A stretch of 64,000 nucleotides of DNA, taken from Apilactobacillus ozensis DSM 23829 = JCM 17196. Its GTDB lineage: Bacteria; Bacillota; Bacilli; Lactobacillales; Lactobacillaceae. A program made the translations under genes and the position numbers. Within the stretch, counting starts at the first letter, position 1. Every line of letters begins with the position of its first letter. The stretch lies in assembly GCF_001435995.1 (NCBI RefSeq), contig NZ_AYYQ01000001.1, forward strand, positions 59,076 through 123,075. Reading direction: 5' to 3'. Under the pieces are notes generated by a model. That model did not search any database and was not told where the DNA came from. It saw only the letters and a program-made list of their open reading frames with translations. This document shows, one piece after another, positions 1 to 64,000 of the stretch.

Positions 1-574
1 CTTTAGGACCGTCTGGCATCTTAATACCTGAAATGGTTTTGGCTTTACCAGCATGGTAAGCTGCCATCCCATCAATCGCTTGCCAATCATCAGAGTATTG
101 TTGAGAAGTAGTATCTTTAGCTGCAATAATTTCATATGGATACTCTACATCTTTAGCAGTGATTTTAGAGCCATTCGACCATTTAGCGTTATCACGCAAA
201 GTAATCGTTGCTGTTTTTGATTTCTTATCTAGTTTCAGATTTGCTAATCCACCATCAACAACTTTATTATCAGCATCGGTTTTAAATAGCGAAACTGATC
301 CAGGAGCATATACATCACCGTCTTCACCATTAGTTTGCAACGATGGTGATGTCATCCCAACGAATGGTGATGAATTATATTCAGCAACTTTCAAGGTCCC
401 ATTGTTATATGTAGACGTAGATTTTGCTTTATTATCATAGTAATCAGACATTTTAACTGATGGCTTTAATCCAGATTTAGCTTCATTATTGCCACCATTA
501 TTTGAACATGCGGCTAATGTTAATGCTGAAACCATTGTAATTCCAGCAGCTAGCCATTTTTTATAAGCTTTCAT
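1..574 (-). CDS. oppA: Oligopeptide-binding lipoprotein OppA (5' part only)
   Basis: This is the N-terminal 191 residues of the substrate-binding protein of the Opp peptide importer; the rest lies left of the window. The protein starts with a lipoprotein signal peptide: basic MKAYKKW, hydrophobic core, then lipobox LAAC with the lipidated Cys at residue 23, followed by an Asn/Gly-rich tether. Downstream, segments such as TITLRDNAKWSNGSKITAKD are typical of SBP family 5 (first lobe). It is the last gene of the oppDFBCA operon and follows oppC after a 74-base gap with a strong GGGGGA ribosome site, a usual arrangement because the binding protein is made in excess. Identity as an SBP_bac_5 protein is confident; peptide specificity is inferred from the neighbours. 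Confidence 0.93.
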   Translation of the reverse strand, partial: MKAYKKWLAAGITMVSALTLAACSNNGGNNEAKSGLKPSVKMSDYYDNKAKSTSTYNNGTLKVAEYNSSPFVGMTSPSLQTNGEDGDVYAPGSVSLFKTDADNKVVDGGLANLKLDKKSKTATITLRDNAKWSNGSKITAKDVEYPYEIIAAKDTTSQQYSDDWQAIDGMAAYHAGKAKTISGIKMPDGPK

Positions 575-648
575 AATAAAATTCCCCCTAATTATTTAAA
601 ACCTTAAACTAAAAAACCACCACCACCTTTAATGGAATTAATCAAAAT

Positions 649-1596
649 TTAGTCTGTGCTGCGTCTTTGTGTGGAGTTAGTTGCTCTACGCAAAGCTGCA
701 CCAATGTAACTAATTGCCAAACATAGTAAGATAATTTCAATAGTTGCAGGCAACCAAGTCCACCAATAAATAGTGATGTTATCTGCATCATTTGCATTTG
801 CAATCAAGGTTCCTAATGAAGGTGTGCCAACTGGCAATCCAAAACCTAAATAGGAAAGACCAGTTTCAACCCCAATATTTTCAGCAAATGAAATTGTCGT
901 ATCAACGATAATCAATGAAGAAATATTGGGCATGATTTGTTTAAAAATAATGCTTAAATTACTACTACCAGATGTTTTAGAAGCTGAAACATAATCTTTT
1001 TGTGATTCAGCTAATACTTGTGAACGAATCAATCTTTGGGTTCCCATCCAGTAAAATAGCGAAAGTAATAAAGTTAAAGTAATTGCGTTGTAGTTTGGAA
1101 TGATATTAACAATTTCAATAATAATCATAAAAGATGGAATAATCATCATGAAATCATAAACTCTTTGCATTGACAAATCAGCTACTTTACCAAAATATCC
1201 GGATATTAAACCATAGCAAATTCCGAATGCAGAAGAGATAACCGTTAAACCTAAAGCGATTAAAATTGAATTTCTTGATCCAACAATCAATTGTTCTAAA
1301 ATAGGTCTACCACCAGCATCTGCTCCTAACAAAAAGTCAGAAGTAAATGGTTTCGCAAAATAATTCATAATATTGGTTTGCATCATTTGCGAAACGTTAA
1401 TAAACATCGAAGCGATAATAACGAACAAGATAAATGCAACTAAAAATATTAATGAAAACAAGGCCATCTTATCAGCTTTAAATTCTTTCCAAAGAATTTT
1501 AAATGTCGATGGAGTGGCATTATTCTTTGCTTCTTCGGATAACTTAATTAAATCTTCTTTAGAGAGTTGCGCTCCGGTTTGTACACTTTTTTGCAT
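649..1596 (-). CDS. oppC: Oligopeptide ABC transporter permease OppC
   Basis: Inner-membrane permease subunit that pairs with OppB to form the translocation channel for peptides. The 315-residue protein has the OppC-type layout: about 40 cytoplasmic residues, one membrane segment (residues 40-65), an extracellular stretch, then the BPD_transp_1 core with about five helices. The ATPase-contact (EAA) loop is seen near residues 203-224 (ASKTSGSSNLSIIFKQIMPN). The basic tail RRATNSTQRR is cytoplasmic. The start ATG is preceded by TAGGAGGTG. It sits 11 bases after oppB in the operon. Confidence 0.95.
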   Translation of the reverse strand: MQKSVQTGAQLSKEDLIKLSEEAKNNATPSTFKILWKEFKADKMALFSLIFLVAFILFVIIASMFINVSQMMQTNIMNYFAKPFTSDFLLGADAGGRPILEQLIVGSRNSILIALGLTVISSAFGICYGLISGYFGKVADLSMQRVYDFMMIIPSFMIIIEIVNIIPNYNAITLTLLLSLFYWMGTQRLIRSQVLAESQKDYVSASKTSGSSNLSIIFKQIMPNISSLIIVDTTISFAENIGVETGLSYLGFGLPVGTPSLGTLIANANDADNITIYWWTWLPATIEIILLCLAISYIGAALRRATNSTQRRSTD

Positions 1597-1607
1597 TTAA
1601 ACACCTC

Positions 1608-2567
1608 CTATTCAACACGAATTCTTGGATCAACTACACTTAACGCAATATCTGAAAGTAGTGTTCCTAATAAACTTAAGAAACCATATAGTAGAACTAA
1701 AGCGGTCATAACCGTATAATCACGGAAGTTAACTGCATTTAAGAATAGTAACCCCATACCTGGGTATGAAAAGATTTGTTCTGTAAATAGTGAACCACCT
1801 AATACTCCAACAATTGAGTAACCGGCAAAAGCTGCGATGGGTAGAAAGGCATTTCGCATAATATGATGTTTATAAATGTCTTTCATTGGTACCCCCTTAG
1901 CTTGGGCAGTTTTAACATAATTTGACTTTCTAGCATCGATGACTCCTGAACGTAGGTATTGAGTAATCCCTGAAGTCGCAAATAAAGCTCCTAAAGTTGC
2001 TGGTAAAATCATGTGGTAGATTTTAGATAATACAACTGGTAAAAATCCACTAGCACTTGGTGAAACTGAACCGTTAGTTGGGAAGAGGTTTAAATCGTAT
2101 CCAAAAATCCAACAACCGATAACTAACACGACGAAAAATGGAATTGACATAGTAACGTAAGTGTAAATTCTTACCAAAGCATCTTGTAACTTACCTTCGT
2201 GTCTACCTGCATATAATCCCATTGGTAAACCAATAGCGTAGGTCATTATCATTGTTAAAAATGATAGCCAGAAAGTATTTACCGCTCTTTCAGCAATCAA
2301 ACGGGTTACTGGTTCTTGATATTGATAACTATTCCCCAAATTACCGTGGAACAGTGAAACTACCCAGTTCCAATATTGTTGATACCATGGATCATAAAGT
2401 CCGTTGATTCGCATTAAATGATGAATTTGTGACATGGAAGCTTTAGGATTAATTGATCCAGTAAATGGGTCCCCAGGCAATTGCTTAGAAATAATAAACA
2501 CAATTACACTTAAAATTACTAATTCTGGAATCATTATTAAAACACGTCTTAAAATTGTTTTCCACAT
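1608..2567 (-). CDS. oppB: Oligopeptide ABC transporter permease OppB
   Basis: Second channel subunit of the Opp importer. The 319-residue protein shows the OppB hallmark of an N-terminal membrane helix (residues 8-28) followed by an extracellular segment with GDPF and WYQQYWNWVVSLFHGNLG, then the permease core. The EAA loop reads AQAKGVPMKDIYKHHIMRNA near residues 222-241. Start ATG lies 2 bases beyond the oppF stop, so translation is probably coupled. Heteropartner of OppC. Confidence 0.95.
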   Translation of the reverse strand: MWKTILRRVLIMIPELVILSVIVFIISKQLPGDPFTGSINPKASMSQIHHLMRINGLYDPWYQQYWNWVVSLFHGNLGNSYQYQEPVTRLIAERAVNTFWLSFLTMIMTYAIGLPMGLYAGRHEGKLQDALVRIYTYVTMSIPFFVVLVIGCWIFGYDLNLFPTNGSVSPSASGFLPVVLSKIYHMILPATLGALFATSGITQYLRSGVIDARKSNYVKTAQAKGVPMKDIYKHHIMRNAFLPIAAFAGYSIVGVLGGSLFTEQIFSYPGMGLLFLNAVNFRDYTVMTALVLLYGFLSLLGTLLSDIALSVVDPRIRVE

Positions 2568-2569
2568 AT

Positions 2570-3553
2570 CTAATCACTTACCTTCCCAGAGCCACTTTTT
2601 AATAAATTAACTCTATTTTTTGGAATCGCTGCAAAATGTGTATCAGATATTTTTTGAAGTGGTAAAGCTTCACCATTTTTATCATAGTATTCGTCTTTAT
2701 GCTCCTGATACATTTTTTCTACTGCTAAACGATTCTCATGATGCGCTTTTCTTTGATTAACATTAGTCTCTGGAATGGCAGCCAAAAGTCGTTCTGTATA
2801 AATATGCATTGGGTGATTATAGATGTCGTCCTTAGTTCCAACTTCGACTAATCTCCCACGATTCATAATCGCAATATGATTACACATATGTCTAACTACC
2901 CCTAAATCATGTGAAATAAAGAGATAGGATATATTAAATTTAGCTTGAATTTTTTTCATAAAATTAAGCACTTGGGCTTGAACTGACAAATCCAAAGCTG
3001 AGACTGGTTCGTCAGCTACAATTAATTTAGGATGTGTAGCCACTGCTCTAGCAACCCCAATTCTTTGACGTTGACCACCTGAGAATTGATGCGGATATTT
3101 ATATAAAGCTTCTGGTCCCAACCCCACAATATCTAGTAACTGAATAACGCGAATTTTCTCTTCTTCTTTAGAAAGTTTTTCAAAGTTACGCAATGGCTCA
3201 GCAATAATATCAGCAATTCTTTTTTCAGGGTTCAAACTTAACTGTGGGTCCTGAAATATCATCTGTACTTCTCGGTTGTATTTTAATTTTCGTCTGGTTA
3301 ATTTTTTAGTAATATCCATCCCTTGATAATAGATATTCCCCTTGGTGGCGTTTTCTAAACCAACGATTGCCTTACCAGTCGTTGATTTGCCTGAACCAGA
3401 TTCACCAATCAAACCGTATGTATCACCTTGATGAATAGTTATCGTAACTCCATCAACAGCCTTAACATTGTCTACAATACGGTTCCAAAATCCACCTCTA
3501 ACTGGATAATGAACCCTTAAATTATTAACTTTTAATAGTTCTTTATTTTTCAT
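2570..3553 (-). CDS. oppF: Oligopeptide ABC transporter ATPase OppF
   Basis: One of the two nucleotide-binding subunits that power peptide import. Visible motifs: Walker A GESGSGKS at residues 50-57, signature SGGQRQR, Walker B IVADEPVSALD, and the oligopeptide-type C-terminal extension beginning YTERLLAAIPETN. The insertion NRIVDNVKAVDG before Walker A is typical of OppF rather than OppD. 327 residues, the family's usual length. GAAGGT ribosome site; 18 bases after oppD. Confidence 0.96.
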   Translation of the reverse strand: MKNKELLKVNNLRVHYPVRGGFWNRIVDNVKAVDGVTITIHQGDTYGLIGESGSGKSTTGKAIVGLENATKGNIYYQGMDITKKLTRRKLKYNREVQMIFQDPQLSLNPEKRIADIIAEPLRNFEKLSKEEEKIRVIQLLDIVGLGPEALYKYPHQFSGGQRQRIGVARAVATHPKLIVADEPVSALDLSVQAQVLNFMKKIQAKFNISYLFISHDLGVVRHMCNHIAIMNRGRLVEVGTKDDIYNHPMHIYTERLLAAIPETNVNQRKAHHENRLAVEKMYQEHKDEYYDKNGEALPLQKISDTHFAAIPKNRVNLLKSGSGKVSD

Positions 3554-3571
3554 ACAAAATACCTTCTTTAA

Positions 3572-4561
3572 TTAATCATTAGGAAAATGAAAATTTTTAT
3601 AACAAGTACATCTTACCCAGTGATGATTTTCTACTTCATGCATCTTAGGATTAGCTTCATGGTCAGATGATGGTATCCATGGGATTCTAGGTGCAAATCG
3701 GTCGCCTTGCTCAGGCATTTTCTTTAAAGAAGGTACACTACCTTCAATTACATATAATTCGTCACCTTCATTTTCTTTTTGTGGCATTGAACGTAACAAT
3801 GAACGTGTGTAGGGATGCATTGGATTATTAAATATCTCTTCTACTGAGGCTAATTCAACAATTTGTCCAGCATACATAACAGCAACTCGATCAGCTGTTT
3901 CAGCAACTACACCTAAGTCATGCGTGATTAAAATAATTCCACAATGATTAGTTTTTTGAATATCTTTTAATAAATCTAAAATTTGGGCTTGAATAGTAAC
4001 ATCCAAAGCAGTCGTTGGTTCATCAGCAATAATTAAATCTGGTTCACAAGCAATCGCCATCGCAATTACGACTCTTTGACGCATTCCACCAGATAACTGA
4101 TGAGGAAATTGATGTGCAGTTAATTTTGGATTTACAATTCCTACTTTATCTAATAATTCTAAGACCCGTTGATATCTTTTTTCTGCATTATCATCAGTGT
4201 GATAAACCAATGATTCTGCAACTTGATCTTCAATTCGCTTAAGTGGATCTAACGCAGATAATGGATCTTGAAATATCATGCCAATTTTGACACCACGAAC
4301 TTCATTTATTTTTTTCTCATTTAAATCTAATAAGTTTTGACCCTCAAAAACAATTTTACCTTCACTTTTAGCTTCTTTACTATCTTGGAGGCGCATAATA
4401 GTTTCAGCTAAAGTTGATTTACCACAACCAGATTCACCCACCAATGAGAGAATCTCATCTCGGTTAACACTTAGGTTAATGTCTGAAATAGCCTTATAAA
4501 ACTTACCATCAATTTTAAATGCGGTACTGACGTTTTGTACATCTAATACTGATTCACTCAC
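3572..4561 (-). CDS. oppD: Oligopeptide ABC transporter ATPase OppD
   Basis: First gene of the opp operon, the second ATPase subunit. Walker A GESGCGKS (residues 42-49), signature LSGGMRQRV, Walker B IIADEPTTALD and a C-terminal oligo_HPY region with a cysteine pair (RCTCYKN) near the end, where an Fe-S cluster has been proposed for DppD/OppD-type subunits. The start is GTG with GGAGGAAG eight bases upstream. It is transcribed from the promoter at 4617-4645. Length 329 residues fits the family. Confidence 0.96.
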   Translation of the reverse strand: MSESVLDVQNVSTAFKIDGKFYKAISDINLSVNRDEILSLVGESGCGKSTLAETIMRLQDSKEAKSEGKIVFEGQNLLDLNEKKINEVRGVKIGMIFQDPLSALDPLKRIEDQVAESLVYHTDDNAEKRYQRVLELLDKVGIVNPKLTAHQFPHQLSGGMRQRVVIAMAIACEPDLIIADEPTTALDVTIQAQILDLLKDIQKTNHCGIILITHDLGVVAETADRVAVMYAGQIVELASVEEIFNNPMHPYTRSLLRSMPQKENEGDELYVIEGSVPSLKKMPEQGDRFAPRIPWIPSSDHEANPKMHEVENHHWVRCTCYKNFHFPND

Positions 4562-4616
4562 TATAACTTCCTCCTTTTCAAAACATTATTTATTTACCCT
4601 AATAAAATTTAATGTA

Positions 4617-4645
4617 ATTCTAATCTTATTTTAATTTATTTTCAA
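4617..4645 (-). promoter_or_regulatory. Promoter of the opp operon
   Basis: On the minus strand TTGAAA (4640-4645) and TAGAAT (4617-4622) are separated by exactly 17 bases, about 55 bases before the oppD GTG. The stretch AATTTAATGTAATTCTA (plus-strand reading, 4606-4622), covering the -10 and presumed start site, is repeated exactly at the promoter of the APC permease (14414-14430). Confidence 0.75.
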
Positions 4646-4692
4646 TGTTTTTTGACAAAAAAAGCAATTTTACAAAAAATATAGTTATTAAT

Positions 4693-4721
4693 TTGACATT
4701 TTTAAAATTATGATATATAGT
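4693..4721 (+). promoter_or_regulatory. Strong promoter of the cold-shock gene with long leader
   Basis: Consensus -35 TTGACA (4693-4698), 17-base spacer, -10 TATAGT (4716-4721). Transcription would begin near 4728, leaving about 130 untranslated bases before the csp ATG. A long structured leader is characteristic of cspA-type genes; this one contains small inverted repeats such as TTGAACGATTCAA and a GC-rich AGCGCTATGCGC just before the ribosome site. Confidence 0.8.
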
Positions 4722-4859
4722 AATACCAATGTGTTAGATAGGTTCGAGTTAAAGGTTACTTGTTTTATATGTTTTATGAAATAACTTCCTTGAACGATTC
4801 AAGCTTTATTATGATACATTAGAAATTTATAGCGCTATGCGCAACGGAGGTTTCATATT

Positions 4860-5063
4860 ATGAAACAAGGTACTGTTAAATGGTTTAACGCCGATAAAGG
4901 TTACGGATTTATTACTACTGAAGATGGCGATGTATTCGTTCACTTCTCAGCTATCAACAAAGACGGCTTCAAGACTTTAGAAGAAGGCGAAAAGGTTTCA
5001 TTGGACGTTGAAGAAGGCGACCGTGGACCACAAGCTGCTAACGTTACACCTGTTGAAGGTTAA
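4860..5063 (+). CDS. csp: Cold-shock protein (CspA family)
   Basis: Single-stranded nucleic-acid-binding RNA chaperone of 67 residues, one S1-like beta-barrel. The start [18 protein letters not shown] and RNP1 (KGYGFI), followed by RNP2 (VFVHF), are canonical, and the protein ends TPVEG as many lactobacillus Csps do. Strong GGAGG at 4846-4850. Monocistronic: its own promoter upstream and a hairpin terminator downstream. Codon use (many GTT, GGC, GAC) is that of a highly expressed gene and differs from the AT-rich neighbours. Which csp paralogue it is cannot be told. Confidence 0.97.
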
Positions 5064-5077
5064 TTCGTTAGTTAACA

Positions 5078-5113
5078 AAAAAGAGTTATCGTTAATTCGA
5101 TAACTCTTTTTTT
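5078..5113. terminator. Bidirectional terminator between csp and tetR-type gene
   Basis: Fourteen-base arms (AAAAAGAGTTATCG, 5078-5091; mate at 5098-5111) with a six-base loop, T-run on the csp side and A-run on the other, so it can end both convergent transcripts. Confidence 0.9.
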
Positions 5114-5124
5114 GTGCAAATGTT

Positions 5125-5649
5125 TTAATTTATCTTAAAGTGCATGTACTTAGATACAAAGATAACTAATGATTGGATTGGTTCACGCATCCCATCTTCA
5201 GTCCAAGTAATTATTATTTCGGTTAATCCACCAGCTATTAATGAAACTAATAACTTTGAAGATTGTTCACGAGTTTCTAAAACTTCTTCATTTATCAAAG
5301 TGGAAATATAACGTTTTAAATTTTCTAATAAAAACATGGATAGATTGTTTTTTATGATTATTTCCATCATAGTTTGATCTTCTTTAATTAATTCAAAAAA
5401 AATTGTGGCAATGTCAGTTAAATTATGTGAGTGACTAGTTGCTAATCTTTGTACAAAAGTAGTAAATGCACTATCAAAACGATAAGCTAATACATCTTTT
5501 TTACTATGAAAATTGCGATAATAAGTCATACGTGACACTCCCGCATCCTCACATATGTCTTTGACATTTATATCATCAAATGACTTATTTTTTAACAATT
5601 CAAACATAGATGTAACTATTTTGTTTTTTGTAGAAAATTTATCTTTCAT
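5125..5649 (-). CDS. TetR/AcrR-family transcriptional regulator
   Basis: A 174-residue one-domain repressor. The N-terminal helix-turn-helix is clear: TKNKIVTSMFELLKN, then DINVKDICEDAGVSRMTYYRNFHSKKDVL (residues 26-55). The C-terminal ligand/dimer domain matches the TetR_C lactobacillus type (long helices, ITWTEDGMREP). No obvious partner gene is adjacent: csp is convergent and the 77-residue gene is divergent. An inverted repeat just upstream (5666-5682) may be its own operator. Ligand unknown. Confidence 0.88.
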   Translation of the reverse strand: MKDKFSTKNKIVTSMFELLKNKSFDDINVKDICEDAGVSRMTYYRNFHSKKDVLAYRFDSAFTTFVQRLATSHSHNLTDIATIFFELIKEDQTMMEIIIKNNLSMFLLENLKRYISTLINEEVLETREQSSKLLVSLIAGGLTEIIITWTEDGMREPIQSLVIFVSKYMHFKIN

Positions 5650-5665
5650 TATTTTGCCTCAATTC

Positions 5666-5682
5666 AGTAATACTTAATTACT
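5666..5682. promoter_or_regulatory. Candidate TetR operator (inverted repeat)
   Basis: AGTAAT-N5-ATTACT, a perfect 6-base inverted repeat 17 bases upstream of the tetR-type start, between divergent genes. Position fits autoregulation; function is inference. Confidence 0.45.
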
Positions 5683-5730
5683 AGGTTTAACATAACTTAA
5701 TCATACATCAAAATGATTATGAGCATATTT

Positions 5731-5759
5731 TTATACATTTTTATAAATAGAACTATAAT
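5731..5759 (+). promoter_or_regulatory. Promoter of the 77-residue gene
   Basis: TTATAC, 17 bases, then perfect TATAAT (5754-5759), about 40 bases before the ATG. The -35 is weak; the -10 is consensus. Confidence 0.55.
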
Positions 5760-5798
5760 AGAAATTGAGCTTACATATAAACAAGGAGGAATTTAATT

Positions 5799-6032
5799 AT
5801 GGCAGAAACTGCAGAAGAAAAACTTGAAGAAAAAACAAAGGTATTGGATACACCAATGAATGAAGAATTTGATTGGTCAGATGACAAGAACCCAGTTCGT
5901 GATGCTTTATGGAATCACTACATGGATAACAACAACAAAGACACTATGAAGACTGAATCCGAAATGGAAAAGTACTTAGACATGAGTAATGAAGATGTCA
6001 AAAAGGCTGCTGTTGATCTATTAAAGAAATAG
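5799..6032 (+). CDS. Small charged protein of unknown function
   Basis: Not recognised. The 77-residue product is highly charged (Glu, Asp and Lys make up well over a third), has no signal peptide or membrane segment and is probably mostly helical: the head [12 protein letters not shown] and the tail [24 protein letters not shown] look like amphipathic helices joined by a short Trp-containing stretch ([19 protein letters not shown]). A very strong AAGGAGGA ribosome site and TATAAT promoter suggest high expression. Divergent from the TetR gene; a hairpin follows at 6114-6140. Likely a real cytoplasmic protein of lactobacilli. Confidence 0.75.
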
Positions 6033-6113
6033 ATTAAATTACAATTCGACGCTCCTTTTTTAAGAAACGTTTAAGTAAGCTCAACTTAAATTAAATAGAA
6101 ACGCCAATAAAAG

Positions 6114-6147
6114 GAACCGACTGCTTTAAGCATTCAGTTCTTTTTTT
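6114..6147. terminator. Imperfect bidirectional terminator
   Basis: Arms of 11 bases (GAACCGACTGC and GCATTCAGTTC) with two mismatches, followed by seven T on the plus strand and CTTTTATT on the minus strand. It would end the small plus-strand gene and overlaps the stop region of the convergent minus-strand gene. Confidence 0.6.
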
Positions 6148-6449
6148 AGTCCAATAATTAAATCTTTATCGACGTACTCAGAAGTAAATCTTTGTAACGG
6201 AGTGTACTCATGACGGTGATTGAATTTAACGTCATACACGGCTATAACTGCGACCATCATATTATTTTCGGTTAAGAAAACTTGTCCTAATTTTTTAAAA
6301 TTACCTTTAGTATGTTTTCCGGTTCGCCAATTATGAAATTTATAATTACCATTGTCATCTTTTTTTATTATATATTGTCCAGAAGAGTTAGTTTCTACAG
6401 GTACACCGACATATCGATGAACTTCATATTTTTCCTTAATGTTAATCAT
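6126..6449 (-). CDS. Hypothetical 107-residue protein
   Basis: Not recognised. The protein is basic and soluble, without signal peptide or membrane segment. The centre is rich in Gly, Asn and aromatic residues (NGNYKFHNWRTGKHTKGNFKK) with predicted beta strands (GQVFLTENNMMVAVIAVYDV), which suggests a small beta-rich fold, and the C-terminus is helical. It lies alone between convergent and divergent genes. Start ATG at 6449 is chosen because it opens the first in-frame Met; ribosome site is weak (AAAGGAATG). Confidence 0.6.
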   Translation of the reverse strand: MINIKEKYEVHRYVGVPVETNSSGQYIIKKDDNGNYKFHNWRTGKHTKGNFKKLGQVFLTENNMMVAVIAVYDVKFNHRHEYTPLQRFTSEYVDKDLIIGLKKELNA

Positions 6450-6545
6450 TCCTTTGATATGTAATAACTAAATTCTATCATTAAAGCCAGCATAATACAT
6501 TATTTTTAGATAAGTAAATATGATGTATAATAATACTACAATATT

Positions 6546-7244
6546 ATGGGAGATGTTAACATTAACGATAAAAATACTTTAAAAGCAAGAATTATGGCCC
6601 TAGTATGCGGATTAATACTAAATGCATTCGGTAATGCACTTACAATTGTATCTAGCTGCGGATCTGGAATCTGGACAGCAGCGGCCGTTAACATTAATAA
6701 GTTATTGGGTTTTAATTTAGGCCTTTTAATTTTCACTTTTGGAATAATAAATGCTATCACAAATCAAGTACTTTTAAGACGCATTGACATTCCCAGGTTC
6801 GTTGAAGAAATTATATTCATCTCAGGATTTAGTTATTTTATAAACATTTTCACCAGACTATTCACTACTTTGGGATGGGAAAATAGTGCCATTTGGATTA
6901 GAATTCCGATGTCACTCATTGGTGTAATGTGCTTTTGTACTGCCATCTCTTTGTATCAAAGAGCTAATCTATTTATGCATCCTAACGATGATACTACCAA
7001 CATTTTACGATTTAAATTTTTAAATGGTAGTGCTGTTTTGTCACAATTGATTGATATGATTCCACCAATCATTATAATAATTGTATGCTCTATTCCTTTA
7101 GGTCAGGTCTATTCTGTAGGTGTTGGAACCATTTTTTCTGTTATTTGTAACGGTATAATAATTCAAAATGCTGATAAATTAGTATTTCCTAGTTTGAAAC
7201 ATAATAAAAATATTAATGAACAACTTCAAAATAAAAGAGAATGA
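6546..7244 (+). CDS. YczE/YitT-like integral membrane protein
   Basis: A 232-residue multipass protein resembling the YczE family (uncharacterised, sometimes near peptide-synthesis or transporter genes). Five or six hydrophobic segments are visible: GLILNAFGNALTIVSSCG, LGLLIFTFGIINAITN, EEIIFISGFSYFINIF, IRIPMSLIGVMCFCTAISLY, IDMIPPIIIIIVCSIPLG and VGTIFSVICNGIIIQN. The motif GSGIWTAAAVNINKLLG matches the conserved G-hydroxyl-G-x-W region of the family. The ATG has no Shine-Dalgarno upstream, and a consensus TATAAT lies only about 15 bases before it (6526-6531), so the message may be nearly leaderless. The tail is basic and cytoplasmic. Confidence 0.8.
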   Translation: MGDVNINDKNTLKARIMALVCGLILNAFGNALTIVSSCGSGIWTAAAVNINKLLGFNLGLLIFTFGIINAITNQVLLRRIDIPRFVEEIIFISGFSYFINIFTRLFTTLGWENSAIWIRIPMSLIGVMCFCTAISLYQRANLFMHPNDDTTNILRFKFLNGSAVLSQLIDMIPPIIIIIVCSIPLGQVYSVGVGTIFSVICNGIIIQNADKLVFPSLKHNKNINEQLQNKRE

Positions 7245-7264
7245 TTTTTTAATCATTCTCTTTT
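7233..7264. terminator. Bidirectional terminator
   Basis: Perfect 14-base arms AAAAGAGAATGATT / AATCATTCTCTTTT around a four-base loop; overlaps the ends of both convergent genes (stop codons at 7242-7244 and 7249). Confidence 0.9.
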
Positions 7265-8976
7265 TGTTTATGCATATTGCAAGTTATCATAATCCACGTC
7301 AATATAAAAATTATCCACGCAAACAAGGAAATCAACATTAATATATAAACATATTTATCAGCATTGTATTCAATTGTAATATTATTTTTTCCTTTTTTAG
7401 ATTGTAATAACATCGCTCCAATAGAAGATGTTTTAACATTATCTAACTTTTTACCATTGAATACTACTTCAGTGTTTTTATATTTCACAACCGGCACTCT
7501 AATGACACGGTTGTGTTTAGAATTCCAAGTTACGTTTAAGCGGCCATTATAATCTACCAAATAATTAAATTTATGATGATGATTAATAAACTCTAAGTTA
7601 TATAGTCGATATGGATGCAAATTATAGTATTGCTGAGCATCATATTTATGATCAACTGGTAAGTAATCAGGTGTCCCCTTGTCCATTAAAGAAAACACTG
7701 TCGATAAATTGGAACCAACAAAAGCATCTCGGACTTCATGAGCACTAAAATGCTTTTTAAAGTAAACATTGCTATGCATCGAAATCACTTTATCAGAATG
7801 CCAGGCATCAATTTGTTTATATTGATTATTAATGATTTGCGTATAATTAGTAACAATTAACAATAGCGCCATAAAAGCAATCTTTATTAAGTCATTACGT
7901 AAAATTAAATCACTGCTCATTAATTTCCCAAATGTTAACAAAATTAAAACGTATGCCACTGTAACAAAGCGTTTAGGTGATTGGATATTAAAAGCAATAC
8001 TTGGCACTAAGGATTGTAAAGCATCCCAAGGAAATAATTTAGTCGAAATTAATAAAAAGATTAATCCAACAATTCCAAAAATCCTTAAATCCAAGCTAAT
8101 TGTTCTAAATTTCCAAACGAAAACTATAATAAAACAACCTATGATAATTAAATACGTTAACGGAATAAATTGAAGTACATCATTGTCTAAAAAACTTAAC
8201 CCGACCGTTCCTACACTCATGTGTTCTCTAGGAAACACGGGCAATAAGTGATTAGAAGTGAAGGTTTCTAGCATAACTGACCATACATTAGCTGTTAAAA
8301 CTAGCGTTAATCCAATAGATAAAAACAACTTTTTTAAAATATCTAAACGATTAGTAGTTTTCATAAAAGTAGTAATAAAAAACGGTATTAAAGCTAGCGC
8401 AGAAATTAAACTGGTCATCACATGGACTTGTAAAACTAATGACATAACAAAAGCTAAACTAAAGACATTAATATCTAGCTTTTTAAGCATCAAAGTTCCC
8501 TGTACAATTACCAGCGGAGTAACGGCTGCTCCTAATCCTGTAAACTGATTTCCGTTGACCCACTCCATAATTGGTGGGCATAACATAAACAGTAAACCTA
8601 AAAAAGTTGAAAAAATCATGTTGATATCATTTTTTCTACATAGGTAATACATAGAAGCACCAGCTACAAACATAACTAAAACCGAAGTTATCAGCTGAAA
8701 ATGAAACCAGCTACCTGCACATAAAACAATTAGTCCCATTAAATAAGCTAAACCAGGTCCATAAAGACTATTAACCATTCTTCCTGAATGTTCAAAACCG
8801 AACTGCGATATAAAATAGTTAAAGTGACCCGTTTTTATTTGCATTGCTGTATCATAAAAACGGTTTATATGGAAAATAGTATCTACTCCAACAATAGTTG
8901 CCCGATTAATAATTTGCGGCAATACGAAACAAATAGCAATAATTAATATTAGTAAGTAAGGCCAGATTCGGCACAA
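7249..8976 (-). CDS. YfhO/GT-C-like multipass membrane protein (copy 2)
   Basis: A 575-residue protein with about 12 membrane helices and a C-terminal extracellular beta domain before the last helix. Near the N-terminus (residues 31-45) the segment GVDTIFHINRFYDTAMQ follows the first helix; an acidic residue in the first outside loop is the usual catalytic position of GT-C glycosyltransferases, so a role in adding lipid-linked sugars to wall polymers is possible but not shown. It is a paralogue of the gene just upstream (same length, same motifs). Start is TTG one base after the upstream stop and lacks a Shine-Dalgarno, so translation is probably coupled. Function unknown. Confidence 0.75.
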   Translation of the reverse strand: MCRIWPYLLILIIAICFVLPQIINRATIVGVDTIFHINRFYDTAMQIKTGHFNYFISQFGFEHSGRMVNSLYGPGLAYLMGLIVLCAGSWFHFQLITSVLVMFVAGASMYYLCRKNDINMIFSTFLGLLFMLCPPIMEWVNGNQFTGLGAAVTPLVIVQGTLMLKKLDINVFSLAFVMSLVLQVHVMTSLISALALIPFFITTFMKTTNRLDILKKLFLSIGLTLVLTANVWSVMLETFTSNHLLPVFPREHMSVGTVGLSFLDNDVLQFIPLTYLIIIGCFIIVFVWKFRTISLDLRIFGIVGLIFLLISTKLFPWDALQSLVPSIAFNIQSPKRFVTVAYVLILLTFGKLMSSDLILRNDLIKIAFMALLLIVTNYTQIINNQYKQIDAWHSDKVISMHSNVYFKKHFSAHEVRDAFVGSNLSTVFSLMDKGTPDYLPVDHKYDAQQYYNLHPYRLYNLEFINHHHKFNYLVDYNGRLNVTWNSKHNRVIRVPVVKYKNTEVVFNGKKLDNVKTSSIGAMLLQSKKGKNNITIEYNADKYVYILMLISLFAWIIFILTWIMITCNMHKQKEND

Positions 8977-8977
8977 T

Positions 8978-10708
8978 CTATTTTTTAGAATAATACTTTA
9001 CTCCCCTCTTTAGCAACCTTAAAATAAAATATCCGATAAGAATGATCCAACTAATGGAAGTTATCCACAATAAGATAGTTAACCAGTGTTCAGGTTGATA
9101 TTTAACCTCAATAACATTTTTCCCCGATTTCATATTTAAATAGATCGAGCCAATATGAGAAGTCTTAACATTTTTTTGTAATACGTTATTCAAATAAATC
9201 TGAGTATTATGGTATTTAATAACTGGCAATTCAATCGTTTTATTACCATTATTATTTTCATATATTAATTTTAAATTACCCTTAGTATTTACAGACTTTT
9301 TCAAAGGTAATCGATTTTCAATAATTCTTTGATCATAATTTCCATATGGATGATAATCAAAATAATTAGTTGGCGTTACTTTATAGTCAATTGGCAAATA
9401 GTCAGGAGTAGCTTTCGTTAGAGCTTTAATTGCGTACTCAGCATCCCTACTTCTTAAACTATTTCTAAGTTGATTATTATCATAAGACTGGTAGTGAACG
9501 TTATAGTCATTATATAAAACGCCTGGCGAATTGTAGGCCTTAACTCCTTGATGAATCAAAGTACTTCCTTGTAAGAATACTAAAATAACGGCTATGAAAG
9601 GAGTAACCAACTTCAGTAGATTAATTGATTTTGACGCTGATTTTTCAGTCATGATCATCCCAAAGCATAGTATAAGTAAGATAAATGCGATTACTGAGAA
9701 TCTTCTAGGCATTTGGATAAAATAAGCAATCCCTGGCACTAACTTATAAAATGTATTCCATGGAAATAAGCATGATGAAATCCACAGAAAAAACATCCCG
9801 TTTAAAAATGTAACATGACTAATTAAAGTAATCTTTTTCCAAAAGATAATAAAGTACAAAATGACAAAAATAATTATCCCTGAGTAAATAGGATTTAAAA
9901 CAAAAACGTGTTTACCAAATAAAGCAATTGAATCAGATGCCATTTCAGTTTGTGGTGCAACTGGTAATAATTTATTTTTGCTATAAACCTCAAGCATACC
10001 GCCCCACACGTTAGCAGTTAGTGCTAAGGTAATAAATACTGTTGAAATCGCATTTAGAAACATTTTTTTACGATTATTAGAATAATAAAATCCATAAAAA
10101 AAGAATGGAATTAATGCACAAGCCCCAATTAAACTACTCATAATGTGTGTCTGTAATAAAAGCGTCATTGGTATTGCTAATAACAAAATTCTAACACGAT
10201 GGGCTTTGGCCATGTCTAATCCAGAAATCATTAAGAACGGAAGCAAAGCTGCTCCCCATCCAGTGAACTGCTCGCCTACGACCCAGGCCATTACCAGGTT
10301 AGATAACATATATATAATTGCAACTACTAAAGCATTAAATTTATCAACATTTAACTTAAAAGATAGGTGATACATAGTAGCACCACTTAAAAATAAAACT
10401 ATCGTAGATGACAATAATTGGTATCGAAACCAACTACCACCTATCAATAGTAACAAACCATTAAAGTATGCTGATAATGGGCCATAGAGTGGATTAACCA
10501 TTCTTGCTGATTGCTGAAAGCCAAACACAGATAGAAAATAATTATACCTGCCAGTTTTCATCTGCATTGCTGTATCATAAAAGCGATTCATATGAAAAAC
10601 AGAATCAATTCCCACAATTGTAGACTTCGAAACTATTTGCGGCAGCAATAATAGTATCGCTGCTGCAAATATCAATAGGTATGGAAATAAGCGAGAAGCC
10701 TTTTTCAT
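8978..10708 (-). CDS. YfhO/GT-C-like multipass membrane protein (copy 1)
   Basis: A 576-residue paralogue of the next gene; both share GIDSVFHMNRFYDTAMQ-type first loop, Y-GP near residue 70, the G-QFTG-GAA loop (residues 145-155), the HIMSSLIGA segment, and the C-terminal beta region ending in a final helix. About 12 helices and a 200-residue outside domain. ATG with AGGAAG ten bases upstream. Gap of 31 bases to the DMT gene before it, so DMT and both copies may form one unit ending at the 7233-7264 terminator. The family resembles YfhO-type and 6-pyruvoyl-tetrahydropterin-synthase-related membrane proteins of unknown activity. Confidence 0.78.
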   Translation of the reverse strand: MKKASRLFPYLLIFAAAILLLLPQIVSKSTIVGIDSVFHMNRFYDTAMQMKTGRYNYFLSVFGFQQSARMVNPLYGPLSAYFNGLLLLIGGSWFRYQLLSSTIVLFLSGATMYHLSFKLNVDKFNALVVAIIYMLSNLVMAWVVGEQFTGWGAALLPFLMISGLDMAKAHRVRILLLAIPMTLLLQTHIMSSLIGACALIPFFFYGFYYSNNRKKMFLNAISTVFITLALTANVWGGMLEVYSKNKLLPVAPQTEMASDSIALFGKHVFVLNPIYSGIIIFVILYFIIFWKKITLISHVTFLNGMFFLWISSCLFPWNTFYKLVPGIAYFIQMPRRFSVIAFILLILCFGMIMTEKSASKSINLLKLVTPFIAVILVFLQGSTLIHQGVKAYNSPGVLYNDYNVHYQSYDNNQLRNSLRSRDAEYAIKALTKATPDYLPIDYKVTPTNYFDYHPYGNYDQRIIENRLPLKKSVNTKGNLKLIYENNNGNKTIELPVIKYHNTQIYLNNVLQKNVKTSHIGSIYLNMKSGKNVIEVKYQPEHWLTILLWITSISWIILIGYFILRLLKRGVKYYSKK

Positions 10709-10739
10709 GATGTTAGCTTCCTTTCTTAGAGACTATTAA

Positions 10740-11675
10740 TTAACCATTTTTATCAATGCTTAATTTACGATGTGAACGCTGTAAAATGAAGATGGCTAAA
10801 ATAACTAACCCAGCTCCAAAAACTTTAATTAAGTTTAAACCAGTGTTGAAAAAAACAAAGCTAAGGATAAATGTTACTACCGGCTGAACCGCATCTACTA
10901 AACTAACTGCCTCTGATGGCGCAAATTTTAAAGCATGTAATATAATTAAAAATGGCAGAATCGTCCCGAATAAAATAATGGCCCCTATACCTAAAATAGT
11001 AAACAAACTAAGTTTAGGTGTATCAATCCAAATAGGTTGATGCAGATTAAAAATAATCCCTGCAACTAAAGTTCCCCACCCTAATACGACTACTGGCGGA
11101 TATTTTTTCAGAACTGGCCTTGGTAATACAACATAAAAGGCTGCTGTGACTCCTGAAAGAATTCCCCAAATCAATGAGTTCATTGGAATGGACAATTTAT
11201 GAATATCGCCTTGAGTAATTGATAGAAAAACCCCTAATAATGAAATTAAGAATACTACCATATCCGACTTCATTGGACGACGGTGTTGAAATACAATCGA
11301 TCCAATTAATATAAATACTGGAGATAGGTATTGTAAAATGGTTGATGCGTCAGCATTTCCCGTCTGGACACTTAAATAAAAAGTCATTAAATTAGCGCCT
11401 AATCCCAAAACTCCATATGCTAATAACCATAAAATGACTGATTTATCTTTCCATACGTTAAATATTTCTTTGTGATACATAAAACCACCGATTGATAATA
11501 AAACAATTCCAGAAATTATTGTACGAGTCGATAAGAACCAACCTGCTGGTATCGATGCGTTTTGCGATACAAATTGTAATATTGTACCAGAAGTCCCCCA
11601 TAAAGCAGACGCCAGCATCGCCCACATAATTCCCTTTAAAATATTTGTTTCTAAAATTCCTTTTTCACTTTCCAT
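10740..11675 (-). CDS. EamA/DMT-superfamily permease
   Basis: A 311-residue drug/metabolite transporter with ten membrane helices arranged as two EamA repeats (helices 1-5 and 6-10). The first helix carries SALWGTSGTILQFVSQN, matching the conserved ALxWGxxG motif; the second repeat ends with SEAVSLVDAVQPVVTFILSFVFF, a conserved EamA region. Amino-acid or metabolite export is usual for the family; substrate unknown. It is a close paralogue of the DMT gene upstream, evidently a tandem duplication. GAGGTG ribosome site. Own promoter with 16-base repeats at 11708-11762. Confidence 0.9.
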   Translation of the reverse strand: MESEKGILETNILKGIMWAMLASALWGTSGTILQFVSQNASIPAGWFLSTRTIISGIVLLSIGGFMYHKEIFNVWKDKSVILWLLAYGVLGLGANLMTFYLSVQTGNADASTILQYLSPVFILIGSIVFQHRRPMKSDMVVFLISLLGVFLSITQGDIHKLSIPMNSLIWGILSGVTAAFYVVLPRPVLKKYPPVVVLGWGTLVAGIIFNLHQPIWIDTPKLSLFTILGIGAIILFGTILPFLIILHALKFAPSEAVSLVDAVQPVVTFILSFVFFNTGLNLIKVFGAGLVILAIFILQRSHRKLSIDKNG

Positions 11676-11707
11676 TTTTTCACCTCAAAAAAATAAAACC
11701 ATAATTA

Positions 11708-11735
11708 ATTTTAAATTAATCTAACTAAAAGTCAA
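11708..11735 (-). promoter_or_regulatory. Promoter of the second DMT gene
   Basis: TTGACT (11730-11735) and TAAAAT (11708-11713) with 16 bases between. The -35 lies inside the tandem repeat, so a second TTGACT exists 16 bases further upstream. Confidence 0.55.
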
Positions 11736-11762
11736 TCTAACTAAAAGTCAATCTAACTAAAA
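11718..11762. repeat. 16-base tandem repeat, 2.8 copies
   Basis: AATCTAACTAAAAGTC is repeated exactly at 11718-11733 and 11734-11749, then 13 bases of a third copy to 11762, running directly into the terminator of the upstream gene. Each full unit carries a minus-strand TTGACT. Confidence 0.92.
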
Positions 11763-11792
11763 AAGCTAAGGTCATGTAAACCTTAGCTTTTT
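11761..11792 (-). terminator. Terminator after APC-DMT operon
   Basis: Arms AAAAGCTAAGG (11761-11771) and CCTTAGCTTTT (11781-11791) with a nine-base loop; on the minus strand a T-run follows. Confidence 0.88.
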
Positions 11793-11793
11793 A

Positions 11794-12711
11794 CTAATCT
11801 AATTTAGCTCGTTTTTGATGTGATTTTTGTAAAATATAAATTGCAACAATGATTAATGCTGAACCTAAAACTTCAATCATATCAATTTTCAAGCCTAAGA
11901 AAATAATACTTAAAATAAATGTAACTACTGGTTCTACCGCATCCACGATACTGGAAACTTCGGATGGTGCAAATTTCAAACTGTAAAGAACTGCGGAGAA
12001 CGCAAAAATAGTTCCAATCAAAATAACTCCACCAATTCCTAAAACGATTCCCGTGTTTAATTTAGGAGCTCCAACCCAAAATGGATGATAAAGATTAAAA
12101 CCAAATCCCGCAATTAAAGTTCCCCAGCCTAATACAACAAATGGTGAATTTTCTTCCATTAACTTTTTAGGAACGGAATAATAGATTGCAGCAGAAATAG
12201 CTGATAATAATCCAAAAACGATTGAAATCATAGGAATCGATAGTGAATGGAAATTACCCTTAGTAATTGCTAGAAAGACACCAACCAAAGCAATTAGGAA
12301 AGATATAACATCCACCAGCATTGGTTTCTTTCTTAAAAAGATAAGTCCATATAAGACAATAAATATTGGAGCCAAGTATTGTAAGATGGTAGCTGAAGCA
12401 GCGTTACCAGTTTGAATACTTACATAAAATGTTGACATATTTACTGCTAAACCGAAAATTGCATAAATAAATAATCTAATAATCGATTCTTTATTTTTAA
12501 AAACATCAAAAATTCTTTTACCAACATGTATATAACCAATTCCTAGCAATAACACACCAGCAAAAAGAGTTCTAACTGATATAAACCAGTTAGTAGGAAC
12601 AGCTTCGTTTTTCGCAACGAATTGCATGATTGTTCCGGATACCCCCCATAGAGCCGCAGCTAATCCAGACCAAAATATACCACGCATGACATGTTCATGT
12701 TTCATTTCCAT
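11794..12711 (-). CDS. EamA/DMT-superfamily permease
   Basis: A 305-residue ten-helix transporter of two EamA repeats, clearly paralogous to the gene at 10740-11675: LAAALWGVSGTIMQFVAKNEAVPTNWF compares with the same region there, as do the ITKGNFHSLSIPM and GWGTLIAGFGFNLYHPFW segments. It begins 21 bases after the APC permease stop and is followed by a terminator, so it is the second gene of an APC-DMT operon and would share control by the leader attenuator. An amino-acid-related substrate is therefore plausible but unproven. Confidence 0.9.
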   Translation of the reverse strand: MEMKHEHVMRGIFWSGLAAALWGVSGTIMQFVAKNEAVPTNWFISVRTLFAGVLLLGIGYIHVGKRIFDVFKNKESIIRLFIYAIFGLAVNMSTFYVSIQTGNAASATILQYLAPIFIVLYGLIFLRKKPMLVDVISFLIALVGVFLAITKGNFHSLSIPMISIVFGLLSAISAAIYYSVPKKLMEENSPFVVLGWGTLIAGFGFNLYHPFWVGAPKLNTGIVLGIGGVILIGTIFAFSAVLYSLKFAPSEVSSIVDAVEPVVTFILSIIFLGLKIDMIEVLGSALIIVAIYILQKSHQKRAKLD

Positions 12712-12732
12712 TTTTTACACCCCAAATAAAAA

Positions 12733-14148
12733 TTACTTCTTATTATTTACATTCAATTTACTATGTGAAATACCATATCCGAAGTAAATAACCAAACCAA
12801 TTATAAACCAAACTATAGCGATAATCCATGTTTCAGCAGGTAACTGAGTCATTAATCCTAGACACAACAATGTAGAAACGATTGGCAATATTGGATATAG
12901 TGGCACTTTAAATCCATCTTTATTATCAATATCTTTTCTTTTACGTAATGGAATAACTCCTAAAGATATGAAAGTAAATGCAATCAATGTTCCAATATTA
13001 ACCAAACTAGCTAATTTACTTAATGAAACAAATCCACCCATAAAAGCAATAATAATCGTTACGATAATAACACTATGCTTTGGAATATTATTTTTACTAT
13101 TAATCTTACCTAAAAACTTAGGTAATAAACCATCTCGACCAATTGAGTAAATCAATCTAGAGCTACTGTAAATCATAGTAACCATCATTGTAAACATTCC
13201 AGCTAAAGCACCTAATGAGATAATTCCGGATAGCTTACCTTGACCAACTACTTGTAAAGCAAATGCTACTGGATCAGAAACGTCCAATCTACTGTAATGA
13301 ACCATTCCAGTTAAAACAATAGAAACTAAAATATATAAGGCTGTACAGATAATTAATGTACCAAAGATTCCAATCGGCATGTTACGTTTAGGATTTTTAA
13401 CCTCAGCGGCAGACGATGACACACAATCAAATCCTAAGTACGCAAAGAATACTAATGAAGCCCCTTTAAATATTCCAGAAGTTCCGAAAGGTAAAAATGG
13501 TGTCCAATTACTTGGTTTAACGTAGAAGAACCCAACTATAACGAATAAAATTATGATTGCAATTTTTATTACAACGATGATACTGTTAATTCTAACTGAT
13601 GATTTTAATCCAAAAGATAAAATCCAAGCAATTAATAAAACTATTAATACCGCAAACAAGTTAAAATAAGTTCCATGTGAGGGATCATAAAAACCAGTTA
13701 AAGCTTTTGGGATATGAATACCAAATCCACTCAATAACGACTGAAAATAAGCTGACCATCCAGAAGATACTGCTGCAACTGACAGCATATATTCTAAGAC
13801 TAGCGCCCATCCTAGTATCCAACCGGTTAATTCACCAAACACTACACTTCCATATGAGTAAGCACTTCCTGCAATTGGTAATGCTGACGAAAATTCAGCA
13901 TAACATAGCGCACTAGTAGAACAAACTAAAGTCGCTAATATAAAAGAAATTATAATTCCTGGACCTGTATGTTGTGCTGATACGGTTCCTGGAAGAATAA
14001 AGATTCCAGTTCCAATAACTGCACCTACCCCTAACATAATTAAATCTTTAGCAGTTAAAGTACGCTCTAGTTGATTATCACGAGCTAAATAATTATCTAA
14101 AGATTCTTTTTGATTCATTCTCGAAACAATCCCCGATATTTTTCCCAT
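12733..14148 (-). CDS. APC-family amino acid permease (YfnA-like)
   Basis: A 471-residue amino acid:cation symporter or exchanger with about 12 membrane helices. The first helix has the APC substrate-binding signature GVGAVIGTGIFILPG (residues 41-55); helix 6 region FFAYLGFDCVSSSAAEVKNPKRNMP (near residue 235) is the conserved G-FD-----EE-KNP motif of cationic/neutral amino acid transporters such as YfnA and CAT types. ATG with CAAGGAGGA. Preceded by a leader peptide and alternative RNA hairpins (14175-14418), strongly suggesting expression is tuned to an amino acid. The Phe-rich leader hints at aromatic amino acid supply, but YfnA-like permeases vary in substrate. Confidence 0.93.
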   Translation of the reverse strand: MGKISGIVSRMNQKESLDNYLARDNQLERTLTAKDLIMLGVGAVIGTGIFILPGTVSAQHTGPGIIISFILATLVCSTSALCYAEFSSALPIAGSAYSYGSVVFGELTGWILGWALVLEYMLSVAAVSSGWSAYFQSLLSGFGIHIPKALTGFYDPSHGTYFNLFAVLIVLLIAWILSFGLKSSVRINSIIVVIKIAIIILFVIVGFFYVKPSNWTPFLPFGTSGIFKGASLVFFAYLGFDCVSSSAAEVKNPKRNMPIGIFGTLIICTALYILVSIVLTGMVHYSRLDVSDPVAFALQVVGQGKLSGIISLGALAGMFTMMVTMIYSSSRLIYSIGRDGLLPKFLGKINSKNNIPKHSVIIVTIIIAFMGGFVSLSKLASLVNIGTLIAFTFISLGVIPLRKRKDIDNKDGFKVPLYPILPIVSTLLCLGLMTQLPAETWIIAIVWFIIGLVIYFGYGISHSKLNVNNKK

Positions 14149-14174
14149 AAATATCCTCCTTGAAATAAAACGAT

Positions 14175-14214
14175 AAAAAAAATCGCACTAGCTAGTTATT
14201 CACTGCTAGTGCGA
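14175..14214 (-). terminator. Attenuator terminator in the APC permease leader
   Basis: Minus-strand arms TCGCACTAGC (14205-14214) and GCTAGTGCGA (14183-14192) with a 12-base loop, followed by eight T (14175-14182). It lies inside the leader, 27 bases before the permease ATG, so termination here would prevent permease expression. Confidence 0.9.
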
Positions 14215-14253
14215 AAAAACACTAGCCAAACAACTTACTTATAAGTTATCTGA

Positions 14254-14286
14254 CTAGTGTTTTGGAAGTTTTATAGTAAGACACAC
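14254..14286 (-). other. Possible second leader mini-ORF
   Basis: AAGGAG (14298-14303) is followed 11 bases later by GTG and ten sense codons (VCLTIKLPKH) ending in a TAG that lies inside segment B. If translated, it would place a ribosome on segment B and favour the antiterminator. Short and GTG-started, so it may be chance. Confidence 0.25.
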
Positions 14287-14307
14287 TTTTAAAATTTCTC
14301 CTTCGAA

Positions 14308-14382
14308 CTAGACAAGATAACTAGAAAAATTAAAGAAGAAATTATTAAAATTAGATATAGATGTTCGTCTATAAATTGTCAT
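14308..14382 (-). CDS. Leader peptide of the APC permease operon (24 residues)
   Basis: ATG with a perfect GGAGG (14389-14393) six bases upstream, 24 codons and TAG. The peptide is MTIYRRTSIS, then a run of nine residues made only of Asn and Phe (NFNNFFFNF, residues 11-19), then SSYLV. Five of 24 residues are Phe and four are Asn. The run precedes segment A of the RNA switch by just the distance needed for a ribosome halted at Phe12-Phe17 to leave segment A exposed. Too short for ordinary gene finders. The context (promoter, SD, hairpins, permease) makes a regulatory peptide much more likely than a functional product. Confidence 0.75.
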   Translation of the reverse strand: MTIYRRTSISNFNNFFFNFSSYLV

Positions 14383-14424
14383 ACCGTACCTCCGTTATTT
14401 ATATCGTTAAATTAATTTAATGTA

Positions 14425-14453
14425 ATTCTACATAATTTCTAATTTAATTGCAA
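14425..14453 (-). promoter_or_regulatory. Promoter of the APC leader
   Basis: TTGCAA (14448-14453), 17 bases, TAGAAT (14425-14430). Start near 14418. The 17 bases around -10 and start are identical to those of the opp promoter. Confidence 0.72.
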
Positions 14454-14455
14454 GT

Positions 14456-14491
14456 AAAAAGAGACCTTTTTTACAAAGAGGTCTCTTTTTT
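14456..14491 (-). terminator. Terminator of the TetR-MMPL operon
   Basis: Arms AAAAAGAGACCT (14456-14467) and AGGTCTCTTTTT (14479-14490), just after the MMPL stop codon at 14495. Confidence 0.88.
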
Positions 14492-14494
14492 AGA

Positions 14495-17164
14495 TTATTT
14501 TCTATGTTTTCCTTCACCATAAGTTAATTGAATAAAACTTGGTATAGTTATCGGAATAATAATTACTAGAATAACTAAACCAACAATTACTCCCATAGCA
14601 ACTTGAATTAGAGTTAAAACTCCAGAAGGCATTAATGCAGCAAAAGTGCCTCCTAAAATAACTGCTGCAGAAATAACTACGGTTCCGATTACAGAACATG
14701 CATGAATAATTTGTTGAGCGGGATTTGCATCAACATTATGATATTCACGATATTTCATCATTAAGAAGATGCTGTAATCAACACCTAAAGCAATTAACAT
14801 TACAAATGTAAAGAATGGTGTATTCCAAGTCAGCATATTTTGGCCTAGTAAAGCACCACTAATCATCTTAGTAATTCCTAATGAAGCTACATAGGCAAAT
14901 AACAATGTTCCTAAAATATACAATGGTTGTAAGATTGATCGAGTAATTACCATTAAAGCTACTGTAATTCCTATAACCATAATGATAGCTGTTCGCATAA
15001 AGTCAGAACTAGCAATTTTTCTAGTATCAGAAATGTTTGATGTTTGACCACCAATTGCCACTGTTGATGCAGATAAACTAGTTCCTTTTAAGTTATGTTC
15101 AACTTGACTTTGTAAATCATTTACTTGATTCATTGCAGTTTCAGAACTCGGATTATTATTTAGAACCAAAGTAATCTTAGCTGTTTTTTTGTCTTGTGAT
15201 AAATAAGTGTCAACTGATTCTTTAAAGGTATCGCTCTTTAAAACTTTATTTGGAATATAGAAAGTATCGGCAGCTTGTGACTTACCTAATGCTTTTAGAT
15301 ATTCATTAGATTGTCCCATTCCATTGCCAATTTGTTTAAGACCTTTATTAGCCTTCTTCAATTTAGCTTCCATAGCTTTTAATTGTTTAGCTAAGGTCTT
15401 AGTATCATTACCTATACTTTGAGTATCAGAAGCAATTCCTTGCAATCCACTAAGTGCGGCTTGTTGTTGGCTAGCTTGTTGTTGTAAAGCCATAGTCAAA
15501 ATTCTAGTTTGTGCAACTGAAAGTGGTTGATTTACCGCAGCCATACGTTTTTGTAAAGCTTTTACAGTGGAACTTACTGACTGACCACTAGTAGAAGTTT
15601 GCATTGATTGTAGTGAACTTGCAATCGATTGTGCTGATTGACCAATGTTTTGTAATGACGAAGTATCAAAAGATGATTTAGTAGCGGCTTTATTAATTTT
15701 GTTCAAACCACTTTTAGCTTTACCCATTTTATTAGTTAGTGTGCCTAACTGATCACTAACATATAGTTGATCAACTGGCATTCCACTTGGTTGAGTAACT
15801 GAAGCAGCAGTTTTAATGCCCTTTTGATTACTTAATTGTGTTGTAACTCGGTCAATTTCATTTAAATCTTTTTCGTTATCTAAACGGTGATTAGACTTAA
15901 TGTAAACTGTAGATGGTTCAGCAGTTCCTTTAGAGAAATGACCTTGAACAACTAATAATCCTTGTTTAGAAGGTACATCGTTATGCAATTCAACAGTGTC
16001 ATCATAATTTAAGTTATTATGATAACTTACCATAAATGGAACTGTTACAATTAGTGCTACTACTAAAGCTATGATTGGTTGTTTGGTAGAAACTGAAGCA
16101 ATCCATTTCCAAACTTTATTTTGACCTTCACCGTTAAAGTTCTTAGATGGCCAGAAAATATTTTTACCCAATAATGACATAAAGAATGGGTTCAATGTCG
16201 TTAGAACTAATAATAAGACTGCTACTCCAACGGCTACCCCAACTGCAGAACGGTAAATAGAGAAGTTAGCTAATCCTAAAGTAGCAAAACCAATTAGAAC
16301 AGATAATCCTGAGAATAAGATAGTCTTACCGGCAACTTTTCTAGCATGAATGGTTGCCGTAACGTTATCCTTACCTCGACTGAGTTCTTCTTTAAACTGA
16401 TTATATAAGAGAATATTGTAATCAGTTCCTATTCCAAATAGCACAACCACTAAAAATACCCTTGTAAAATTGGAAAGTGGGAAATTAAATGCTGAAACTA
16501 AATTCATTACAATACTTAGTGAAACAATTAATGAAACTCCCACCGTTAATAGTGAAATTAATGGTACTACTGGAGAACGGAAAACTAGTATTAAAACAAT
16601 TAAAATAAAAATAGCTGCAATAACTTCTGTCTTCTTAATTCCATTTTCAGTTGAAACTCTAAAGTCATCATTTAAAATATCTCCACCAGTTACATAGGTG
16701 TATACACCTTCAGTCGAAACTGATTTAGATAGTTGTTGATTAATACTTTGAATTGAACGGTCTTTTGTGACGTTTAACTGCACTAATTCAGTTGTTTTAT
16801 CTTTTGAAACTAATTGTTTCTGAGTTGCAGCATTATCAAATGGCGCGGTAATACCTTTTATACCATACTTATTTTTATTATCACGCAATTTTTGAATGGT
16901 ACTATTGATATTACTTTGTTGAGTATTATCAATCGCCTTGTTACCAGTATTAAATACTATAACTGCTTCCGTCGTGTTGCTAATATTATGACCCCAACCG
17001 CCTTGAATCGATTGAGCCACTTGACTTTGCATGTTGGATGGTATTTTAGTTTGACCCTTTTGACTAACTAATGTAGACATGTTGGGTAAAAATACAATAC
17101 TCAAAATAACTGCTACAAGCCAAGCAATTGCAACACCAGAATATTTCTTAATAAAATTTGGCAT
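14495..17164 (-). CDS. MMPL-family transporter
   Basis: An 889-residue RND-type membrane protein in two halves. Each half has one N-terminal helix, a large outside domain, and a group of five helices: residues about 7-28 then 180-345, and 360-380 then 725-880. The first helix group contains the GIGTDYNILLYNQFKEEL motif and the second GVDYSIFLMMKYREY, the conserved GxxxDYx motifs with the proton-relay Asp. The second outside domain is long and rich in Gln/Ser coiled coil (residues 470-640). It follows a TetR gene in the same operon, so drug or lipid efflux under repressor control is likely. Substrate unknown. Confidence 0.92.
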   Translation of the reverse strand: MPNFIKKYSGVAIAWLVAVILSIVFLPNMSTLVSQKGQTKIPSNMQSQVAQSIQGGWGHNISNTTEAVIVFNTGNKAIDNTQQSNINSTIQKLRDNKNKYGIKGITAPFDNAATQKQLVSKDKTTELVQLNVTKDRSIQSINQQLSKSVSTEGVYTYVTGGDILNDDFRVSTENGIKKTEVIAAIFILIVLILVFRSPVVPLISLLTVGVSLIVSLSIVMNLVSAFNFPLSNFTRVFLVVVLFGIGTDYNILLYNQFKEELSRGKDNVTATIHARKVAGKTILFSGLSVLIGFATLGLANFSIYRSAVGVAVGVAVLLLVLTTLNPFFMSLLGKNIFWPSKNFNGEGQNKVWKWIASVSTKQPIIALVVALIVTVPFMVSYHNNLNYDDTVELHNDVPSKQGLLVVQGHFSKGTAEPSTVYIKSNHRLDNEKDLNEIDRVTTQLSNQKGIKTAASVTQPSGMPVDQLYVSDQLGTLTNKMGKAKSGLNKINKAATKSSFDTSSLQNIGQSAQSIASSLQSMQTSTSGQSVSSTVKALQKRMAAVNQPLSVAQTRILTMALQQQASQQQAALSGLQGIASDTQSIGNDTKTLAKQLKAMEAKLKKANKGLKQIGNGMGQSNEYLKALGKSQAADTFYIPNKVLKSDTFKESVDTYLSQDKKTAKITLVLNNNPSSETAMNQVNDLQSQVEHNLKGTSLSASTVAIGGQTSNISDTRKIASSDFMRTAIIMVIGITVALMVITRSILQPLYILGTLLFAYVASLGITKMISGALLGQNMLTWNTPFFTFVMLIALGVDYSIFLMMKYREYHNVDANPAQQIIHACSVIGTVVISAAVILGGTFAALMPSGVLTLIQVAMGVIVGLVILVIIIPITIPSFIQLTYGEGKHRK

Positions 17165-17181
17165 ATTATGTTTCCTTTCTT

Positions 17182-17799
17182 TTAGCTTTCCGTATCAAAA
17201 CTAATTAATTGATGAGGAGCTATGCGTTGTGAAGCAATAATGATTTTAGCAATATCCATTGGTTTTTCTGGATTATCTTTTTTAAGCCAAAAAATAACAA
17301 TGTCCATTAATCGATCCATCATTAGTTCTTTAATGTAGTCTTTTGGAACTTCTGGATTATATCTAACCTTTCCAGACATATCATTAAAATATTTATTTAC
17401 AACTTTATTAAATAGTTTTTTAGTTTTACCCACAAAAAAGGGATCACCTTTTTCACTTAATAAAGCTGCTAAGAGTTTTCGATTAGTATAAAAATAATTT
17501 AATGCTTTTATAACCACTGCTGAAGGTGCATCAGTTATTTCTTTTTGATAGCTATGATTTAATTCTTCAGGCATAAATTTATTTAATAAATCTTCTATAT
17601 CTAGCATTAACTTACTCTCAACTTTGTCTAATAAATCAAACTTGTCTAAATAATGGATATAAAAAGTACCGCGACTAATCTTAGCCTGTCTGGTCAAATC
17701 AGTAACCTTAATATTGTTAAAGCCTTTTTGGTTAATCAAGATAATAAGCGAATCAATTATTGCTTTTTTAGTTTTTAGTATTCGCTCGTCTTGCTTCAA
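17182..17799 (-). CDS. TetR/AcrR-family regulator of the MMPL operon
   Basis: A 205-residue repressor: helix-turn-helix in residues 10-52 (TKKAIIDSLIILINQKGFNNIKV, then DLTRQAKISRGTFYIHYLDKFDLLDK), followed by a helical ligand domain containing KALNYFYTNRKLLAALLSEKGDP, of the TetR_C_7-like type. It precedes the MMPL gene by 17 bases and is first in the operon, so it most likely represses its own promoter and is released by a compound that the transporter exports. AGGAGGTGAG ribosome site. Confidence 0.9.
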   Translation of the reverse strand: MKQDERILKTKKAIIDSLIILINQKGFNNIKVTDLTRQAKISRGTFYIHYLDKFDLLDKVESKLMLDIEDLLNKFMPEELNHSYQKEITDAPSAVVIKALNYFYTNRKLLAALLSEKGDPFFVGKTKKLFNKVVNKYFNDMSGKVRYNPEVPKDYIKELMMDRLMDIVIFWLKKDNPEKPMDIAKIIIASQRIAPHQLISFDTES

Positions 17800-17828
17800 T
17801 CACTCACCTCCTAATAAATTAACTATAC

Positions 17829-17864
17829 AATGACTAATTATATTCATTTAGACAAACAAGTCAA
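17829..17864 (-). promoter_or_regulatory. Promoter and candidate operator of TetR-MMPL operon
   Basis: TTGACT (17859-17864), 16 bases, consensus TATAAT (17837-17842). An inverted repeat AATGA-N10-TCATT (17829-17848) spans the -10, and GAC-N6-GTC spans the -35 side (17851-17862), placing likely TetR sites on the promoter itself. Confidence 0.7.
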
Positions 17865-17890
17865 CACGGTGTTCATTATTTATAAAAATT

Positions 17891-17923
17891 AAAAAGGCAG
17901 CTATTAAATTAGCTACCTTTTTT
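17891..17923 (-). terminator. Terminator of the DMT gene at 17.9 kb
   Basis: Minus-strand arms AAAAAGGTAGCT / AGCTGCCTTTTT with one G-U pair, overlapping the stop codon at 17909. Confidence 0.82.
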
Positions 17924-18811
17924 AGCTCCTAATGAAAGAATAAAGACCGTGCTTAAAATCATAATTCCACCAAAAATTTCATAAACATTAAATGGCGTGT
18001 TTAAAAATAATATTGTGCCTAAAGTAGCTGATAATGGTTCAAAAGTGTTCAAAAGTCCAGCTACCGTTGGCGAAATAAATTTAAGACTGTTAATGAAACA
18101 TAAGAACGAGGTCATAGTCCCAAATAGCACAATAAATGAAACTCCTAAAACCGTTCCTAAATTTAAATTAGGCATTTCATGCCAAAAGGGATGAATAATG
18201 GTGAAAATAAAGCCACCAATTATCATGGCCCATCCCACTACTAATAATGAGCTGAATTTCTTTAATAAATTAACGGGTAACATAGTTTGAATCGCTCCTG
18301 AAAGAGCTAGCAATAGACCTAAAGTTAAAGCTACATTGGTTATGGCCAAGTGAGTTAAATGTCCCTTCGTCACTAATAACCACGTTCCCATTAACGCTAC
18401 TAGCACAGCAATTAATTCATATTTACTAGGTGCATGTTTATAAATAATGACCGTTAAAATTACTATAAAAACGGTTCCTAAGCTTTGTAAAATGGTTGCT
18501 GTCCCAGCGTTACTAGCTCTAACCGTTACCAAATATAAATATTGCACTGCTGATAATCCGAAGACTGCATACAGTAAAAAAACAATAACATTATTTTTAC
18601 CCTTCCAGATCTTTAAAATATGTTCATGTTTAATGAACTTGGTGAATAATAATATTAAAATTCCAGAAACACCCATTTTGACGCCCATCAACCATTCAGG
18701 TGATAGATGATTATCCGCAAATAAATACTGTGATACTGGACCTTGAATTCCCCATAATAATGAACCAAAGATTGCCAAAAATGCGCCAAAAACTTTTTTA
18801 TGTACATTCAA
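17909..18811 (-). CDS. EamA/DMT-superfamily permease (third copy)
   Basis: A ten-helix drug/metabolite transporter of about 300 residues with two EamA repeats. The first helix reads FGSLLWGIQGPVSQYLF and the last repeat has SPTVAGLLNTFEPLSATLGTILFL, the conserved C-terminal helix-9 region. It is more distant from the other two DMT genes than they are from each other. A TTG at 18811 is chosen because GGAAG lies eight bases upstream; the earlier TTG at 18826 lacks a ribosome site. An extended -10 (TGTTATAAT, 18848-18856) lies about 35 bases upstream. Monocistronic. Confidence 0.88.
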   Translation of the reverse strand: MNVHKKVFGAFLAIFGSLLWGIQGPVSQYLFADNHLSPEWLMGVKMGVSGILILLFTKFIKHEHILKIWKGKNNVIVFLLYAVFGLSAVQYLYLVTVRASNAGTATILQSLGTVFIVILTVIIYKHAPSKYELIAVLVALMGTWLLVTKGHLTHLAITNVALTLGLLLALSGAIQTMLPVNLLKKFSSLLVVGWAMIIGGFIFTIIHPFWHEMPNLNLGTVLGVSFIVLFGTMTSFLCFINSLKFISPTVAGLLNTFEPLSATLGTILFLNTPFNVYEIFGGIMILSTVFILSLGAKKGS

Positions 18812-18896
18812 TTTAAAAACTTCCAATCGTAAATTATTAACTTTTGCATTATAACATAGTTAACTGCCACGGTTATCTCGTAAAAAGCTTAAATAA

Positions 18897-18929
18897 AAAT
18901 GCATACCACAATAAATGTAGTATGCATTT
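18897..18929 (-). terminator. Terminator of the aldo/keto reductase gene
   Basis: Arms AAATGCATAC (18897-18906) and GTATGCATTT (18920-18929) with extra inner pairing, just beyond the stop at 18939. Confidence 0.85.
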
Positions 18930-18938
18930 CTTAAATAA

Positions 18939-19844
18939 TTAATCTTTGTAGTTTTTAGGTGAATCATCCCAGTGGTCAACTTCGTCCACGTATTCACCAC
19001 CATGCCATGCAAAATTTTCATACCATAGACTACGTTTACCCTTATCTAGTTGGTTAATTGCATCCATTTCAGCTTCGGATAATTCAAAGTCGAAAATATC
19101 AGAATTTTGGATAATTCTGGCTTCGTGTGAAGACTTAGGAATGGTTACAAAACCACGTTGCCAATCCCAACGTAAAATAACTTGAGCAGCTGATTTATTA
19201 TGTTTTTCAGCTATTTTATTAACTTCTGGATTTGATAAGGCTTCACCACCACCAAGAGGTGACCAAGCTTCTAATTGAATTCCAGCGTGATTGTTGAATT
19301 CCAAAATACCCTTTTCTTGGTTGATTGGGTTAGTTTCCATTTGGTTAACTGCAGGTACGATATCCGCATGATTCAATAAATCTTGTAGACGGTCATTGTC
19401 AAAGTTAGATACTCCAATTGCTCTAATTTTGCCTTGACGGTATAGTTCTTCCATTGCTTTCCAAGTATCAATGTACTTACCATCAACTGGCCAGTGAACC
19501 AAATATAAGTCTAAATAAGTTAAATCTAAACGTTTTAAAGTACCTTCTAAAGCGTTGATTGTACTTTCATAACCTTGGTCACCGTTAAATAACTTGGTGG
19601 TAATAAATAAATCTTTACGATTCATGCCAGTTTCAGCTAAGGCTTCTTTAATTCCTTCACCAACACCAGTTTCATTTCCGTATTGTTTAGCTGTATCAAT
19701 TAAATGATAACCCTTTTTAATTGCAGTTTTTACAGATTCTTTTGCACTTTTATTATCAGTTTTCCAAACACCTAAACCTAATTTAGGCATTTTAACACCA
19801 TTGTTTAAGGTGGTTGTTTGTTCTAGACCTTCTAATCTATCCAT
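18939..19844 (-). CDS. Aldo/keto reductase
   Basis: A 301-residue NADPH-dependent oxidoreductase with the TIM-barrel AKR fold. The catalytic tetrad is visible: Asp50 and Tyr55 (LIDTAKQYGNE), Lys84 (ITTKLF) and His117 (LVHWP). Further family landmarks are GLGVWKTDNKSAKESVKTAI, IRAIGVSNF, NQMETNP, LEAWSPLGGG and the cofactor loop TIPKSSHEARI. This matches the 2,5-diketo-gluconate reductase type often annotated in lactobacilli. Likely role is reduction of small aldehydes such as methylglyoxal; substrate not determinable. Monocistronic. Confidence 0.95.
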   Translation of the reverse strand: MDRLEGLEQTTTLNNGVKMPKLGLGVWKTDNKSAKESVKTAIKKGYHLIDTAKQYGNETGVGEGIKEALAETGMNRKDLFITTKLFNGDQGYESTINALEGTLKRLDLTYLDLYLVHWPVDGKYIDTWKAMEELYRQGKIRAIGVSNFDNDRLQDLLNHADIVPAVNQMETNPINQEKGILEFNNHAGIQLEAWSPLGGGEALSNPEVNKIAEKHNKSAAQVILRWDWQRGFVTIPKSSHEARIIQNSDIFDFELSEAEMDAINQLDKGKRSLWYENFAWHGGEYVDEVDHWDDSPKNYKD

Positions 19845-19918
19845 GAACGTGTTCCTCCTTTGAATTACTACTATTATATGCTATCGAAATTAACATTAAA
19901 ATTCAACAATGCTGTTTA

Positions 19919-20908
19919 CTATTTAGATAATCCATTAGGATGTTTTTCAACAAAATTCCAAGCGGATTGAATTATTTTTTCAACGTTTTCGTATTTGGGT
20001 TGCCAGTTAAGCACTGTACGAGCTTTAGTGGAATCGGCAATTAAAGTAGCGGGATCGCCAGGTCGTCTAGCTGCAAATTCAGCAGGAATTCCCTTATTGG
20101 TAACTTTACGAGCAGCGTCTAAAATTTCCATGTTAGAAAAGCCATGTGATGAACCCAAATTGAATACATCAGACTTACCACCATTTAAAAGATATTGCAT
20201 AGCTAAAACATGTGCATCAGCTAAATCTACTACATGAACATAATCTCTAATGTTAGTTCCATCATTAGTATCGTAATTAGTTCCATAAATTTGCAATTTA
20301 TCACGCTTACCCTCAGCAACTTGTAACACGATTGGAATCAAATGCGTCTCTGGATTATGGTTTTCACCAATGGAACCATCAACGCTGGCTCCACCAACAT
20401 TAAAGTAACGTAAGGCGACTGAATTGATTCCATAAGCTTTATCAGCCCACTTCATAATTCTTTCAATAATTAGCTTACTTTCTCCATAAGGATTGGTTGG
20501 ATTAGTAATATCAGACTCCTTGATTGGTACTTGCTTAGGTTCACCGTATACTGCGGCAGATGAAGAAAATACTAAATTTTTGACATGATATTTTTCCATC
20601 ATTTCCAATAAAGTAATCATTCCATAAACATTATTGTCAAAATATTTAATTGGGTTATTCATCGATTCTGGAACTATTGAACTTCCCGCAAAATGTATAA
20701 CTGCATCTATGCTTTCCTTATCAAAGATTTCACTCATAAATTCTTTATCACGAATGTCACCTTCATATAGTCTAGCCTTAGGATTAACACTTTTAGAATA
20801 TCCCGTTGCTAAATTATCAACAACTGCAACATCATATCCATTTTTGATTAAATAATTAACCGTATGCGAACCGATATAGCCGGCTCCTCCTGGAACTAAA
20901 ATCGTCAT
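19919..20908 (-). CDS. galE: UDP-glucose 4-epimerase
   Basis: Interconverts UDP-glucose and UDP-galactose in the Leloir pathway and supplies UDP-Gal for wall polysaccharide. The 329-residue extended short-chain dehydrogenase has the NAD motif GGAGYIGSH (residues 7-15), the catalytic Ser117 (SSSAAVYGE), Tyr141 and Lys145 (YGESK), and typical GalE segments NVGGASVDGSIGE, DGTNIRDYVHV and RRPGDPATL. No galK or galT lies nearby, so wall precursor supply may be its main job. Start ATG at 20908. Confidence 0.96.
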   Translation of the reverse strand: MTILVPGGAGYIGSHTVNYLIKNGYDVAVVDNLATGYSKSVNPKARLYEGDIRDKEFMSEIFDKESIDAVIHFAGSSIVPESMNNPIKYFDNNVYGMITLLEMMEKYHVKNLVFSSSAAVYGEPKQVPIKESDITNPTNPYGESKLIIERIMKWADKAYGINSVALRYFNVGGASVDGSIGENHNPETHLIPIVLQVAEGKRDKLQIYGTNYDTNDGTNIRDYVHVVDLADAHVLAMQYLLNGGKSDVFNLGSSHGFSNMEILDAARKVTNKGIPAEFAARRPGDPATLIADSTKARTVLNWQPKYENVEKIIQSAWNFVEKHPNGLSK

Positions 20909-21002
20909 ATTATTAAAACTCCCATCGAATTCTTTAACTCTATTATTTATAATCTGAATTAATTAATCAAGAATAAATACTTTAATTATATATAAATAAT
21001 AA

Positions 21003-21027
21003 AAAAAGACCTAAAAAAGGTCTTTTT
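21003..21027 (-). terminator. Terminator of the fab/acc operon
   Basis: Arms AAAAAGACCT / AGGTCTTTTT with five-base loop, directly after the fabF stop codon. Confidence 0.88.
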
Positions 21028-21028
21028 A

Positions 21029-22264
21029 TTATTTGCTATATTTTTTAAATGCGAGAACGGCGTTATGACCACCAAAACCAAATGAATTACTAATTGCAGT
21101 AGTTACATCGGATTTTTTATTTTCTTCATTTACTAAATTAACATCACATTCAGGATCTTGTTCTTTAACACCAACATTGACCGGCATTTGACCACGGTTT
21201 AAAGCACCTACAGTAATAACCGCTTCTAAAGCCCCAGCAGCACCTAAAGCATGACCTGTCATTCCCTTAGTACTACTTACTTTGATATGGTCGTTATCAC
21301 TGAATAAAGTACTAATAGCCTTAGATTCAGCAGAATCATTAGCATGGGTACTAGTTCCATGTGCATTAACGTAATCTAAATCAGATGTTTTAATGTCACC
21401 CTCATCAACTGCTTGTTTCATAGCAGCAATTGCACCGGCACCATCAGGTCTAGGTGCAGTTAAATGATAAGCATCACTTGTAGTTCCGTATCCAACAATT
21501 TCACCTAAAATTTTAGCACCACGAGCTTTAGCATGGTCATAATCTTCAAGGATTAATGTACCAGCACCTTCACCCATAACAAAACCATTTCGGTTTTTAT
21601 CAAATGGAATTGAACCATTTTCAACTGTTTCAGATGTTGATAGTGCAGATAATGCCGCAAAACCAGCAATTCCTAGTTCATTGACTGAAGCTTCAGAACC
21701 ACCAGCAATCATTAACTTTGCTTTACCATTTTTAATGTGTTCGTAAGCATCCCCAATTGCATTGGTTCCTGAAGAACATGCTGTAACAATGGCTTGACTG
21801 GTATTTCTAGCATCTAAATTAATAGAAATGTTTCCCGCCGCCATGTTGATAATTGAGTTTGGAACGAAGAATGGTGAAACACGACCAGGTCCCTTTTTAC
21901 TCATCTTAATAGCTTGTTCTTGAATCGTTGTTAAGCCACCAATTCCTGAACCATAAATAACTCCCAAGTCATAGGGATCATAGTCGCCCTTACTTAATCC
22001 GGCGTTTTCCATAGCTTCCATTGCAGAATAAACTGCATATCTAGAAAAATTATCCATACGTTTTGAAACTTTTTTATCTAAACGTTGTAATGGATCAAAA
22101 TCATTTACTTCAGCAGCCAATGTAACTCCAGTTTCACTAGCATCAAAATGTGTGATTGGGGCAATTCCTGTTTCAGAAGCAAAAATACCATCTAAAAATG
22201 AATCTAAATCGTTACCTAAAGGACTAACTGCTCCCATTCCAGTAACTACAACTCGATGTTGCAT
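21029..22264 (-). CDS. fabF: Beta-ketoacyl-ACP synthase II
   Basis: Elongates acyl-ACP by Claisen condensation with malonyl-ACP. The 411-residue thiolase-fold enzyme has the Cys-His-His triad: Cys163 (VTACSSGTNAIGDAYE), His302 (NAHGTSTHAND) and His338 (MTGHALGAAGALE). It starts MQHRVVVTGMGAVSPLGN and ends SNSFGFGGHNAVLAFKKY, both standard. It is the last gene of the fab operon; in many lactobacilli fabF lies between fabG and accB, so here it has been moved to the end next to fabZ. Confidence 0.97.
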   Translation of the reverse strand: MQHRVVVTGMGAVSPLGNDLDSFLDGIFASETGIAPITHFDASETGVTLAAEVNDFDPLQRLDKKVSKRMDNFSRYAVYSAMEAMENAGLSKGDYDPYDLGVIYGSGIGGLTTIQEQAIKMSKKGPGRVSPFFVPNSIINMAAGNISINLDARNTSQAIVTACSSGTNAIGDAYEHIKNGKAKLMIAGGSEASVNELGIAGFAALSALSTSETVENGSIPFDKNRNGFVMGEGAGTLILEDYDHAKARGAKILGEIVGYGTTSDAYHLTAPRPDGAGAIAAMKQAVDEGDIKTSDLDYVNAHGTSTHANDSAESKAISTLFSDNDHIKVSSTKGMTGHALGAAGALEAVITVGALNRGQMPVNVGVKEQDPECDVNLVNEENKKSDVTTAISNSFGFGGHNAVLAFKKYSK

Positions 22265-22278
22265 TTTAATGTCCTCCT

Positions 22279-22722
22279 TTATTTACGTTTAACATCAGGA
22301 ACGATGAAAGTTAATTGTGCTTGACAAGCTTTCTTGTCATCAACATATGCTGTACAATCAACAACTCCCATGTTTTTCTTTTGTTTACCCATGATGATTT
22401 CAAAAGTAATAACATCACCAGGTTTAACCATTTTTCTAAATTTAGCGTTTTTAATTTCACCCATGTAAGCTGTTTTATCTTTGTACTTTTCACTCTTTAG
22501 AATCAAGATAGATGCAGCTTGTGCCATCGATTCAATAATTAAAACTCCAGGCATTACAGGGTTTCCAGGAAAATGACCTTGGAAGTAGTTTTCATTGATT
22601 GTAACGTTCTTAGTAGCTACAATTTTTTCGTCTGGAACTAGTTCTTCCACCCTGTCAATGTATAAAATAGGATAACGGTTAGGAATTAAATCCATAATTT
22701 CTGTTGTATTTAGTACGCTCAA
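22279..22722 (-). CDS. fabZ: 3-hydroxyacyl-ACP dehydratase FabZ (canonical copy)
   Basis: Removes water from 3-hydroxyacyl-ACP. The hot-dog-fold protein has the canonical active-site helix region: His in FQGHFPGNPVMPGVLIIESMAQ with catalytic His and Glu both present, and the family start LIPNRYPILYIDRVEEL. TTG at 22722 is preferred because AAGGAG lies eight bases upstream; the upstream GTG overlaps that site. It sits between birA and fabF. A second, divergent FabZ is encoded at 27890, so the two may differ in chain length or isomerase activity. Confidence 0.94.
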   Translation of the reverse strand: MSVLNTTEIMDLIPNRYPILYIDRVEELVPDEKIVATKNVTINENYFQGHFPGNPVMPGVLIIESMAQAASILILKSEKYKDKTAYMGEIKNAKFRKMVKPGDVITFEIIMGKQKKNMGVVDCTAYVDDKKACQAQLTFIVPDVKRK

Positions 22723-22743
22723 AATCAGCACTCCTTATTGATA

Positions 22744-23511
22744 TTATTCTATAAGTCTAAGATTAGAAGCATCAGAGTAGTTGCAGTGATATACATGTCC
22801 GGTATCTATTTTAACCAGCAATCTTGATAAATCATCTATTCCCTGTATTACTCCATACACTAATCCATTTTTTTCAATGTTAATCTGTACTTTTTTACCA
22901 ACCCATATTAACATATTTCGGTATTTATCCAATATATATCGATTAGATTGATTAAAATACATATTAACAACATTATTATATATTTTAGCAATGATTTTTT
23001 CGTTTGAAAAACTATGCTGTTTAAATAAAAAACCAGCTCTATGACGAATATCACTGGGAAAATCATTAGGATATAAGTTCAAACCTACTCCAATGACAAA
23101 ACTTTGGATGTGATTATCTTCATCCATGTTAGTTTCAACCAAAATTCCAATGCATTTATGATTATTCAAATAAACATCGTTAATCCATTTCAGGCCTACT
23201 TTAATTCCACTCAGTTCATAAATAGCTTTTGACACTGCAACTCCAGCCCCAATTGTTAACATCCCAGGATTAACCAAAAAACGAGTTGAAACTGGTAAAA
23301 CCATTGAAAAATATATTCCAGTATCCTTAGGTGAATAAAATTTATGACCTCTTTGACCTCTTCCAGCAGTTTGCTTCTTAGAAACTATAATCGAGGCATC
23401 AACAACATTATTATCTAAACAATATTGATTAGTAGAATTTAATTCATTAAAAATCTTAATGTTCGGCACGTGTTTTGATTCCAGCATTTCATAAAGCTTG
23501 CTTTCGTCCAC
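22744..23511 (-). CDS. birA: Biotin--[acetyl-CoA-carboxylase] ligase (no DNA-binding domain)
   Basis: Attaches biotin to the AccB lysine via biotinyl-AMP. The 255-residue protein contains the ligase signature GRGQRGHKFYSPKDTGIYFS (residues near 50-70), the KWINDVYLNNHKCIGILVE segment and a small C-terminal SH3-like barrel (VQINIEKNGLVYGVIQGID). The N-terminal helix-turn-helix of bifunctional BirA repressors is missing, so this is a group I ligase without a DNA-binding role. It sits in the operon with its substrate gene accB and works with the BioY importer at 57572. GTG start two bases after the acpT stop. Confidence 0.93.
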   Translation of the reverse strand: MDESKLYEMLESKHVPNIKIFNELNSTNQYCLDNNVVDASIIVSKKQTAGRGQRGHKFYSPKDTGIYFSMVLPVSTRFLVNPGMLTIGAGVAVSKAIYELSGIKVGLKWINDVYLNNHKCIGILVETNMDEDNHIQSFVIGVGLNLYPNDFPSDIRHRAGFLFKQHSFSNEKIIAKIYNNVVNMYFNQSNRYILDKYRNMLIWVGKKVQINIEKNGLVYGVIQGIDDLSRLLVKIDTGHVYHCNYSDASNLRLIE

Positions 23512-23513
23512 AG

Positions 23514-24101
23514 TTAATCACACTTTTCTTGTTTTATCGCTATTGTACCTAGATACTTATCAAAAAAATTTAAATCTTGTAAAAGGTAGATACAATTATC
23601 ACGGTTGGCATACTGTAAGTTTTCCAAATCAATATGAACGCTTTTAGGGTTTCCAGATAAACCTACCCCAACCTGTTTTAAAACCGATTCTTTGATAGTC
23701 CATAATTTTAAAGTCATGATGCTTTGTTCAGTACCAACCTGCTTAGATAAATAATCTAATTCGTCAGGATTAAAAGCACTAGTAATTCGTTTATACGAAA
23801 AATCACGTTTTTTTTCAATATCTACGCCTAAATCACTTGAACCAGTTACTAAAATAACCAGTTCGTATGAGTTAGAAATATTAAAAAAACATTTTTTCGA
23901 CTTTAAATATGGCTTAGCGTGTTTATTTTTCACAAAAGGTATGCCCTTTAAAACATCCAGATAAGGTAACCCCAAATACTTAGCTTTAAGATGTTGACCT
24001 ACAATCTTTTGACGTTCATGAAACTTATTAAAATCTACTTTTCTTTGTTTAAATTCATTTTGATAAGTTGGGTTATTAATACTATCGATATAAATGTTCA
24101 T
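23514..24101 (-). CDS. acpT: 4'-phosphopantetheinyl transferase (Sfp type)
   Basis: Transfers phosphopantetheine from CoA to the ACP serine. The protein shows Sfp-family motifs: PFVKNKHAKPYL with FNISNS (family P-G-KP and FN-SHS), the metal-binding GVDIEKKRDFSYKRI, and LKLWTIKESVLKQVG-GLS (W-x-KES helix). The ATG at 24101 (MNIYIDSIN) is preferred because Sfp proteins start at this point; an in-frame TTG at 24131 would overlap fabI by 29 bases. It is a monomeric-type (about 195 residues) enzyme, not the 120-residue AcpS type, yet is housed in the fatty acid operon, as in other lactobacilli. Confidence 0.9.
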   Translation of the reverse strand: MNIYIDSINNPTYQNEFKQRKVDFNKFHERQKIVGQHLKAKYLGLPYLDVLKGIPFVKNKHAKPYLKSKKCFFNISNSYELVILVTGSSDLGVDIEKKRDFSYKRITSAFNPDELDYLSKQVGTEQSIMTLKLWTIKESVLKQVGVGLSGNPKSVHIDLENLQYANRDNCIYLLQDLNFFDKYLGTIAIKQEKCD

Positions 24102-24102
24102 A

Positions 24103-24864
24103 TTATGATAATAAGTGAACACCTTTATCAACGTAAATTAGGTCACCGGTAATTCCTGAAGATAAATCACTCATTAAGAAAGCTGCAGTGCCGCCAACTT
24201 GAAAAATATCGACACTCTTGCCATCTACGGTACGAATTTCAGATTCTTTAAGTAAGTCACCGTGATTCTTAATTCCAGTAACCGCTAAAGTCTTAATGGC
24301 ACCGGCAGAAATAGCGTTAACACGGATTTCCTTTTCACCTAAGTCACGAGCTAAATATCTAACATTTGCTTCAAGGGCTGCTTTAGCAACCCCCATCATA
24401 TTGTATGAAGGAATAGCTCTAGTAGAACCCATGTAAGTTAAAGTCGCAATACTTCCGCCAGCATGCATAATTTTACTTGCATATCTAGAAACCGAAATTA
24501 ATGAATATGCACTAATGTCTTGTGCAAGATTGTAACCATCTTTTTCAACGTCAATAACGCCACCAGATAAAGTCTTTTTATCAGCATATGCAATTGCGTG
24601 AACAACACCGTCAATGTTACCGTATTCTTCTTTAATAGTATTAAAAGTATTTTCTACGTTAGCATCTTCGGCAACGTCACATTGAATCATTGGCGTATTT
24701 TCTGGAGCAATTTTTTCTAGTTGACGTTTTAGACGGTCATTTTGATAAGTCAAAATAACTTGAGCACCTTGATCCATAAGGGTCTTGGCACATCCCCAAG
24801 CAATACTACGTCTATTAGCAACTCCCATTACAACAATTCTTTTTCCGTCTAAGATTCCTGCCAT
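24103..24864 (-). CDS. fabI: Enoyl-ACP reductase FabI
   Basis: Last reduction of each elongation round. The 253-residue NAD(P)H-dependent divergent short-chain dehydrogenase shows the FabI-specific cofactor motif GVANRRSIAWG (residues 14-24), catalytic Tyr154 and Lys161 in SYNMMGVAK (Y-x6-K spacing typical of FabI), and the AGAIKTLAVTGI substrate loop. Located between accA and acpT. The FabI-type reductase is the triclosan-sensitive class. Start ATG preceded by AGGAGGCC. Confidence 0.97.
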   Translation of the reverse strand: MAGILDGKRIVVMGVANRRSIAWGCAKTLMDQGAQVILTYQNDRLKRQLEKIAPENTPMIQCDVAEDANVENTFNTIKEEYGNIDGVVHAIAYADKKTLSGGVIDVEKDGYNLAQDISAYSLISVSRYASKIMHAGGSIATLTYMGSTRAIPSYNMMGVAKAALEANVRYLARDLGEKEIRVNAISAGAIKTLAVTGIKNHGDLLKESEIRTVDGKSVDIFQVGGTAAFLMSDLSSGITGDLIYVDKGVHLLS

Positions 24865-24910
24865 CAGATTTGGCCTCCTAAATTAATAAAATCATTATTA
24901 GAAATTACGT

Positions 24911-25681
24911 TTAGTTAAACTTTCGATAACGTTTATGACGGTTGTCTAACAGTTCATCTTTAGGTAGTTTCTTTAGTTTATTTATCTGTGTCAATAATTC
25001 ATTTTTTAAATTGTTCATTGTTTCTTCGTCATGAACTTCAGGAATTATTTTGTCAATAATTCCATTTTTAATTAAATCTTCGGGAGTTAATCCCATTTGT
25101 TCAGCTGCTTCAGCTGCCCTACTTGAATCTTTCCATAAAATGGTGGCATAACCTTCAGGCGATAAAATTGAATAGACACTATTTTCCATTGCCCAGACAC
25201 AATCACCTACAGCCAGTGCTAAAGCACCGCCACTGCCACCTTCACCAACAATGATACTAATGTATGGTACCGATAAATTTAAGCCTTGCATAATGGATTG
25301 CGCAATCATATAACCTTGGCCATGATACTCAGCATCTACCCCAGGATAAGCTCCTGGCGTATTTATTAAATTAATAATTGGTCGGTTAAATTTTTCAGCT
25401 TGTTTCATTAAACGCAAGGCTTTTCTATAACCATCCGGTTCTGCTGATCCAAAATGACGCTCAATATTTGAATCAGTATCAAATCCCTTTTGAATACTGG
25501 TAATCGTTACTGGCAAACCATCAATTGTTCCAATCCCAGTATAAACTGCTGGATCATCACCATATGCTCGATCACCATGTAATTCCATAAAATCATCAGT
25601 TAGACCAGCTACTAAGTCATGGATACTAATTTTATTAGAACCTCTTGCAGCCATTACACGTTCATATGCTGATTTAGTCAT
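24911..25681 (-). CDS. accA: Acetyl-CoA carboxylase carboxyltransferase subunit alpha
   Basis: Half of the carboxyltransferase that moves CO2 from carboxybiotin to acetyl-CoA. The 256-residue protein is a crotonase-fold subunit with DFMELHGDRAYGDDPA, the GSAEPDGYRKALRLMKQAEKF stretch, LINTPGAYPGVDAEYHGQG and IIVGEGGSGGALALA. It is the shorter lactobacillus form, lacking the N-terminal helical extension of the E. coli subunit. Lies 12 bases after accD. Confidence 0.97.
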   Translation of the reverse strand: MTKSAYERVMAARGSNKISIHDLVAGLTDDFMELHGDRAYGDDPAVYTGIGTIDGLPVTITSIQKGFDTDSNIERHFGSAEPDGYRKALRLMKQAEKFNRPIINLINTPGAYPGVDAEYHGQGYMIAQSIMQGLNLSVPYISIIVGEGGSGGALALAVGDCVWAMENSVYSILSPEGYATILWKDSSRAAEAAEQMGLTPEDLIKNGIIDKIIPEVHDEETMNNLKNELLTQINKLKKLPKDELLDNRHKRYRKFN

Positions 25682-25693
25682 AATAGTGTCCTC

Positions 25694-26506
25694 CTAGTTC
25701 CATGCTAATAACTTAGCTAATGTAGATTTCATTTCTGAACGCTTAACAATTGCATCTAGAAAACCATTTTTTAATAAAGTTTCCGCTCTTTGAAAATCTT
25801 TTGGCGGACGTTGTTGAATTGTCTTTTCAATTACTCGACGTCCCGCAAAACCAATCAAAGTATGCGGTTCAGAAATATTAATATCGCCTTCCATTGCAAA
25901 ACTAGCTGTTACCCCACCAGTTGTTGGATCGGTTAATACAGATATGTACAACAGACCTTTTTTAGAATGATCAGCAACTGCTTGAGAAACTTTAGCCATT
26001 TGCATCAACGAATGAATTCCTTCTTGCATTCTAGCACCACCAGATGCCGAAAAAACAATTACTGGTAAATTATCTTCTGTACACTTTTCAAATAAACGCG
26101 TTAATTTTTCACCGGTTGCAGTTCCTAGACTACCCATGATAAAACGCCAATCCATAACTGCAATTCCAAAACTTTTGTCACCAATTTTTCCAATTCCAGT
26201 TTGAACACCTTCATTTAAGCCAGTTACTTCACGTGATTTTTTTAGTTTACCTAAATATTTTTCATCATTGAAACAACTGGAAGTTTTCAAATCAGTATTA
26301 ATTGGCGTAAATTTATCACAAATCATTGAAATACGTTTTTCATGGCCTATTCTAAAACCAAAACTACATTCAGGACATTCGTAATACTTGCCTAATTTTT
26401 TTCTATAAAAACTTGCTTTACAAAATGGACACTTAACCCATAAATCATCGGGAATTTTATCCATTAGCATTTGCAAGTCTTGTGTATCAGAATTATTTTG
26501 TGTCAA
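25694..26506 (-). CDS. accD: Acetyl-CoA carboxylase carboxyltransferase subunit beta
   Basis: Partner of AccA. The 270-residue protein begins with the Cys4 zinc finger: Cys26, Cys29, Cys44, Cys47 (VKCPFCKASF and YYECPECSFGF), followed by the carboxyltransferase core with FSASGGARMQEG and LTDPTTGGVTASFAMEGDI. TTG start overlaps the accC end by 14 bases, indicating translational coupling so subunits are made in balance. Confidence 0.96.
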   Translation of the reverse strand: MTQNNSDTQDLQMLMDKIPDDLWVKCPFCKASFYRKKLGKYYECPECSFGFRIGHEKRISMICDKFTPINTDLKTSSCFNDEKYLGKLKKSREVTGLNEGVQTGIGKIGDKSFGIAVMDWRFIMGSLGTATGEKLTRLFEKCTEDNLPVIVFSASGGARMQEGIHSLMQMAKVSQAVADHSKKGLLYISVLTDPTTGGVTASFAMEGDINISEPHTLIGFAGRRVIEKTIQQRPPKDFQRAETLLKNGFLDAIVKRSEMKSTLAKLLAWN

Positions 26507-27869
26507 ATTGCTTCAACCACTCTTTCAAGAATGAGTTTTCAATGTACAAATTATTAAAATTAGAATCATTGAAATTCTTATCTTCTAACAAGTCACATAG
26601 AAATTGTCGATTAGTATTAACGCCTTCAATTTCAAACTCTTTGATTACTCGTTTCATCTTAGTAACTGCCTGCGCCTTAGTTGGCATATGCACAATAATT
26701 TTAGCAATCATTGAATCATAGAAAGGTGAAATCACACTACCTTCTTCTACTCCTGAATCAATTCGAACCCCTTTAGTCCCAAATGGAAAACTTAACTTAG
26801 TAATTTTACCTGGTGAAGGTAAAAAACCATTTTGAGGGTCTTCAGCATTAATTCGACATTCAATCGCATAGCTATCTTCACGAATATCTGCTTGAGTAAA
26901 TGGTAGCTTTTCGCCTTCAGCTACTAATACTTGATCTTTAATTAGTTGAACTCCAGCCACTTCTTCCGTAACTGTATGCTCCACTTGTAAACGAGTATTC
27001 ATTTCCATGAAGTAAAATTTCATATTTTCTTCATCAAGTAAAAATTCGAAAGTTCCAGTGTTTTCATAACCAATTTCTTTAGTTGCCTTGGTAACTAGTT
27101 CACCTAGATAGTGTCGTTGCTCTGGTGAAACCTTCATACATGGACTTTCTTCCAAAATCTTTTGATGCTCACGTTGTAATGAACAATCACGTTCTGGAAA
27201 ATAGACTACGTTGCCAAATTGGTCCGCAATAACCTGCATTTCAATATGTTTAGCATTGCTCAAATCTTTTTCCATGTATACTGCATCATCACCAAATGAC
27301 ATCTTAGCTTCATGCTTAGTGGTAGCAAAAACATTTTTTAGTTCGGCTTCATTAGAAATTTTTCTAATTCCTTTACCACCACCACCAGCTGCGGCTTTTA
27401 ACATCACAGGATAAACAATTTCATCAGCAATTTTAATGGCTTCATCAATATCTTTAATAAATCCATCACTACCTGGAATAGTTGGAACACCACTTTTTTT
27501 CATGGCAGCTTTGGCATGTGATTTATTACCCATCAAATCAATAACCTTAGAACTAGGGCCAATAAATTTAATATGACATTGTTCACATAACTCAGCAAAT
27601 TCAGCATTTTCAGAAAGAAAACCATATCCAGGATGAATTGCATCACAATTAGTTAAACAAGCCGCATCAATAATTGATGGCATATCCAAATACGATTCAT
27701 TTGGGAAGGGGCCACCGATACAAACTGATTTATCAGCTAATTTAACAAACATGCTATCCTTGTCAGCTGTAGAGTAAACTGCAACTGCTTCGATGTTCAT
27801 TTCATGTAGCGAGCGAATAATTTGTACCGCAATCTCGCCACGGTTTGCGACTAAAACTCTCTTAAACAT
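26493..27869 (-). CDS. accC: Acetyl-CoA carboxylase, biotin carboxylase subunit
   Basis: ATP-grasp enzyme that carboxylates the biotin of AccB. 458 residues: N-terminal FKRVLVANRGEIAVQIIRSLHEMNIE, the glycine loop KAAAGGGGKGIRKI, ATP site FPERDCSLQREHQKILEE, and catalytic region MNTRLQVEHTVTE with Arg and Glu. The C-terminal lid ends near ENSFLKEWLKQFDTK, slightly longer than average. Located between fabZ and accD. Confidence 0.97.
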   Translation of the reverse strand: MFKRVLVANRGEIAVQIIRSLHEMNIEAVAVYSTADKDSMFVKLADKSVCIGGPFPNESYLDMPSIIDAACLTNCDAIHPGYGFLSENAEFAELCEQCHIKFIGPSSKVIDLMGNKSHAKAAMKKSGVPTIPGSDGFIKDIDEAIKIADEIVYPVMLKAAAGGGGKGIRKISNEAELKNVFATTKHEAKMSFGDDAVYMEKDLSNAKHIEMQVIADQFGNVVYFPERDCSLQREHQKILEESPCMKVSPEQRHYLGELVTKATKEIGYENTGTFEFLLDEENMKFYFMEMNTRLQVEHTVTEEVAGVQLIKDQVLVAEGEKLPFTQADIREDSYAIECRINAEDPQNGFLPSPGKITKLSFPFGTKGVRIDSGVEEGSVISPFYDSMIAKIIVHMPTKAQAVTKMKRVIKEFEIEGVNTNRQFLCDLLEDKNFNDSNFNNLYIENSFLKEWLKQFDTK

Positions 27870-27889
27870 TAAATCACCCTTATATAAAG

Positions 27890-28303
27890 CTATTCAATCG
27901 CAAAAATTAAATTAGCTTCACAAATAATCTTGCCGTCTCTAGTAATCGTTCCGTGACCTTCGCCAATGTTACGTTTTAATTTAATCATTTGAACGGCTAG
28001 GTCTAACTTATCTCCAGGTCTAAAACTGTCTTCAAAAGTAGCATTTTTAATTCCACCAAAGAAAACATTACGACCTTTATATTCAGGCATAGAAAGCAAT
28101 GATACTACCCCTGTTTGAGCTAGCATTTCCATCGCTAAAGGTCGAGGCATTCCAAACTCTTTATGTTGATTTTGAAAAAACCATTCGTTGACATTCAAAA
28201 GCTTAGTTGCTTTTGCGCCCTCTCCTGGTTTTGCTTCTTCAATCTTATCAATCATTTGAAATGGATATCTTTGTGGAATAAATTCTTGTACGTTATATTC
28301 CAA
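27890..28303 (-). CDS. fabZ: FabZ-like 3-hydroxyacyl-ACP dehydratase (divergent copy)
   Basis: A 137-residue hot-dog protein next to accB. The start IPQRYPFQMIDKIEEAKPGEGAKATK is FabZ-like, but the active-site stretch reads WFFQNQHKEFGMPRPLAMEMLAQTG rather than GHFPxxPxMPGVLIIEAMAQ: the His and the Glu are kept, while the glycine-rich neighbours have changed. Lactobacilli often have this second copy in the acc part of the operon. It might be the isomerase/dehydratase (FabN-like role needed for unsaturated fatty acids) or a structural variant; the sequence does not decide. TTG start with GGAGGAGG upstream. Confidence 0.85.
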   Translation of the reverse strand: MEYNVQEFIPQRYPFQMIDKIEEAKPGEGAKATKLLNVNEWFFQNQHKEFGMPRPLAMEMLAQTGVVSLLSMPEYKGRNVFFGGIKNATFEDSFRPGDKLDLAVQMIKLKRNIGEGHGTITRDGKIICEANLIFAIE

Positions 28304-28305
28304 GA

Positions 28306-28743
28306 TTAGTCCTCCTCCACTTCAAAAATAGGTTGGTTATATTCAACCATTGAACCATTATCAGTCATTTTCTTAGTAATCGTACCATTTACAGTACTCT
28401 TAACTTCATTAATAACTTTCATGGCTTCAATGACACAAACAACTTCGCCTTTTTTAACGTGGTCGCCAATATTTTTATAAACTGGTTTTTCAGGGCTTGG
28501 TGAGAAATATACGATGCCTACTAAAGGTGCAGTGATCTTACTACTGTTGTTAGCAGGCTTAGTTTCAGTATTAGGAACTGATGAGGTTGCAGCTGGAGCA
28601 TTATCACTAACTACATTGGCGCTATCTTTACTACTTAATTTGCTGAAGTAAATGTTAGTTCCATCTTCACCATCAATTTTAAGTTCTTGTATACTGGAAT
28701 TATCAAACTTATCCATTAATTTTTCGATATCTTTTTCGTTCAT
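28306..28743 (-). CDS. accB: Acetyl-CoA carboxylase biotin carboxyl carrier protein
   Basis: Carries biotin between the carboxylase and transferase. 145 residues: N-terminal amphipathic region, a flexible Ala/Ser/Pro/Thr linker (residues 40-70) and a C-terminal biotinyl domain with the biotin attachment Lys109 in EAMKVINEV (usual consensus EAMKLMNE). The downstream half has the typical TAPLVGIVYFSPSPEKPVY start. Substrate of the BirA in the same operon. Confidence 0.96.
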   Translation of the reverse strand: MNEKDIEKLMDKFDNSSIQELKIDGEDGTNIYFSKLSSKDSANVVSDNAPAATSSVPNTETKPANNSSKITAPLVGIVYFSPSPEKPVYKNIGDHVKKGEVVCVIEAMKVINEVKSTVNGTITKKMTDNGSMVEYNQPIFEVEED

Positions 28744-28788
28744 TACAGATTCTCCCGTTAATTAAGATTTGTTCTTATTTAACTCAGT

Positions 28789-29529
28789 TTACATAGTTAA
28801 GCCGCCATCAACAGTGATTACTTGACCAGTTACATAGCTACTGTGAATTAAGAATTCAACAACTTCTGCAACTTCGTCTGGATTTCCAAAACGGCCAAGC
28901 GGAATTTGTTCTTCCCACTTCTTGATGTTTTTATCACTTAACTTAGCAGTCATATCAGAAGTAATCATCCCTGGAGCTACTGCATTACAACGAATTCCAC
29001 GTAACGCACCTTCTTGTGCAGTCGTCTTAGTCAATCCAACAATTCCCGCTTTACTTGAAGAATAGTTAGCTTGACCTAAATTACCGTGTAATCCCGCAAT
29101 ACTAGCCATGTTGATAATACAACCTTGACGTTTCTTTTGCATGTTCTTTAAAGCAAATTTAGTCATGTTGAATACTCCAAACAAGTTAGTATCCAAAACT
29201 TGTTTAAATGATTCTGCTTTCATTCTAGTTAATAAAGTATCTTGCGTAATTCCAGCGTTATTGATTAAAACATCAATGCGGCCGTACTTATCAACCACTT
29301 CATTTACCATAGACTTAGCATCGTCTTCTGAAGCAACATCTCCAACTAAAATATCAACTGGATTAGCAAACTTGCTTTGTAGTTCATCGCGTTCAGCTTC
29401 TGACAAATCACGATGAGAATTAGCAATCACAATGTTATTGCTATCTTTGGCTAATCTAATGGCATCTGCCAGACCAAGTCCTTTGGTGGCACCAGTAATT
29501 AAAATAACTTTTTTATCAGTATTATCCAT
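28789..29529 (-). CDS. fabG: 3-oxoacyl-ACP reductase FabG
   Basis: NADPH-dependent reduction of 3-ketoacyl-ACP. 246 residues: ITGATKGLGLADA (Rossmann motif, residues 11-23), NNAGITQD, catalytic Ser143, Tyr156 and Lys160 (MASIAGLHGNLGQANYSSSK), and ending YVTGQVITVDGGLTM, all typical. 45 bases separate it from accB, two bases from fabD. Confidence 0.97.
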   Translation of the reverse strand: MDNTDKKVILITGATKGLGLADAIRLAKDSNNIVIANSHRDLSEAERDELQSKFANPVDILVGDVASEDDAKSMVNEVVDKYGRIDVLINNAGITQDTLLTRMKAESFKQVLDTNLFGVFNMTKFALKNMQKKRQGCIINMASIAGLHGNLGQANYSSSKAGIVGLTKTTAQEGALRGIRCNAVAPGMITSDMTAKLSDKNIKKWEEQIPLGRFGNPDEVAEVVEFLIHSSYVTGQVITVDGGLTM

Positions 29530-29530
29530 G

Positions 29531-30436
29531 CTAATCCTCCTTTAATTTATCAAGTAATGCATTTAATGAATCGACACTATCAACATTGTAGGTAGGAACA
29601 CCTTTAACAGTTTTCTTAGCTAGTTTGCTCAATGTATTACCTGGTCCAATTTCAATGAATGCATCAATTTGATTATCTTCAACTGCCTGTAAATCCTGCA
29701 TAAAATGCGTTGGATTAATCAATTGTTGTACTAGTGTTTCCTTAATTGAACTAGCTGCGAATGGTTTTGCGGTAGTATTACTCATTACCGTAAATTCAGG
29801 TTCATTAAAATCTTCATTTGCCAAACGTTCTGATAATTTATCAGATGCTAGTTGCATTAAAGGCGTGTGTGATGCTACTGCAACTTTCAACGGAATAACT
29901 CTTTTAACACCTTGTGCTTTAAAGACTTCCATTGCTTTTTTTACACCATCTTTAGTTCCACCGATTACGGTTTGTTTTGCGGTATTGTAGTTAGCAGGAT
30001 AAACTCCATCAATATCATCACAAACTTGCTTAACAGTATCCGGACTAATTCCTAAGACAGCTGCCATTGCACCTGGGTTCTTTTCACCAGCTTCATCCAT
30101 GTACATAGAACGATCATGTACTAATTTTAGCCCTGATTGAAAAGATAGTGCTTTAGCAGCAACTAAAGCACTATACTCACCTAAGCTCAAACCCATTCCA
30201 ACACTAGCTTTTGGTAACTTATCAGCTAAAATGCGATAAATTGCCACGCTCATTGTTAAGATTGCGATTTGAGTATTCTTAGAATTATCAAAAATGTCTG
30301 GATCTGATAAGTTTAAATTTAAAACACTAGATGCTTCATCAATGGTCTTTTTATAGATAGCATTCGATTTATATAAATCTTGGCCCATCTTTGGAAATTG
30401 ACTTCCTTGTCCACTGAATAAATAACAAATATTCAA
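29531..30436 (-). CDS. fabD: Malonyl-CoA:ACP transacylase
   Basis: Loads malonyl units on ACP. 301 residues: LFSGQGSQFPKMGQD at the start, nucleophile Ser84 in MGLSLGEYSA, active-site His in KVAVASHTPLMQ, and the closing segment FIEIGPGNTLSKLAKK. Begins with TTG preceded by AGGAGTG. Follows acpP directly. Confidence 0.96.
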   Translation of the reverse strand: MNICYLFSGQGSQFPKMGQDLYKSNAIYKKTIDEASSVLNLNLSDPDIFDNSKNTQIAILTMSVAIYRILADKLPKASVGMGLSLGEYSALVAAKALSFQSGLKLVHDRSMYMDEAGEKNPGAMAAVLGISPDTVKQVCDDIDGVYPANYNTAKQTVIGGTKDGVKKAMEVFKAQGVKRVIPLKVAVASHTPLMQLASDKLSERLANEDFNEPEFTVMSNTTAKPFAASSIKETLVQQLINPTHFMQDLQAVEDNQIDAFIEIGPGNTLSKLAKKTVKGVPTYNVDSVDSLNALLDKLKED

Positions 30437-30462
30437 ATTTAAACACTCCTAAGCAAATCTAA

Positions 30463-30708
30463 TTATTTTTCGTCTAATTGTTTTGCAACGTAATCAACTA
30501 ATTGATTTACAGTTTCAATATCATTGTCTGAATCAATTTCAATGTCGTATTCGTCTTCTAAAGCGTCAACGATTTCAAATAAGTCAAGACTGTCTAAATC
30601 CAAGTTTTCTTTGAAGTTAGTGTCCATTTTAATGTCTTCAGCCTTAACGTCTGATTGGTCCACAACGATTTCTTTTACTTTATCAAAAATTGCATTCTTG
30701 TCTGCCAT
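30463..30708 (-). CDS. acpP: Acyl carrier protein
   Basis: Four-helix carrier of growing acyl chains. 81 residues from MADKNAIF; phosphopantetheine goes on Ser40 of NLDLDSLDLFEIVDALEDEYDIEI, the strongly acidic helix II that docks the enzymes. ATG at 30708 is chosen because GGAG (30720-30723) lies 11 bases ahead; the upstream in-frame GTG touches that site. Confidence 0.97.
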   Translation of the reverse strand: MADKNAIFDKVKEIVVDQSDVKAEDIKMDTNFKENLDLDSLDLFEIVDALEDEYDIEIDSDNDIETVNQLVDYVAKQLDEK

Positions 30709-30733
30709 AATATAATTCACTCCATAATATAAT

Positions 30734-31687
30734 TTAGTATTTTAAAATAACAGTTCCAGTGGTTAGGCCGCCACCAAAACCAGAAAGGGCAACAATGTTA
30801 CCCCTAGTTATTGTACCATGCTGTGTCAATTCTTCTAACAAAATCGGTTCGCTAGCTGCTGCAGTATTCCCGTAGTGATTAATGTTGATTGGAAAACGAT
30901 CAATGCTGATACCTAATTTCCTAGAAACACTTTTTATAATCCTAGCATTCGCCTGATGCAAAACAAAATAATCAATGTCTTTTAAGTCAAGTTTTGCAAC
31001 ATCAGCAGCTCTTGTAATAGAAGCTGGAACGCTATGCGTAGCAAAATCATAAACTGCTCGACCATCCATGTGAAAGTAAATATCAGCGTTTTTATCTGTT
31101 TTACTCATATGTCCAGCAGTTAGGGAACTTCCTTTATCACCATAAGTCTTTAAATCTTTAGATAATATTTGACCACTGCCTTGATTCGAAACTAAAACTC
31201 CACCAGCTCCATCACCAAATAATACCGCAGTGCTACGGTCGTTCCAATCAATCATTTTGCTAAGTGTTTCACCACCAATCAGAATTCCCTTAGATTCAAC
31301 TTTTTGATTCAATAATGAATTCAAAATGTCTAATCCAAACACAAATCCTGAACAAGCAGCATTAATATCAAATGCAACTGCATTTGTCGCCCCAATTAGG
31401 CCTTGAACAGCAGCTGCAGTCGAAGGCGTTTGATAATCAGAAGACATAGTTCCAACAATTATGAAATCTATTTCTGAAACATCAACCCTCGCTCTTTGAA
31501 GCAGTTTTTCAGCAACATTAGTACATAAAGAAGTAGTCGTCTCCTTATTAGCAATGTGACGCGTTTTAATCCCAGTTCTTCTGGTAATCCATTCATCAGA
31601 AGTATCCATGATTTTTGCTAAATCGTCATTAGTAACTACTTTTTCAGGAACAGCTTTAGCAGTCGATAAAATGGAAAAACCGCTCAT
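30734..31687 (-). CDS. fabH: Beta-ketoacyl-ACP synthase III
   Basis: Starts each fatty acid chain from acetyl-CoA and malonyl-ACP. 317 residues with catalytic Cys112 (INAACSGFVFGLD), His244 (VLHQANARI) and Asn274 (NHYGNTAAASE). First gene of the operon; no fabT-type MarR regulator precedes it in this window, unlike many lactic acid bacteria. An inverted repeat at 31727-31744 may be an operator. GAAGGAGAC upstream of ATG. Confidence 0.96.
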   Translation of the reverse strand: MSGFSILSTAKAVPEKVVTNDDLAKIMDTSDEWITRRTGIKTRHIANKETTTSLCTNVAEKLLQRARVDVSEIDFIIVGTMSSDYQTPSTAAAVQGLIGATNAVAFDINAACSGFVFGLDILNSLLNQKVESKGILIGGETLSKMIDWNDRSTAVLFGDGAGGVLVSNQGSGQILSKDLKTYGDKGSSLTAGHMSKTDKNADIYFHMDGRAVYDFATHSVPASITRAADVAKLDLKDIDYFVLHQANARIIKSVSRKLGISIDRFPININHYGNTAAASEPILLEELTQHGTITRGNIVALSGFGGGLTTGTVILKY

Positions 31688-31726
31688 GATGTCTCCTTCA
31701 ATAATAAAAAATAAGTATAATTTCTA

Positions 31727-31744
31727 AAACTACTGTTATAGTTT
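31727..31744. promoter_or_regulatory. Inverted repeat upstream of fabH
   Basis: AAACTA-N6-TAGTTT, perfect six-base arms, 40 bases before the fabH start. It resembles in size but not in letters the FabT palindrome (TTTGA/TCAAA type). Candidate operator of the operon. Confidence 0.4.
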
Positions 31745-31851
31745 CTGATATTTTTAACTTTTTTTCAACCATTAAGAATATCATACTTACTAAATCAAAG
31801 TGAAAATAGCCAATCTTATACAGGCTTTCAGCAAATATAATCACATCAAAA

Positions 31852-31889
31852 AAAATAAGTTACGATTATTTTAATCTGTAACTTATTTT
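31852..31889. terminator. Terminator of the PadR-DUF1700-DUF4097 operon
   Basis: Arms AAAATAAGTTAC (31852-31863) and GTAACTTATTTT (31878-31889) with inner pairing GATTA/TAATC; just past the DUF4097 stop at 31897. Confidence 0.87.
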
Positions 31890-31896
31890 ATACGTA

Positions 31897-32835
31897 TTAC
31901 TTAGATACGTTAATATCACCATCGCTAGTATAAAAATCATAATTCTTAATATTTTTAGAATTTAAATAGTTATTAGGTTGATAAACATTTGTACTGCCAT
32001 CATCAGATTTAGCAGATATTCTCACATTCTTATCGTTAACTAATCGACCTGAAATATCACCGTCTTCAGACTGTATCTTCAAATGCTTATTAGCCACTAG
32101 ATTATTAAATCCAATATTACCATTACTGGAATCACAGTAAAGTGAATCAAATACTACGTTTCTAAATTTAATATCACCGTTACTAGAAACAATCTGGCTT
32201 TCACCCTTGTTAAAATTACTATCACTCACAGAGACATTTCCATCATCACTATTAAGAACCGCATTGTTAGCTTTAATATTTTTTAAAATAACGTCACCAT
32301 CAGTACTACCAACTTTTAATTCGCCATTAATCGCCATATTTTGTAAGTTAACACTACCGCCACTTAGATTTAACGCCTTAGTATTTATATTTTTAATAGA
32401 GACGTCACCAGATTGATTATATTGATGAATATAATTTAAATAAGTTTTGCCTGGTAAGTAAATTTCAACTTTATTGGTAACATCTTGGAAAAAACCAATA
32501 AGCATAAATCCAGAATTACTGTTACCACTGATATCAAGGTTATTATCACCAGATATTTTGACTTTAATATTGTTTTCTCTAACGTCATGAACCACAACTC
32601 TAGGATTGGAGCTAGGTCGAATTAATACATTGGCATCGTTTCCAATGTTAATTGATTTAACATTAGCAACTTTTTTACCGTTAATTTCATGATAAGTATG
32701 TTTATTTTTAGATGCAACCATTAAGTTATGGTTACTGAAGTAGATTGGATGAATTCCATCTCGCATAAATCCTATAAACATAAGAACTATTCCAATTAGT
32801 ATAACAATCAAACTAATTGCGTACTTTTTTTTCAT
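31897..32835 (-). CDS. Membrane-anchored DUF4097 (adhesin-like) protein
   Basis: 312 residues: a signal anchor (residues 4-24, AISLIVILIGIVLMFIGFM) followed by a long extracellular repeat domain of beta strands in which the pattern of short G/D-N-hydrophobic turns repeats (SSNGDIKFRNV, SSNGNIGFNNL, SEDGDISGRLV, SDDGSTNVYQP, TSDGDINVSK). This is the DUF4097 right-handed beta-solenoid typical of proteins encoded beside PadR and DUF1700. Third gene of that operon. Role is probably cell-envelope stress or surface organisation; ligand unknown. Confidence 0.88.
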   Translation of the reverse strand: MKKKYAISLIVILIGIVLMFIGFMRDGIHPIYFSNHNLMVASKNKHTYHEINGKKVANVKSINIGNDANVLIRPSSNPRVVVHDVRENNIKVKISGDNNLDISGNSNSGFMLIGFFQDVTNKVEIYLPGKTYLNYIHQYNQSGDVSIKNINTKALNLSGGSVNLQNMAINGELKVGSTDGDVILKNIKANNAVLNSDDGNVSVSDSNFNKGESQIVSSNGDIKFRNVVFDSLYCDSSNGNIGFNNLVANKHLKIQSEDGDISGRLVNDKNVRISAKSDDGSTNVYQPNNYLNSKNIKNYDFYTSDGDINVSK

Positions 32836-32850
32836 ATTATCTTCACTCTC

Positions 32851-33432
32851 CTACTTTGTAATTCTAGAAAATATATTTTTCACTTGATTACAAGACCAAA
32901 CAAAAGCTTTCTTGGTACTTACAACTAAGTTAACAATTAACCATTTCACGGGATCGAATATAATAGCAACAAATCCAATCGTGGCTAAAGTTAAGCCTAA
33001 ATAAAACAAGCCAATCCAAAAATTTGTGAATAGCAACCAAAAAGATAAAAAGAAAATAATTATAGCCGCTAAACCTAAAGCAGCAATTGTCACAAAAATA
33101 GAAAATACAATTGAAAATATTGCTACAAGTATTGAAAAAATAATTGAAACCGCAGTAATTACAAATGGAATCGCAATAATGCATAACATTAATATTAATA
33201 CAGTAGAAACGTTTCTTTTATCGCGTGTATATCCGTTGTAACTGTCATTACGATAGTTAGCGATAATTTTATTAGCTAACATTTGAGGAGTTCCCAATCT
33301 TTCAAAACATTCTTCAAAAGTTTTAAAACCACCGTCTTGTAAATATTCAGTATAAAAACTAAGTGCGTCCTGCCTATCTTGATTAGAAAGCACATTTAAT
33401 AGTTTACTTAATTCTTCTATATATTTATTCAT
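32851..33432 (-). CDS. DUF1700-family membrane protein
   Basis: 193 residues: an N-terminal soluble domain of helices (YIEELSKLLNVLSNQDRQDALSFYTEYLQDGG, then FEECFERLGTPQMLANKII), the standard DUF1700 head, followed by about four membrane helices (residues 78-105, 108-130, 135-150, 155-172). Such proteins accompany PadR regulators and DUF4097 proteins. ATG overlaps the padR end by eight bases, so translation is coupled. Confidence 0.87.
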   Translation of the reverse strand: MNKYIEELSKLLNVLSNQDRQDALSFYTEYLQDGGFKTFEECFERLGTPQMLANKIIANYRNDSYNGYTRDKRNVSTVLILMLCIIAIPFVITAVSIIFSILVAIFSIVFSIFVTIAALGLAAIIIFFLSFWLLFTNFWIGLFYLGLTLATIGFVAIIFDPVKWLIVNLVVSTKKAFVWSCNQVKNIFSRITK

Positions 33433-33742
33433 GTATATCCCCCCTTAGCATGGTATCAACAGAATTCTTGAACTGACTCCACTCTAAGCTAATACTTTTT
33501 AAATGATTCAAGCCCAAGTTTGTTATGCGATAGTATCTACGATTTCGGCCTTGATAGGGTTCATCATATGTAGTAACTAAACCGTTAGACTTCAAGCGAC
33601 GCAGCACTGGATACATTGTTGATTCAGAAACTGCTATATATTTTTGGACCTCCTGAGTTAATGCATATCCATAATAATCTTTAACAGATAATAAACCGAG
33701 GACACTTCCATCTAGTAATTTGGAACTAATTTGAACAGTCAT
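33425..33742 (-). CDS. PadR-family transcriptional regulator
   Basis: A 105-residue short PadR: winged helix with LLSVKDYYGYALTQEVQKY, SESTMYPVLRRLKSNGLVTTYDEPYQGRNRRYYRITNLGLNHL (residues 16-85). The conserved tyrosine-rich wing RNRRYYRIT is clear. Head of the operon; a perfect 27-base palindrome just upstream is the likely operator. These systems respond to envelope disturbance or detergents in related species; inducer here is unknown. Confidence 0.93.
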   Translation of the reverse strand: MTVQISSKLLDGSVLGLLSVKDYYGYALTQEVQKYIAVSESTMYPVLRRLKSNGLVTTYDEPYQGRNRRYYRITNLGLNHLKSISLEWSQFKNSVDTMLRGDIHE

Positions 33743-33754
33743 ATTATCACCTCA

Positions 33755-33781
33755 ACAATATTATATTACATATAATATTGT
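33755..33781. promoter_or_regulatory. PadR operator: perfect 27-base palindrome
   Basis: Twelve-base arms (ACAATATTATAT and its mirror) around TAC, 13 bases upstream of the padR start and overlapping its likely -10 TATAAT. Symmetry and place strongly suggest autorepression. Confidence 0.7.
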
Positions 33782-33849
33782 TTGTTAACTATTGGCACAA
33801 AATTAAGGTCAAAACGTTTGGAAAAAGATATAATGTTATATGTATTAAA

Positions 33850-33878
33850 TTGACTTAAAATGTTGGTTTAACTATAAT
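33850..33878 (+). promoter_or_regulatory. Promoter of the phospho-sugar mutase
   Basis: TTGACT, 17 bases, consensus TATAAT (33873-33878); 40 bases before the ATG. Confidence 0.8.
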
Positions 33879-33918
33879 CACAAATAGTAACATAATCGAA
33901 TTTATTGGGGATTTTATT

Positions 33919-35652
33919 ATGATTAAAAATGAAATGTATAAACAATGGAAGAAAATAAAAGACCTTCCAGAATCAATTAAATTGGACCTTAATGAGATGA
34001 ATAAACAAGATGATATAATCGAAGATGCCTTCAATGGATTTTTATCCTTCGGAACCGCTGGAATGCGTGGTTTAATGGGAGCCGGAACTAACCGTATAAA
34101 TATATTTACAATTAGACAGGCTACTGAAGGACTATCTAATTATATGGATACTTTAGACGAGGAAACTAAAAAACGTGGCGTTGCCATTAGTTTTGATTCG
34201 AGATACAACTCTAAAGAATTTGCATATGAGGCCGCTCGAGTTTTAGGTCATCACAATATTCCATCATATGTTTTTGATGGAATTAGACCTACTCCAGAAT
34301 TGTCATTTGCGGTAAGACATCTAAACGCATTTGCCGGAATTATGATTACGGCTAGTCACAATCCTAAACAATATAATGGCTTTAAAATATATGGTGAAGA
34401 TGGTGGTCAAATGCCACCTAAAGCTTCGGACATGATTACTAGTTTTGTTAGAAAAGCTTCAGACTTATTTGCTATTCAAGCCATGCCAATCCGTGATTTA
34501 AGAAAAAATAGCTTAATAAAAATTATTGGCGAAGATGTTGACGAAGCTTATTTGAAGGAAGCTAAATCAGTTAACATTAATCATACTTTAATCAAAAAAG
34601 CCGGAAAAAACTTAAAATTTGTATATACTCCGCTTCATGGAACCGGTAAAGTATTGGCTAGAAGAGCCTTACAAGATGCAGGTTTTATGAACTACTCAAT
34701 CGTAGCTGAACAAACTATTTCAGATCCTGAATTTCCAACGGTTAAATTCCCTAATCCAGAATTCCCTGAGGCCTTTAATTTATCAATCAAATTAGGTAAT
34801 AAGGTATCAGCAGATATTTTAATTGCAACTGATCCTGATGCTGACCGACTTGGAGCAGCTGTTAGACAACCAGACGGTAGTTATGAACTAATGTCTGGTA
34901 ATCAAATTGCTGTGGTCTTGATGAACTACATTTTAAAAGCTAAGCAAGATAATGATGAGCTGCCTGAAAATGGTGTAATTGTTAAATCAATTGTTTCAAC
35001 TGAATTAGCAAGCAAAATTGCTGAAAGTTATGATATAAAAACAATCAACGTCTTAACTGGTTTTAAATTTATTGCTGAACAAATTAAACACTTTGAATCG
35101 AATCATAACCACACTTTCTTATTTGGATTTGAAGAAAGTTTTGGCTATCTAATCAAACCATTTGTCCGTGATAAAGATGCAATTCAATCAACTATGCTGT
35201 TAGCTGAAGTCGCTGCCTACTATAAAGAAAAAGGCAAAACTGTCTATGATGGCTTACAAGATATTTATAAAAAGTATGGTTTTTATGAAGAAAAAACTAT
35301 TTCTAAAGTATTCAATGGTTCTGATGGTAAAAAGCAAATGACTAAAATCATGGAAAAACTAAGAAATACTAATTTAGATACTTTTGGTAACCAGAAAGTA
35401 GTCTCAACAGAAGATTTTCAGGAATCTGTTAAGACTAGTCAAAATGGTCAACAAACCAAAATTGATTTGCCAAAATCTAATGTTTTAAAATATTGGTTAT
35501 CAGATGGTACCTGGTTAGCAGTTAGACCTTCAGGAACTGAGCCTAAAATCAAATTTTATGTTGGTACTAATGCTTCAAATAAAGATACTGCATTAGAAAA
35601 ATTAAACAACTTTGAAGAATATGTTCATAAATTAGTAGAAAAATTACTATAA
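33919..35652 (+). CDS. pgcA: Phosphoglucomutase (phospho-sugar mutase)
   Basis: Interconverts glucose 1- and 6-phosphate (possibly mannose phosphates), feeding UDP-glucose and wall polymers, and so linking to galE. The 577-residue alpha-D-phosphohexomutase has the phosphoserine loop ITASHNPKQYNG (Ser146), the Mg site TDPDADRLG, the sugar-specificity loop FGFEESFGYLI and the phosphate-binding RPSGTEPKIKFYV at the C-terminus. Length matches the PgcA/YhxB type. Strong promoter upstream, terminator downstream, so monocistronic. Confidence 0.96.
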   Translation: MIKNEMYKQWKKIKDLPESIKLDLNEMNKQDDIIEDAFNGFLSFGTAGMRGLMGAGTNRINIFTIRQATEGLSNYMDTLDEETKKRGVAISFDSRYNSKEFAYEAARVLGHHNIPSYVFDGIRPTPELSFAVRHLNAFAGIMITASHNPKQYNGFKIYGEDGGQMPPKASDMITSFVRKASDLFAIQAMPIRDLRKNSLIKIIGEDVDEAYLKEAKSVNINHTLIKKAGKNLKFVYTPLHGTGKVLARRALQDAGFMNYSIVAEQTISDPEFPTVKFPNPEFPEAFNLSIKLGNKVSADILIATDPDADRLGAAVRQPDGSYELMSGNQIAVVLMNYILKAKQDNDELPENGVIVKSIVSTELASKIAESYDIKTINVLTGFKFIAEQIKHFESNHNHTFLFGFEESFGYLIKPFVRDKDAIQSTMLLAEVAAYYKEKGKTVYDGLQDIYKKYGFYEEKTISKVFNGSDGKKQMTKIMEKLRNTNLDTFGNQKVVSTEDFQESVKTSQNGQQTKIDLPKSNVLKYWLSDGTWLAVRPSGTEPKIKFYVGTNASNKDTALEKLNNFEEYVHKLVEKLL

Positions 35653-35654
35653 AT

Positions 35655-35697
35655 AAAAAGGCGGCTTAATACTATTTAGTATTGAGCCGCCTTTTTA
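35655..35697. terminator. Bidirectional terminator
   Basis: GC-rich arms around AAAAAGGCGGCTTAATAC and its mate GTATTGAGCCGCCTTTTT with T-run; between convergent genes. Confidence 0.9.
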
Positions 35698-35698
35698 T

Positions 35699-36019
35699 TT
35701 AAAAGTTAAAACGTTTATGTAATTTATTTTCACTATATTTCAATAACTCTTCACCAGATATACCATATTTGGAAGCCAATATTAATACTTGATCTAATAG
35801 ATCTGCTAATTCTTCATGTAAATTGTCATCCCATTGAGAATGGGACTTTTTCTTTTCACCAGGATGGTCTCTCCCAATTTCTAATGCTCTAACCGCTCTG
35901 GCAAGTTCTCCAATTTCTTCAGATATAAAATTCATTCTAATAAATGGAGATAATTCATACCATTCTTTGCTGTTATAAAAATCTTTTAACCAAGCTTGAT
36001 GTTCATTAATTTCTTTCAA
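35699..36019 (-). CDS. MazG-like nucleotide pyrophosphohydrolase
   Basis: 106 residues, all-alpha NTP-PPase fold. The metal-binding motif EExxE (SEEIGELARAV, residues near 31-41) and ExxD (EELADLLDQV) are present, with the linker NFISEE. Likely hydrolyses abnormal or surplus nucleoside triphosphates. Single gene, TTG start with GGGGG nine bases ahead. Lacks the second MazG domain; MazG-like 'house-cleaning' role is inference. Confidence 0.85.
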   Translation of the reverse strand: MKEINEHQAWLKDFYNSKEWYELSPFIRMNFISEEIGELARAVRALEIGRDHPGEKKKSHSQWDDNLHEELADLLDQVLILASKYGISGEELLKYSENKLHKRFNF

Positions 36020-36202
36020 TCCCGTATTCCCCCTAACTAATGTTCTCTATAAAAAGCAACTAAATCTAACCTACGCTACTACATAAATCTAATAACATTT
36101 TTATTGGTATATGCTTATTTAACGAATATTTCATGCTAATTTCCTTATTTTCTTAAGATTATATCATGAATAACAACATTTTTATAAAACAATAAAATAA
36201 GG

Positions 36203-36242
36203 TTGTATCAATTAAACATATTAATTAGTATGTAATTAATAT
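36203..36242 (+). promoter_or_regulatory. Promoter with perfect palindrome before the MTHFR-like/DUF2075 operon
   Basis: TTGTAT (36203-36208), 17 bases, TAGTAT (36226-36231). A perfect inverted repeat, ATATTAATTA-GTATG-TAATTAATAT (36218-36242), covers the -10. A repressor bound there would block RNA polymerase. No regulator gene is adjacent. Confidence 0.6.
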
Positions 36243-36267
36243 ACAATTTTGAAAGGGAAATAAATTT

Positions 36268-37062
36268 ATGAGCAATAAAATGTTTTCTATTGAAATATCT
36301 GCCGAGTTAAATCAAATACAGTTAATAAAACACTATTTAGGTAAATGGAAACCAAGCTTTGTATCAATAAATAACCTGAGTGAAACTAAATTTGAAGATG
36401 TTGTACAGATTACAAACTACATTAAAAAAGATTTGGGAATCCCCGTATTAGTACACATGTCAGGAATTAGCAAAACTAAGGATGAAATCGTTAAAGAGTT
36501 AAAAACCATGGAAAAATATGGAATCCATCGAGTGCTAGCATTGCAAGGCAATTTATACCATGGAATTAAAATAAAAAAAGATTTTCAATATGCTAGTGAT
36601 TTAGTCAAGTTCATTAAATCATATGATAACTCAATTGAAGTTTTTGGTACTTGTTACCCAGAAAAGCATCCAAAAGCTAAAAATTTAGAATCAGATATTG
36701 AACATCTTAAAATAAAAGTTGATGCTGGAGCTATTGGATTAATTTCTCAAATTTGCTTTGATAACCAAAAAGTATATCAATTTATAAATAAAATTCGTGA
36801 GCATGGAATTAACGTTCCACTGTTTTCAGGAATCATGCCAATAACTAAGGAATATCAACTACATTGGCTAGAACATAATAAAATATCTACTCATAATAGC
36901 TTTGATAATGTTAAAGACTTAGATCAATATGGAATTAACTTTTCAATTAAACAAATTAATGATTTACTAATGCATAATGTGGATGGAATTCATCTTTATA
37001 CTATGAATGACTGGCAAACTACCGATGCTATCTATGATAAAATTAAACATAATTTTAAATAG
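36268..37062 (+). CDS. Methylenetetrahydrofolate reductase-like protein
   Basis: 264 residues with the MTHFR TIM-barrel landmarks in order: IEIS with Glu9 at the catalytic position (E. coli Glu28), VLALQGN (canonical LRGD; the FAD-contacting Asp120 is Asn95 here), FGTCYPEKHPKA (canonical AxYPExHPEA), LKIKVDAGAIGLISQICFD (Gln161 equals Gln183) and VPLFSGIMPI. It is about 30 residues shorter than MetF, lacking part of the helical section before the last strands. Probable FAD enzyme reducing methylenetetrahydrofolate or a relative; no methionine synthase gene is nearby. It is co-transcribed with a DUF2075 ATPase 17 bases downstream. Confidence 0.85.
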   Translation: MSNKMFSIEISAELNQIQLIKHYLGKWKPSFVSINNLSETKFEDVVQITNYIKKDLGIPVLVHMSGISKTKDEIVKELKTMEKYGIHRVLALQGNLYHGIKIKKDFQYASDLVKFIKSYDNSIEVFGTCYPEKHPKAKNLESDIEHLKIKVDAGAIGLISQICFDNQKVYQFINKIREHGINVPLFSGIMPITKEYQLHWLEHNKISTHNSFDNVKDLDQYGINFSIKQINDLLMHNVDGIHLYTMNDWQTTDAIYDKIKHNFK

Positions 37063-37079
37063 AAAGAATGTTATCTTAA

Positions 37080-38297
37080 ATGAATTCAGATAATTCTGCT
37101 GTAAAAAAATTATCGCCTAGCAAAAAATTAACTGATGAACAACAAAAATTAGTTAATAAGATTAAAGCATTTGCGAAAAAGAATCTTAATTCCAAAAAAC
37201 ACGCTGTATTCACAATTTATGGAGATGCTGGAACTGGAAAAAGTGTTGTATTAAGTCAATTATTTTATGATTTACAACAAATGACTAAACTAGAGGGCGT
37301 ATTTAAAAATACTAAAAATTATTTTTTAGTTAACCATCCCGAAATTTTAAAAGTATATAAACAGATAGCAGGAAATGAACCTAATGTTTTAAAAAAGAAC
37401 TTTAATCGACCAACATCATTTATCAACCAAATGAATAAAAAGCGACTTAATGCTGACGTAACAATTGTTGATGAAGCTCATTTATTATTGTCACGTCCTG
37501 ACCATTACAATAATTTCTACCAAGAAAATCAACTCGAAGAAATTATTAAAAAATCGAAAGTCACTATCATTGTTTTTGATAAGCGCCAAGTAATTAGAAC
37601 TAAAATGTTCTGGAATGAGGAACGCTTGAAAAAATTATTAAAGCCATACCACAACGATGAGTATCATCTAACTAAACAGTTCAGAATGACAGCTAGTAAT
37701 GATTTAGTAAAATGGATTAATGCATTTACAGATGGAAACCTAACCAAAATACCAGATAGTGCTAATGCTAATTATGATTTTCGAATCTTTGATGATGCTG
37801 AAAAAATGCGAGAAGCTATTTTTGATAAAAATGAAAGCATGGGACTATCAAGAATCGTATCCACATCTGGATATCCTTCAACTTTAGATGGTGGCAAGCA
37901 TTACGTTATTGAAGGAAACTTCAAAATGCCATGGGATCAATATAACTTCACTCAAACTCCTTGGGCTGAAATTCCAGAAACAATTAATGAAGTTGGTTCT
38001 ATTTTTACTTGCCAAGGCTTTGATTTAAACTATGTTGGAGTAATTTTAGGTCCACCTATTTTTTTAGATAAGCATAATCATAAAATTAAAGTTAATTTGT
38101 CTAAATATACAGATGTCGAATCGTTAAAAAAACGACCAGATATGAAAAACGATGAGAACTTTGAGGCGATTAAAAAGCAGTTAATTTTAAACTCAATTAA
38201 CGTTTTAATGAAACGAGGAGTGCATGGATTATACATTTTTGCACATGATGTAGAGCTTAGAAAACAGTTGTTAAAATATTTTAAAGATATTAAATAA
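37080..38297 (+). CDS. DUF2075 P-loop ATPase/helicase-like protein
   Basis: 405 residues with Walker A GDAGTGKS (residues 48-55, preceded by FTIYGDA), Walker B VTIVDEAHLLL (near 125-135), a sensor segment FDKRQVI and a C-terminal region (VGVILGPPIFL, and FMKRGVHGLYIFAHDVELRKQL) that mirrors the helicase motifs V-VI of superfamily 1 enzymes. DUF2075 proteins belong to the Schlafen/UvrD-like ATPases and have been linked to nucleic-acid processing and phage defence in other species. Here it shares an operon with the MTHFR-like protein, and its DNA or RNA substrate is unknown. Confidence 0.88.
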   Translation: MNSDNSAVKKLSPSKKLTDEQQKLVNKIKAFAKKNLNSKKHAVFTIYGDAGTGKSVVLSQLFYDLQQMTKLEGVFKNTKNYFLVNHPEILKVYKQIAGNEPNVLKKNFNRPTSFINQMNKKRLNADVTIVDEAHLLLSRPDHYNNFYQENQLEEIIKKSKVTIIVFDKRQVIRTKMFWNEERLKKLLKPYHNDEYHLTKQFRMTASNDLVKWINAFTDGNLTKIPDSANANYDFRIFDDAEKMREAIFDKNESMGLSRIVSTSGYPSTLDGGKHYVIEGNFKMPWDQYNFTQTPWAEIPETINEVGSIFTCQGFDLNYVGVILGPPIFLDKHNHKIKVNLSKYTDVESLKKRPDMKNDENFEAIKKQLILNSINVLMKRGVHGLYIFAHDVELRKQLLKYFKDIK

Positions 38298-38330
38298 AGA
38301 AGTGCCCATTTTATGGACACTTCTTTATTT
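38292..38330. terminator. Bidirectional terminator
   Basis: Arms AAATAAAGAAGTG / CACTTCTTTATTT between convergent genes; contains the SPFH stop codon. Confidence 0.87.
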
Positions 38331-39317
38331 ATTGTTGCTAGAATTATCGTTTTGATTATTTTGTGTAATGCTATTTTTCAAATGTTCAAAGAAAGTATTA
38401 TCTGTTTTAGCAATTTTAATAGCTTCCGCCGTCTTGGTTGCCGTATTAACTTCTTTTTGTGGCACTACTACTGTATTAGCAGAACTATTAGCAATATCTC
38501 GATAAGCTTGAATTTGCTTTAATGATATATAGTTATCATTAGTGAATCCGTTATTGGCAAAAGCATTGATTACAGTATTATTTGCTTCAGCTGTGGCTTT
38601 AGCTTCTTGAATTTTTTGATATGCTTTAGCATCAGCATTTTGTCTTGTTGTGTAAGCTTCAGCATCGGCTGTCTTACGCAAAGAATATGCTTTCCCATCA
38701 GCTTGATTTTGCGCCGCTTGTTTTTCACCTTGTGATTTCATAATAGCGGCTTCTCGTTGTCTTTCAGCTGCTGCTTGTTGATTCATAGCTTTTTCAATTT
38801 CTGGATCTGGTTTTAAACCAGAAATGGCAATATTATCAACTTGAGTTCCATATCGAGCAGTCGTATCGTTTAAATCATTGGCAAGACGTTCGTTAATTTT
38901 CCCTGAACCTTCTAAAACATCATTTAACTTCATCCCACCAATGATGCTACGTAAACTAGATTGCACGTCTTGTATCATTGACTGTTCAGCATTACTATTT
39001 TTAAGTTCGTATTCAACCGCGTCAGTAACATGGTATTTTAATTGTTCAGTAGCAAGCACTGTTGCGTTGTCACGCGTGATTAACGATTGTTCTTTAATGT
39101 TTAGTGGCTTTTGTCTAGTATCAACTTTTATAACTGAGTAAATAATTGGAATTACAAAATGCCATCCCGGGCTTAAAGTTTCAACGTACTTACCAAGACG
39201 CATTTTTAATCCAACTTCTCCTTGGCTTTCATTAATGATAATAACGGTATGTAAAATCATCCATAAAAGTAAAACTATTATTAATACTGCAAATATTGTT
39301 CCTACAACGGTTCCCAT
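38325..39317 (-). CDS. SPFH/Band 7 (stomatin-like) protein
   Basis: 330 residues: membrane anchor (residues 5-28, IFAVLIIVLLLWMILHTVIIIN), then the SPFH domain (SQGEVGLKMRLGKYVETLSPGWHFVIPIIYSV, VDTRQKPLNI) and a coiled-coil region rich in Ala/Glu/Gln (residues 180-260: ERQREAAIMKSQGEKQAAQNQADGKA). Acts in membrane microdomains, usually as an oligomeric scaffold with proteases such as FtsH or NfeD. Here it is second gene after an unknown 120-residue protein, not beside NfeD. Confidence 0.9.
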   Translation of the reverse strand: MGTVVGTIFAVLIIVLLLWMILHTVIIINESQGEVGLKMRLGKYVETLSPGWHFVIPIIYSVIKVDTRQKPLNIKEQSLITRDNATVLATEQLKYHVTDAVEYELKNSNAEQSMIQDVQSSLRSIIGGMKLNDVLEGSGKINERLANDLNDTTARYGTQVDNIAISGLKPDPEIEKAMNQQAAAERQREAAIMKSQGEKQAAQNQADGKAYSLRKTADAEAYTTRQNADAKAYQKIQEAKATAEANNTVINAFANNGFTNDNYISLKQIQAYRDIANSSANTVVVPQKEVNTATKTAEAIKIAKTDNTFFEHLKNSITQNNQNDNSSNNK

Positions 39318-39338
39318 AAGATCATTCTTTTCTATATT

Positions 39339-39701
39339 TTATTTTTTAAATGCCTCAATCGGTACTAAAATTACGGTATTATTGTTAACCCCTGTAACCC
39401 GGTATTGATTATTAGCTGATTTTAATACTATTTTATAATTATAATATGTTCCATTAAGCTTTATTACGCTATCGTTTTTTTTAATGGATACTATTTTTTG
39501 AATTAAATCAGCATCGACGTTATTCAGCTGATCATTACTATTAGGTGACAATAGCGCCTCTAAGATAGCTTTTTGAACATCAGCATCTAAAGTTTTAATA
39601 TATTCTTTTTCATCCTTACTTAAAGAGAATACTGCTGAAAAAGGTTCTTTTCGATGATTACCACTTAATAATTTTTTCAGAATTCCATCAATCAATCGCA
39701 C
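39339..39701 (-). CDS. Hypothetical protein upstream of SPFH
   Basis: About 120 residues, not recognised. Helical head (LIDGILKKLLSGNHRKEP), DADVQKAILEALLSPNS helix, then beta-rich tail (IVSIKKNDSVIKLNGTYYNYKIVLKS, and RVTGVNNNTVILVPIEAFKK). No signal peptide. GTG at 39701 is preferred since AAAGG sits five bases ahead and the promoter's TATAAT (39730-39735, with TTGAAT 17 bases further at 39753-39758) leaves little room for the TTG at 39719. Operon partner of the SPFH gene, so a scaffold-related role is possible. Confidence 0.65.
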   Translation of the reverse strand: MRLIDGILKKLLSGNHRKEPFSAVFSLSKDEKEYIKTLDADVQKAILEALLSPNSNDQLNNVDADLIQKIVSIKKNDSVIKLNGTYYNYKIVLKSANNQYRVTGVNNNTVILVPIEAFKK

Positions 39702-39729
39702 CACAACCTTTCTTATCAAGATGGCGCAA

Positions 39730-39758
39730 ATTATAGACTACAATTTTAAAATATTCAA
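39730..39758 (-). promoter_or_regulatory. Promoter of the SPFH operon
   Basis: TTGAAT (39753-39758), 17 bases, TATAAT (39730-39735). Confidence 0.65.
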
Positions 39759-39768
39759 TAAAAATAAA

Positions 39769-39798
39769 AAAAGTTTCAATTATTCAATTGAAACTTTT
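39769..39798. terminator. Terminator of the small membrane-protein gene
   Basis: Arms AAAAGTTTCAATT and AATTGAAACTTTT with T-run; just after the stop at 39804 on the minus strand. Confidence 0.82.
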
Positions 39799-39803
39799 CA
39801 AAC

Positions 39804-39998
39804 TTATCCAAATACGCCATTTATAAATCCATAAATGACCTCAATTGCAAATGGAATTAATATTCCTGCAGATAATACATAAATACTTACTTTTTTGATG
39901 AGACTTAATTCGCCAAAATCCTTTCTCAAAGTAAACAATAAGATTAAAATACCAACGGTACTTATAAAATTACCAATGTAATGAACTAAAGATAACAT
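39804..39998 (-). CDS. Small membrane protein, unknown
   Basis: 64 residues with two membrane helices (residues 6-23, HYIGNFISTVGILILLF; and 39-58, VLSAGILIPFAIEVIYGF) linked by a short cytoplasmic loop RKDFGELSLIKKVS. No named family is recognised. It has its own terminator. Probably a real gene judging by the ribosome site GGAAGTG and the tidy terminator. Confidence 0.6.
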   Translation of the reverse strand: MLSLVHYIGNFISTVGILILLFTLRKDFGELSLIKKVSIYVLSAGILIPFAIEVIYGFINGVFG

Positions 39999-40139
39999 AA
40001 TTTCACTTCCAATTTACAAAATTAATAAAATATTATGCGTAAATAATTATATCATTAAGTATGATAAGTGTTATTTATTTACTTTAAAAAAAATATTTTA
40101 TACAATTTTCATATAATACGAAATGGAGAGATGACATTT

Positions 40140-41252
40140 ATGAATAAATACATTAAGATACTAGGTTTTACATTACTTAGTACTTTTGTACTAAGTAGCA
40201 ATGTTTCTGCAAATAATAAATATATCACTAAGAAGAGTAAACTAACAACTTATCAAGGCTTTAAAGGTAAAGCTTATGCTGATAAAAAACTGAAAAAGCA
40301 CAGCTTTTCACTTAAAAAATACAAAAATACTAAGCTGTATTCAAACAAATACATTTTAGTAAAGAAGAACAACACAAATAAAAAATATTTATATGTACAT
40401 TCTAAGAATAACAAGCTAAAAGGCTTCACTGGCTCAAATAATGTCAAAGTTTACCCAGAGAAAAAGGTAAGTAAAAAAATAGTTAAAAACTTGAATATAA
40501 AATCAAAAGAACAGCTCATGAGTTACATAAGACAATGTCCTGACTTATTACCTGAAGGTCAAGTGTTGAATTTAAGCAAGTCTTCATATAATAACTATAA
40601 GAATTTATTATCCAAACAATTTAACATCAACAAATATAGCAGCTCTCCAGCATTTAAAGATGGGCATGCTTTCTTATATACCGATGACAAAGATCTACAA
40701 ACTCCACTAAAGGATGCCATCAACAATTGGAACAAAGCTTTTGGCAGCAATATTTTTGAATTGGGTAATGTTCAAGATGAAACTTTAAAAGTTGAATTGG
40801 TTACTAAGGATAATAACGATTGGGATGGTATGTTCTCAAACAACTCCATTCTAGTTAATAAAAATAACTTTTATAATCAAAAATATAATAAACAAATCAA
40901 CCAAATTAATGGTGCTAAAGTAAATGTTAACGATTTAATTGATGGGAAAAATGCAAAAAGTAAGGAACAAAATGAGTTTAACAATGCTTCTAATAGTCCC
41001 TTAGATAATAAATATTGGACTGGTGTTATAATGCATGAAATGGCCCATGCAATGGGATTAGGACATACGCCTTATGCCAATGACATTGTATTTGCCGAAT
41101 CTAGTGAAGAACAAGAACAAAGTAATTTACCATTAAAATATACATGGAGTACTTTAAGAGCTAATAACGAAAAAATTGCTACGATGACCAATAAATTATC
41201 ACAAAGAGATTTAAATCGTGCTAGATTAGCTAAGAACATGGGTGTTTGGTAA
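40140..41252 (+). CDS. Secreted zinc metalloprotease (matrixin/ADAM-like)
   Basis: 370-residue protein: signal peptide (residues 1-25, cut near VSA-NN), a basic SLAP/SH3-like N-terminal part (KSKLTTYQGFKGKAYADKKLKKHSF, KYLYVHSKNN), then a metzincin domain with the zinc site HEMAHAMGLGH at residues 299-309 (HExxHxxGxxH). Start ATG at 40140 has GGAG 11 bases ahead; an upstream in-frame start adds a non-signal-like tail. The active-site histidines are all present. Probably released or wall-associated; substrate unknown. Confidence 0.88.
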   Translation: MNKYIKILGFTLLSTFVLSSNVSANNKYITKKSKLTTYQGFKGKAYADKKLKKHSFSLKKYKNTKLYSNKYILVKKNNTNKKYLYVHSKNNKLKGFTGSNNVKVYPEKKVSKKIVKNLNIKSKEQLMSYIRQCPDLLPEGQVLNLSKSSYNNYKNLLSKQFNINKYSSSPAFKDGHAFLYTDDKDLQTPLKDAINNWNKAFGSNIFELGNVQDETLKVELVTKDNNDWDGMFSNNSILVNKNNFYNQKYNKQINQINGAKVNVNDLIDGKNAKSKEQNEFNNASNSPLDNKYWTGVIMHEMAHAMGLGHTPYANDIVFAESSEEQEQSNLPLKYTWSTLRANNEKIATMTNKLSQRDLNRARLAKNMGVW

Positions 41253-41257
41253 AACAT

Positions 41258-41297
41258 AAAAAGACATTGCATTTTATAAAAAATGCAATGTCTTTTT
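41258..41297. terminator. Bidirectional terminator
   Basis: Seventeen-base perfect arms AAAAAGACATTGCATTT / AAATGCAATGTCTTTTT between convergent genes. Confidence 0.92.
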
Positions 41298-42197
41298 TTA
41301 TCTAACAACGACTGCCTTTTTACCATAGTCGTTATAAATTCTCATAAAGTTATCAACTGAAGTCCAGAAAATGTAGCCTTTACTATTTTTTCTAGAAGAT
41401 GGATCTGCCATCAAGAAATAACCATCTTTATATCCAACAACTGTAAGCATATGACCAGTTGCTTTCCCCTGCATGCGGTAAGAACCAGCAATAACTAATG
41501 GGTTACCATGCTTAATTTCAGAAATTAGGTCGTCTTTAGAAGCACCTGTAATGTCATAAACATTGGAATAATATGTTCTACCATATTGAGCTAGTGGTTT
41601 TGGATTAATAGTCCAATCTTGGTTAGTATGGTTAACTTTATAGGGATTTCCTACAAAACCATCATCAGCATTGTTTTTACTACGTGGCATATTGTCAATG
41701 AAAGTTCTCAAGCTAACATCTTTTCCAATACCTTTAACTGATAAAGCCATTTTAAGACTAGTGACCTCACAAGCATTAGCTGCTTCTAAAGGAGTGTGTT
41801 GACTAGTGTAAGTGAATGGAAGGACATATTCAGAAGTACTCTCTAATCCATCGGAGTTAATCCATCCATAGTCTTTACCATTGTAACTAATGTGATAGTA
41901 AGTATAGTTACCTGCAGTAGCAACTTGATCTAATTGTACTAATTTACCACTAATATCTTTAGTATTCCCGACTGAATAAGCTAAAGAACTATATGGTTGA
42001 TTAAATAATTGCCAATTGCCACTTTTAACTTTCATAGAATTTAAATTTCTAGCAGATTTTATATCATATTTTAAATTATTATCACTTATATTAACAACGC
42101 TATCAGCTGAAGCAGTAAGGGCTTGACTATTCATAAAAGGAAAAGCCGTACTAGATAGCATTGCAGCAATTCCCAAGGTTAGAATTGTTTTTTTCAT
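41298..42197 (-). CDS. Secreted C39-like papain-fold protein
   Basis: 299 residues with signal peptide (cut near ASA/DS, residue 31), an N-terminal SH3-like segment (residues 40-120) and a C39-type domain with Cys143 (NACEVTSL), His249 (GHMLTVVGY) and Asp265 (MADPSS), the full papain triad. Secreted C39_2-type proteins of lactobacilli are thought to act on peptide bonds in the wall or on peptides; not a bacteriocin ABC exporter since no membrane part is present. Faces the metalloprotease across a shared terminator. Own promoter. Confidence 0.88.
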   Translation of the reverse strand: MKKTILTLGIAAMLSSTAFPFMNSQALTASADSVVNISDNNLKYDIKSARNLNSMKVKSGNWQLFNQPYSSLAYSVGNTKDISGKLVQLDQVATAGNYTYYHISYNGKDYGWINSDGLESTSEYVLPFTYTSQHTPLEAANACEVTSLKMALSVKGIGKDVSLRTFIDNMPRSKNNADDGFVGNPYKVNHTNQDWTINPKPLAQYGRTYYSNVYDITGASKDDLISEIKHGNPLVIAGSYRMQGKATGHMLTVVGYKDGYFLMADPSSRKNSKGYIFWTSVDNFMRIYNDYGKKAVVVR

Positions 42198-42271
42198 CGT
42201 TATTCCTCCTAAACACTATGTTTTCTATGTTTAAAAGAATAACTAATATAACTTAAGGTTAGCTTAAAATA

Positions 42272-42303
42272 AAAAAGATATTCGAAAAAACGAATATCTT
42301 TTT
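42272..42303 (-). terminator. Terminator of the ABC-F gene
   Basis: Arms AAAAAGATATTCG / CGAATATCTTTTT with six A in the loop, at the 3' end of the ABC-F gene. Confidence 0.87.
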
Positions 42304-43924
42304 AGTAAATTGAATTAACTTGTTTTTGAACTTCTGGATGGCTTAAAAATTCTTCATAGCTAGTTTCAGCTCTACTAACTAATCCTTTACTTGAAACTTC
42401 AATAATGTGGTCGGCAATGGTTTCAATAAATTGACGGTCATGTGATGTAAAAATGATTGAACCATCAAATGGAATTAAGCTATCATTTAAAGCTGTGATT
42501 GATTCCATATCTAAATGGTTTGTTGGGTCATCTAATAGCAGCACATTTCCTTTTTGTAACATCATTTTAGATAACATACATCTAACTTTTTCCCCACCAG
42601 ATAATACCTTAATTTGTTTATCAATATTATCTCCTGAGAATAACATTCTTCCTAAGAAACCGCGTAGGAAAGTGTCATCACTTTCTTCTTTTGAAGCATA
42701 TTGACGCAACCAATCAATGATGGTCATGGAGTCGTCCTCAAAGTCAGAGTTGATGTTTTTGGGCATGTAAGATACCTTAGTCGTTTGACCCCAAGTCACA
42801 GTTCCAGTGTCCGGAGTCATTTTACCGGCTATAATTTGCATTAAAGTATTTGTAGCTAAATCGTTACGACTAATGAATGCAGTCTTTTCACCTGGACGCA
42901 AAGTCAAGGTAATGTTATCCAAAATTTTAACTCCATCGATAGTTTTAGAGACATTATCCACCCTTAACAAATCATTTCCGAGTTCTCTTTCCATTTCAAA
43001 TTTAATGAATGGGTACTTACGTGAGGAAGGCTTAATGTCATCAAGCGTGATTTTATCCAATTGTTTCTTACGCGAAGTTGCTTGCTTAGATTTAGAAGCA
43101 TTAGCACTAAATCGAGCAATAAATTCTTTTAACTCTTTAATTTGGTCTTCTTTTTTAGCATTTGATTCTTGACGCATCTTAGTAGCTAATTGACTGGATT
43201 TTAACCAGAAATCATAATTACCCACATAGATTTGAATCTTTTGAAAATCAACATCACACATCATTGTGCAGACTTGATTTAAGAAGTAACGGTCATGCGA
43301 TACTACGATAGCTGTATTTTCATAATTAGCTAGAAAATCTTGTAGCCATTCAATTGTATTGTTATCAAGACCGTTAGTTGGTTCATCTAAAAGCAAAATA
43401 TCTGGTTTTCCAAACAATGCTTGAGCTAATAAAACTTTAACTTTTTGACTTTCATTTAGCTCACTCATTTTTTGAGTATGCATACTTTCATGAATGCCTA
43501 AGTTTTGTAATAGTTGGGCAGCATCTGCTTCTGCATTCCAACCATCCATTTCAGCAAATTCACCCTCAAGCTCGGCTGCTTTAACTCCATCGGCATCAGA
43601 GAAATCAGCTTTGGCATATAAAGCATCTTTTTCTTTCATTACGCTGTATAGTTTTTCATAACCTTGAATTACCGTATCTAAAACTTCGCATTCTTCAAAA
43701 CCATAATGATTTTGATTTAGACTAGAAATTCGTTCATTTTTACCAATAGAAATATTTCCACTAGTTGGCTCAATTTTACCTTCCAATAACTTTAGGAAGG
43801 TTGATTTACCTGCTCCATTGGCACCAATCACACCGTAACAATTACCTGGTGTGAACTTTAAATTAACATTTTCGTACAGTTTTTTCCCTGAGAAATGTAA
43901 TCCCATATTACTTACTGTTATCAT
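42302..43924 (-). CDS. ABC-F ATPase (YkpA/YbiT type)
   Basis: A 540-residue soluble protein with two ABC domains and no membrane part, ribosome-binding translation factor type. Domain 1: Walker A GANGAGKST and Walker B LLLDEPTNGLD, with an atypical signature (SELNESQKVKV). Domain 2: degenerate Walker A (SRNDLATNT), signature LSGGEKVRC and Walker B LLLDDPTNHLD. Degenerate domain 2 Walker A and domain 1 signature are normal for this subfamily; Asp where Glu is expected in domain 2 (DDP) is less usual. ATG at 43924 follows GGGG. Likely helps ribosomes. Confidence 0.88.
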   Translation of the reverse strand: MITVSNMGLHFSGKKLYENVNLKFTPGNCYGVIGANGAGKSTFLKLLEGKIEPTSGNISIGKNERISSLNQNHYGFEECEVLDTVIQGYEKLYSVMKEKDALYAKADFSDADGVKAAELEGEFAEMDGWNAEADAAQLLQNLGIHESMHTQKMSELNESQKVKVLLAQALFGKPDILLLDEPTNGLDNNTIEWLQDFLANYENTAIVVSHDRYFLNQVCTMMCDVDFQKIQIYVGNYDFWLKSSQLATKMRQESNAKKEDQIKELKEFIARFSANASKSKQATSRKKQLDKITLDDIKPSSRKYPFIKFEMERELGNDLLRVDNVSKTIDGVKILDNITLTLRPGEKTAFISRNDLATNTLMQIIAGKMTPDTGTVTWGQTTKVSYMPKNINSDFEDDSMTIIDWLRQYASKEESDDTFLRGFLGRMLFSGDNIDKQIKVLSGGEKVRCMLSKMMLQKGNVLLLDDPTNHLDMESITALNDSLIPFDGSIIFTSHDRQFIETIADHIIEVSSKGLVSRAETSYEEFLSHPEVQKQVNSIY

Positions 43925-44069
43925 CTCATACCCCACTTACATCTGAAATAAGCTTTAATCTAAAAAATTCATCCCTTTTTCACTCAGAATCAAGGACGAA
44001 CTTTTTATTTTGATTCAAATTTTAAGACTCGCATAACTTTATCATAGATAATTGATATAAACAAGTTAA

Positions 44070-44723
44070 TTAGAGAACATCACTAATGGTTTTATCACCA
44101 TCACTAAAGGCATATTCTTTATTAATTGTGCCATTATCTTCTAGTACAGCACTAATAAATTTGGCAACATTTTGTCGAGAAACTTTTCGATTGTATAAAT
44201 CACTAGGATTTAGTTCTACTTTTCCATTACCCGCTGTGTCAGACAAGGTTGCTGGTCTCAAAATCGTATAATCTAAATCGGTATTATGTGTTAAATATTC
44301 ATCAGCATAATGTTTAGCAATGAAGTAGCCATGTAAATTAGACTTATCCCATACACTACGGTCATCACTACCCATTGAACTAACCATTACATATCTTTTG
44401 ATTTGCGCCTTTTGCGTAGCTAGCATACTTTTTATGGCACCATCTAAATCTATAACCAAAGTTTGGTCATCTCCAGTGTTACCACCTGAACCAGCCGAAA
44501 AGACTACACTATCAATTGCGTTATCTTTAAAAATGTCAGCCATATCATCTGCTTGAGCGGTTAAGTCGAACGTAACCGGCGTAACATTTGTCATATTGTC
44601 ATATTCGCTAAATTGGCTAGCATTCCTTAATCCAGCAAAAACGTGTTCATTATCTTTTTGTGATAACTCTTGAACTAACAATTTACCTACTTTACCATGT
44701 GCACCAATTACAAATGTATTCAT
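44070..44723 (-). CDS. NAD(P)-binding SDR-type protein (YwnB-like)
   Basis: 217 residues with the extended SDR/NmrA-like Rossmann motif MNTFVIGAHGKVGKLLVQ (GAHGKVG, residues 7-13), SAGSGGNTGDDQTL and a Tyr-x3-Lys (YFIAKHYAD). It lacks a C-terminal substrate domain and matches 'NAD(P)H-binding' proteins of lactobacilli, sometimes called YwnB/YhfK. Substrate and reaction unknown. Monocistronic; ATG at 44723. Confidence 0.85.
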   Translation of the reverse strand: MNTFVIGAHGKVGKLLVQELSQKDNEHVFAGLRNASQFSEYDNMTNVTPVTFDLTAQADDMADIFKDNAIDSVVFSAGSGGNTGDDQTLVIDLDGAIKSMLATQKAQIKRYVMVSSMGSDDRSVWDKSNLHGYFIAKHYADEYLTHNTDLDYTILRPATLSDTAGNGKVELNPSDLYNRKVSRQNVAKFISAVLEDNGTINKEYAFSDGDKTISDVL

Positions 44724-44909
44724 TTATACTGCTCCCTTCGATGTTTAATTATTATGACCATTCTATCAAGATAAAATTAACAAAACAAATAAATTGTTTG
44801 AGTGTTACTAATGCAATATCTCTTAACAATTTTGCAATGTAAATGCAATCACTGTGTATCAATCATAAGTTAGAATAACCATAATAATTATATTTAACGG
44901 AGGATTTTT

Positions 44910-45581
44910 ATGAAAATGGTCAAAAAGATATTAGTTGCAATTTTTGTACTATCAGTTGCGATTATTTCTATGAATGTATCAGCTAACGCTAGTGGCAAAA
45001 AAATTGCTGATGTTTCACAATACCAAGGAAACATTAACTGGAATAAGGCTGCTAAAGATTTAAAATATGTTCTTATTCGTGTACAGCATGGGACTAAAGA
45101 TGATAAAGATTATCGTCTTGATACTCATCGAAACATTAATGCTAACGGCGCTTACAAGCATAATATTCCTTTTGGTCAGTATGGTTTTGCTGAATTCACC
45201 AGCAAAAAAGATGCTGAAAATGAAGCTAAAACTTTCTTTAAGCATTCAAACAAAAATGCTAAGTTTTATGTACTAGACAATGAAAAGCGTATGCCTAAAG
45301 CAAAAGCTAAAGAGCAAAAATACGTTGATATTTGGTTAAAAACTATGCGTAAATTGACTGACAAGCCACTTATCTATTACTCATATCAAAGTTTTGTTTC
45401 TTCTCATAAAATTGATTATTCTAGATTTGACGGTTCATGGATTGCAAATTACAGTGCTAAACCAATTCAAAACCCAGACTTATGGCAATATACTAGTCAT
45501 GGTAGAGTTTCCGGAATTAAAGGTAATGTCGATTTAAATCGTATTTTAAATCGTAGTCAAGTTAACAAATGGTTTAGATAA
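44910..45581 (+). CDS. GH25 lysozyme (1,4-beta-N-acetylmuramidase)
   Basis: 223 residues with a signal peptide (residues 1-27, cut near NASG/KK) and a single GH25 catalytic barrel beginning IADVSQYQGNINWNKAAK (DVSxYQG). The acidic pair expected of the family is the Asp in DVS and FYVLDNEK, and the later IANYSAKP, DLWQYTSHGRVSG are the conserved end. No cell-wall-binding repeats are attached. Cuts peptidoglycan; either wall turnover or attack on rivals. GGAGG seven bases ahead. Confidence 0.92.
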   Translation: MKMVKKILVAIFVLSVAIISMNVSANASGKKIADVSQYQGNINWNKAAKDLKYVLIRVQHGTKDDKDYRLDTHRNINANGAYKHNIPFGQYGFAEFTSKKDAENEAKTFFKHSNKNAKFYVLDNEKRMPKAKAKEQKYVDIWLKTMRKLTDKPLIYYSYQSFVSSHKIDYSRFDGSWIANYSAKPIQNPDLWQYTSHGRVSGIKGNVDLNRILNRSQVNKWFR

Positions 45582-45585
45582 TATT

Positions 45586-45621
45586 AAAAAATGCGAACAC
45601 TACTAAGTGTTCGCATTTTTT
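45586..45621. terminator. Bidirectional terminator
   Basis: Arms AAAAAATGCGAACAC / GTGTTCGCATTTTTT between convergent genes. Confidence 0.91.
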
Positions 45622-45962
45622 TATCTTTCATCTTTTAAAGCAACGTTGCCATCAAGCATTCCAGCGTCACCCTTGAGTACTAATTCATTATAATTTACAT
45701 CTAATTTTAAACCTTGATCAAGGTATGATTTACTATATCCTTTAATATAAATAGGACCTAAATCAGAATCCAAACTATCATCAAAAGCTGGATCGTTATC
45801 TTCTGGTTTAACAGCTAATAAATCAAAAGAAATTCCGATAGCACAAGAGCCAACATCAGAATAATTACCAACTCCATCGTCAAAGTTTAATAATAATTTA
45901 TATTCACCATTTAATCTATTTTTTATTTTAGACTTTGCTGCGTCTGTAATAGTAATTTTCAT
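45621..45962 (-). CDS. Iron-sulfur biogenesis-like (HesB/IscA-type) protein
   Basis: 113 residues, similar to the Fe-S_biosyn family proteins of lactobacilli. Small alpha/beta fold with ITITDAAKSKIKNRL, LLLNFDDGVGNYSDVGSCAIGI, LDLAVKPEDND-like region and PIYIKGYSKSYLDQGLKLDVNYNELVL. Unlike classical IscA, the three conserved cysteines are reduced to one (GSCAIG), so a scaffold function is doubtful and the true role unknown. Monocistronic, AGGAGG upstream. Confidence 0.8.
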   Translation of the reverse strand: MKITITDAAKSKIKNRLNGEYKLLLNFDDGVGNYSDVGSCAIGISFDLLAVKPEDNDPAFDDSLDSDLGPIYIKGYSKSYLDQGLKLDVNYNELVLKGDAGMLDGNVALKDER

Positions 45963-46034
45963 AATTATCTTCCTCCTTTTAAGTAACTAAATTGTATACT
46001 TAAGGAAGGTAAAAGCAAAACATCTTAACTTAAA

Positions 46035-47453
46035 TTAAGATAACTTATACCAATCAATGATTTTCTTAGCATCATCATACTTCAAATACCTACATTCGAT
46101 TTTTTTAGCATGTTCGCCCACACGAATGTTAATTTCTAAATGTGCTAAATTGTGGTATTTTTTCATGAAATAAGTTTGTTTTAAACTCATCGATTGAATT
46201 TTATCCCATTGAACAAAATTAGTATAGTAATTAAATAAATGTACATCTTTAATTTTAACTATCCCTTGTTTATTTAAAGGCAATAAACTAATTTCAACAT
46301 TTTTAGATTTAATAAACGCATTAATAATCGTTAAAACTGAAAAAATGATTAGTATCAAAATAGCTAACCCCAAAACATTTACAAAAATGTAATCTCTAAT
46401 GAAAAACAGCATAATCAATAAAGTTAGTGGTATCCATAAAACATTACGAGTAAATAACCAAAAAGCATTTTTATAAGATGTAAAGCTTAAAAACGGTTTT
46501 GAACAAACATAGCTAAATGATTGCCCTATTTTTTCATAGACTAGTTGACTTTTTATGAATGGAATAAGGAGTCCATTATTTATATTTTCATCATCATTTT
46601 CGGTAATTAAGTCAACATTAACCGTCGTAATATTTAGCATTTTTCTAATTATATTTTGACTAAACACAATATTTTGAATCTTATCAATTGGAATTTTGTC
46701 AACCTTCCGTTTAAATAAGCCTGAACTAATTCTAAAATATGTGTCCTCAGAATGAACTGTAAATTTATAATACTTTAATTGGGTCTTTATAAAACCCACT
46801 ATATAAATTAATATCATAAAACCTACTAAAAAAGATATGACAAAGTAAAATGAGGCATGGTTAATGCTTTCAAAAGATTTTTTATCATTTAAAAATAATT
46901 GAAATATCAAAACAGTAATTAAAGAAATTGCTGAAATAAATGAAAAGTTTGTAGCCGCAAATAATTTCATATCGTGTGTAGTAGCTCGATAAAAACAGTT
47001 ATCAGAATAATTAGAATCTTTTTCTTTTGGTATCTTTTTACCTGCAGATTTGGCATGCTTAGTTTCAATAAATTGACCCGCATCTATACTAATCACTCTC
47101 AAGTCTACCTTTGATTTACTATCACTGTGAGAAGCCGTATCTAAAATAACTTGTTCTAAGTTGAATGGTTTTAAAAAGAACCACTGATTATGTTGAATAA
47201 CTTGAATTTTATCATATGGAATATGAAGTTCTTTTTTTAAAAATAGACCATATTTAATTAAAATCTGATCATCTAAGACTGAATATCGATAAGTTAAATA
47301 TCTCACTAAAACAATAAGAACTAATATTAAAGTTATCAAAATTCCTAAGATTGGTTTTGCAGCAATTAAAGCTATAACGAATACAAAAATATTTTTAAAT
47401 GCTGAATATAAGTAAAATAGAATTGAAAAAATATTCAATCGTTTATTGGACAT
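46035..47453 (-). CDS. PH-domain (YdbT-like) membrane protein
   Basis: 472 residues with several membrane helices (residues 15-50, 165-185, 200-225, 340-385) and three bPH2 (DUF304)-type beta domains: YLTYRYSVLDDQILIKYGLFLKKELHIPYDKIQVIQ, then the similar FTVHSEDTYFRISSGLFKRKVDKIPIDKIQNIVFSQ, then LSLLPLNKQGIVKIK. Function of this YdbT family is unknown, possibly membrane organisation. Start overlaps the upstream PH gene by 11 bases. Confidence 0.88.
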   Translation of the reverse strand: MSNKRLNIFSILFYLYSAFKNIFVFVIALIAAKPILGILITLILVLIVLVRYLTYRYSVLDDQILIKYGLFLKKELHIPYDKIQVIQHNQWFFLKPFNLEQVILDTASHSDSKSKVDLRVISIDAGQFIETKHAKSAGKKIPKEKDSNYSDNCFYRATTHDMKLFAATNFSFISAISLITVLIFQLFLNDKKSFESINHASFYFVISFLVGFMILIYIVGFIKTQLKYYKFTVHSEDTYFRISSGLFKRKVDKIPIDKIQNIVFSQNIIRKMLNITTVNVDLITENDDENINNGLLIPFIKSQLVYEKIGQSFSYVCSKPFLSFTSYKNAFWLFTRNVLWIPLTLLIMLFFIRDYIFVNVLGLAILILIIFSVLTIINAFIKSKNVEISLLPLNKQGIVKIKDVHLFNYYTNFVQWDKIQSMSLKQTYFMKKYHNLAHLEINIRVGEHAKKIECRYLKYDDAKKIIDWYKLS

Positions 47454-47910
47454 TTTTGGCCTCCATCGCTAGTTTAATCACTTTTAGTCTCAACTCATCA
47501 GCATCCTTAGGAACTAACGCTTCTATAATATGCGAATTACTAGCAGTTACAATTGATACACTAGTCAAGTATTGTAATCTAAGCAATGGTCCCTGTGATA
47601 AATGCACATTTTGAACTCGTGCAATTGGAATTGAAGTTTCACTACGAAAGATAAATCCCTTCCTTATTCTCACCTCAGTTTCAGAAACTTCGTAACTGTA
47701 AAATTTATATCGATAAGGAATCAATGCGTACTCAATCATTACTTCTAATAAACCTAAGCTTAAAATAATTATATATACAATAAGTGGCAATGAATAAAAA
47801 TACCGTGAAACTAAATATACTACCAATAAAGCTGTTAGCCATCCTATTAATGAAATGAAAGCACTTTGTGACCATACTTTTTTAACTTTGGCTGGTAATC
47901 TAGTCATCAT
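47443..47910 (-). CDS. PH-domain (YdbS-like) membrane protein
   Basis: 155 residues: two membrane helices (residues 16-33 and 39-58) and one bPH2 domain (YRYKFYSYEVSETEVRIRKGFIFRSETSIPIARVQNVHLSQGPLLRLQ). Typically encoded beside YdbT, and the two likely act together in the membrane. Second gene of the operon, 11 bases after the nuclease gene and overlapping the next gene. Confidence 0.88.
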   Translation of the reverse strand: MMTRLPAKVKKVWSQSAFISLIGWLTALLVVYLVSRYFYSLPLIVYIIILSLGLLEVMIEYALIPYRYKFYSYEVSETEVRIRKGFIFRSETSIPIARVQNVHLSQGPLLRLQYLTSVSIVTASNSHIIEALVPKDADELRLKVIKLAMEAKNVQ

Positions 47911-47921
47911 AATAACTCCTT

Positions 47922-48737
47922 TTATTTATGATAGTGAGTGTAGTGGTGGTTATAACTACGGTTCAAATGATAGTTTTTATTATTAAAGCTTGGCGCACCT
48001 TCTGGAGTAGGAACTTGCATATTACGATCTATTCTAGAACGTCCAGTTTCATAATCAAAACTAATACCTGGTTGAACGTTAAAGATGTATACATTAAAAT
48101 CTAAGGACTTATCAGTAGAAAGTGCTTGTAAATTAATTCCGCGAGCCATTAACTCATTTCCTCTAAAAATAGGTTTAGCATAAAAAATAACTTTTTTGTT
48201 ATCACGCAAAGCATTCCTTACCTTAGCCTCGTAAATAGTTTGCACCTTCTGGTTAGAAAATGCAGTTTGAGTAAATAAGTTCTTCAAATTATTTTGGTCA
48301 CCAGTTTGATGACGGTTTTGATACTGCCCATCACTATTTATCCCACCTGAAATACTGTAAGCAATTAAATGGCCGCGATTAATAATAGCTTCACGGTTAA
48401 CCATTTTTTGATGCCATGCCGTTGGATATACATATTGGCGTGTTCTCAGTGCAGAGTTAGCTAAATTGCGTTTTTCTAAATAACCTACATTAGCTGAAGA
48501 AGTTCGATTTAAGTCATCTAAATTAGCATAATCAACATGATTATATTTCCAATCACTAGTTTTTAAATTAGCATGATTTCCGTTGAGCTCAACATATGCT
48601 TTATCGCCTGAATTATAATTTAATTCGCTCAAATTAACGTTGGAGCTACTTGTTTTTTTATCATTTTGTTTGTTTGAACATCCCACTAACAAAATCATTG
48701 CTAATGTTACAAAAATTGCATTCGATATTTTTTTCAT
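47922..48737 (-). CDS. DNA/RNA non-specific endonuclease, lipoprotein
   Basis: About 271 residues with a lipoprotein signal peptide (lipobox LVGC) and a Ser/Asn tether. The nuclease domain has the beta-beta-alpha-metal signature NRGHLIAYSISGG (catalytic His; D is commonly first, here N), followed by RHQTGDQNNLKNLFTQT, the Asn-rich metal-binding helix. Related to streptococcal EndA and used for DNA degradation or competence. Start ATG at 48737 follows GGAGGAAAA; the longer version would start inside that ribosome site. First gene of the PH-domain operon. Confidence 0.86.
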   Translation of the reverse strand: MKKISNAIFVTLAMILLVGCSNKQNDKKTSSSNVNLSELNYNSGDKAYVELNGNHANLKTSDWKYNHVDYANLDDLNRTSSANVGYLEKRNLANSALRTRQYVYPTAWHQKMVNREAIINRGHLIAYSISGGINSDGQYQNRHQTGDQNNLKNLFTQTAFSNQKVQTIYEAKVRNALRDNKKVIFYAKPIFRGNELMARGINLQALSTDKSLDFNVYIFNVQPGISFDYETGRSRIDRNMQVPTPEGAPSFNNKNYHLNRSYNHHYTHYHK

Positions 48738-48811
48738 TTTATTTTCCTCCAATATAAAATTCGCATTTAATCGTAATTTTTATGTATCATCAAAAGAATA
48801 ACACGAAAACA

Positions 48812-48843
48812 AAAAAAGCTCACTTTTAAAAGTTAGCTTTTAA
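48812..48843 (-). terminator. Terminator of the NlpC/P60 gene
   Basis: Arms AAAAGCTAACTT / GTGAGCTTTT with T-run on the minus strand, overlapping the stop at 48840. Confidence 0.75.
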
Positions 48844-49472
48844 TTAAATTTATATGGTCTGGAATAACCAACCGCTTTCCACCATGGAGCGTTAACGTTT
48901 TCTACGACCACGCCTCTATTTTGAGCGTCTATCATCTTACCATCACCGATGTACAATCCAACATGCGTAATGTTATGTTTACTAGATCCAAAGAATACCA
49001 AATCGCCTGATTTACGTTCTGATTTAGTAACCTTTTTAGCACTTCTATATTGTTGAGCTGCTGTTCTCGGCAATTTTTTATTTAAGGCCTTCTTATAAAC
49101 ATATTTAGTGAAACCAGAACAATCAAAGCTTTTAGAACCAGTAGCACCATAACGGTATTTTTTACCTAATTCTTTTTTAGCTTGTTTGTACAATTTTTTG
49201 TATTTCTTATCTATTTTTTTCTTTTTGTCATCTTGACTATTTTCTTTTTTATCAGATTTATCGTTTGCATTATTTTCAGAATTATTGTCAGCGTTATTAT
49301 TGTTTGCATTATTTTCAGGCAAAACATTATTGGAAGCATCCGTTAAGTTTGTGCTTGTAGAATCTGTTCCTGGGTTAATTTCGTCAGCATTAGCAGCAGA
49401 AATTTTTACAAAAAATACACATATCAAAGCTGTTAAACAAATCGTTAATATTTTCCTTTTCAAATTATTCAT
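48840..49472 (-). CDS. Secreted NlpC/P60 peptidoglycan endopeptidase
   Basis: 210 residues with signal peptide (cut near ANA/DE, residue 29), an Asn-rich low-complexity linker (residues 40-75) and a charged Lys/Asp segment, then an NlpC/P60 domain with Cys118 (FDCSGFTKYVYK) and His170 (HVGLYIGDG). The third catalytic residue (His/Gln/Asn) is likely in the DAQNRGVVV strand. Cuts peptide stems of peptidoglycan. Divergent from the DUF3290-DUF421 gene across a symmetric region. Confidence 0.92.
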   Translation of the reverse strand: MNNLKRKILTICLTALICVFFVKISAANADEINPGTDSTSTNLTDASNNVLPENNANNNNADNNSENNANDKSDKKENSQDDKKKKIDKKYKKLYKQAKKELGKKYRYGATGSKSFDCSGFTKYVYKKALNKKLPRTAAQQYRSAKKVTKSERKSGDLVFFGSSKHNITHVGLYIGDGKMIDAQNRGVVVENVNAPWWKAVGYSRPYKFN

Positions 49473-49542
49473 ACCCCTAATCTTTTATATTTATTGTTTG
49501 TAATTATAAATATAAAATAATACCGTTAGGGGTCAAAATGAT

Positions 49543-49556
49543 GTCAATATGTTGAC
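49543..49556. promoter_or_regulatory. Inverted repeat between divergent genes
   Basis: GTCAA-TATG-TTGAC, perfect arms, flanked by two direct copies of GTCAAAAT (49532-49539 and 49565-49572). Symmetric site in the divergent intergenic region of NlpC/P60 and the DUF3290-DUF421 fusion; candidate regulator binding site. Confidence 0.4.
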
Positions 49557-49635
49557 TATTTTATGTCAAAATCGTTACATATTTGAAACTTCCAATGATA
49601 CAATTATATTAAATCAATAATTTAGGAGCGATATT

Positions 49636-50811
49636 ATGAATTTATATTCCTATGAATATCTAAATAATTCTAATGCTTACGTAGCTTATTTGTTGCTACT
49701 GTTTGCACTAATTTTAGGTATTACCATAATCTTTAATGGAATTAAATACATGCGTGATCGTACTAATTTAAAATATAGAGATTTCTTTGTTATGTTAACT
49801 TTAATATCTATATTAGCTATCAGTATGGTCTTTAGCCATGTTATGGATCAAAAAGCAACATCATCCAGAAATAATCAAACTGTTAAGATGATTCAAGATA
49901 TTAGCAAAAATAAAAAAGTTTCTGTTAATAAAATTTATACTAGTTCCACCAACTTAAGTAATGGCATGACCGTAAAAGTTGATAAACAATACTATGAGGT
50001 TAATTTAAATGCTAATTTGAATAGTTACACCTTAACGCCTATTAGGTTGATTGATAATAATTTTAATTATGTTACTAACTCATCTTCTATCATTTCAAGA
50101 ATTAGCAACTACCAATACTTAACAATTGCTTTAAAATTAATAATTGGTTTTATTGTTTTAGTTCTACAGATTAATCTTTCAGGAAAAGGAAACCTGGCAC
50201 CATCTAACGCCATCGACCAACTGCAAAATTACGTTCTAGGTGGTATTATTGGTGGAATGATTTATAGCCAAGATGTGTCCATTCTACAATTCTTTATTGT
50301 TCTATTGATTTGGTCAATTATAGTTTTCGGCAGTAAAATTCTAAATCGTCAGAGTGCTTTCTTTAGAAAAATATTTACTGGTAGTCCTCAAGTCGTAATT
50401 CAAAATGGTATTATTAACGTTGATACTGCCTTAAGAAGTGGCCTTTCTGCTTCAGATTTAACTTTTAAGCTACGTACACAAGGTGTTAGTAACTTTAAAG
50501 ATGTAAAATCAGCAACTTTAGAACAAAACGGACAACTAACCATTACTACTTTTGGAACTGAATCTGTGAACTACCCCGTTATTACCGATGGTTCTATTAA
50601 TGAAGATGTTGTTAAGAGAATGGGCAAAACTCCCGAATGGTTAGAACAAATGTTAGAAGATGAAGGAAAAGATATTTCACAAATTTATCTAGGTCAATAT
50701 GTCCACGATAATTTAATGATAATATCATTCCCTAGTCATTCTAAACGCCCTTGGTACTATTACCTTAAATATCAAAATATTAAAAACTCATATAACAATC
50801 GTAAAAAATAA
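49636..50811 (+). CDS. DUF3290-DUF421 fusion membrane protein
   Basis: 391 residues. Residues 1-150 look like DUF3290: FYSYEYL-type start (MNLYSYEYLNNSNAYVAY), helices at 15-35 and 47-67, then an outside beta domain. Residues 155-391 look like the DUF421/YetF family: three membrane helices (160-175, 200-215, 215-235) and the C-terminal cytoplasmic domain (VVIQNGIINVDTALRSGLSASDLTFKLRTQGVSNFKDVKSATLEQNGQLTI). In other lactobacilli these are two adjacent genes; here the reading frame is continuous. Function of both is unknown, but the fusion argues that they act together. GGAGCG upstream, own promoter. Confidence 0.85.
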   Translation: MNLYSYEYLNNSNAYVAYLLLLFALILGITIIFNGIKYMRDRTNLKYRDFFVMLTLISILAISMVFSHVMDQKATSSRNNQTVKMIQDISKNKKVSVNKIYTSSTNLSNGMTVKVDKQYYEVNLNANLNSYTLTPIRLIDNNFNYVTNSSSIISRISNYQYLTIALKLIIGFIVLVLQINLSGKGNLAPSNAIDQLQNYVLGGIIGGMIYSQDVSILQFFIVLLIWSIIVFGSKILNRQSAFFRKIFTGSPQVVIQNGIINVDTALRSGLSASDLTFKLRTQGVSNFKDVKSATLEQNGQLTITTFGTESVNYPVITDGSINEDVVKRMGKTPEWLEQMLEDEGKDISQIYLGQYVHDNLMIISFPSHSKRPWYYYLKYQNIKNSYNNRKK

Positions 50812-50812
50812 T

Positions 50813-50844
50813 AAAAAGCTCCTATGTCAATATAGGAGCTTTTT
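50813..50844. terminator. Bidirectional terminator
   Basis: AAAAAGCTCCTAT / ATAGGAGCTTTTT hairpin between convergent genes. Confidence 0.88.
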
Positions 50845-50845
50845 A

Positions 50846-51448
50846 TTATTCAAATACTATAAATCTTTTATCATCATCGATATAATCTTTAGCTTGTGCT
50901 GGATTTTCAATCGATCCAAAGACCATTTCTCCGCGCAATTTCCAATTACTTGGAATGTCAAATTCTTTTCTAACGTCATCATCGATTAATGGATTATAAT
51001 GTTGCAAATTAGCACCAATTTCATTATCAGCTAAGCCTGTCCAAACTGCATACTGTGCATTACCTTGTGATTGTTCTGACCAATCGTAAAAATTGTCTTT
51101 ATAAGCTGGAAATTGTTCTTCCAATCCTTTAACAACGTCACTATCAGTAAAGTAAAGAATAGTAGCATATCCCGCTTTAAAAGCATCAATTTTAGCAGTT
51201 GTTTTGTTTAAAGCATCCTCATCTTTTAAATGTGGTTTCAAATTATCTAACACAATATCCCATAGCTTGTCGTGGTTTTCGTTAAATAAAATAGCAGCTC
51301 TAACAGATTGACTGTTAAATGGCGATGGTGATTCTTTAATAGTATCTTCAATGAACGAAACTAACTCACCATTACTTTGTTGAATGTTTTTACCCAAAGC
51401 ATAAACGCTTCGACGCTTTTTTTGAATTTCTAAAAAATCATTTTTCAT
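50846..51448 (-). CDS. Nitroreductase-family protein (YdgI/YfkO-like)
   Basis: About 200 residues with the FMN-binding nitroreductase pattern: KKRRSVYALG near the start (R-S-R/V-Y), SPSPFNSQSVRAAILF (S-P-F-N-x-Q-x), and late GEMVFGSIE and DKRFIVFE. Reduces nitro/quinone compounds with NAD(P)H. ATG at 51448 has GAGGAGG seven bases ahead; a longer frame start lies within that region. Monocistronic. Confidence 0.9.
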   Translation of the reverse strand: MKNDFLEIQKKRRSVYALGKNIQQSNGELVSFIEDTIKESPSPFNSQSVRAAILFNENHDKLWDIVLDNLKPHLKDEDALNKTTAKIDAFKAGYATILYFTDSDVVKGLEEQFPAYKDNFYDWSEQSQGNAQYAVWTGLADNEIGANLQHYNPLIDDDVRKEFDIPSNWKLRGEMVFGSIENPAQAKDYIDDDKRFIVFE

Positions 51449-51598
51449 AATTAGTTCCTCCTCATTTATTATAACAGTGACCACATTATATCAACTTACT
51501 TTTCGTTAGTAAAATAATTAGACTGGTTTTACTAAACATTTTTAGTACCTTAATGTTATTATCAATATAGGTAACTTTTTTATAATTAGGAGGTTCAA

Positions 51599-51922
51599 AT
51601 GTATTACTATGTTTTCTTACTATTAGCTATTTTAGGTGAATTAGTTGGAACTAATTTATTAAAAATATCAATGGGATTCAGTAAGTTGTTGCCAACAATT
51701 GGATCGTTACTATCTTTTGCAGTATGTTTTTATTGCTTATCCATCGCCATGATTAAAGTTCCGCTAAACATCGCCTATGCTACATGGAGTGGAATTGGAT
51801 TATTATTATCCACCGTAGTTGCGGTAATCCTATATAAAGAAGCTATAAACATATCAACAATTATCGGTTTAACTTTAATAATAGTTGGAGTTGTAATTTT
51901 AAATTTATACAGCACAAAATAA
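51599..51922 (+). CDS. Small multidrug resistance (SMR) family transporter
   Basis: 107 residues with four membrane helices, EmrE/QacC type. The signature Glu is in LLAILGELVGTNLLKIS (residue 14-15 region of helix 1), and AYATWSGIGLLLSTVVAVILYKEAI forms helix 3 with the proline/GxG features. Proton-coupled cation export or guanidinium-type transport is typical. Own terminator. Confidence 0.9.
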   Translation: MYYYVFLLLAILGELVGTNLLKISMGFSKLLPTIGSLLSFAVCFYCLSIAMIKVPLNIAYATWSGIGLLLSTVVAVILYKEAINISTIIGLTLIIVGVVILNLYSTK

Positions 51923-51953
51923 ACACCATCATATATCCGATGGTGTTTATTTT
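51916..51953. terminator. Bidirectional terminator
   Basis: AAAATAAACACCATC / GATGGTGTTTATTTT between convergent genes. Confidence 0.91.
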
Positions 51954-53071
51954 ATTAGATAAGCAATATTTTTGCTTAAGTTAATAATTAAATTACTGGC
52001 ATTCTGCATCGATTCATCTATAGACATTGCACCGTTAGTTATTGAAAAGACGGCATCTATATCTAATGACTTAATGTCATTGGCAACAATTCCTCCAAGT
52101 CCGATAACTTTACATTTTGGATTAACCAATTTGGCCAAGTGAGTAACTTTACTAGTAACTTTTCCATACGCAGTCTGTGAATCAATACTACCTTCACCGG
52201 TGAATACATAATCACAATCTAATAATTTAGACTTTAAATCATATTTTTGAATAATAAAATCTGCTCCGGAAACAAATCCACTATTAAAAAACGCTAAAAA
52301 AGCTGCTCCCATTCCACCAGCTGCACCTGCACCGGGAAATTTATCTACGTTTACACCTAAATTATTAAAAATAACTTCAGCATATAATTTTAAATTATTG
52401 TCCAAGTTTGAAACCAAATCGGGGGTACTAGCTCCCTTTTGCGGACCAAAAACTACTGAAGCTCCCTCATCACCCGTCAAGGGATTTTTAACGTCAGATA
52501 AGATTGTAAACTTTATATTCTTAATTCTACTATTAATATCATCTATATTAATGTGTCCTAGACGTGATAATTCTGAATTACCTAAACCTATATCATTTCC
52601 GTTTTTATCGAAAAATGCTACTCCTAAAGCCTTGGCCATTCCTTGCCCACCATCATTAGTGGCAGAACCACCAAGGCCTATGTATATACGTTTTACGCCA
52701 TGCTTAGCAGCATCCAGTATTAATTGTCCAGTTCCATAACTGGTAGCTTTTAGAGGGTTTAAATCACACTTATTGACTAAATCAATTCCACTGGCCTCTG
52801 CCATCGATATAACAGCAGCTTGTCCATTTTCAATTAGACCATATTTAGCATTGACAATATTACCTAAGGGTCCCATAACGTCACAATTTATGTAATGGCC
52901 ATGGTATAAATTCACTAAAGTTTCTAGAGTCCCATCACCTCCGTCGGCCATTGGAACTTTGACTATTCGTGCTGATGGAAGAGCCTTTTTGATTCCAATG
53001 CTCATGAAATCACAAACTTGCTTAGATGATAGACTGCCTTTGAAAGAATCTGGTGCTAAAACAAATTTCAT
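51947..53071 (-). CDS. Glycerate kinase
   Basis: 374 residues, GlxK/GarK-type: phosphorylates glycerate to 2- or 3-phosphoglycerate. The family signature PDSFKGSLSS at the start, VKVPMADGGDGTLE-type (RIVKVPMADGGDGT), GLGGSATNDGGQG, GAGAAGGMGAAF, and VFTGEGSIDSQTAYGKV are all present. Feeds glycerate into glycolysis. Monocistronic. Confidence 0.94.
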   Translation of the reverse strand: MKFVLAPDSFKGSLSSKQVCDFMSIGIKKALPSARIVKVPMADGGDGTLETLVNLYHGHYINCDVMGPLGNIVNAKYGLIENGQAAVISMAEASGIDLVNKCDLNPLKATSYGTGQLILDAAKHGVKRIYIGLGGSATNDGGQGMAKALGVAFFDKNGNDIGLGNSELSRLGHINIDDINSRIKNIKFTILSDVKNPLTGDEGASVVFGPQKGASTPDLVSNLDNNLKLYAEVIFNNLGVNVDKFPGAGAAGGMGAAFLAFFNSGFVSGADFIIQKYDLKSKLLDCDYVFTGEGSIDSQTAYGKVTSKVTHLAKLVNPKCKVIGLGGIVANDIKSLDIDAVFSITNGAMSIDESMQNASNLIINLSKNIAYLIK

Positions 53072-53178
53072 ATTATTCCTCCTATGCTTAATATAATAAA
53101 GATAAACAAGTAATACTGTATACTTTAATCTAAAAAGTTACAAACTGTAAAAAATTGTGAATTTTTTTCATAAAATAA

Positions 53179-53207
53179 TTGACTTTTAAAATAACAGGTG
53201 GCAGAAT
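53179..53207 (+). promoter_or_regulatory. Promoter of small membrane protein
   Basis: TTGACT, 17 bases, CAGAAT (53202-53207). A nearby TTACA-N3-TGTAA repeat (53138-53150) lies in the same divergent region. Confidence 0.5.
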
Positions 53208-53239
53208 TAGGGCAGAAAATGAAATAGGAGATGAGTAAC

Positions 53240-53479
53240 ATGATTGGTATGATCAAAAATCTATTGATTGTTTTAATGTATATTGTATGGGTAGGCGTTG
53301 GTGTGGCCTTAATTGCTTCAATCAGCCAAATATTACCTGGACAGTTAGGGGCCTTAGTAATTATTGTATTGCTATTCCCATTAACCTATCTGCCAATCAG
53401 GTTATTTAATGCCGAAACGTTAAACAAAGTAAAGAAAAACTACAAAAACAACAATCAAATTAAAAAAGATATTTTATAA
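53240..53479 (+). CDS. Small membrane protein
   Basis: 79 residues with two membrane helices (residues 7-27, LLIVLMYIVWVGVGVALIASI, and 35-55, GALVIIVLLFPLTYLPIRL) and a basic Lys/Asn tail. ATG at 53240 with GGAG nine bases ahead is preferred over the ATG at 53231 that touches that site. Unknown family; probable regulator or structural partner of a membrane complex. Confidence 0.55.
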   Translation: MIGMIKNLLIVLMYIVWVGVGVALIASISQILPGQLGALVIIVLLFPLTYLPIRLFNAETLNKVKKNYKNNNQIKKDIL

Positions 53480-53485
53480 AAAATA

Positions 53486-53522
53486 AAAATAATTCAGAAT
53501 CCATTAGGTTCTGAATTATTTT
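53486..53522. terminator. Bidirectional terminator
   Basis: AAAATAATTCAGAA / TTCTGAATTATTTT between convergent genes. Confidence 0.9.
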
Positions 53523-54211
53523 TTTACTACAGAAAAGATTCTCATTCCATATAGAAATTGAAATTTATAGTCGTAGAAGAATACTTGATTACCCTGCTTA
53601 ATAAATTCATTGGCCATTTTTTTAGATAAATAACTAGTGTTAAATATATAAGCAGTTCCGTTGTGACCTAATAAACGATTAATTTCGCTACATACTTTTT
53701 TACAGTCAGATTTTTTGTAACTACTTAAAAAACTATTTAAGCTATTTGCAGCCGTGATAGTATCAAAAGATTTATCAGAATATGGCAAGTTACGAATGTC
53801 ACCATTGACCAAATTAATTCGATATTTAACTCGATTATTAACAGCGTTAGTATGAAAATCTTTATTACTAAATTGATTTTTATCTTCCACAGCGATAATT
53901 AAAGTTCGTGAAGATACTGATAATTTATTAGCTATCTGAATAATTAAAAAACCATCGTTGCTGCCCAAATCTAGAATGGATTGGCTATCTTGAACATCAA
54001 TTGAATCCACAAATTCTTTAAAAAGTCTATTTCTTAAATAAGCGTTACGCAAAAAACTCATTACAGTAAAAATCAAAAAAGCCAGGGACCATAATAAATA
54101 AATAGTTTTCAAACCGGTTGCTAAATAGGTCATAAATAAAACAGCAAATGCAATGAAAAATGTAACTTCTACGAACTGATTATTAGACCTATGTTTAAAC
54201 TTTTTATACAT
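53516..54211 (-). CDS. Membrane-anchored SAM-dependent methyltransferase
   Basis: About 231 residues: two N-terminal membrane helices (residues 12-32 and 36-53), then a class I methyltransferase core with ILDLGSNDGFLIIQIA (SAM motif I), VEDKNQF (motif II), LVNGDIRNLPYSDKSFDTITAANSLNS (motif III region). Lactobacillus-type 'class I SAM-dependent methyltransferase' of unknown substrate; membrane tether suggests lipid or envelope methylation. ATG at 54211 is preferred, AAAGGTGG five bases ahead. Confidence 0.85.
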   Translation of the reverse strand: MYKKFKHRSNNQFVEVTFFIAFAVLFMTYLATGLKTIYLLWSLAFLIFTVMSFLRNAYLRNRLFKEFVDSIDVQDSQSILDLGSNDGFLIIQIANKLSVSSRTLIIAVEDKNQFSNKDFHTNAVNNRVKYRINLVNGDIRNLPYSDKSFDTITAANSLNSFLSSYKKSDCKKVCSEINRLLGHNGTAYIFNTSYLSKKMANEFIKQGNQVFFYDYKFQFLYGMRIFSVVKK

Positions 54212-54285
54212 ACTTACCACCTTTATTAACATAACCTATCTATATATTAACAGTGTAATCAAAATAATGATAAACATATTTATTT

Positions 54286-54314
54286 AAAAAGAATGGCATA
54301 AAGCCATTCTTTTT
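54286..54314 (-). terminator. Terminator of the TPM-LemA operon
   Basis: AAAAAGAATGGC / GCCATTCTTTTT just at the LemA gene end. Confidence 0.87.
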
Positions 54315-54927
54315 AAAAGTTTACAGATGGTGCCTTTTGAGCACTAGTATCAGCGCTAAAGTAGTTTATTTTTTGATGTCCAGTCATTCCAGCAACAATT
54401 GAGCCTGGAAATTTAACGACTTGATTATTATATTCCCTAGCAACTCGATTGTATTTATTACGTTCAACTGAAATTCTATTTTCAGTGCCTTCCATTTGTA
54501 CGATTAAATCGTGCATTGTATTGCTAGATGCCAAGTTAGGATAAGCTTCTTTGATTGATCCAACTAAAACATTTAATGATTTAGACTGTTCATCTAATGC
54601 TTTTACTTTATCATTTGTATTATTTGAATCGCTATATTTTTTCTGTGAATTATAGTATTCCGTTCTGGCTTTACTAATTTCGCCATATACTTCTTTTTCT
54701 TGTTTTTGTTGCCCTTTGACTGCATTTACTAGGTTAGGAATCAAATCCGCTCTTCGTTGTAAAACAGTTTGAACTTGTCCCAGTTGGGCCTCAACATCTT
54801 GTTCTTTTGTAGCCAACTTGTTTGAAGTTCTTATAAAACCACTCGCAATAATAATCACAATTAGTATTGCTACTATTAAACTAATAAAAGATTTTTTCCT
54901 ATAAAAAGGCGTCGCTGTATTTACCAT
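54313..54927 (-). CDS. LemA-family protein
   Basis: 204 residues: short membrane anchor (residues 14-30) then long helical bundle, LemA-type: EAQLGQVQTVLQRRADLIPNLVNAVKGQ, EKEVYGEISKART, and RISVERNKYNRVAREYNNQVVKFPGS. Function unknown; usually with TPM/YgcG proteins. Third gene of an operon with an acidic repeat protein and a TPM protein. Confidence 0.92.
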   Translation of the reverse strand: MVNTATPFYRKKSFISLIVAILIVIIIASGFIRTSNKLATKEQDVEAQLGQVQTVLQRRADLIPNLVNAVKGQQKQEKEVYGEISKARTEYYNSQKKYSDSNNTNDKVKALDEQSKSLNVLVGSIKEAYPNLASSNTMHDLIVQMEGTENRISVERNKYNRVAREYNNQVVKFPGSIVAGMTGHQKINYFSADTSAQKAPSVNF

Positions 54928-54945
54928 AGTTCCTCCAATATTTTC

Positions 54946-55686
54946 CTAATAATTTTCATCATCATGATCATAAGAGTTATCAGAATCGATTAAATATTGA
55001 TCGTATTCTTCGTCTAAAACTTCATTTTGACGTTCTTCTTCCTCTTTATCCCAATCATCATCTAAGTCATCACTGTCTAGGTCATCATCATTATCTAAAT
55101 CATTTGAGTCGTCGTCATCTAGATAATCGTCATCCCAGTCATAATCCAAGTTAACGTCATTATCACTCAACTCGTCGTCTGAAGTACTGTCTAAATAATT
55201 ATCAGATAAATCGTAGTTATTTAAAGCATTATAACTACTTTGACTAGTTTCAGAATTTTGCATAGCCAAATCATTTTGGTAATTATTCTTATTTTTAATA
55301 ATATTATCTTGATAGCTATTTTTATAATTTTGGTTAATTAAATATTGGTCATATTCTTCTTCCAAAATTGCATGTTTCCTTTTGTCATATTCTTTATCCC
55401 AGTCATCATCTTCTAAATCATAAGGGCCATCTGAAATTAAGTGATAGTCAATATAGTTTCCGCTAATCAATATATCGGTTAGACTGCATAATTTTAAAGT
55501 TTTCAATGTAAACTTATGCAACGCAACATTTTTACTTATTTCATAGCCATCCACTGTATGAGCAAACGATTGCACTTCATGCTTTTGTAGGGCTACTTTT
55601 TTATTCTTATACCTAAAATAATACGAAAAACCGATTCCAACATAAATAGTAATTCTTAATATTAAACTCCAATTCCAATTTTCCAA
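54946..55686 (-). CDS. Acidic repeat protein between LemA and TPM genes
   Basis: 246 residues, not recognised. N-terminal helix (residues 7-25, SLILRITIYVGIGFSYYFRY) is probably membrane-bound; a basic stretch follows (YKNKKVALQKHEV), then a highly Asp-rich, Asn-rich tail. A 26-residue module, DDDWDKEYDKRKHAILEEEYDQYLI-like (residues about 91-118), recurs near the end (210-237), with a long Asp-rich linker between. Net charge is very negative. TTG start. It separates LemA from TPM in one operon, suggesting the three act together at the membrane. Confidence 0.7.
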   Translation of the reverse strand: MENWNWSLILRITIYVGIGFSYYFRYKNKKVALQKHEVQSFAHTVDGYEISKNVALHKFTLKTLKLCSLTDILISGNYIDYHLISDGPYDLEDDDWDKEYDKRKHAILEEEYDQYLINQNYKNSYQDNIIKNKNNYQNDLAMQNSETSQSSYNALNNYDLSDNYLDSTSDDELSDNDVNLDYDWDDDYLDDDDSNDLDNDDDLDSDDLDDDWDKEEEERQNEVLDEEYDQYLIDSDNSYDHDDENY

Positions 55687-55718
55687 GATAACACTTCTTT
55701 AACTTTAAGTTAGGCATT

Positions 55719-56555
55719 CTAGATTGAAGAACCGCCACCACCAAAGTCACCACCGCCGCCAGAATCACTGAATCCGCCACTATCAAATCCACCAGAGAAA
55801 GTATTATTATTTCCACTACTGCCGGCACCAATTAAAAATGGTAACAGCCAGCTACTATCCCCGCCAGAAGAGCCTGGACCATTATGATGATTATTATTTT
55901 TAGCTATCTTAATCACGATTAAAATAACCCCGATTAAGACTATAAATAAAATAATAAAAACTATCATATTGGTACGTTTTTTGGCAGCTTGGTCTTTTTT
56001 AATTTGCTGAAGTGATTTATTGGCATATCGTTTACTAATAATTTTAGATACCGACTGGAAAACATTATCAATTCCCCTATCAACATCTGATGTATCACTA
56101 GATTTTAACAACGGCTTATTCTTCATTAAAATGTCGTTAGATTGAGCATCGGTTAAAATATCCTCAACTCCATACCCTGTGCTTATTCTAACATTATTTT
56201 TACCACCGTTATATGCAAATAAAATCAATAAGCCATTATCTAAACCTTTTTTACCAAAGTGCCATCGATTATTTTGTAATAAATCGTTTGCATAATCATC
56301 GATACTTTGCCCATTAGTTGAATTGATTGTCATAACCACAATCTGGGGCTTAGCTGCCGTCTTTTGATATTCTTTTTCCTTATCTATTATTTGTTTTTTG
56401 GTAGAATTAGAAAGCACTTTTGCATAGTCATTAACTACATATTCTTTAGTGGGCACTGGATTAGTAGTTTCTGCATGTAAGCTTGTAAATTGAAATCCAA
56501 ATATTAACGTTATTGCTGAAAACAAAACCAATAAAATTTTTTTAATTTTTATCAC
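55719..56555 (-). CDS. TPM-domain (YgcG-like) protein
   Basis: About 278 residues: signal peptide (KILLVLFSAITLIFGFQFTSLHA), TPM phosphatase-like domain (YVVNDYAKVLSNSTKKQIIDKEKEYQ, QIVVMTINST, FGKKGLDNGLLILFAYNG, VRISTGYGVEDILTD), a membrane helix (residues about 200-220) and a Gly/Ser-rich tail (SGGGGDFGGGGSS). GGAGG (56555-56559) would fit an unusual ATT start at 56546, giving MKKILLV; the annotation here uses GTG at 56555, which overlaps it. First gene of the TPM-acidic-LemA operon. YgcG/TPM proteins and LemA often go together. Confidence 0.88.
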   Translation of the reverse strand: MIKIKKILLVLFSAITLIFGFQFTSLHAETTNPVPTKEYVVNDYAKVLSNSTKKQIIDKEKEYQKTAAKPQIVVMTINSTNGQSIDDYANDLLQNNRWHFGKKGLDNGLLILFAYNGGKNNVRISTGYGVEDILTDAQSNDILMKNKPLLKSSDTSDVDRGIDNVFQSVSKIISKRYANKSLQQIKKDQAAKKRTNMIVFIILFIVLIGVILIVIKIAKNNNHHNGPGSSGGDSSWLLPFLIGAGSSGNNNTFSGGFDSGGFSDSGGGGDFGGGGSSI

Positions 56556-56690
56556 CTCCAAATTTATTGGGTATTTATACGTATATACTAAAGAAATAAA
56601 AGATAAAAGCAAGTTAAACAAGTGCCTAATGGTAGTAATCATAAAATGGTTGCGTTAGAATGAAATAAATTATGAATTGGAGTGTACACA

Positions 56691-57500
56691 TTGAAATTAA
56701 AAAAAGCTATTTTAACAATTGGTTCAGCTTTACTAGTATCAGCCTCAGTTGCTACAAATATTAGTGCTGATGGTTTACCAAACAATAATTCAAAATATTG
56801 GAATAAAGCTCGTTTAGTAACAACTAGTCGTAGTATTAATGCTCAACAAATGAAACTTAAAAAGGGCATGATTACTAATCAAAAAGTTACTTCTAGTAAG
56901 CTTAAAAACAATTCTGACTTATACGTGCGAAGAGTAGGTAACAACCATAAAGAATGGCTCCTATTTAGCAACTCTTTGAAACAAAATAAACAATCAGTTT
57001 GGATAACTAAGCAAAAAGATACTAAATGGATCAAAAAATATGTACAAAAAGAACCTAAAGGTGGATTAACTTCTAACTTTAGTCGCGCATCATTTGAACA
57101 TGTTCCATCTGACAAATACGTAAATGCATTCTTCCCAGAAGGTTCATATCTTGGCGATAAAGATAACCCTACCATCAAAGGTGGTCAAGCCATTAGTGTT
57201 AAAAAAGAGGATAGTGATTCTAAACCAGATAACAATACTTACTTGATAATGGTTAAGGGACAAGCTACCAAAGTTAACATGGGTAAAGGTGAACCTACAC
57301 CATACAATATTATTAATGTTCAAGACAAAATGATTGTATCTAAAAATACTCCTGAAGATTCACAAGCGGTTATTCCCATGAACTTTAATGTTACAAATGG
57401 AACATTATGGCGCATTCTAGATGAAAATGGTAAATTAACTAAAAATGGTTATTCTTACAACGCTAAGTACCAAAAATGGTTCCCTGTTACATTTAAATAG
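56691..57500 (+). CDS. Secreted surface protein, unknown
   Basis: About 269 residues with signal peptide (KLKKAILTIGSALLVSASVATNISA, cut before DG). The mature part is basic and rich in Asn/Lys: KLKKGMITNQKVTSSKLKN, WITKQKDTKWIKKYVQKEP; the central and end parts resemble lactobacillus SLAP-like or hypothetical surface proteins. TTG at 56691 preferred (GGAG eight bases ahead). Ends ...WRILDENGKLTKNGYSYNAKYQKWFPVTFK. Its role is unknown. Confidence 0.72.
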   Translation: MKLKKAILTIGSALLVSASVATNISADGLPNNNSKYWNKARLVTTSRSINAQQMKLKKGMITNQKVTSSKLKNNSDLYVRRVGNNHKEWLLFSNSLKQNKQSVWITKQKDTKWIKKYVQKEPKGGLTSNFSRASFEHVPSDKYVNAFFPEGSYLGDKDNPTIKGGQAISVKKEDSDSKPDNNTYLIMVKGQATKVNMGKGEPTPYNIINVQDKMIVSKNTPEDSQAVIPMNFNVTNGTLWRILDENGKLTKNGYSYNAKYQKWFPVTFK

Positions 57501-57503
57501 ACT

Positions 57504-57528
57504 AAAAGCTATCATTTAGATAGCTTTT
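57504..57528 (+). terminator. Terminator of the surface protein gene
   Basis: AAAAGCTATC / GATAGCTTTT followed by T-run. Confidence 0.84.
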
Positions 57529-57571
57529 TTTGTTTATAATAAGTTTATAAATAAATCAGGGAGCTTTTAAA

Positions 57572-58099
57572 TTGAAAACAAAAGATATTACTCAAATTGC
57601 TTTAACTGTTGCATTAATTATTGTACTAGGATTATTGCCTGCTATTCCATTAGGAATTATTCCAGTCCCAATTGTCTTGCAAAACATGGGAATTATGCTT
57701 ACTGGACTGATTTTAGGACCTAAGAAAGGGACTATTAGCATCGCTATTTTTATGCTACTAGTCGCCATCGGAATGCCAATTTTAACTGGTGGCAATGGAG
57801 GCTTAGCTGTTTTTATCGGCCCTACTTGTGGATATTTATTAGCATGGTTGTTAACCCCTTGCATGATATCTATTTTGAAAAAAACTGCCAATAATTTTAA
57901 AAATACCTATGTTCAATATTTAATAATCTGGTTGTTAATAATAGTTGTAGACTTAATTGGTTCAATTGGTTTATCCATTCAAAGTAAAATGCCTTTACAA
58001 CTAGCCATTTATTCCAATTTTATTTTTATTCCGGGTGATACAGTAAAATTATTTATTGCTATATTCGTTTCCAAAAGATTACAAAAAATGACTCTATAG
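57572..58099 (+). CDS. bioY: Biotin transporter BioY
   Basis: 175 residues, S-component-like biotin importer with about six helices: ALTVALIIVLGLLPAIPLGIIPVPIVLQNMGIM (the conserved P-V-P--LQ segment), GLILGPKKGTISIAIFMLLVAIGMPILTGGNGG, CGYLLAWLLTPCM, and IFIPGDTVKLFIAIFVSKRL. TTG start; GGGAGC upstream. Together with BirA (23.5 kb) and accB it points to biotin auxotrophy with import. No BirA operator seen, and this BirA lacks a DNA-binding domain. Confidence 0.93.
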   Translation: MKTKDITQIALTVALIIVLGLLPAIPLGIIPVPIVLQNMGIMLTGLILGPKKGTISIAIFMLLVAIGMPILTGGNGGLAVFIGPTCGYLLAWLLTPCMISILKKTANNFKNTYVQYLIIWLLIIVVDLIGSIGLSIQSKMPLQLAIYSNFIFIPGDTVKLFIAIFVSKRLQKMTL

Positions 58100-58104
58100 A
58101 TGCT

Positions 58105-58136
58105 AAAAAATGACACGCAAATAGCGTGTCATTTTT
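58105..58136. terminator. Bidirectional terminator
   Basis: AAAAAATGACACGC / GCGTGTCATTTTT between convergent genes. Confidence 0.91.
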
Positions 58137-58137
58137 A

Positions 58138-58851
58138 TTATTCAGATTTTGAAATAGCCGCTTCAATATTGTCTTTAGAAAAATCATGTTTCATAAATTC
58201 CTGACTACCAGTTGGAAAATCTTGTTCTAATTTATTGAATGGTTGAATTTCAACAGTTCCATTATCGACTTCAAAGTCTAGCAAATGGCCACCAATCGAT
58301 AAATCATCAGCTAAAAAGTGTAAGTGAAAACCACCAACTGATGGGCCATTAAATAGTTTTGGTGAATAGTAACCAATTAAAGTACCACACTTATCTTCAG
58401 CAGAAAACTCGTTTTGCTTGTCGGCGCATTCAACCAATTTGGGGTATGGTTTGCTTTGCTTATCAACTGAACGGGTTGCAATTTTTTTAAAGTTACCGTG
58501 CAATCTAAAAGAGAAGAATATATTATCATAATTAACCTTCGATAATACTGTTTTTTCTAAACTAGTAGGTGTAATATCACTTTCTAGTTCAAATAATGGC
58601 TTAAAGTTAGCAAAGTGAACGTCTGCAAATGGCACCATAAAGTTACTATCTAATTTATTAACTTTACCACTACCATCAACTTGGTAAGGATGTCCATTTA
58701 AAACAATAAGTTCACCGTCTAATCCATCTCCAGTTCCAATCCCAGTATCACCATGTTTTAAAATATCATCAATACTTTTAGTACCTTCAAAAAGGCCTGG
58801 CACTAACAATGCTAAAGTCCCATATTGGTACAAAGTTGAATCCTTTTGCAT
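58138..58851 (-). CDS. budA: Acetolactate decarboxylase
   Basis: Converts acetolactate to acetoin in pyruvate overflow. The 237-residue Zn enzyme has TLALLVPGLFEGT-type start, the metal-binding GFHLHFLADDLSIGGH (histidines and Glu region) and GTGDGLDGELIVLNG. Second gene after the photolyase, 14 bases apart, so probably co-transcribed. No acetolactate synthase next to it. Confidence 0.94.
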   Translation of the reverse strand: MQKDSTLYQYGTLALLVPGLFEGTKSIDDILKHGDTGIGTGDGLDGELIVLNGHPYQVDGSGKVNKLDSNFMVPFADVHFANFKPLFELESDITPTSLEKTVLSKVNYDNIFFSFRLHGNFKKIATRSVDKQSKPYPKLVECADKQNEFSAEDKCGTLIGYYSPKLFNGPSVGGFHLHFLADDLSIGGHLLDFEVDNGTVEIQPFNKLEQDFPTGSQEFMKHDFSKDNIEAAISKSE

Positions 58852-58865
58852 AAAACAAACACTCC

Positions 58866-60260
58866 TTAATTATTATTTTTACTCATTGTATAAACATCAA
58901 TAGCCCATTTTCTAGCTTCCTTGTGGTTCACAATGGGTTTAGGATAGTTTAATTTATGGCTATCTGAGTAACCATTTTTAGATGGTTCATGAATAAATTC
59001 AATTGGCACGTTTGATAATTCCGGTACGTATTTTTTAATAAACAATCCTTTTGAGTCAAATTTTTCCGATTGTAAAGTCGGATTAAAGATTCTAAAGTAA
59101 GAAACACTATCTGTACCAGTTGAAGCTGCCCATTGCCAACCACCAATGTTACTAGCAGCATCGTAATCAATTAAATGTTCATGAAAATATTTTTCACCCC
59201 AACGCCAATCAATTAATAAATCCTTAGTCAAAAATGAAGCCACTATCATGCGTAAACGGTTATGCATCCAACCAGTTTGATTTAATTGACGCATGGCTGC
59301 ATCAACAATCGGAAAACCAGTTAGACCATTTTTCCAAGCTTCAAATTGTTCTTTATTGTTAGACCATTTAACATTTTGGAATTCTGGTTTAATTGAAACT
59401 TCATTTTGATTAGGATAGATTGCATAAATCATGTTGTAGAAATCTCGCCAACCTAATTCTTTCATGAAGGTAGTGCGCCCATCGCTATCAGGTTGTGATA
59501 AGACCGCTTGCCAAATCATTCTAATTGAGATTTCACCAGTTCTAAGAAATCTGGATAAGCGACTGGTTCCTTCAACAGCTGGAATATCACGTTGTTTATC
59601 ATATTCAGCTAAACCATTAGCAATGAAATTATTTAAAACTTGTTTAGCATAATCCGTTCCAAATAACATATTTTTGGTAATCGAGCTACTGTCAATCAAT
59701 TCCGTTAACTTGTTATTGTTTTGAGGAAAGTAATTTTGATTAACAAATTGCTTACTATCAACGTTATATTCAAGCGGAGCTGGCTTTTTAAGTGTTATCC
59801 ACTTTTTAAAATAAGGCGTGAACATTTTATAAGCTTCGCCATCAGGCTTTTTAACTTCATTGGCACTATGCAAAGTATAGTCTAAATATGGATGTGCATT
59901 TACTTTTAAGTTATTCTCAAAATAGTTCACCATATCTTGATCACGCTTGCGGCCATAACCACGCTCATCAAAGTTAAAATATATATCATGCCAGTCAGGA
60001 ACTTTGTGCTTTAGATCTTCAAAGCAGGCTTTAATATCACCATAAAGAACATTTAATTCAATTCCTTTACTAGATAAATGTTTTTTAAAGTTAATTAAAC
60101 TAGCAAAAAAAGCATCTTGATTTACAGTCGGTGTATCAGCAAGCTGCTTTGGATTTATATGAAAAATAGGCAATATTTTATCTTTATTTTTAATTGCATT
60201 ATATAAAGCAACGTTATCTTCTAGTCGAAAATCTCGACGAAACCACATTACAGAAGTCAT
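58866..60260 (-). CDS. phrB: Deoxyribodipyrimidine photolyase
   Basis: Light-driven repair of cyclobutane pyrimidine dimers. The 464-residue class I photolyase shows WFRRDFRLEDN at the start, FAD-binding region near residue 220-400 with GTSRLSRFLRTGEIS, GWMHNRLRMIVASFLTKDLLIDWRWGE and NIGGWQWAASTGTDS, and the C-terminal DNA-contact segments. N-terminal antenna domain for MTHF/8-HDF present. Ribosome site AAAGAG. Confidence 0.95.
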   Translation of the reverse strand: MTSVMWFRRDFRLEDNVALYNAIKNKDKILPIFHINPKQLADTPTVNQDAFFASLINFKKHLSSKGIELNVLYGDIKACFEDLKHKVPDWHDIYFNFDERGYGRKRDQDMVNYFENNLKVNAHPYLDYTLHSANEVKKPDGEAYKMFTPYFKKWITLKKPAPLEYNVDSKQFVNQNYFPQNNNKLTELIDSSSITKNMLFGTDYAKQVLNNFIANGLAEYDKQRDIPAVEGTSRLSRFLRTGEISIRMIWQAVLSQPDSDGRTTFMKELGWRDFYNMIYAIYPNQNEVSIKPEFQNVKWSNNKEQFEAWKNGLTGFPIVDAAMRQLNQTGWMHNRLRMIVASFLTKDLLIDWRWGEKYFHEHLIDYDAASNIGGWQWAASTGTDSVSYFRIFNPTLQSEKFDSKGLFIKKYVPELSNVPIEFIHEPSKNGYSDSHKLNYPKPIVNHKEARKWAIDVYTMSKNNN

Positions 60261-60322
60261 TAAAAATCACTCTTTCTATTGGTCTTCTTGAATAGTATAA
60301 TACAACAAAATTTTAATTCGAA

Positions 60323-60781
60323 CTATTTTATCTTAAGAATACAATATATCAGCGTTCCAACGTATATAAAAATTGCTATGATAAAACACAATGTTAAGAA
60401 ATCCCATGTTTGATAAAAAACTAATAACGAACTAAATAAGGTAGTCAGTACTAACGTTAAGCGACTTAATTTAATGTACATTCCTCGTAAAGTATACTTA
60501 TCTGCATATTCTCTAATTTGTTTTAATAAAAAATAAAAGTCGTTCACTTGATAAGCAATCAAAAGAATTAAAGAAGATAAAAAGGCTTGATAAAATTGAT
60601 TAACACTTGCATGTAAATTTATTAAACCATTCAGTAAGATTACTGAACTAGCAATCGCAAATTTATTAATATTAATGCTAAAATCTCTTTTTAACTTCTT
60701 GTAAATAAAACTTCTTTCATTTTCTAATCGGCTATAACCAACTGGTTGATTCCTCAACCTATTTTTGGGACCTTCGTTCAA
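60323..60781 (-). CDS. Hypothetical membrane protein
   Basis: About 152 residues. Basic head (NRLRNQPVGYSRLENERSFIYKKLKRDF), then about four helices arranged as two pairs, with a charged KQIREYADKYTLRGMYIKLSR loop (residues 95-118). A strong AAGGAGG lies about 12 bases ahead of TTG at 60781, arguing for this start over the GTG at 60823. Function unknown. Confidence 0.6.
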   Translation of the reverse strand: MNEGPKNRLRNQPVGYSRLENERSFIYKKLKRDFSININKFAIASSVILLNGLINLHASVNQFYQAFLSSLILLIAYQVNDFYFLLKQIREYADKYTLRGMYIKLSRLTLVLTTLFSSLLVFYQTWDFLTLCFIIAIFIYVGTLIYCILKIK

Positions 60782-60940
60782 TTCTTGAAGATGCCTCCTT
60801 AATAAATGTTTGTACTTAAACACTACATGACAATGTATAATTTTTTATTAAAATTATAATAACATTATTATAAAAATTGTAGTTACAGTTTTTATTTCAA
60901 ATTAAAATAGCTATAATAATTCGATAAAAAGGGAGTATCT

Positions 60941-61429
60941 ATGTCTTTTAAATTAAGAATTCTAGAAAAAAATGATTTAAATAAAATATATAAACTGATG
61001 AACGATGAATTTAATATGTCGTACTGGTTTAGAGAACCTTATCTATCATTCGTTGAGTTAGAACAATATTATGAAAAACAAATTCTTGATAATTCTCAAC
61101 GACATTTCGCAATTGAATACGAAGGAAAATTTGCTGGTTTGATTGAACTAGTTGATATAGATAATATTCATCGACATGCCGAGATTCAAATTATTGTCGA
61201 TAAAGAATTTAGAGGCTTAAAATTAGCACAAAAAGCCTTCAAAAAATGTATTCAATATGGCTTTGAAACTATTAATTTGCAAAAAATATATTTATACGTT
61301 GATGTGGAAAATAAACCTGCTCTCAAAGTCTACAAAAAGATGGGTTTCGAAGTAGAAGGTACTTTGAAGAAACATTACTTTGTTAATGGAAAATATCACG
61401 ATGTATACTTCATGAGCTTGTTTAAATAA
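60941..61429 (+). CDS. speG: Spermidine N-acetyltransferase (SpeG-like GNAT)
   Basis: 162 residues matching SpeG: LRILEKNDLNKIYKLMNDEFNMSYWFREPYLSFVELEQYYEKQILDNSQRHFAIE, GLIELVDIDNIHRHAEIQIIV, then the acetyl-CoA pyrophosphate loop GLKLAQKAFKKCIQYGFETINLQKIYLYVDVENKPALKVYKKMGF. These are diagnostic of the SpeG/PaiA-type dodecameric polyamine acetyltransferases, with an allosteric site. Detoxifies spermine/spermidine. Own terminator. Confidence 0.9.
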   Translation: MSFKLRILEKNDLNKIYKLMNDEFNMSYWFREPYLSFVELEQYYEKQILDNSQRHFAIEYEGKFAGLIELVDIDNIHRHAEIQIIVDKEFRGLKLAQKAFKKCIQYGFETINLQKIYLYVDVENKPALKVYKKMGFEVEGTLKKHYFVNGKYHDVYFMSLFK

Positions 61430-61431
61430 AC

Positions 61432-61462
61432 AAAAGCACTGGCCATTTAAGCTAGTGCTTTT
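61432..61462 (+). terminator. Terminator of speG
   Basis: AAAAGCACTGGC / GCTAGTGCTTTT with one G-U pair, then T-run. Confidence 0.86.
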
Positions 61463-61540
61463 TTAAATAATCATTATATCCATGCGTATAATCAACTACT
61501 TCATGCATCTTATTGTTGAAAAAATATTTGTTTATAAAAT

Positions 61541-61571
61541 AAAAAACGTTCTTAAAATAAGAACGTTTTTT
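61541..61571 (-). terminator. Terminator of the TM2 gene
   Basis: AAAAAACGTTCTT / AAGAACGTTTTTT around a short loop at the gene end. Confidence 0.85.
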
Positions 61572-61938
61572 AAATACGTGATTTAGCTATGTTAATTGCT
61601 TCACGTTTCACTCTTAATCGATCGGATTTCAACCAATTCATAAGTGAAAATGCATCTAAAATCCACCAAACCCACGTTATGAATAAAATAATCAATCCGA
61701 CTAGTACAATTGCTAATACGTAACCAATTGCAGTCAAACATAGCATCATTACAGCATTACTTTTTTGCATATAAAAACGATGAGCACCAAAAGTACCGAG
61801 AAAAAACCATAATAACCAAGCAACAATCGGCTGTTTAGCATCATTAGTTATTTTAGATTCAACAAATAATTGACCCTGTGAATCTAAACGACTTTCTTCC
61901 TCATTTAGAAAAGCTTCTTCTCTGTCTAAATTATCCAT
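61570..61938 (-). CDS. TM2-domain protein
   Basis: 122 residues: an acidic N-terminus (EEAFLNEEESRLDSQGQLF), then the TM2 domain with KQPIVAWLLWFFLGTFGAHRFYMQKSNAVMMLCLTAIG (LGxFGxHRFYxG-like) and a second helix pair VLVGLIILFITWVWWILDAF. TM2 proteins are small, multi-topic membrane proteins of unknown function. Downstream of the flavoprotein gene with a 9-base gap, likely the same operon. Confidence 0.88.
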   Translation of the reverse strand: MDNLDREEAFLNEEESRLDSQGQLFVESKITNDAKQPIVAWLLWFFLGTFGAHRFYMQKSNAVMMLCLTAIGYVLAIVLVGLIILFITWVWWILDAFSLMNWLKSDRLRVKREAINIAKSRI

Positions 61939-61947
61939 TTATATCTC

Positions 61948-63339
61948 CTAATCTGATAAATATTTAAAAGCTTGTTGGCCAGCTTGCCGACCAAAAACAA
62001 TCGTTTCTGCAATAGAGTTCCCACCGATTCGGTTATTACCGTGTAAACCACCTGTAACTTCTCCACCAGCGAATAACCCCTTAATTACATCATCTTTTTC
62101 ATTTAATACTTGGGCTTTATGATTAATTTTAACGCCACCCATTGTATAGTGAACAGCCGGAGCGATATGAATGGCATAATATGGCGATGCATTTAATAAC
62201 GTGTTCATTCCAGTAGAACGATTAAATAACGCATCTGTTTTGGATGAAACTGAATGGTTCCATTTTGAAACCGTGTCAGCTAGTATTTTACTATCTACAT
62301 TGATATTATCAGCTAATTCTTCCAAATCAGAACCATGAACCACTGCACCAATCATATCGTAAAATTCAATTGCAGGAACTTTTTTACGTACGTTACTATC
62401 AAAGATTAAATAGGCGCTTCCCTGCGCAAAGTTATTAATGGCATCAGTTACTTTTTGTCTAGTATCTAACTCATTAACAAATCTCTGACCCATTTGATTA
62501 ACTAGAATCGCACCTTCACCGCGAACAGCTTCACCAATTAAGTAGGTATGGCTAGTTTCTTGATATACCGTGGGATGAACCTGAATTTGTTGCATATCTA
62601 CTAACGATGCTCCTGCCTGTTGAGCTAAACCCAGTCCGTCACCAGTTGCACCATCTTGATTAGTTGTACGATAGTTAGTTAAATCGTTACGATATTTTTT
62701 AATAAGTTCTTTATTAGCCCCAAAACCACCGGTTGCCAAAATTATGGATTTCGTATTAACCACTTTGGTAGATGCATCAGGTAACTTTAGCTCTACTCCT
62801 TGAATGACATTATCATTTGAAAGCAATCTAGAAACCTTAGTATTGTTAAATACTGGAATTTTATATTGCTCAATTATTTTCAGAAATGATGTAATTAAAA
62901 AATTACCAATTGGTGCCATGCTATCTGGACGATGGGTTCGACGGGTTTTCATACCGCCAGTAATTGTCAGACTATCTAGCTTGATACCATGGTCAGCTAA
63001 CCAGTCAATCGATAGTGCTGCGTGGGTAGTAAAATATTTTAATAAATCTGGATCATTAGTCTTGCCACCACCAATAAAAGTATCATTATAAAAATCTTCA
63101 TAACTATCTACGATGTGATTTTTCAATTGAACTGATGTTTCAGCAGCATTCATTCCGGAAGAAGCACGGTTGGTATTGCCACCCAACGTATCCATTTTCT
63201 CTATAATAACCGGTTTCAATCCTAATTCATATGCTTGAATTGCTGAAACTAATCCGGTAGCACCTGAGCCGATAATAACTACGTCATAGTTATTGGATAA
63301 TTGACTAATAGCCGTTGGTTTAAAAATATATTTAGCCAA
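61948..63339 (-). CDS. Fumarate reductase/urocanate reductase-type flavoprotein
   Basis: About 463 residues, flavocytochrome c-type FAD enzyme. DVVIIGSGATGLVSAIQAYELGLKPVIIEK (FAD motif), GGNTNRASSGMNAAET, the catalytic region HPTVYQ, GEAVRGEGAILVNQMGQRFVNE, YDMIGAVVHGSDLEELAD and the C-terminal GGEVTGGLHGNNRIGGNSIAETIVFGRQAG are typical of FAD-dependent fumarate/methacrylate/urocanate reductases. TTG at 63339 fits AAAGGAG eight bases ahead. Uses small organic acids as electron acceptors; exact substrate not decidable. No FMN-binding domain is seen in this protein. Confidence 0.9.
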   Translation of the reverse strand: MAKYIFKPTAISQLSNNYDVVIIGSGATGLVSAIQAYELGLKPVIIEKMDTLGGNTNRASSGMNAAETSVQLKNHIVDSYEDFYNDTFIGGGKTNDPDLLKYFTTHAALSIDWLADHGIKLDSLTITGGMKTRRTHRPDSMAPIGNFLITSFLKIIEQYKIPVFNNTKVSRLLSNDNVIQGVELKLPDASTKVVNTKSIILATGGFGANKELIKKYRNDLTNYRTTNQDGATGDGLGLAQQAGASLVDMQQIQVHPTVYQETSHTYLIGEAVRGEGAILVNQMGQRFVNELDTRQKVTDAINNFAQGSAYLIFDSNVRKKVPAIEFYDMIGAVVHGSDLEELADNINVDSKILADTVSKWNHSVSSKTDALFNRSTGMNTLLNASPYYAIHIAPAVHYTMGGVKINHKAQVLNEKDDVIKGLFAGGEVTGGLHGNNRIGGNSIAETIVFGRQAGQQAFKYLSD

Positions 63340-63500
63340 ATTGAAATACTCCTTTCTATTTAGAATATATTCCATGATTAAATTTATCACAATAAATTTT
63401 TAAGATATATTAATTACATTTATAATATTTAATCTAGTTAAAAATTAACAAGCTATTTTTTCATAATAATATATATTTAAATATAAGCAATAGTAATTAA

Positions 63501-63547
63501 AATAAACAGGCTCAATTTGATTAGATATCGAATTGAGCCTGTTTATT
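63501..63547 (-). terminator. Strong terminator (17-base stem)
   Basis: AATAAACAGGCTCAATT (63501-63517) and its mate AATTGAGCCTGTTTATT (63531-63547), with TTTATTTTAATT on the minus strand. Ends the repeat-protein gene at 63630. Confidence 0.88.
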
Positions 63548-63629
63548 AATTATAAGTTCTATTTCACATTAATTAAGTTCATATTTATCAACTAAAATTA
63601 AATCTCTTTCAATCGCATAATTATAATTA

Positions 63630-64000
63630 TTACATTGAAGCAATATTATTATTTTGTGATTGGGAGTGCGCAACTACTGATTCATAATTTTTTCTAGCAT
63701 TTTCTTCTTTTGTCTTCAAATCAGATAAAGCCGATGCATCTTTATTATTTTTAACTGCTTTTTTTGCTTCAGTTAATGCATGTTTAGCAGTTAAGACTGG
63801 ATCATTTTCTCTTTGTTCGTGCATCTTATTACGGTCAGCAATATGTGCTTGCTTTTCGGCTGCTTCTGCAAGATTAGCTTGATGTTGTGCATTATATGCA
63901 TCAGCGTGTGATTGCTTTTCAGCGACTGCTTTTTGGGCTGCAATACGTGCAACTACTGATTCATAATTTTTTCTAGCATTTTCTTCTTTTGTCTTCAAAT
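63630..64000 (-). CDS. Repeat protein, C-terminal part (cut by window edge)
   Basis: The visible C-terminal 123 residues are helical and Ala/Glu/Lys-rich: KTKEENARKNYESVVARIAAQKAVAEK..., with QHQANLAEAAEKQAHIADRNKMHEQRENDP. The stretch LKTKEENARKNYESVVA occurs twice, 93 residues apart, and the DNA of the repeat is identical for 52 bases at 63670-63721 and 63949-64000. The gene continues beyond the window, so the reading start is unknown. No recognised domain. The tail SQSQNNNIASM is short and lacks an LPxTG anchor. Probably a coiled-coil surface or cytoskeletal repeat protein. Confidence 0.8.
   Translation of the reverse strand, partial: LKTKEENARKNYESVVARIAAQKAVAEKQSHADAYNAQHQANLAEAAEKQAHIADRNKMHEQRENDPVLTAKHALTEAKKAVKNNKDASALSDLKTKEENARKNYESVVAHSQSQNNNIASM
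63670..63721. repeat. Direct repeat (copy 1) in repeat-protein gene
   Basis: 52-base identical repeat with 63949-64000, 279 bases apart; codes for LKTKEENARKNYESVVA. The second copy reaches the window edge. Confidence 0.93.
63949..64000. repeat. Direct repeat (copy 2), truncated by the edge
   Basis: Matches 63670-63721 exactly for at least 52 bases; it may extend beyond the window. Confidence 0.93.

Follow-up and report, generated by a model that had tools for sequence, protein, structure and literature searches.

Results

The window (the whole 64,000-nt stretch of Apilactobacillus ozensis DNA analysed here) carries, between 14149 and 14453 on the minus strand, an RNA element ahead of an APC-family amino acid permease gene (12733..14148, minus strand), flanked on its other side by an MMPL transporter gene (14495-17164). 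An earlier reading, made from the letters alone and called here the sequence-only reading, had described a leader-peptide attenuator before this permease. Our analysis adds its minus-strand orientation, a further stem (P0), a U6 tail behind the first hairpin and an EamA gene 21 nt after the permease. A consensus scan placed a promoter-like site, TTGCAA - 17 nt - TAGAAT, at 14425..14453 (minus strand); such sites are no more frequent in this region than in shuffles, and by eye most of the 16 Apilactobacillus leaders have a similar TTGCA...TAxxAT in the same position. Between this site and the MMPL gene lies a terminator-like hairpin (14456-14490), flanked by an A-run on one side and a T-run on the other, which perhaps works in both directions.

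The leader ORF (14308..14382, minus strand) has 24 codons and reads MTIYRRTSISNFNNFFFNFSSYLV; its Shine-Dalgarno sequence, GGAGG, is at 14389..14393 (minus strand), and the 16 Apilactobacillus leaders all have GGAGG before their ATG. Residues N11 to F19 are nine consecutive Asn/Phe codons (N F N N F F F N F), just as the sequence-only reading had counted them. By sequence and comparison, the core of the peptide is FNNFFFNF, and its codons F12-F19 (14326..14349, minus strand) are the presumed stall site.

Five segments, A to E, all on the minus strand, can be laid out so that two mutually exclusive folds form, A:B plus C:D or B:C plus D:E, as had been drawn from the letters. Segment A (AGUUAUCU..CUAGU..GAAGG; 14300..14322) covers the last codons of the leader, stop included, which agrees with its earlier placement. 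It lies largely within the loop of stem P0 (14287..14350, approximate ends), in which, according to fold and alignments, the Phe codons pair with the RNA just past the stop codon. Segment B (CUUCC..ACUAG..AGAUAACU; 14244..14268) may pair with A, in a helix showing two-sided changes, or with segment C (GGCUAGUGUUUUUU; 14214..14227). Hairpin B:C (14216..14263) has six U behind it and is the first terminator-like hairpin; hairpin D:E with its eight U (14175..14214), already part of the earlier proposal, is the second. Because B:C has its own U6 tail, two terminator-like hairpins stand here in tandem. Segment D (UCGCACUAGC; 14205..14214) could also pair with C, and C:D is the predicted antiterminator.

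The sequence-only reading had noted that no T-box was present. Indeed, no match to RF00230 was found at the gathering score in the window, nor up to E 10 in 14100-14520; the genome as a whole gives 26 T-box matches with E of at most 0.001. Rfam includes a Phe leader family, and no Rfam leader family was found at the gathering score in the window or among the 24 matches that 14100-14520 gives up to E 10. At 4754-5110 (plus strand), the window also contains a match to the Rfam cspA thermoregulator (79.9 bits, gathering score 78).

The leader observation is real. The 272-nt leader folds at -81.9 kcal/mol, compared with -45.6 +/- 4.0 kcal/mol in 200 shuffles (z -9.0), and an SD-preceded ORF with a Phe cluster followed by a terminator-like hairpin arose in only 3 of 2000 shuffles of this region. 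When the upstream regions of 154 permease loci were shuffled, the same combination was seen 4 times in 770; of the 154 real regions, 45 have it.

The gene behind the leader does encode an APC permease, as previously read. Its nearest NCBIfam model is BcaP (NF053761), the cut-off of which is not reached (629.8 vs 690 bits), and by sequence the protein is closest to the solved bacterial transporter 5oqt/6f34. It is distantly like BcaP and resembles a branched-chain more than an aromatic transporter, which counts against the Phe reading. The EamA (DMT) transporter gene that follows (11794..12711, minus strand; Pfam) is probably in the same transcript, and the gap between the two genes holds no terminator-like site. 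The seven Apilactobacillus loci checked all have a co-oriented EamA-like gene 14-28 nt behind the permease, its identity being established by Pfam for the window and by eye elsewhere. One also follows after 81 nt in L128, which has the same permease as Lactobacillus sp. Sy-1, and after 175 nt in L111; another kind of gene comes next in each of the eight loci checked in other groups. Behind the permease, the window has two EamA genes in the same orientation (10740-12711, minus strand), and a further DMT-like gene was recognised by eye at 17909-18826.

Permease loci were gathered from 60 relatives (30 loci), from named genomes (the best 80 of 322), from a family-level search of 301 genomes (212 matched, 21 new loci), from the genus of G034 (5 new loci) and from 40 further stretches hand-picked among the matches listed, leaning to genera of interest; 22 duplicates were removed from these 176 loci to leave 154 distinct ones. 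Upstream regions were scanned for a Shine-Dalgarno sequence, an ORF of 8-40 codons in which some six-residue stretch contains the same residue three times or more, and a terminator-like hairpin after the ORF, within 450 nt. Applied to each of the 20 residues in turn over the 154 regions, this rule returned Phe at 45 loci, Asn at 19, Leu at 11, Ser at 7, Lys at 4 and the others at 0-2; 18 of the 19 Asn-cluster loci are Phe loci too. Four leaders were added by eye, one for its wider Phe spacing (L094) and three lying further upstream (L126, L134 and L135). The resulting total of 49 Phe-rich leaders in 154 distinct loci is, because of how the loci were gathered, a count within this chosen set and not a family frequency.

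The leader layout precedes the permease in all 16 Apilactobacillus genomes compared (the closest relative in the set, G014, has a permease 94% identical to that of the window) and recurs in five further genera, namely Secundilactobacillus, Furfurilactobacillus, the genus of Lactobacillus sp. Sy-1, g42 and g20. No residue other than Phe is clustered in every one of the six. Two loci inside the leader clade, L111 and L145, have a single Phe codon and keep the terminator-like hairpin. With a model of the element, Model R1, each of the 13 Apilactobacillus genomes searched gave a single strong match, immediately before the permease, and no second copy; five weak opposite-strand matches coincide in place with the element and resemble mirror matches. 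The 8 genomes of other families gave no strong match. In every genome, scoring covered the best 137 candidates. Among viral contigs, 3 stretches fit a pattern, none of them a relative. For 20 leaderless relatives, out of the 105 loci without a Phe leader (two weak ones included), Rfam revealed no T-box around the permease. In this leaderless material, a Ref68 sRNA (Lacto-3) match lies upstream of the permease homologue of L021 (3053-3174, minus strand), and a cspA match downstream of that of L019.

Across these leaders, the peptides have little more than the Phe cluster in common. Apilactobacillus cores read NNNFFFN, NNNFFFK or FNNFFFNF, and those of Secundilactobacillus RFFFFFN, RFFFFN, RFSFFFN or RFYFFFN; L005 and L123, which share a genus code with Secundilactobacillus, have SGFFFFN and SGFFFN. 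The g42 cores are FSFFFK or FNFFFK, that of Sy-1 is FNRKFFSF, Furfurilactobacillus has FAFSLF (NFNDGAFSLF in L094) and g20 has FxFxxF (FRFWFF in L027). Between clades, both the N-terminal halves and the C-terminal ends vary. Even within Apilactobacillus the peptides end in NLN*, NITSC*, KLLAI* or NFELAI*: the motif CUAGCU/CUAGUY and its surroundings are kept as nucleotides but read in different frames, and only the Phe core stays in frame. Such frame-shifting ends over kept nucleotides are what Phe-codon sensing combined with RNA pairing would predict, and do not fit a sequence-specific stall peptide.

The sequence-only reading had left Phe and Asn side by side as the sensed residue, and had expected both kinds of codon to be kept while the others drift. 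The Phe half of this stands, since a Phe cluster is present in all six genera, in frame and with variable ends. The Asn half does not: an Asn cluster was found in all 16 Apilactobacillus leaders, in the Sy-1 leader (two loci) and in the weak leader L111, but in none of the Secundilactobacillus, Furfurilactobacillus, g42 or g20 leaders, which keep the Phe cluster only. The AAUAAU of the Apilactobacillus leaders also belongs to stem P0, which can explain why these Asn codons are conserved.

Conservation of the two folds was assessed in three alignments, A1 with 16 Apilactobacillus leaders, A2 with 11 of the 12 Secundilactobacillus-type leaders (L160 was left out because its terminator was missed) and A3 with all six g42 leaders, tallied by script only. 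Rows L001 and L002 of A1 are misaligned at D, and the leaders of Sy-1, L145, L111, g20 and Furfurilactobacillus lie outside these covariation alignments. In A1, 95.9% of cells are paired in the antiterminator fold, with two-sided changes at 4 pairs (9 cells), and 95.3% in the terminator fold (6 pairs, 14 cells); the corresponding values in A2 are 91.2% (3 pairs, 7 cells) and 96.4% (7 pairs, 18 cells). When partners were slid by 1-3 columns, 20-57% of cells were paired, as against 91-96% for the true partners. Folding and covariation across relatives had been suggested as a check of the attenuator; in two genera, each fold retains pairs in spite of two-sided changes.

Shuffles reached the observed number of two-sided cells in 0/500 cases for the antiterminator and 0/500 for the terminator fold of A1, and in 3/500 and 0/500 for those of A2; the number of two-sided pairs was reached in 59/500 and 3/500 (A1) and in 242/500 and 0/500 (A2). 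Since the aligned sequences are related, these figures are support and not a probability, and counted by two-sided pairs the antiterminator fold does not stand out from its shuffles. Within that fold, C:D has one such pair in each of A1 and A2. We consider A:B as a predicted helix fairly well supported and C:D weakly supported. Stem P0 comprises 13 pairs in A1 (97.9% of cells paired), 10 in A2 (100%) and 11 in A3; being mostly invariant, it draws no support from covariation.

Tests on single leaders were less uniform. Pairing of D with upstream RNA gave p <= 0.05 in 4 of 21 single-leader shuffle tests. When partners were swapped between clades, the leader's own A:B beat about 95% or more of the swaps in 5 of 8 groups and its own C:D in 1 of 8, in a test that is blurred by the CUAG motifs shared among clades. 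The segment finder returned no good C:D in g20 or Furfurilactobacillus and no B:C hairpin in L111 and L174. In two Apilactobacillus genomes (L013 and L015), the B:C hairpin is present without its U-tract, and D:E retains its own; B:C therefore need not be a terminator everywhere.

In 14 of the 15 leaders measured outside Furfurilactobacillus (a later isolated Phe codon in L001, L002, L013 and L005 was excluded from the core), the first base of the last core Phe codon and the first paired base of A lie 7-12 nt apart; in the fifteenth, L002, an extended helix shortens this to 4 nt. In the same 15 leaders, the distance from the last core Phe codon to the stop varies from 6 to 30 nt. The two Furfurilactobacillus leaders measured fall outside the Phe-codon-to-A spacing. 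Given the footprint of a ribosome, one held at the Phe codons would leave A free, and one at the stop codon would cover it.

Energy calculations were made for the window and selected relatives. In the window, L006, L130 and L126, A:B is the most stable structure at the moment when B has just been transcribed and A is unoccupied. In the full transcript with A free, the terminator fold is lower than the fold with A:B kept by 12.9 (window), 11.0 (L006), 5.6 (L130) and 8.9 (L126) kcal/mol. When A:B is kept, C:D appears in the window, and D:E is not replaced in L006, L130 and L126; in L067 (Furfurilactobacillus), the kept helix is compatible with the terminator and no exclusion was seen. Furthermore, when three leaders were each folded at equilibrium with a ribosome set at three positions, terminator-like hairpins were part of all 9 best folds. 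Since equilibrium favours the terminator fold, the switch would have to be kinetic, being settled during transcription.

In five g42 loci (L126, L134, L135, L136 and L137), additional sequence, which in some looks repetitive, separates the terminator hairpin from the permease; the leader stop of L126 and that of L134 are each about 440 nt away from the permease gene.

Discussion

We propose that the element is a transcription attenuator of the trp/his type that senses Phe supply and controls the permease gene, a reading of its predicted behaviour to which we give a probability of about 0.85. Attenuator type, direction and segment layout, as set out in the sequence-only reading, all survive the comparison across genera. 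From the arrangement of ORF, Phe cluster and segments we infer that the ORF is translated and that, when Phe-tRNA is scarce, the ribosome would wait at the Phe codons. This would open stem P0 and free segment A, which starts about a dozen nucleotides or less past the Phe core. A would then pair with B as B emerges, leaving C free for D, and neither terminator-like hairpin would form; transcription would run on through the permease gene and, probably, through the EamA gene too. When Phe is plentiful, a ribosome reaching the stop codon would cover A, so that B:C and D:E would form and transcription would end. With no translation, P0 would keep A in its loop, and termination is expected as well.

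Other explanations share parts of this scheme. The leader might sense ribosome-targeting antibiotics or a general slowdown of translation, in the style of BmrB or erm/cat, with the Phe codons as a convenient stall site. The RNA logic would be identical, and BmrB of B. subtilis is a known case in which antibiotics act through the ribosome on the attenuation of a transporter (PMC4191407). However, the gene behind the leader is an amino acid permease and no recognised resistance or efflux gene, and the peptide, C-terminus included, differs between clades apart from its Phe clustering; we regard this explanation as unlikely. Sensing of Asn, or of Asn and Phe jointly, is suggested by the Asn-rich run of the window and by the Asn clusters of all 16 Apilactobacillus leaders, Sy-1 and L111. 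We find it very unlikely, given that the leaders of Secundilactobacillus, g42, Furfurilactobacillus and g20 do without an Asn cluster and that the role of AAUAAU in stem P0 can account for its conservation in Apilactobacillus.

The strength and conservation of the folds would also suit an RNA attenuator that binds a protein or ligand, with the ORF incidental. This would leave the recurrence of an SD-led ORF with an in-frame Phe cluster over leaders of unlike sequence to coincidence, as well as the narrow spacing from the Phe core to A, and no Rfam family is matched at threshold; we give it scant credence. Least credible of all appears the idea of two ordinary terminators with no regulation. 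Although terminator-like hairpins are part of the best fold in all nine foldings, they stand behind a short SD-led ORF and right before a permease, and the competing A:B and C:D helices have some two-sided changes of their own.

In its design, the proposed Phe-sensing attenuator is close to the enterobacterial his, trp and pheA attenuators, which likewise have a peptide with a codon run, a stop beside the first switch segment and mutually exclusive hairpins; the enterobacterial his attenuator also chains several hairpins, as here. It differs from them in preceding a permease instead of a biosynthetic operon, in occurring in Lactobacillaceae, in matching no Rfam leader family and, in the window, in having two tandem terminator-like hairpins and one antiterminator.

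Firmicutes are noted for sensing amino acids through T-boxes, and the sequence-only reading had called attenuation of the present kind rare among them. This is a fair description, with the qualification that leader-peptide attenuation in Firmicutes is already in print. The precedents include Rli60 before the ilv genes of L. monocytogenes, a ribosome-mediated transcription attenuator with terminator and antiterminator tested by mutation (PMC5864092), which answers to branched-chain amino acids and serves biosynthesis genes; the ilv-leu attenuator of S. aureus, whose codon-specific leader peptide carries Leu (and Ile) codons and which also lies on a biosynthesis operon (PMC5794164); and the His leader peptide of hisS/hisZ in bacilli, found by comparative genomics before genes of the tRNA-synthetase family (PMC2965389). 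All three share with our element a Firmicutes host and, as we predict for it, control through the ribosome or a codon run. BmrB is, like the present leader, a peptide before a transporter, but with an antibiotic signal and an ABC exporter (bmrCD; PMC4191407). T-boxes, for their part, have been used to predict the substrates of transporters, including a Phe T-box before an NSS transporter (PMC2494555); they too answer to tRNA charging, yet by direct binding of the tRNA and with no peptide. Among the titles and abstracts listed in our searches of open-licence papers, we found no Phe leader or permease attenuator in lactobacilli.

The present leaders show the classical leader-peptide layout recurring in six genera of one T-box-using family, on a transporter. 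If our reading is true, the codon run would tell which amino acid the permease imports, where similarity to BcaP suggests others. Moreover, these leaders would form a natural set of attenuators, of unlike sequence and one plan, for testing kinetic RNA switching.

More tentatively, and at somewhat less than even odds, we suggest that Phe-codon attenuators may have arisen three or more times in the T-box-rich Lactobacillaceae, on a single group of BcaP-like permeases, that the leaders would accordingly mark these permeases as Phe importers, and that the Apilactobacillus lineage may switch importer and EamA gene as a unit. Phe auxotrophy was considered as a general explanation. Prephenate dehydratase (PF00800) was found in none of the 16 Apilactobacillus genomes (controls positive in 14 of 14), which speaks for the Phe reading in that genus. 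Outside g21, all 19 genomes of the leader type lack it, including two whose leaders are the weak ones. It is present in 11 of 11 genomes of g21, the group that includes Secundilactobacillus, and in 1 of 16 genomes chosen as leaderless. The explanation thus fails for g21/Secundilactobacillus and, since the g21 genomes do have PF00800, auxotrophy is no general correlate.

A quick maximum-likelihood tree of the 154 permeases, with SH-aLRT as its only support measure, gathers 36 Phe-leader loci, two weak ones and one locus without a leader (L051) in one group (support 89). The 8 Furfurilactobacillus and 5 g20 loci lie apart from this main leader group, in a tree where long branches meet around g20. 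Presence or absence of the Phe leader requires five changes on the tree, the two weak loci not being counted, and gain and loss of the leader cannot be told apart on it. L178, a second permease copy beside L176, has no leader. In L051 (Secundilactobacillus silagincola), a transposase-like frame (TnpB-type by eye) ends directly upstream of the permease, in a region reaching to about 350 nt from the gene, at the site of the leader in relatives, and has apparently parted this permease from its attenuator.
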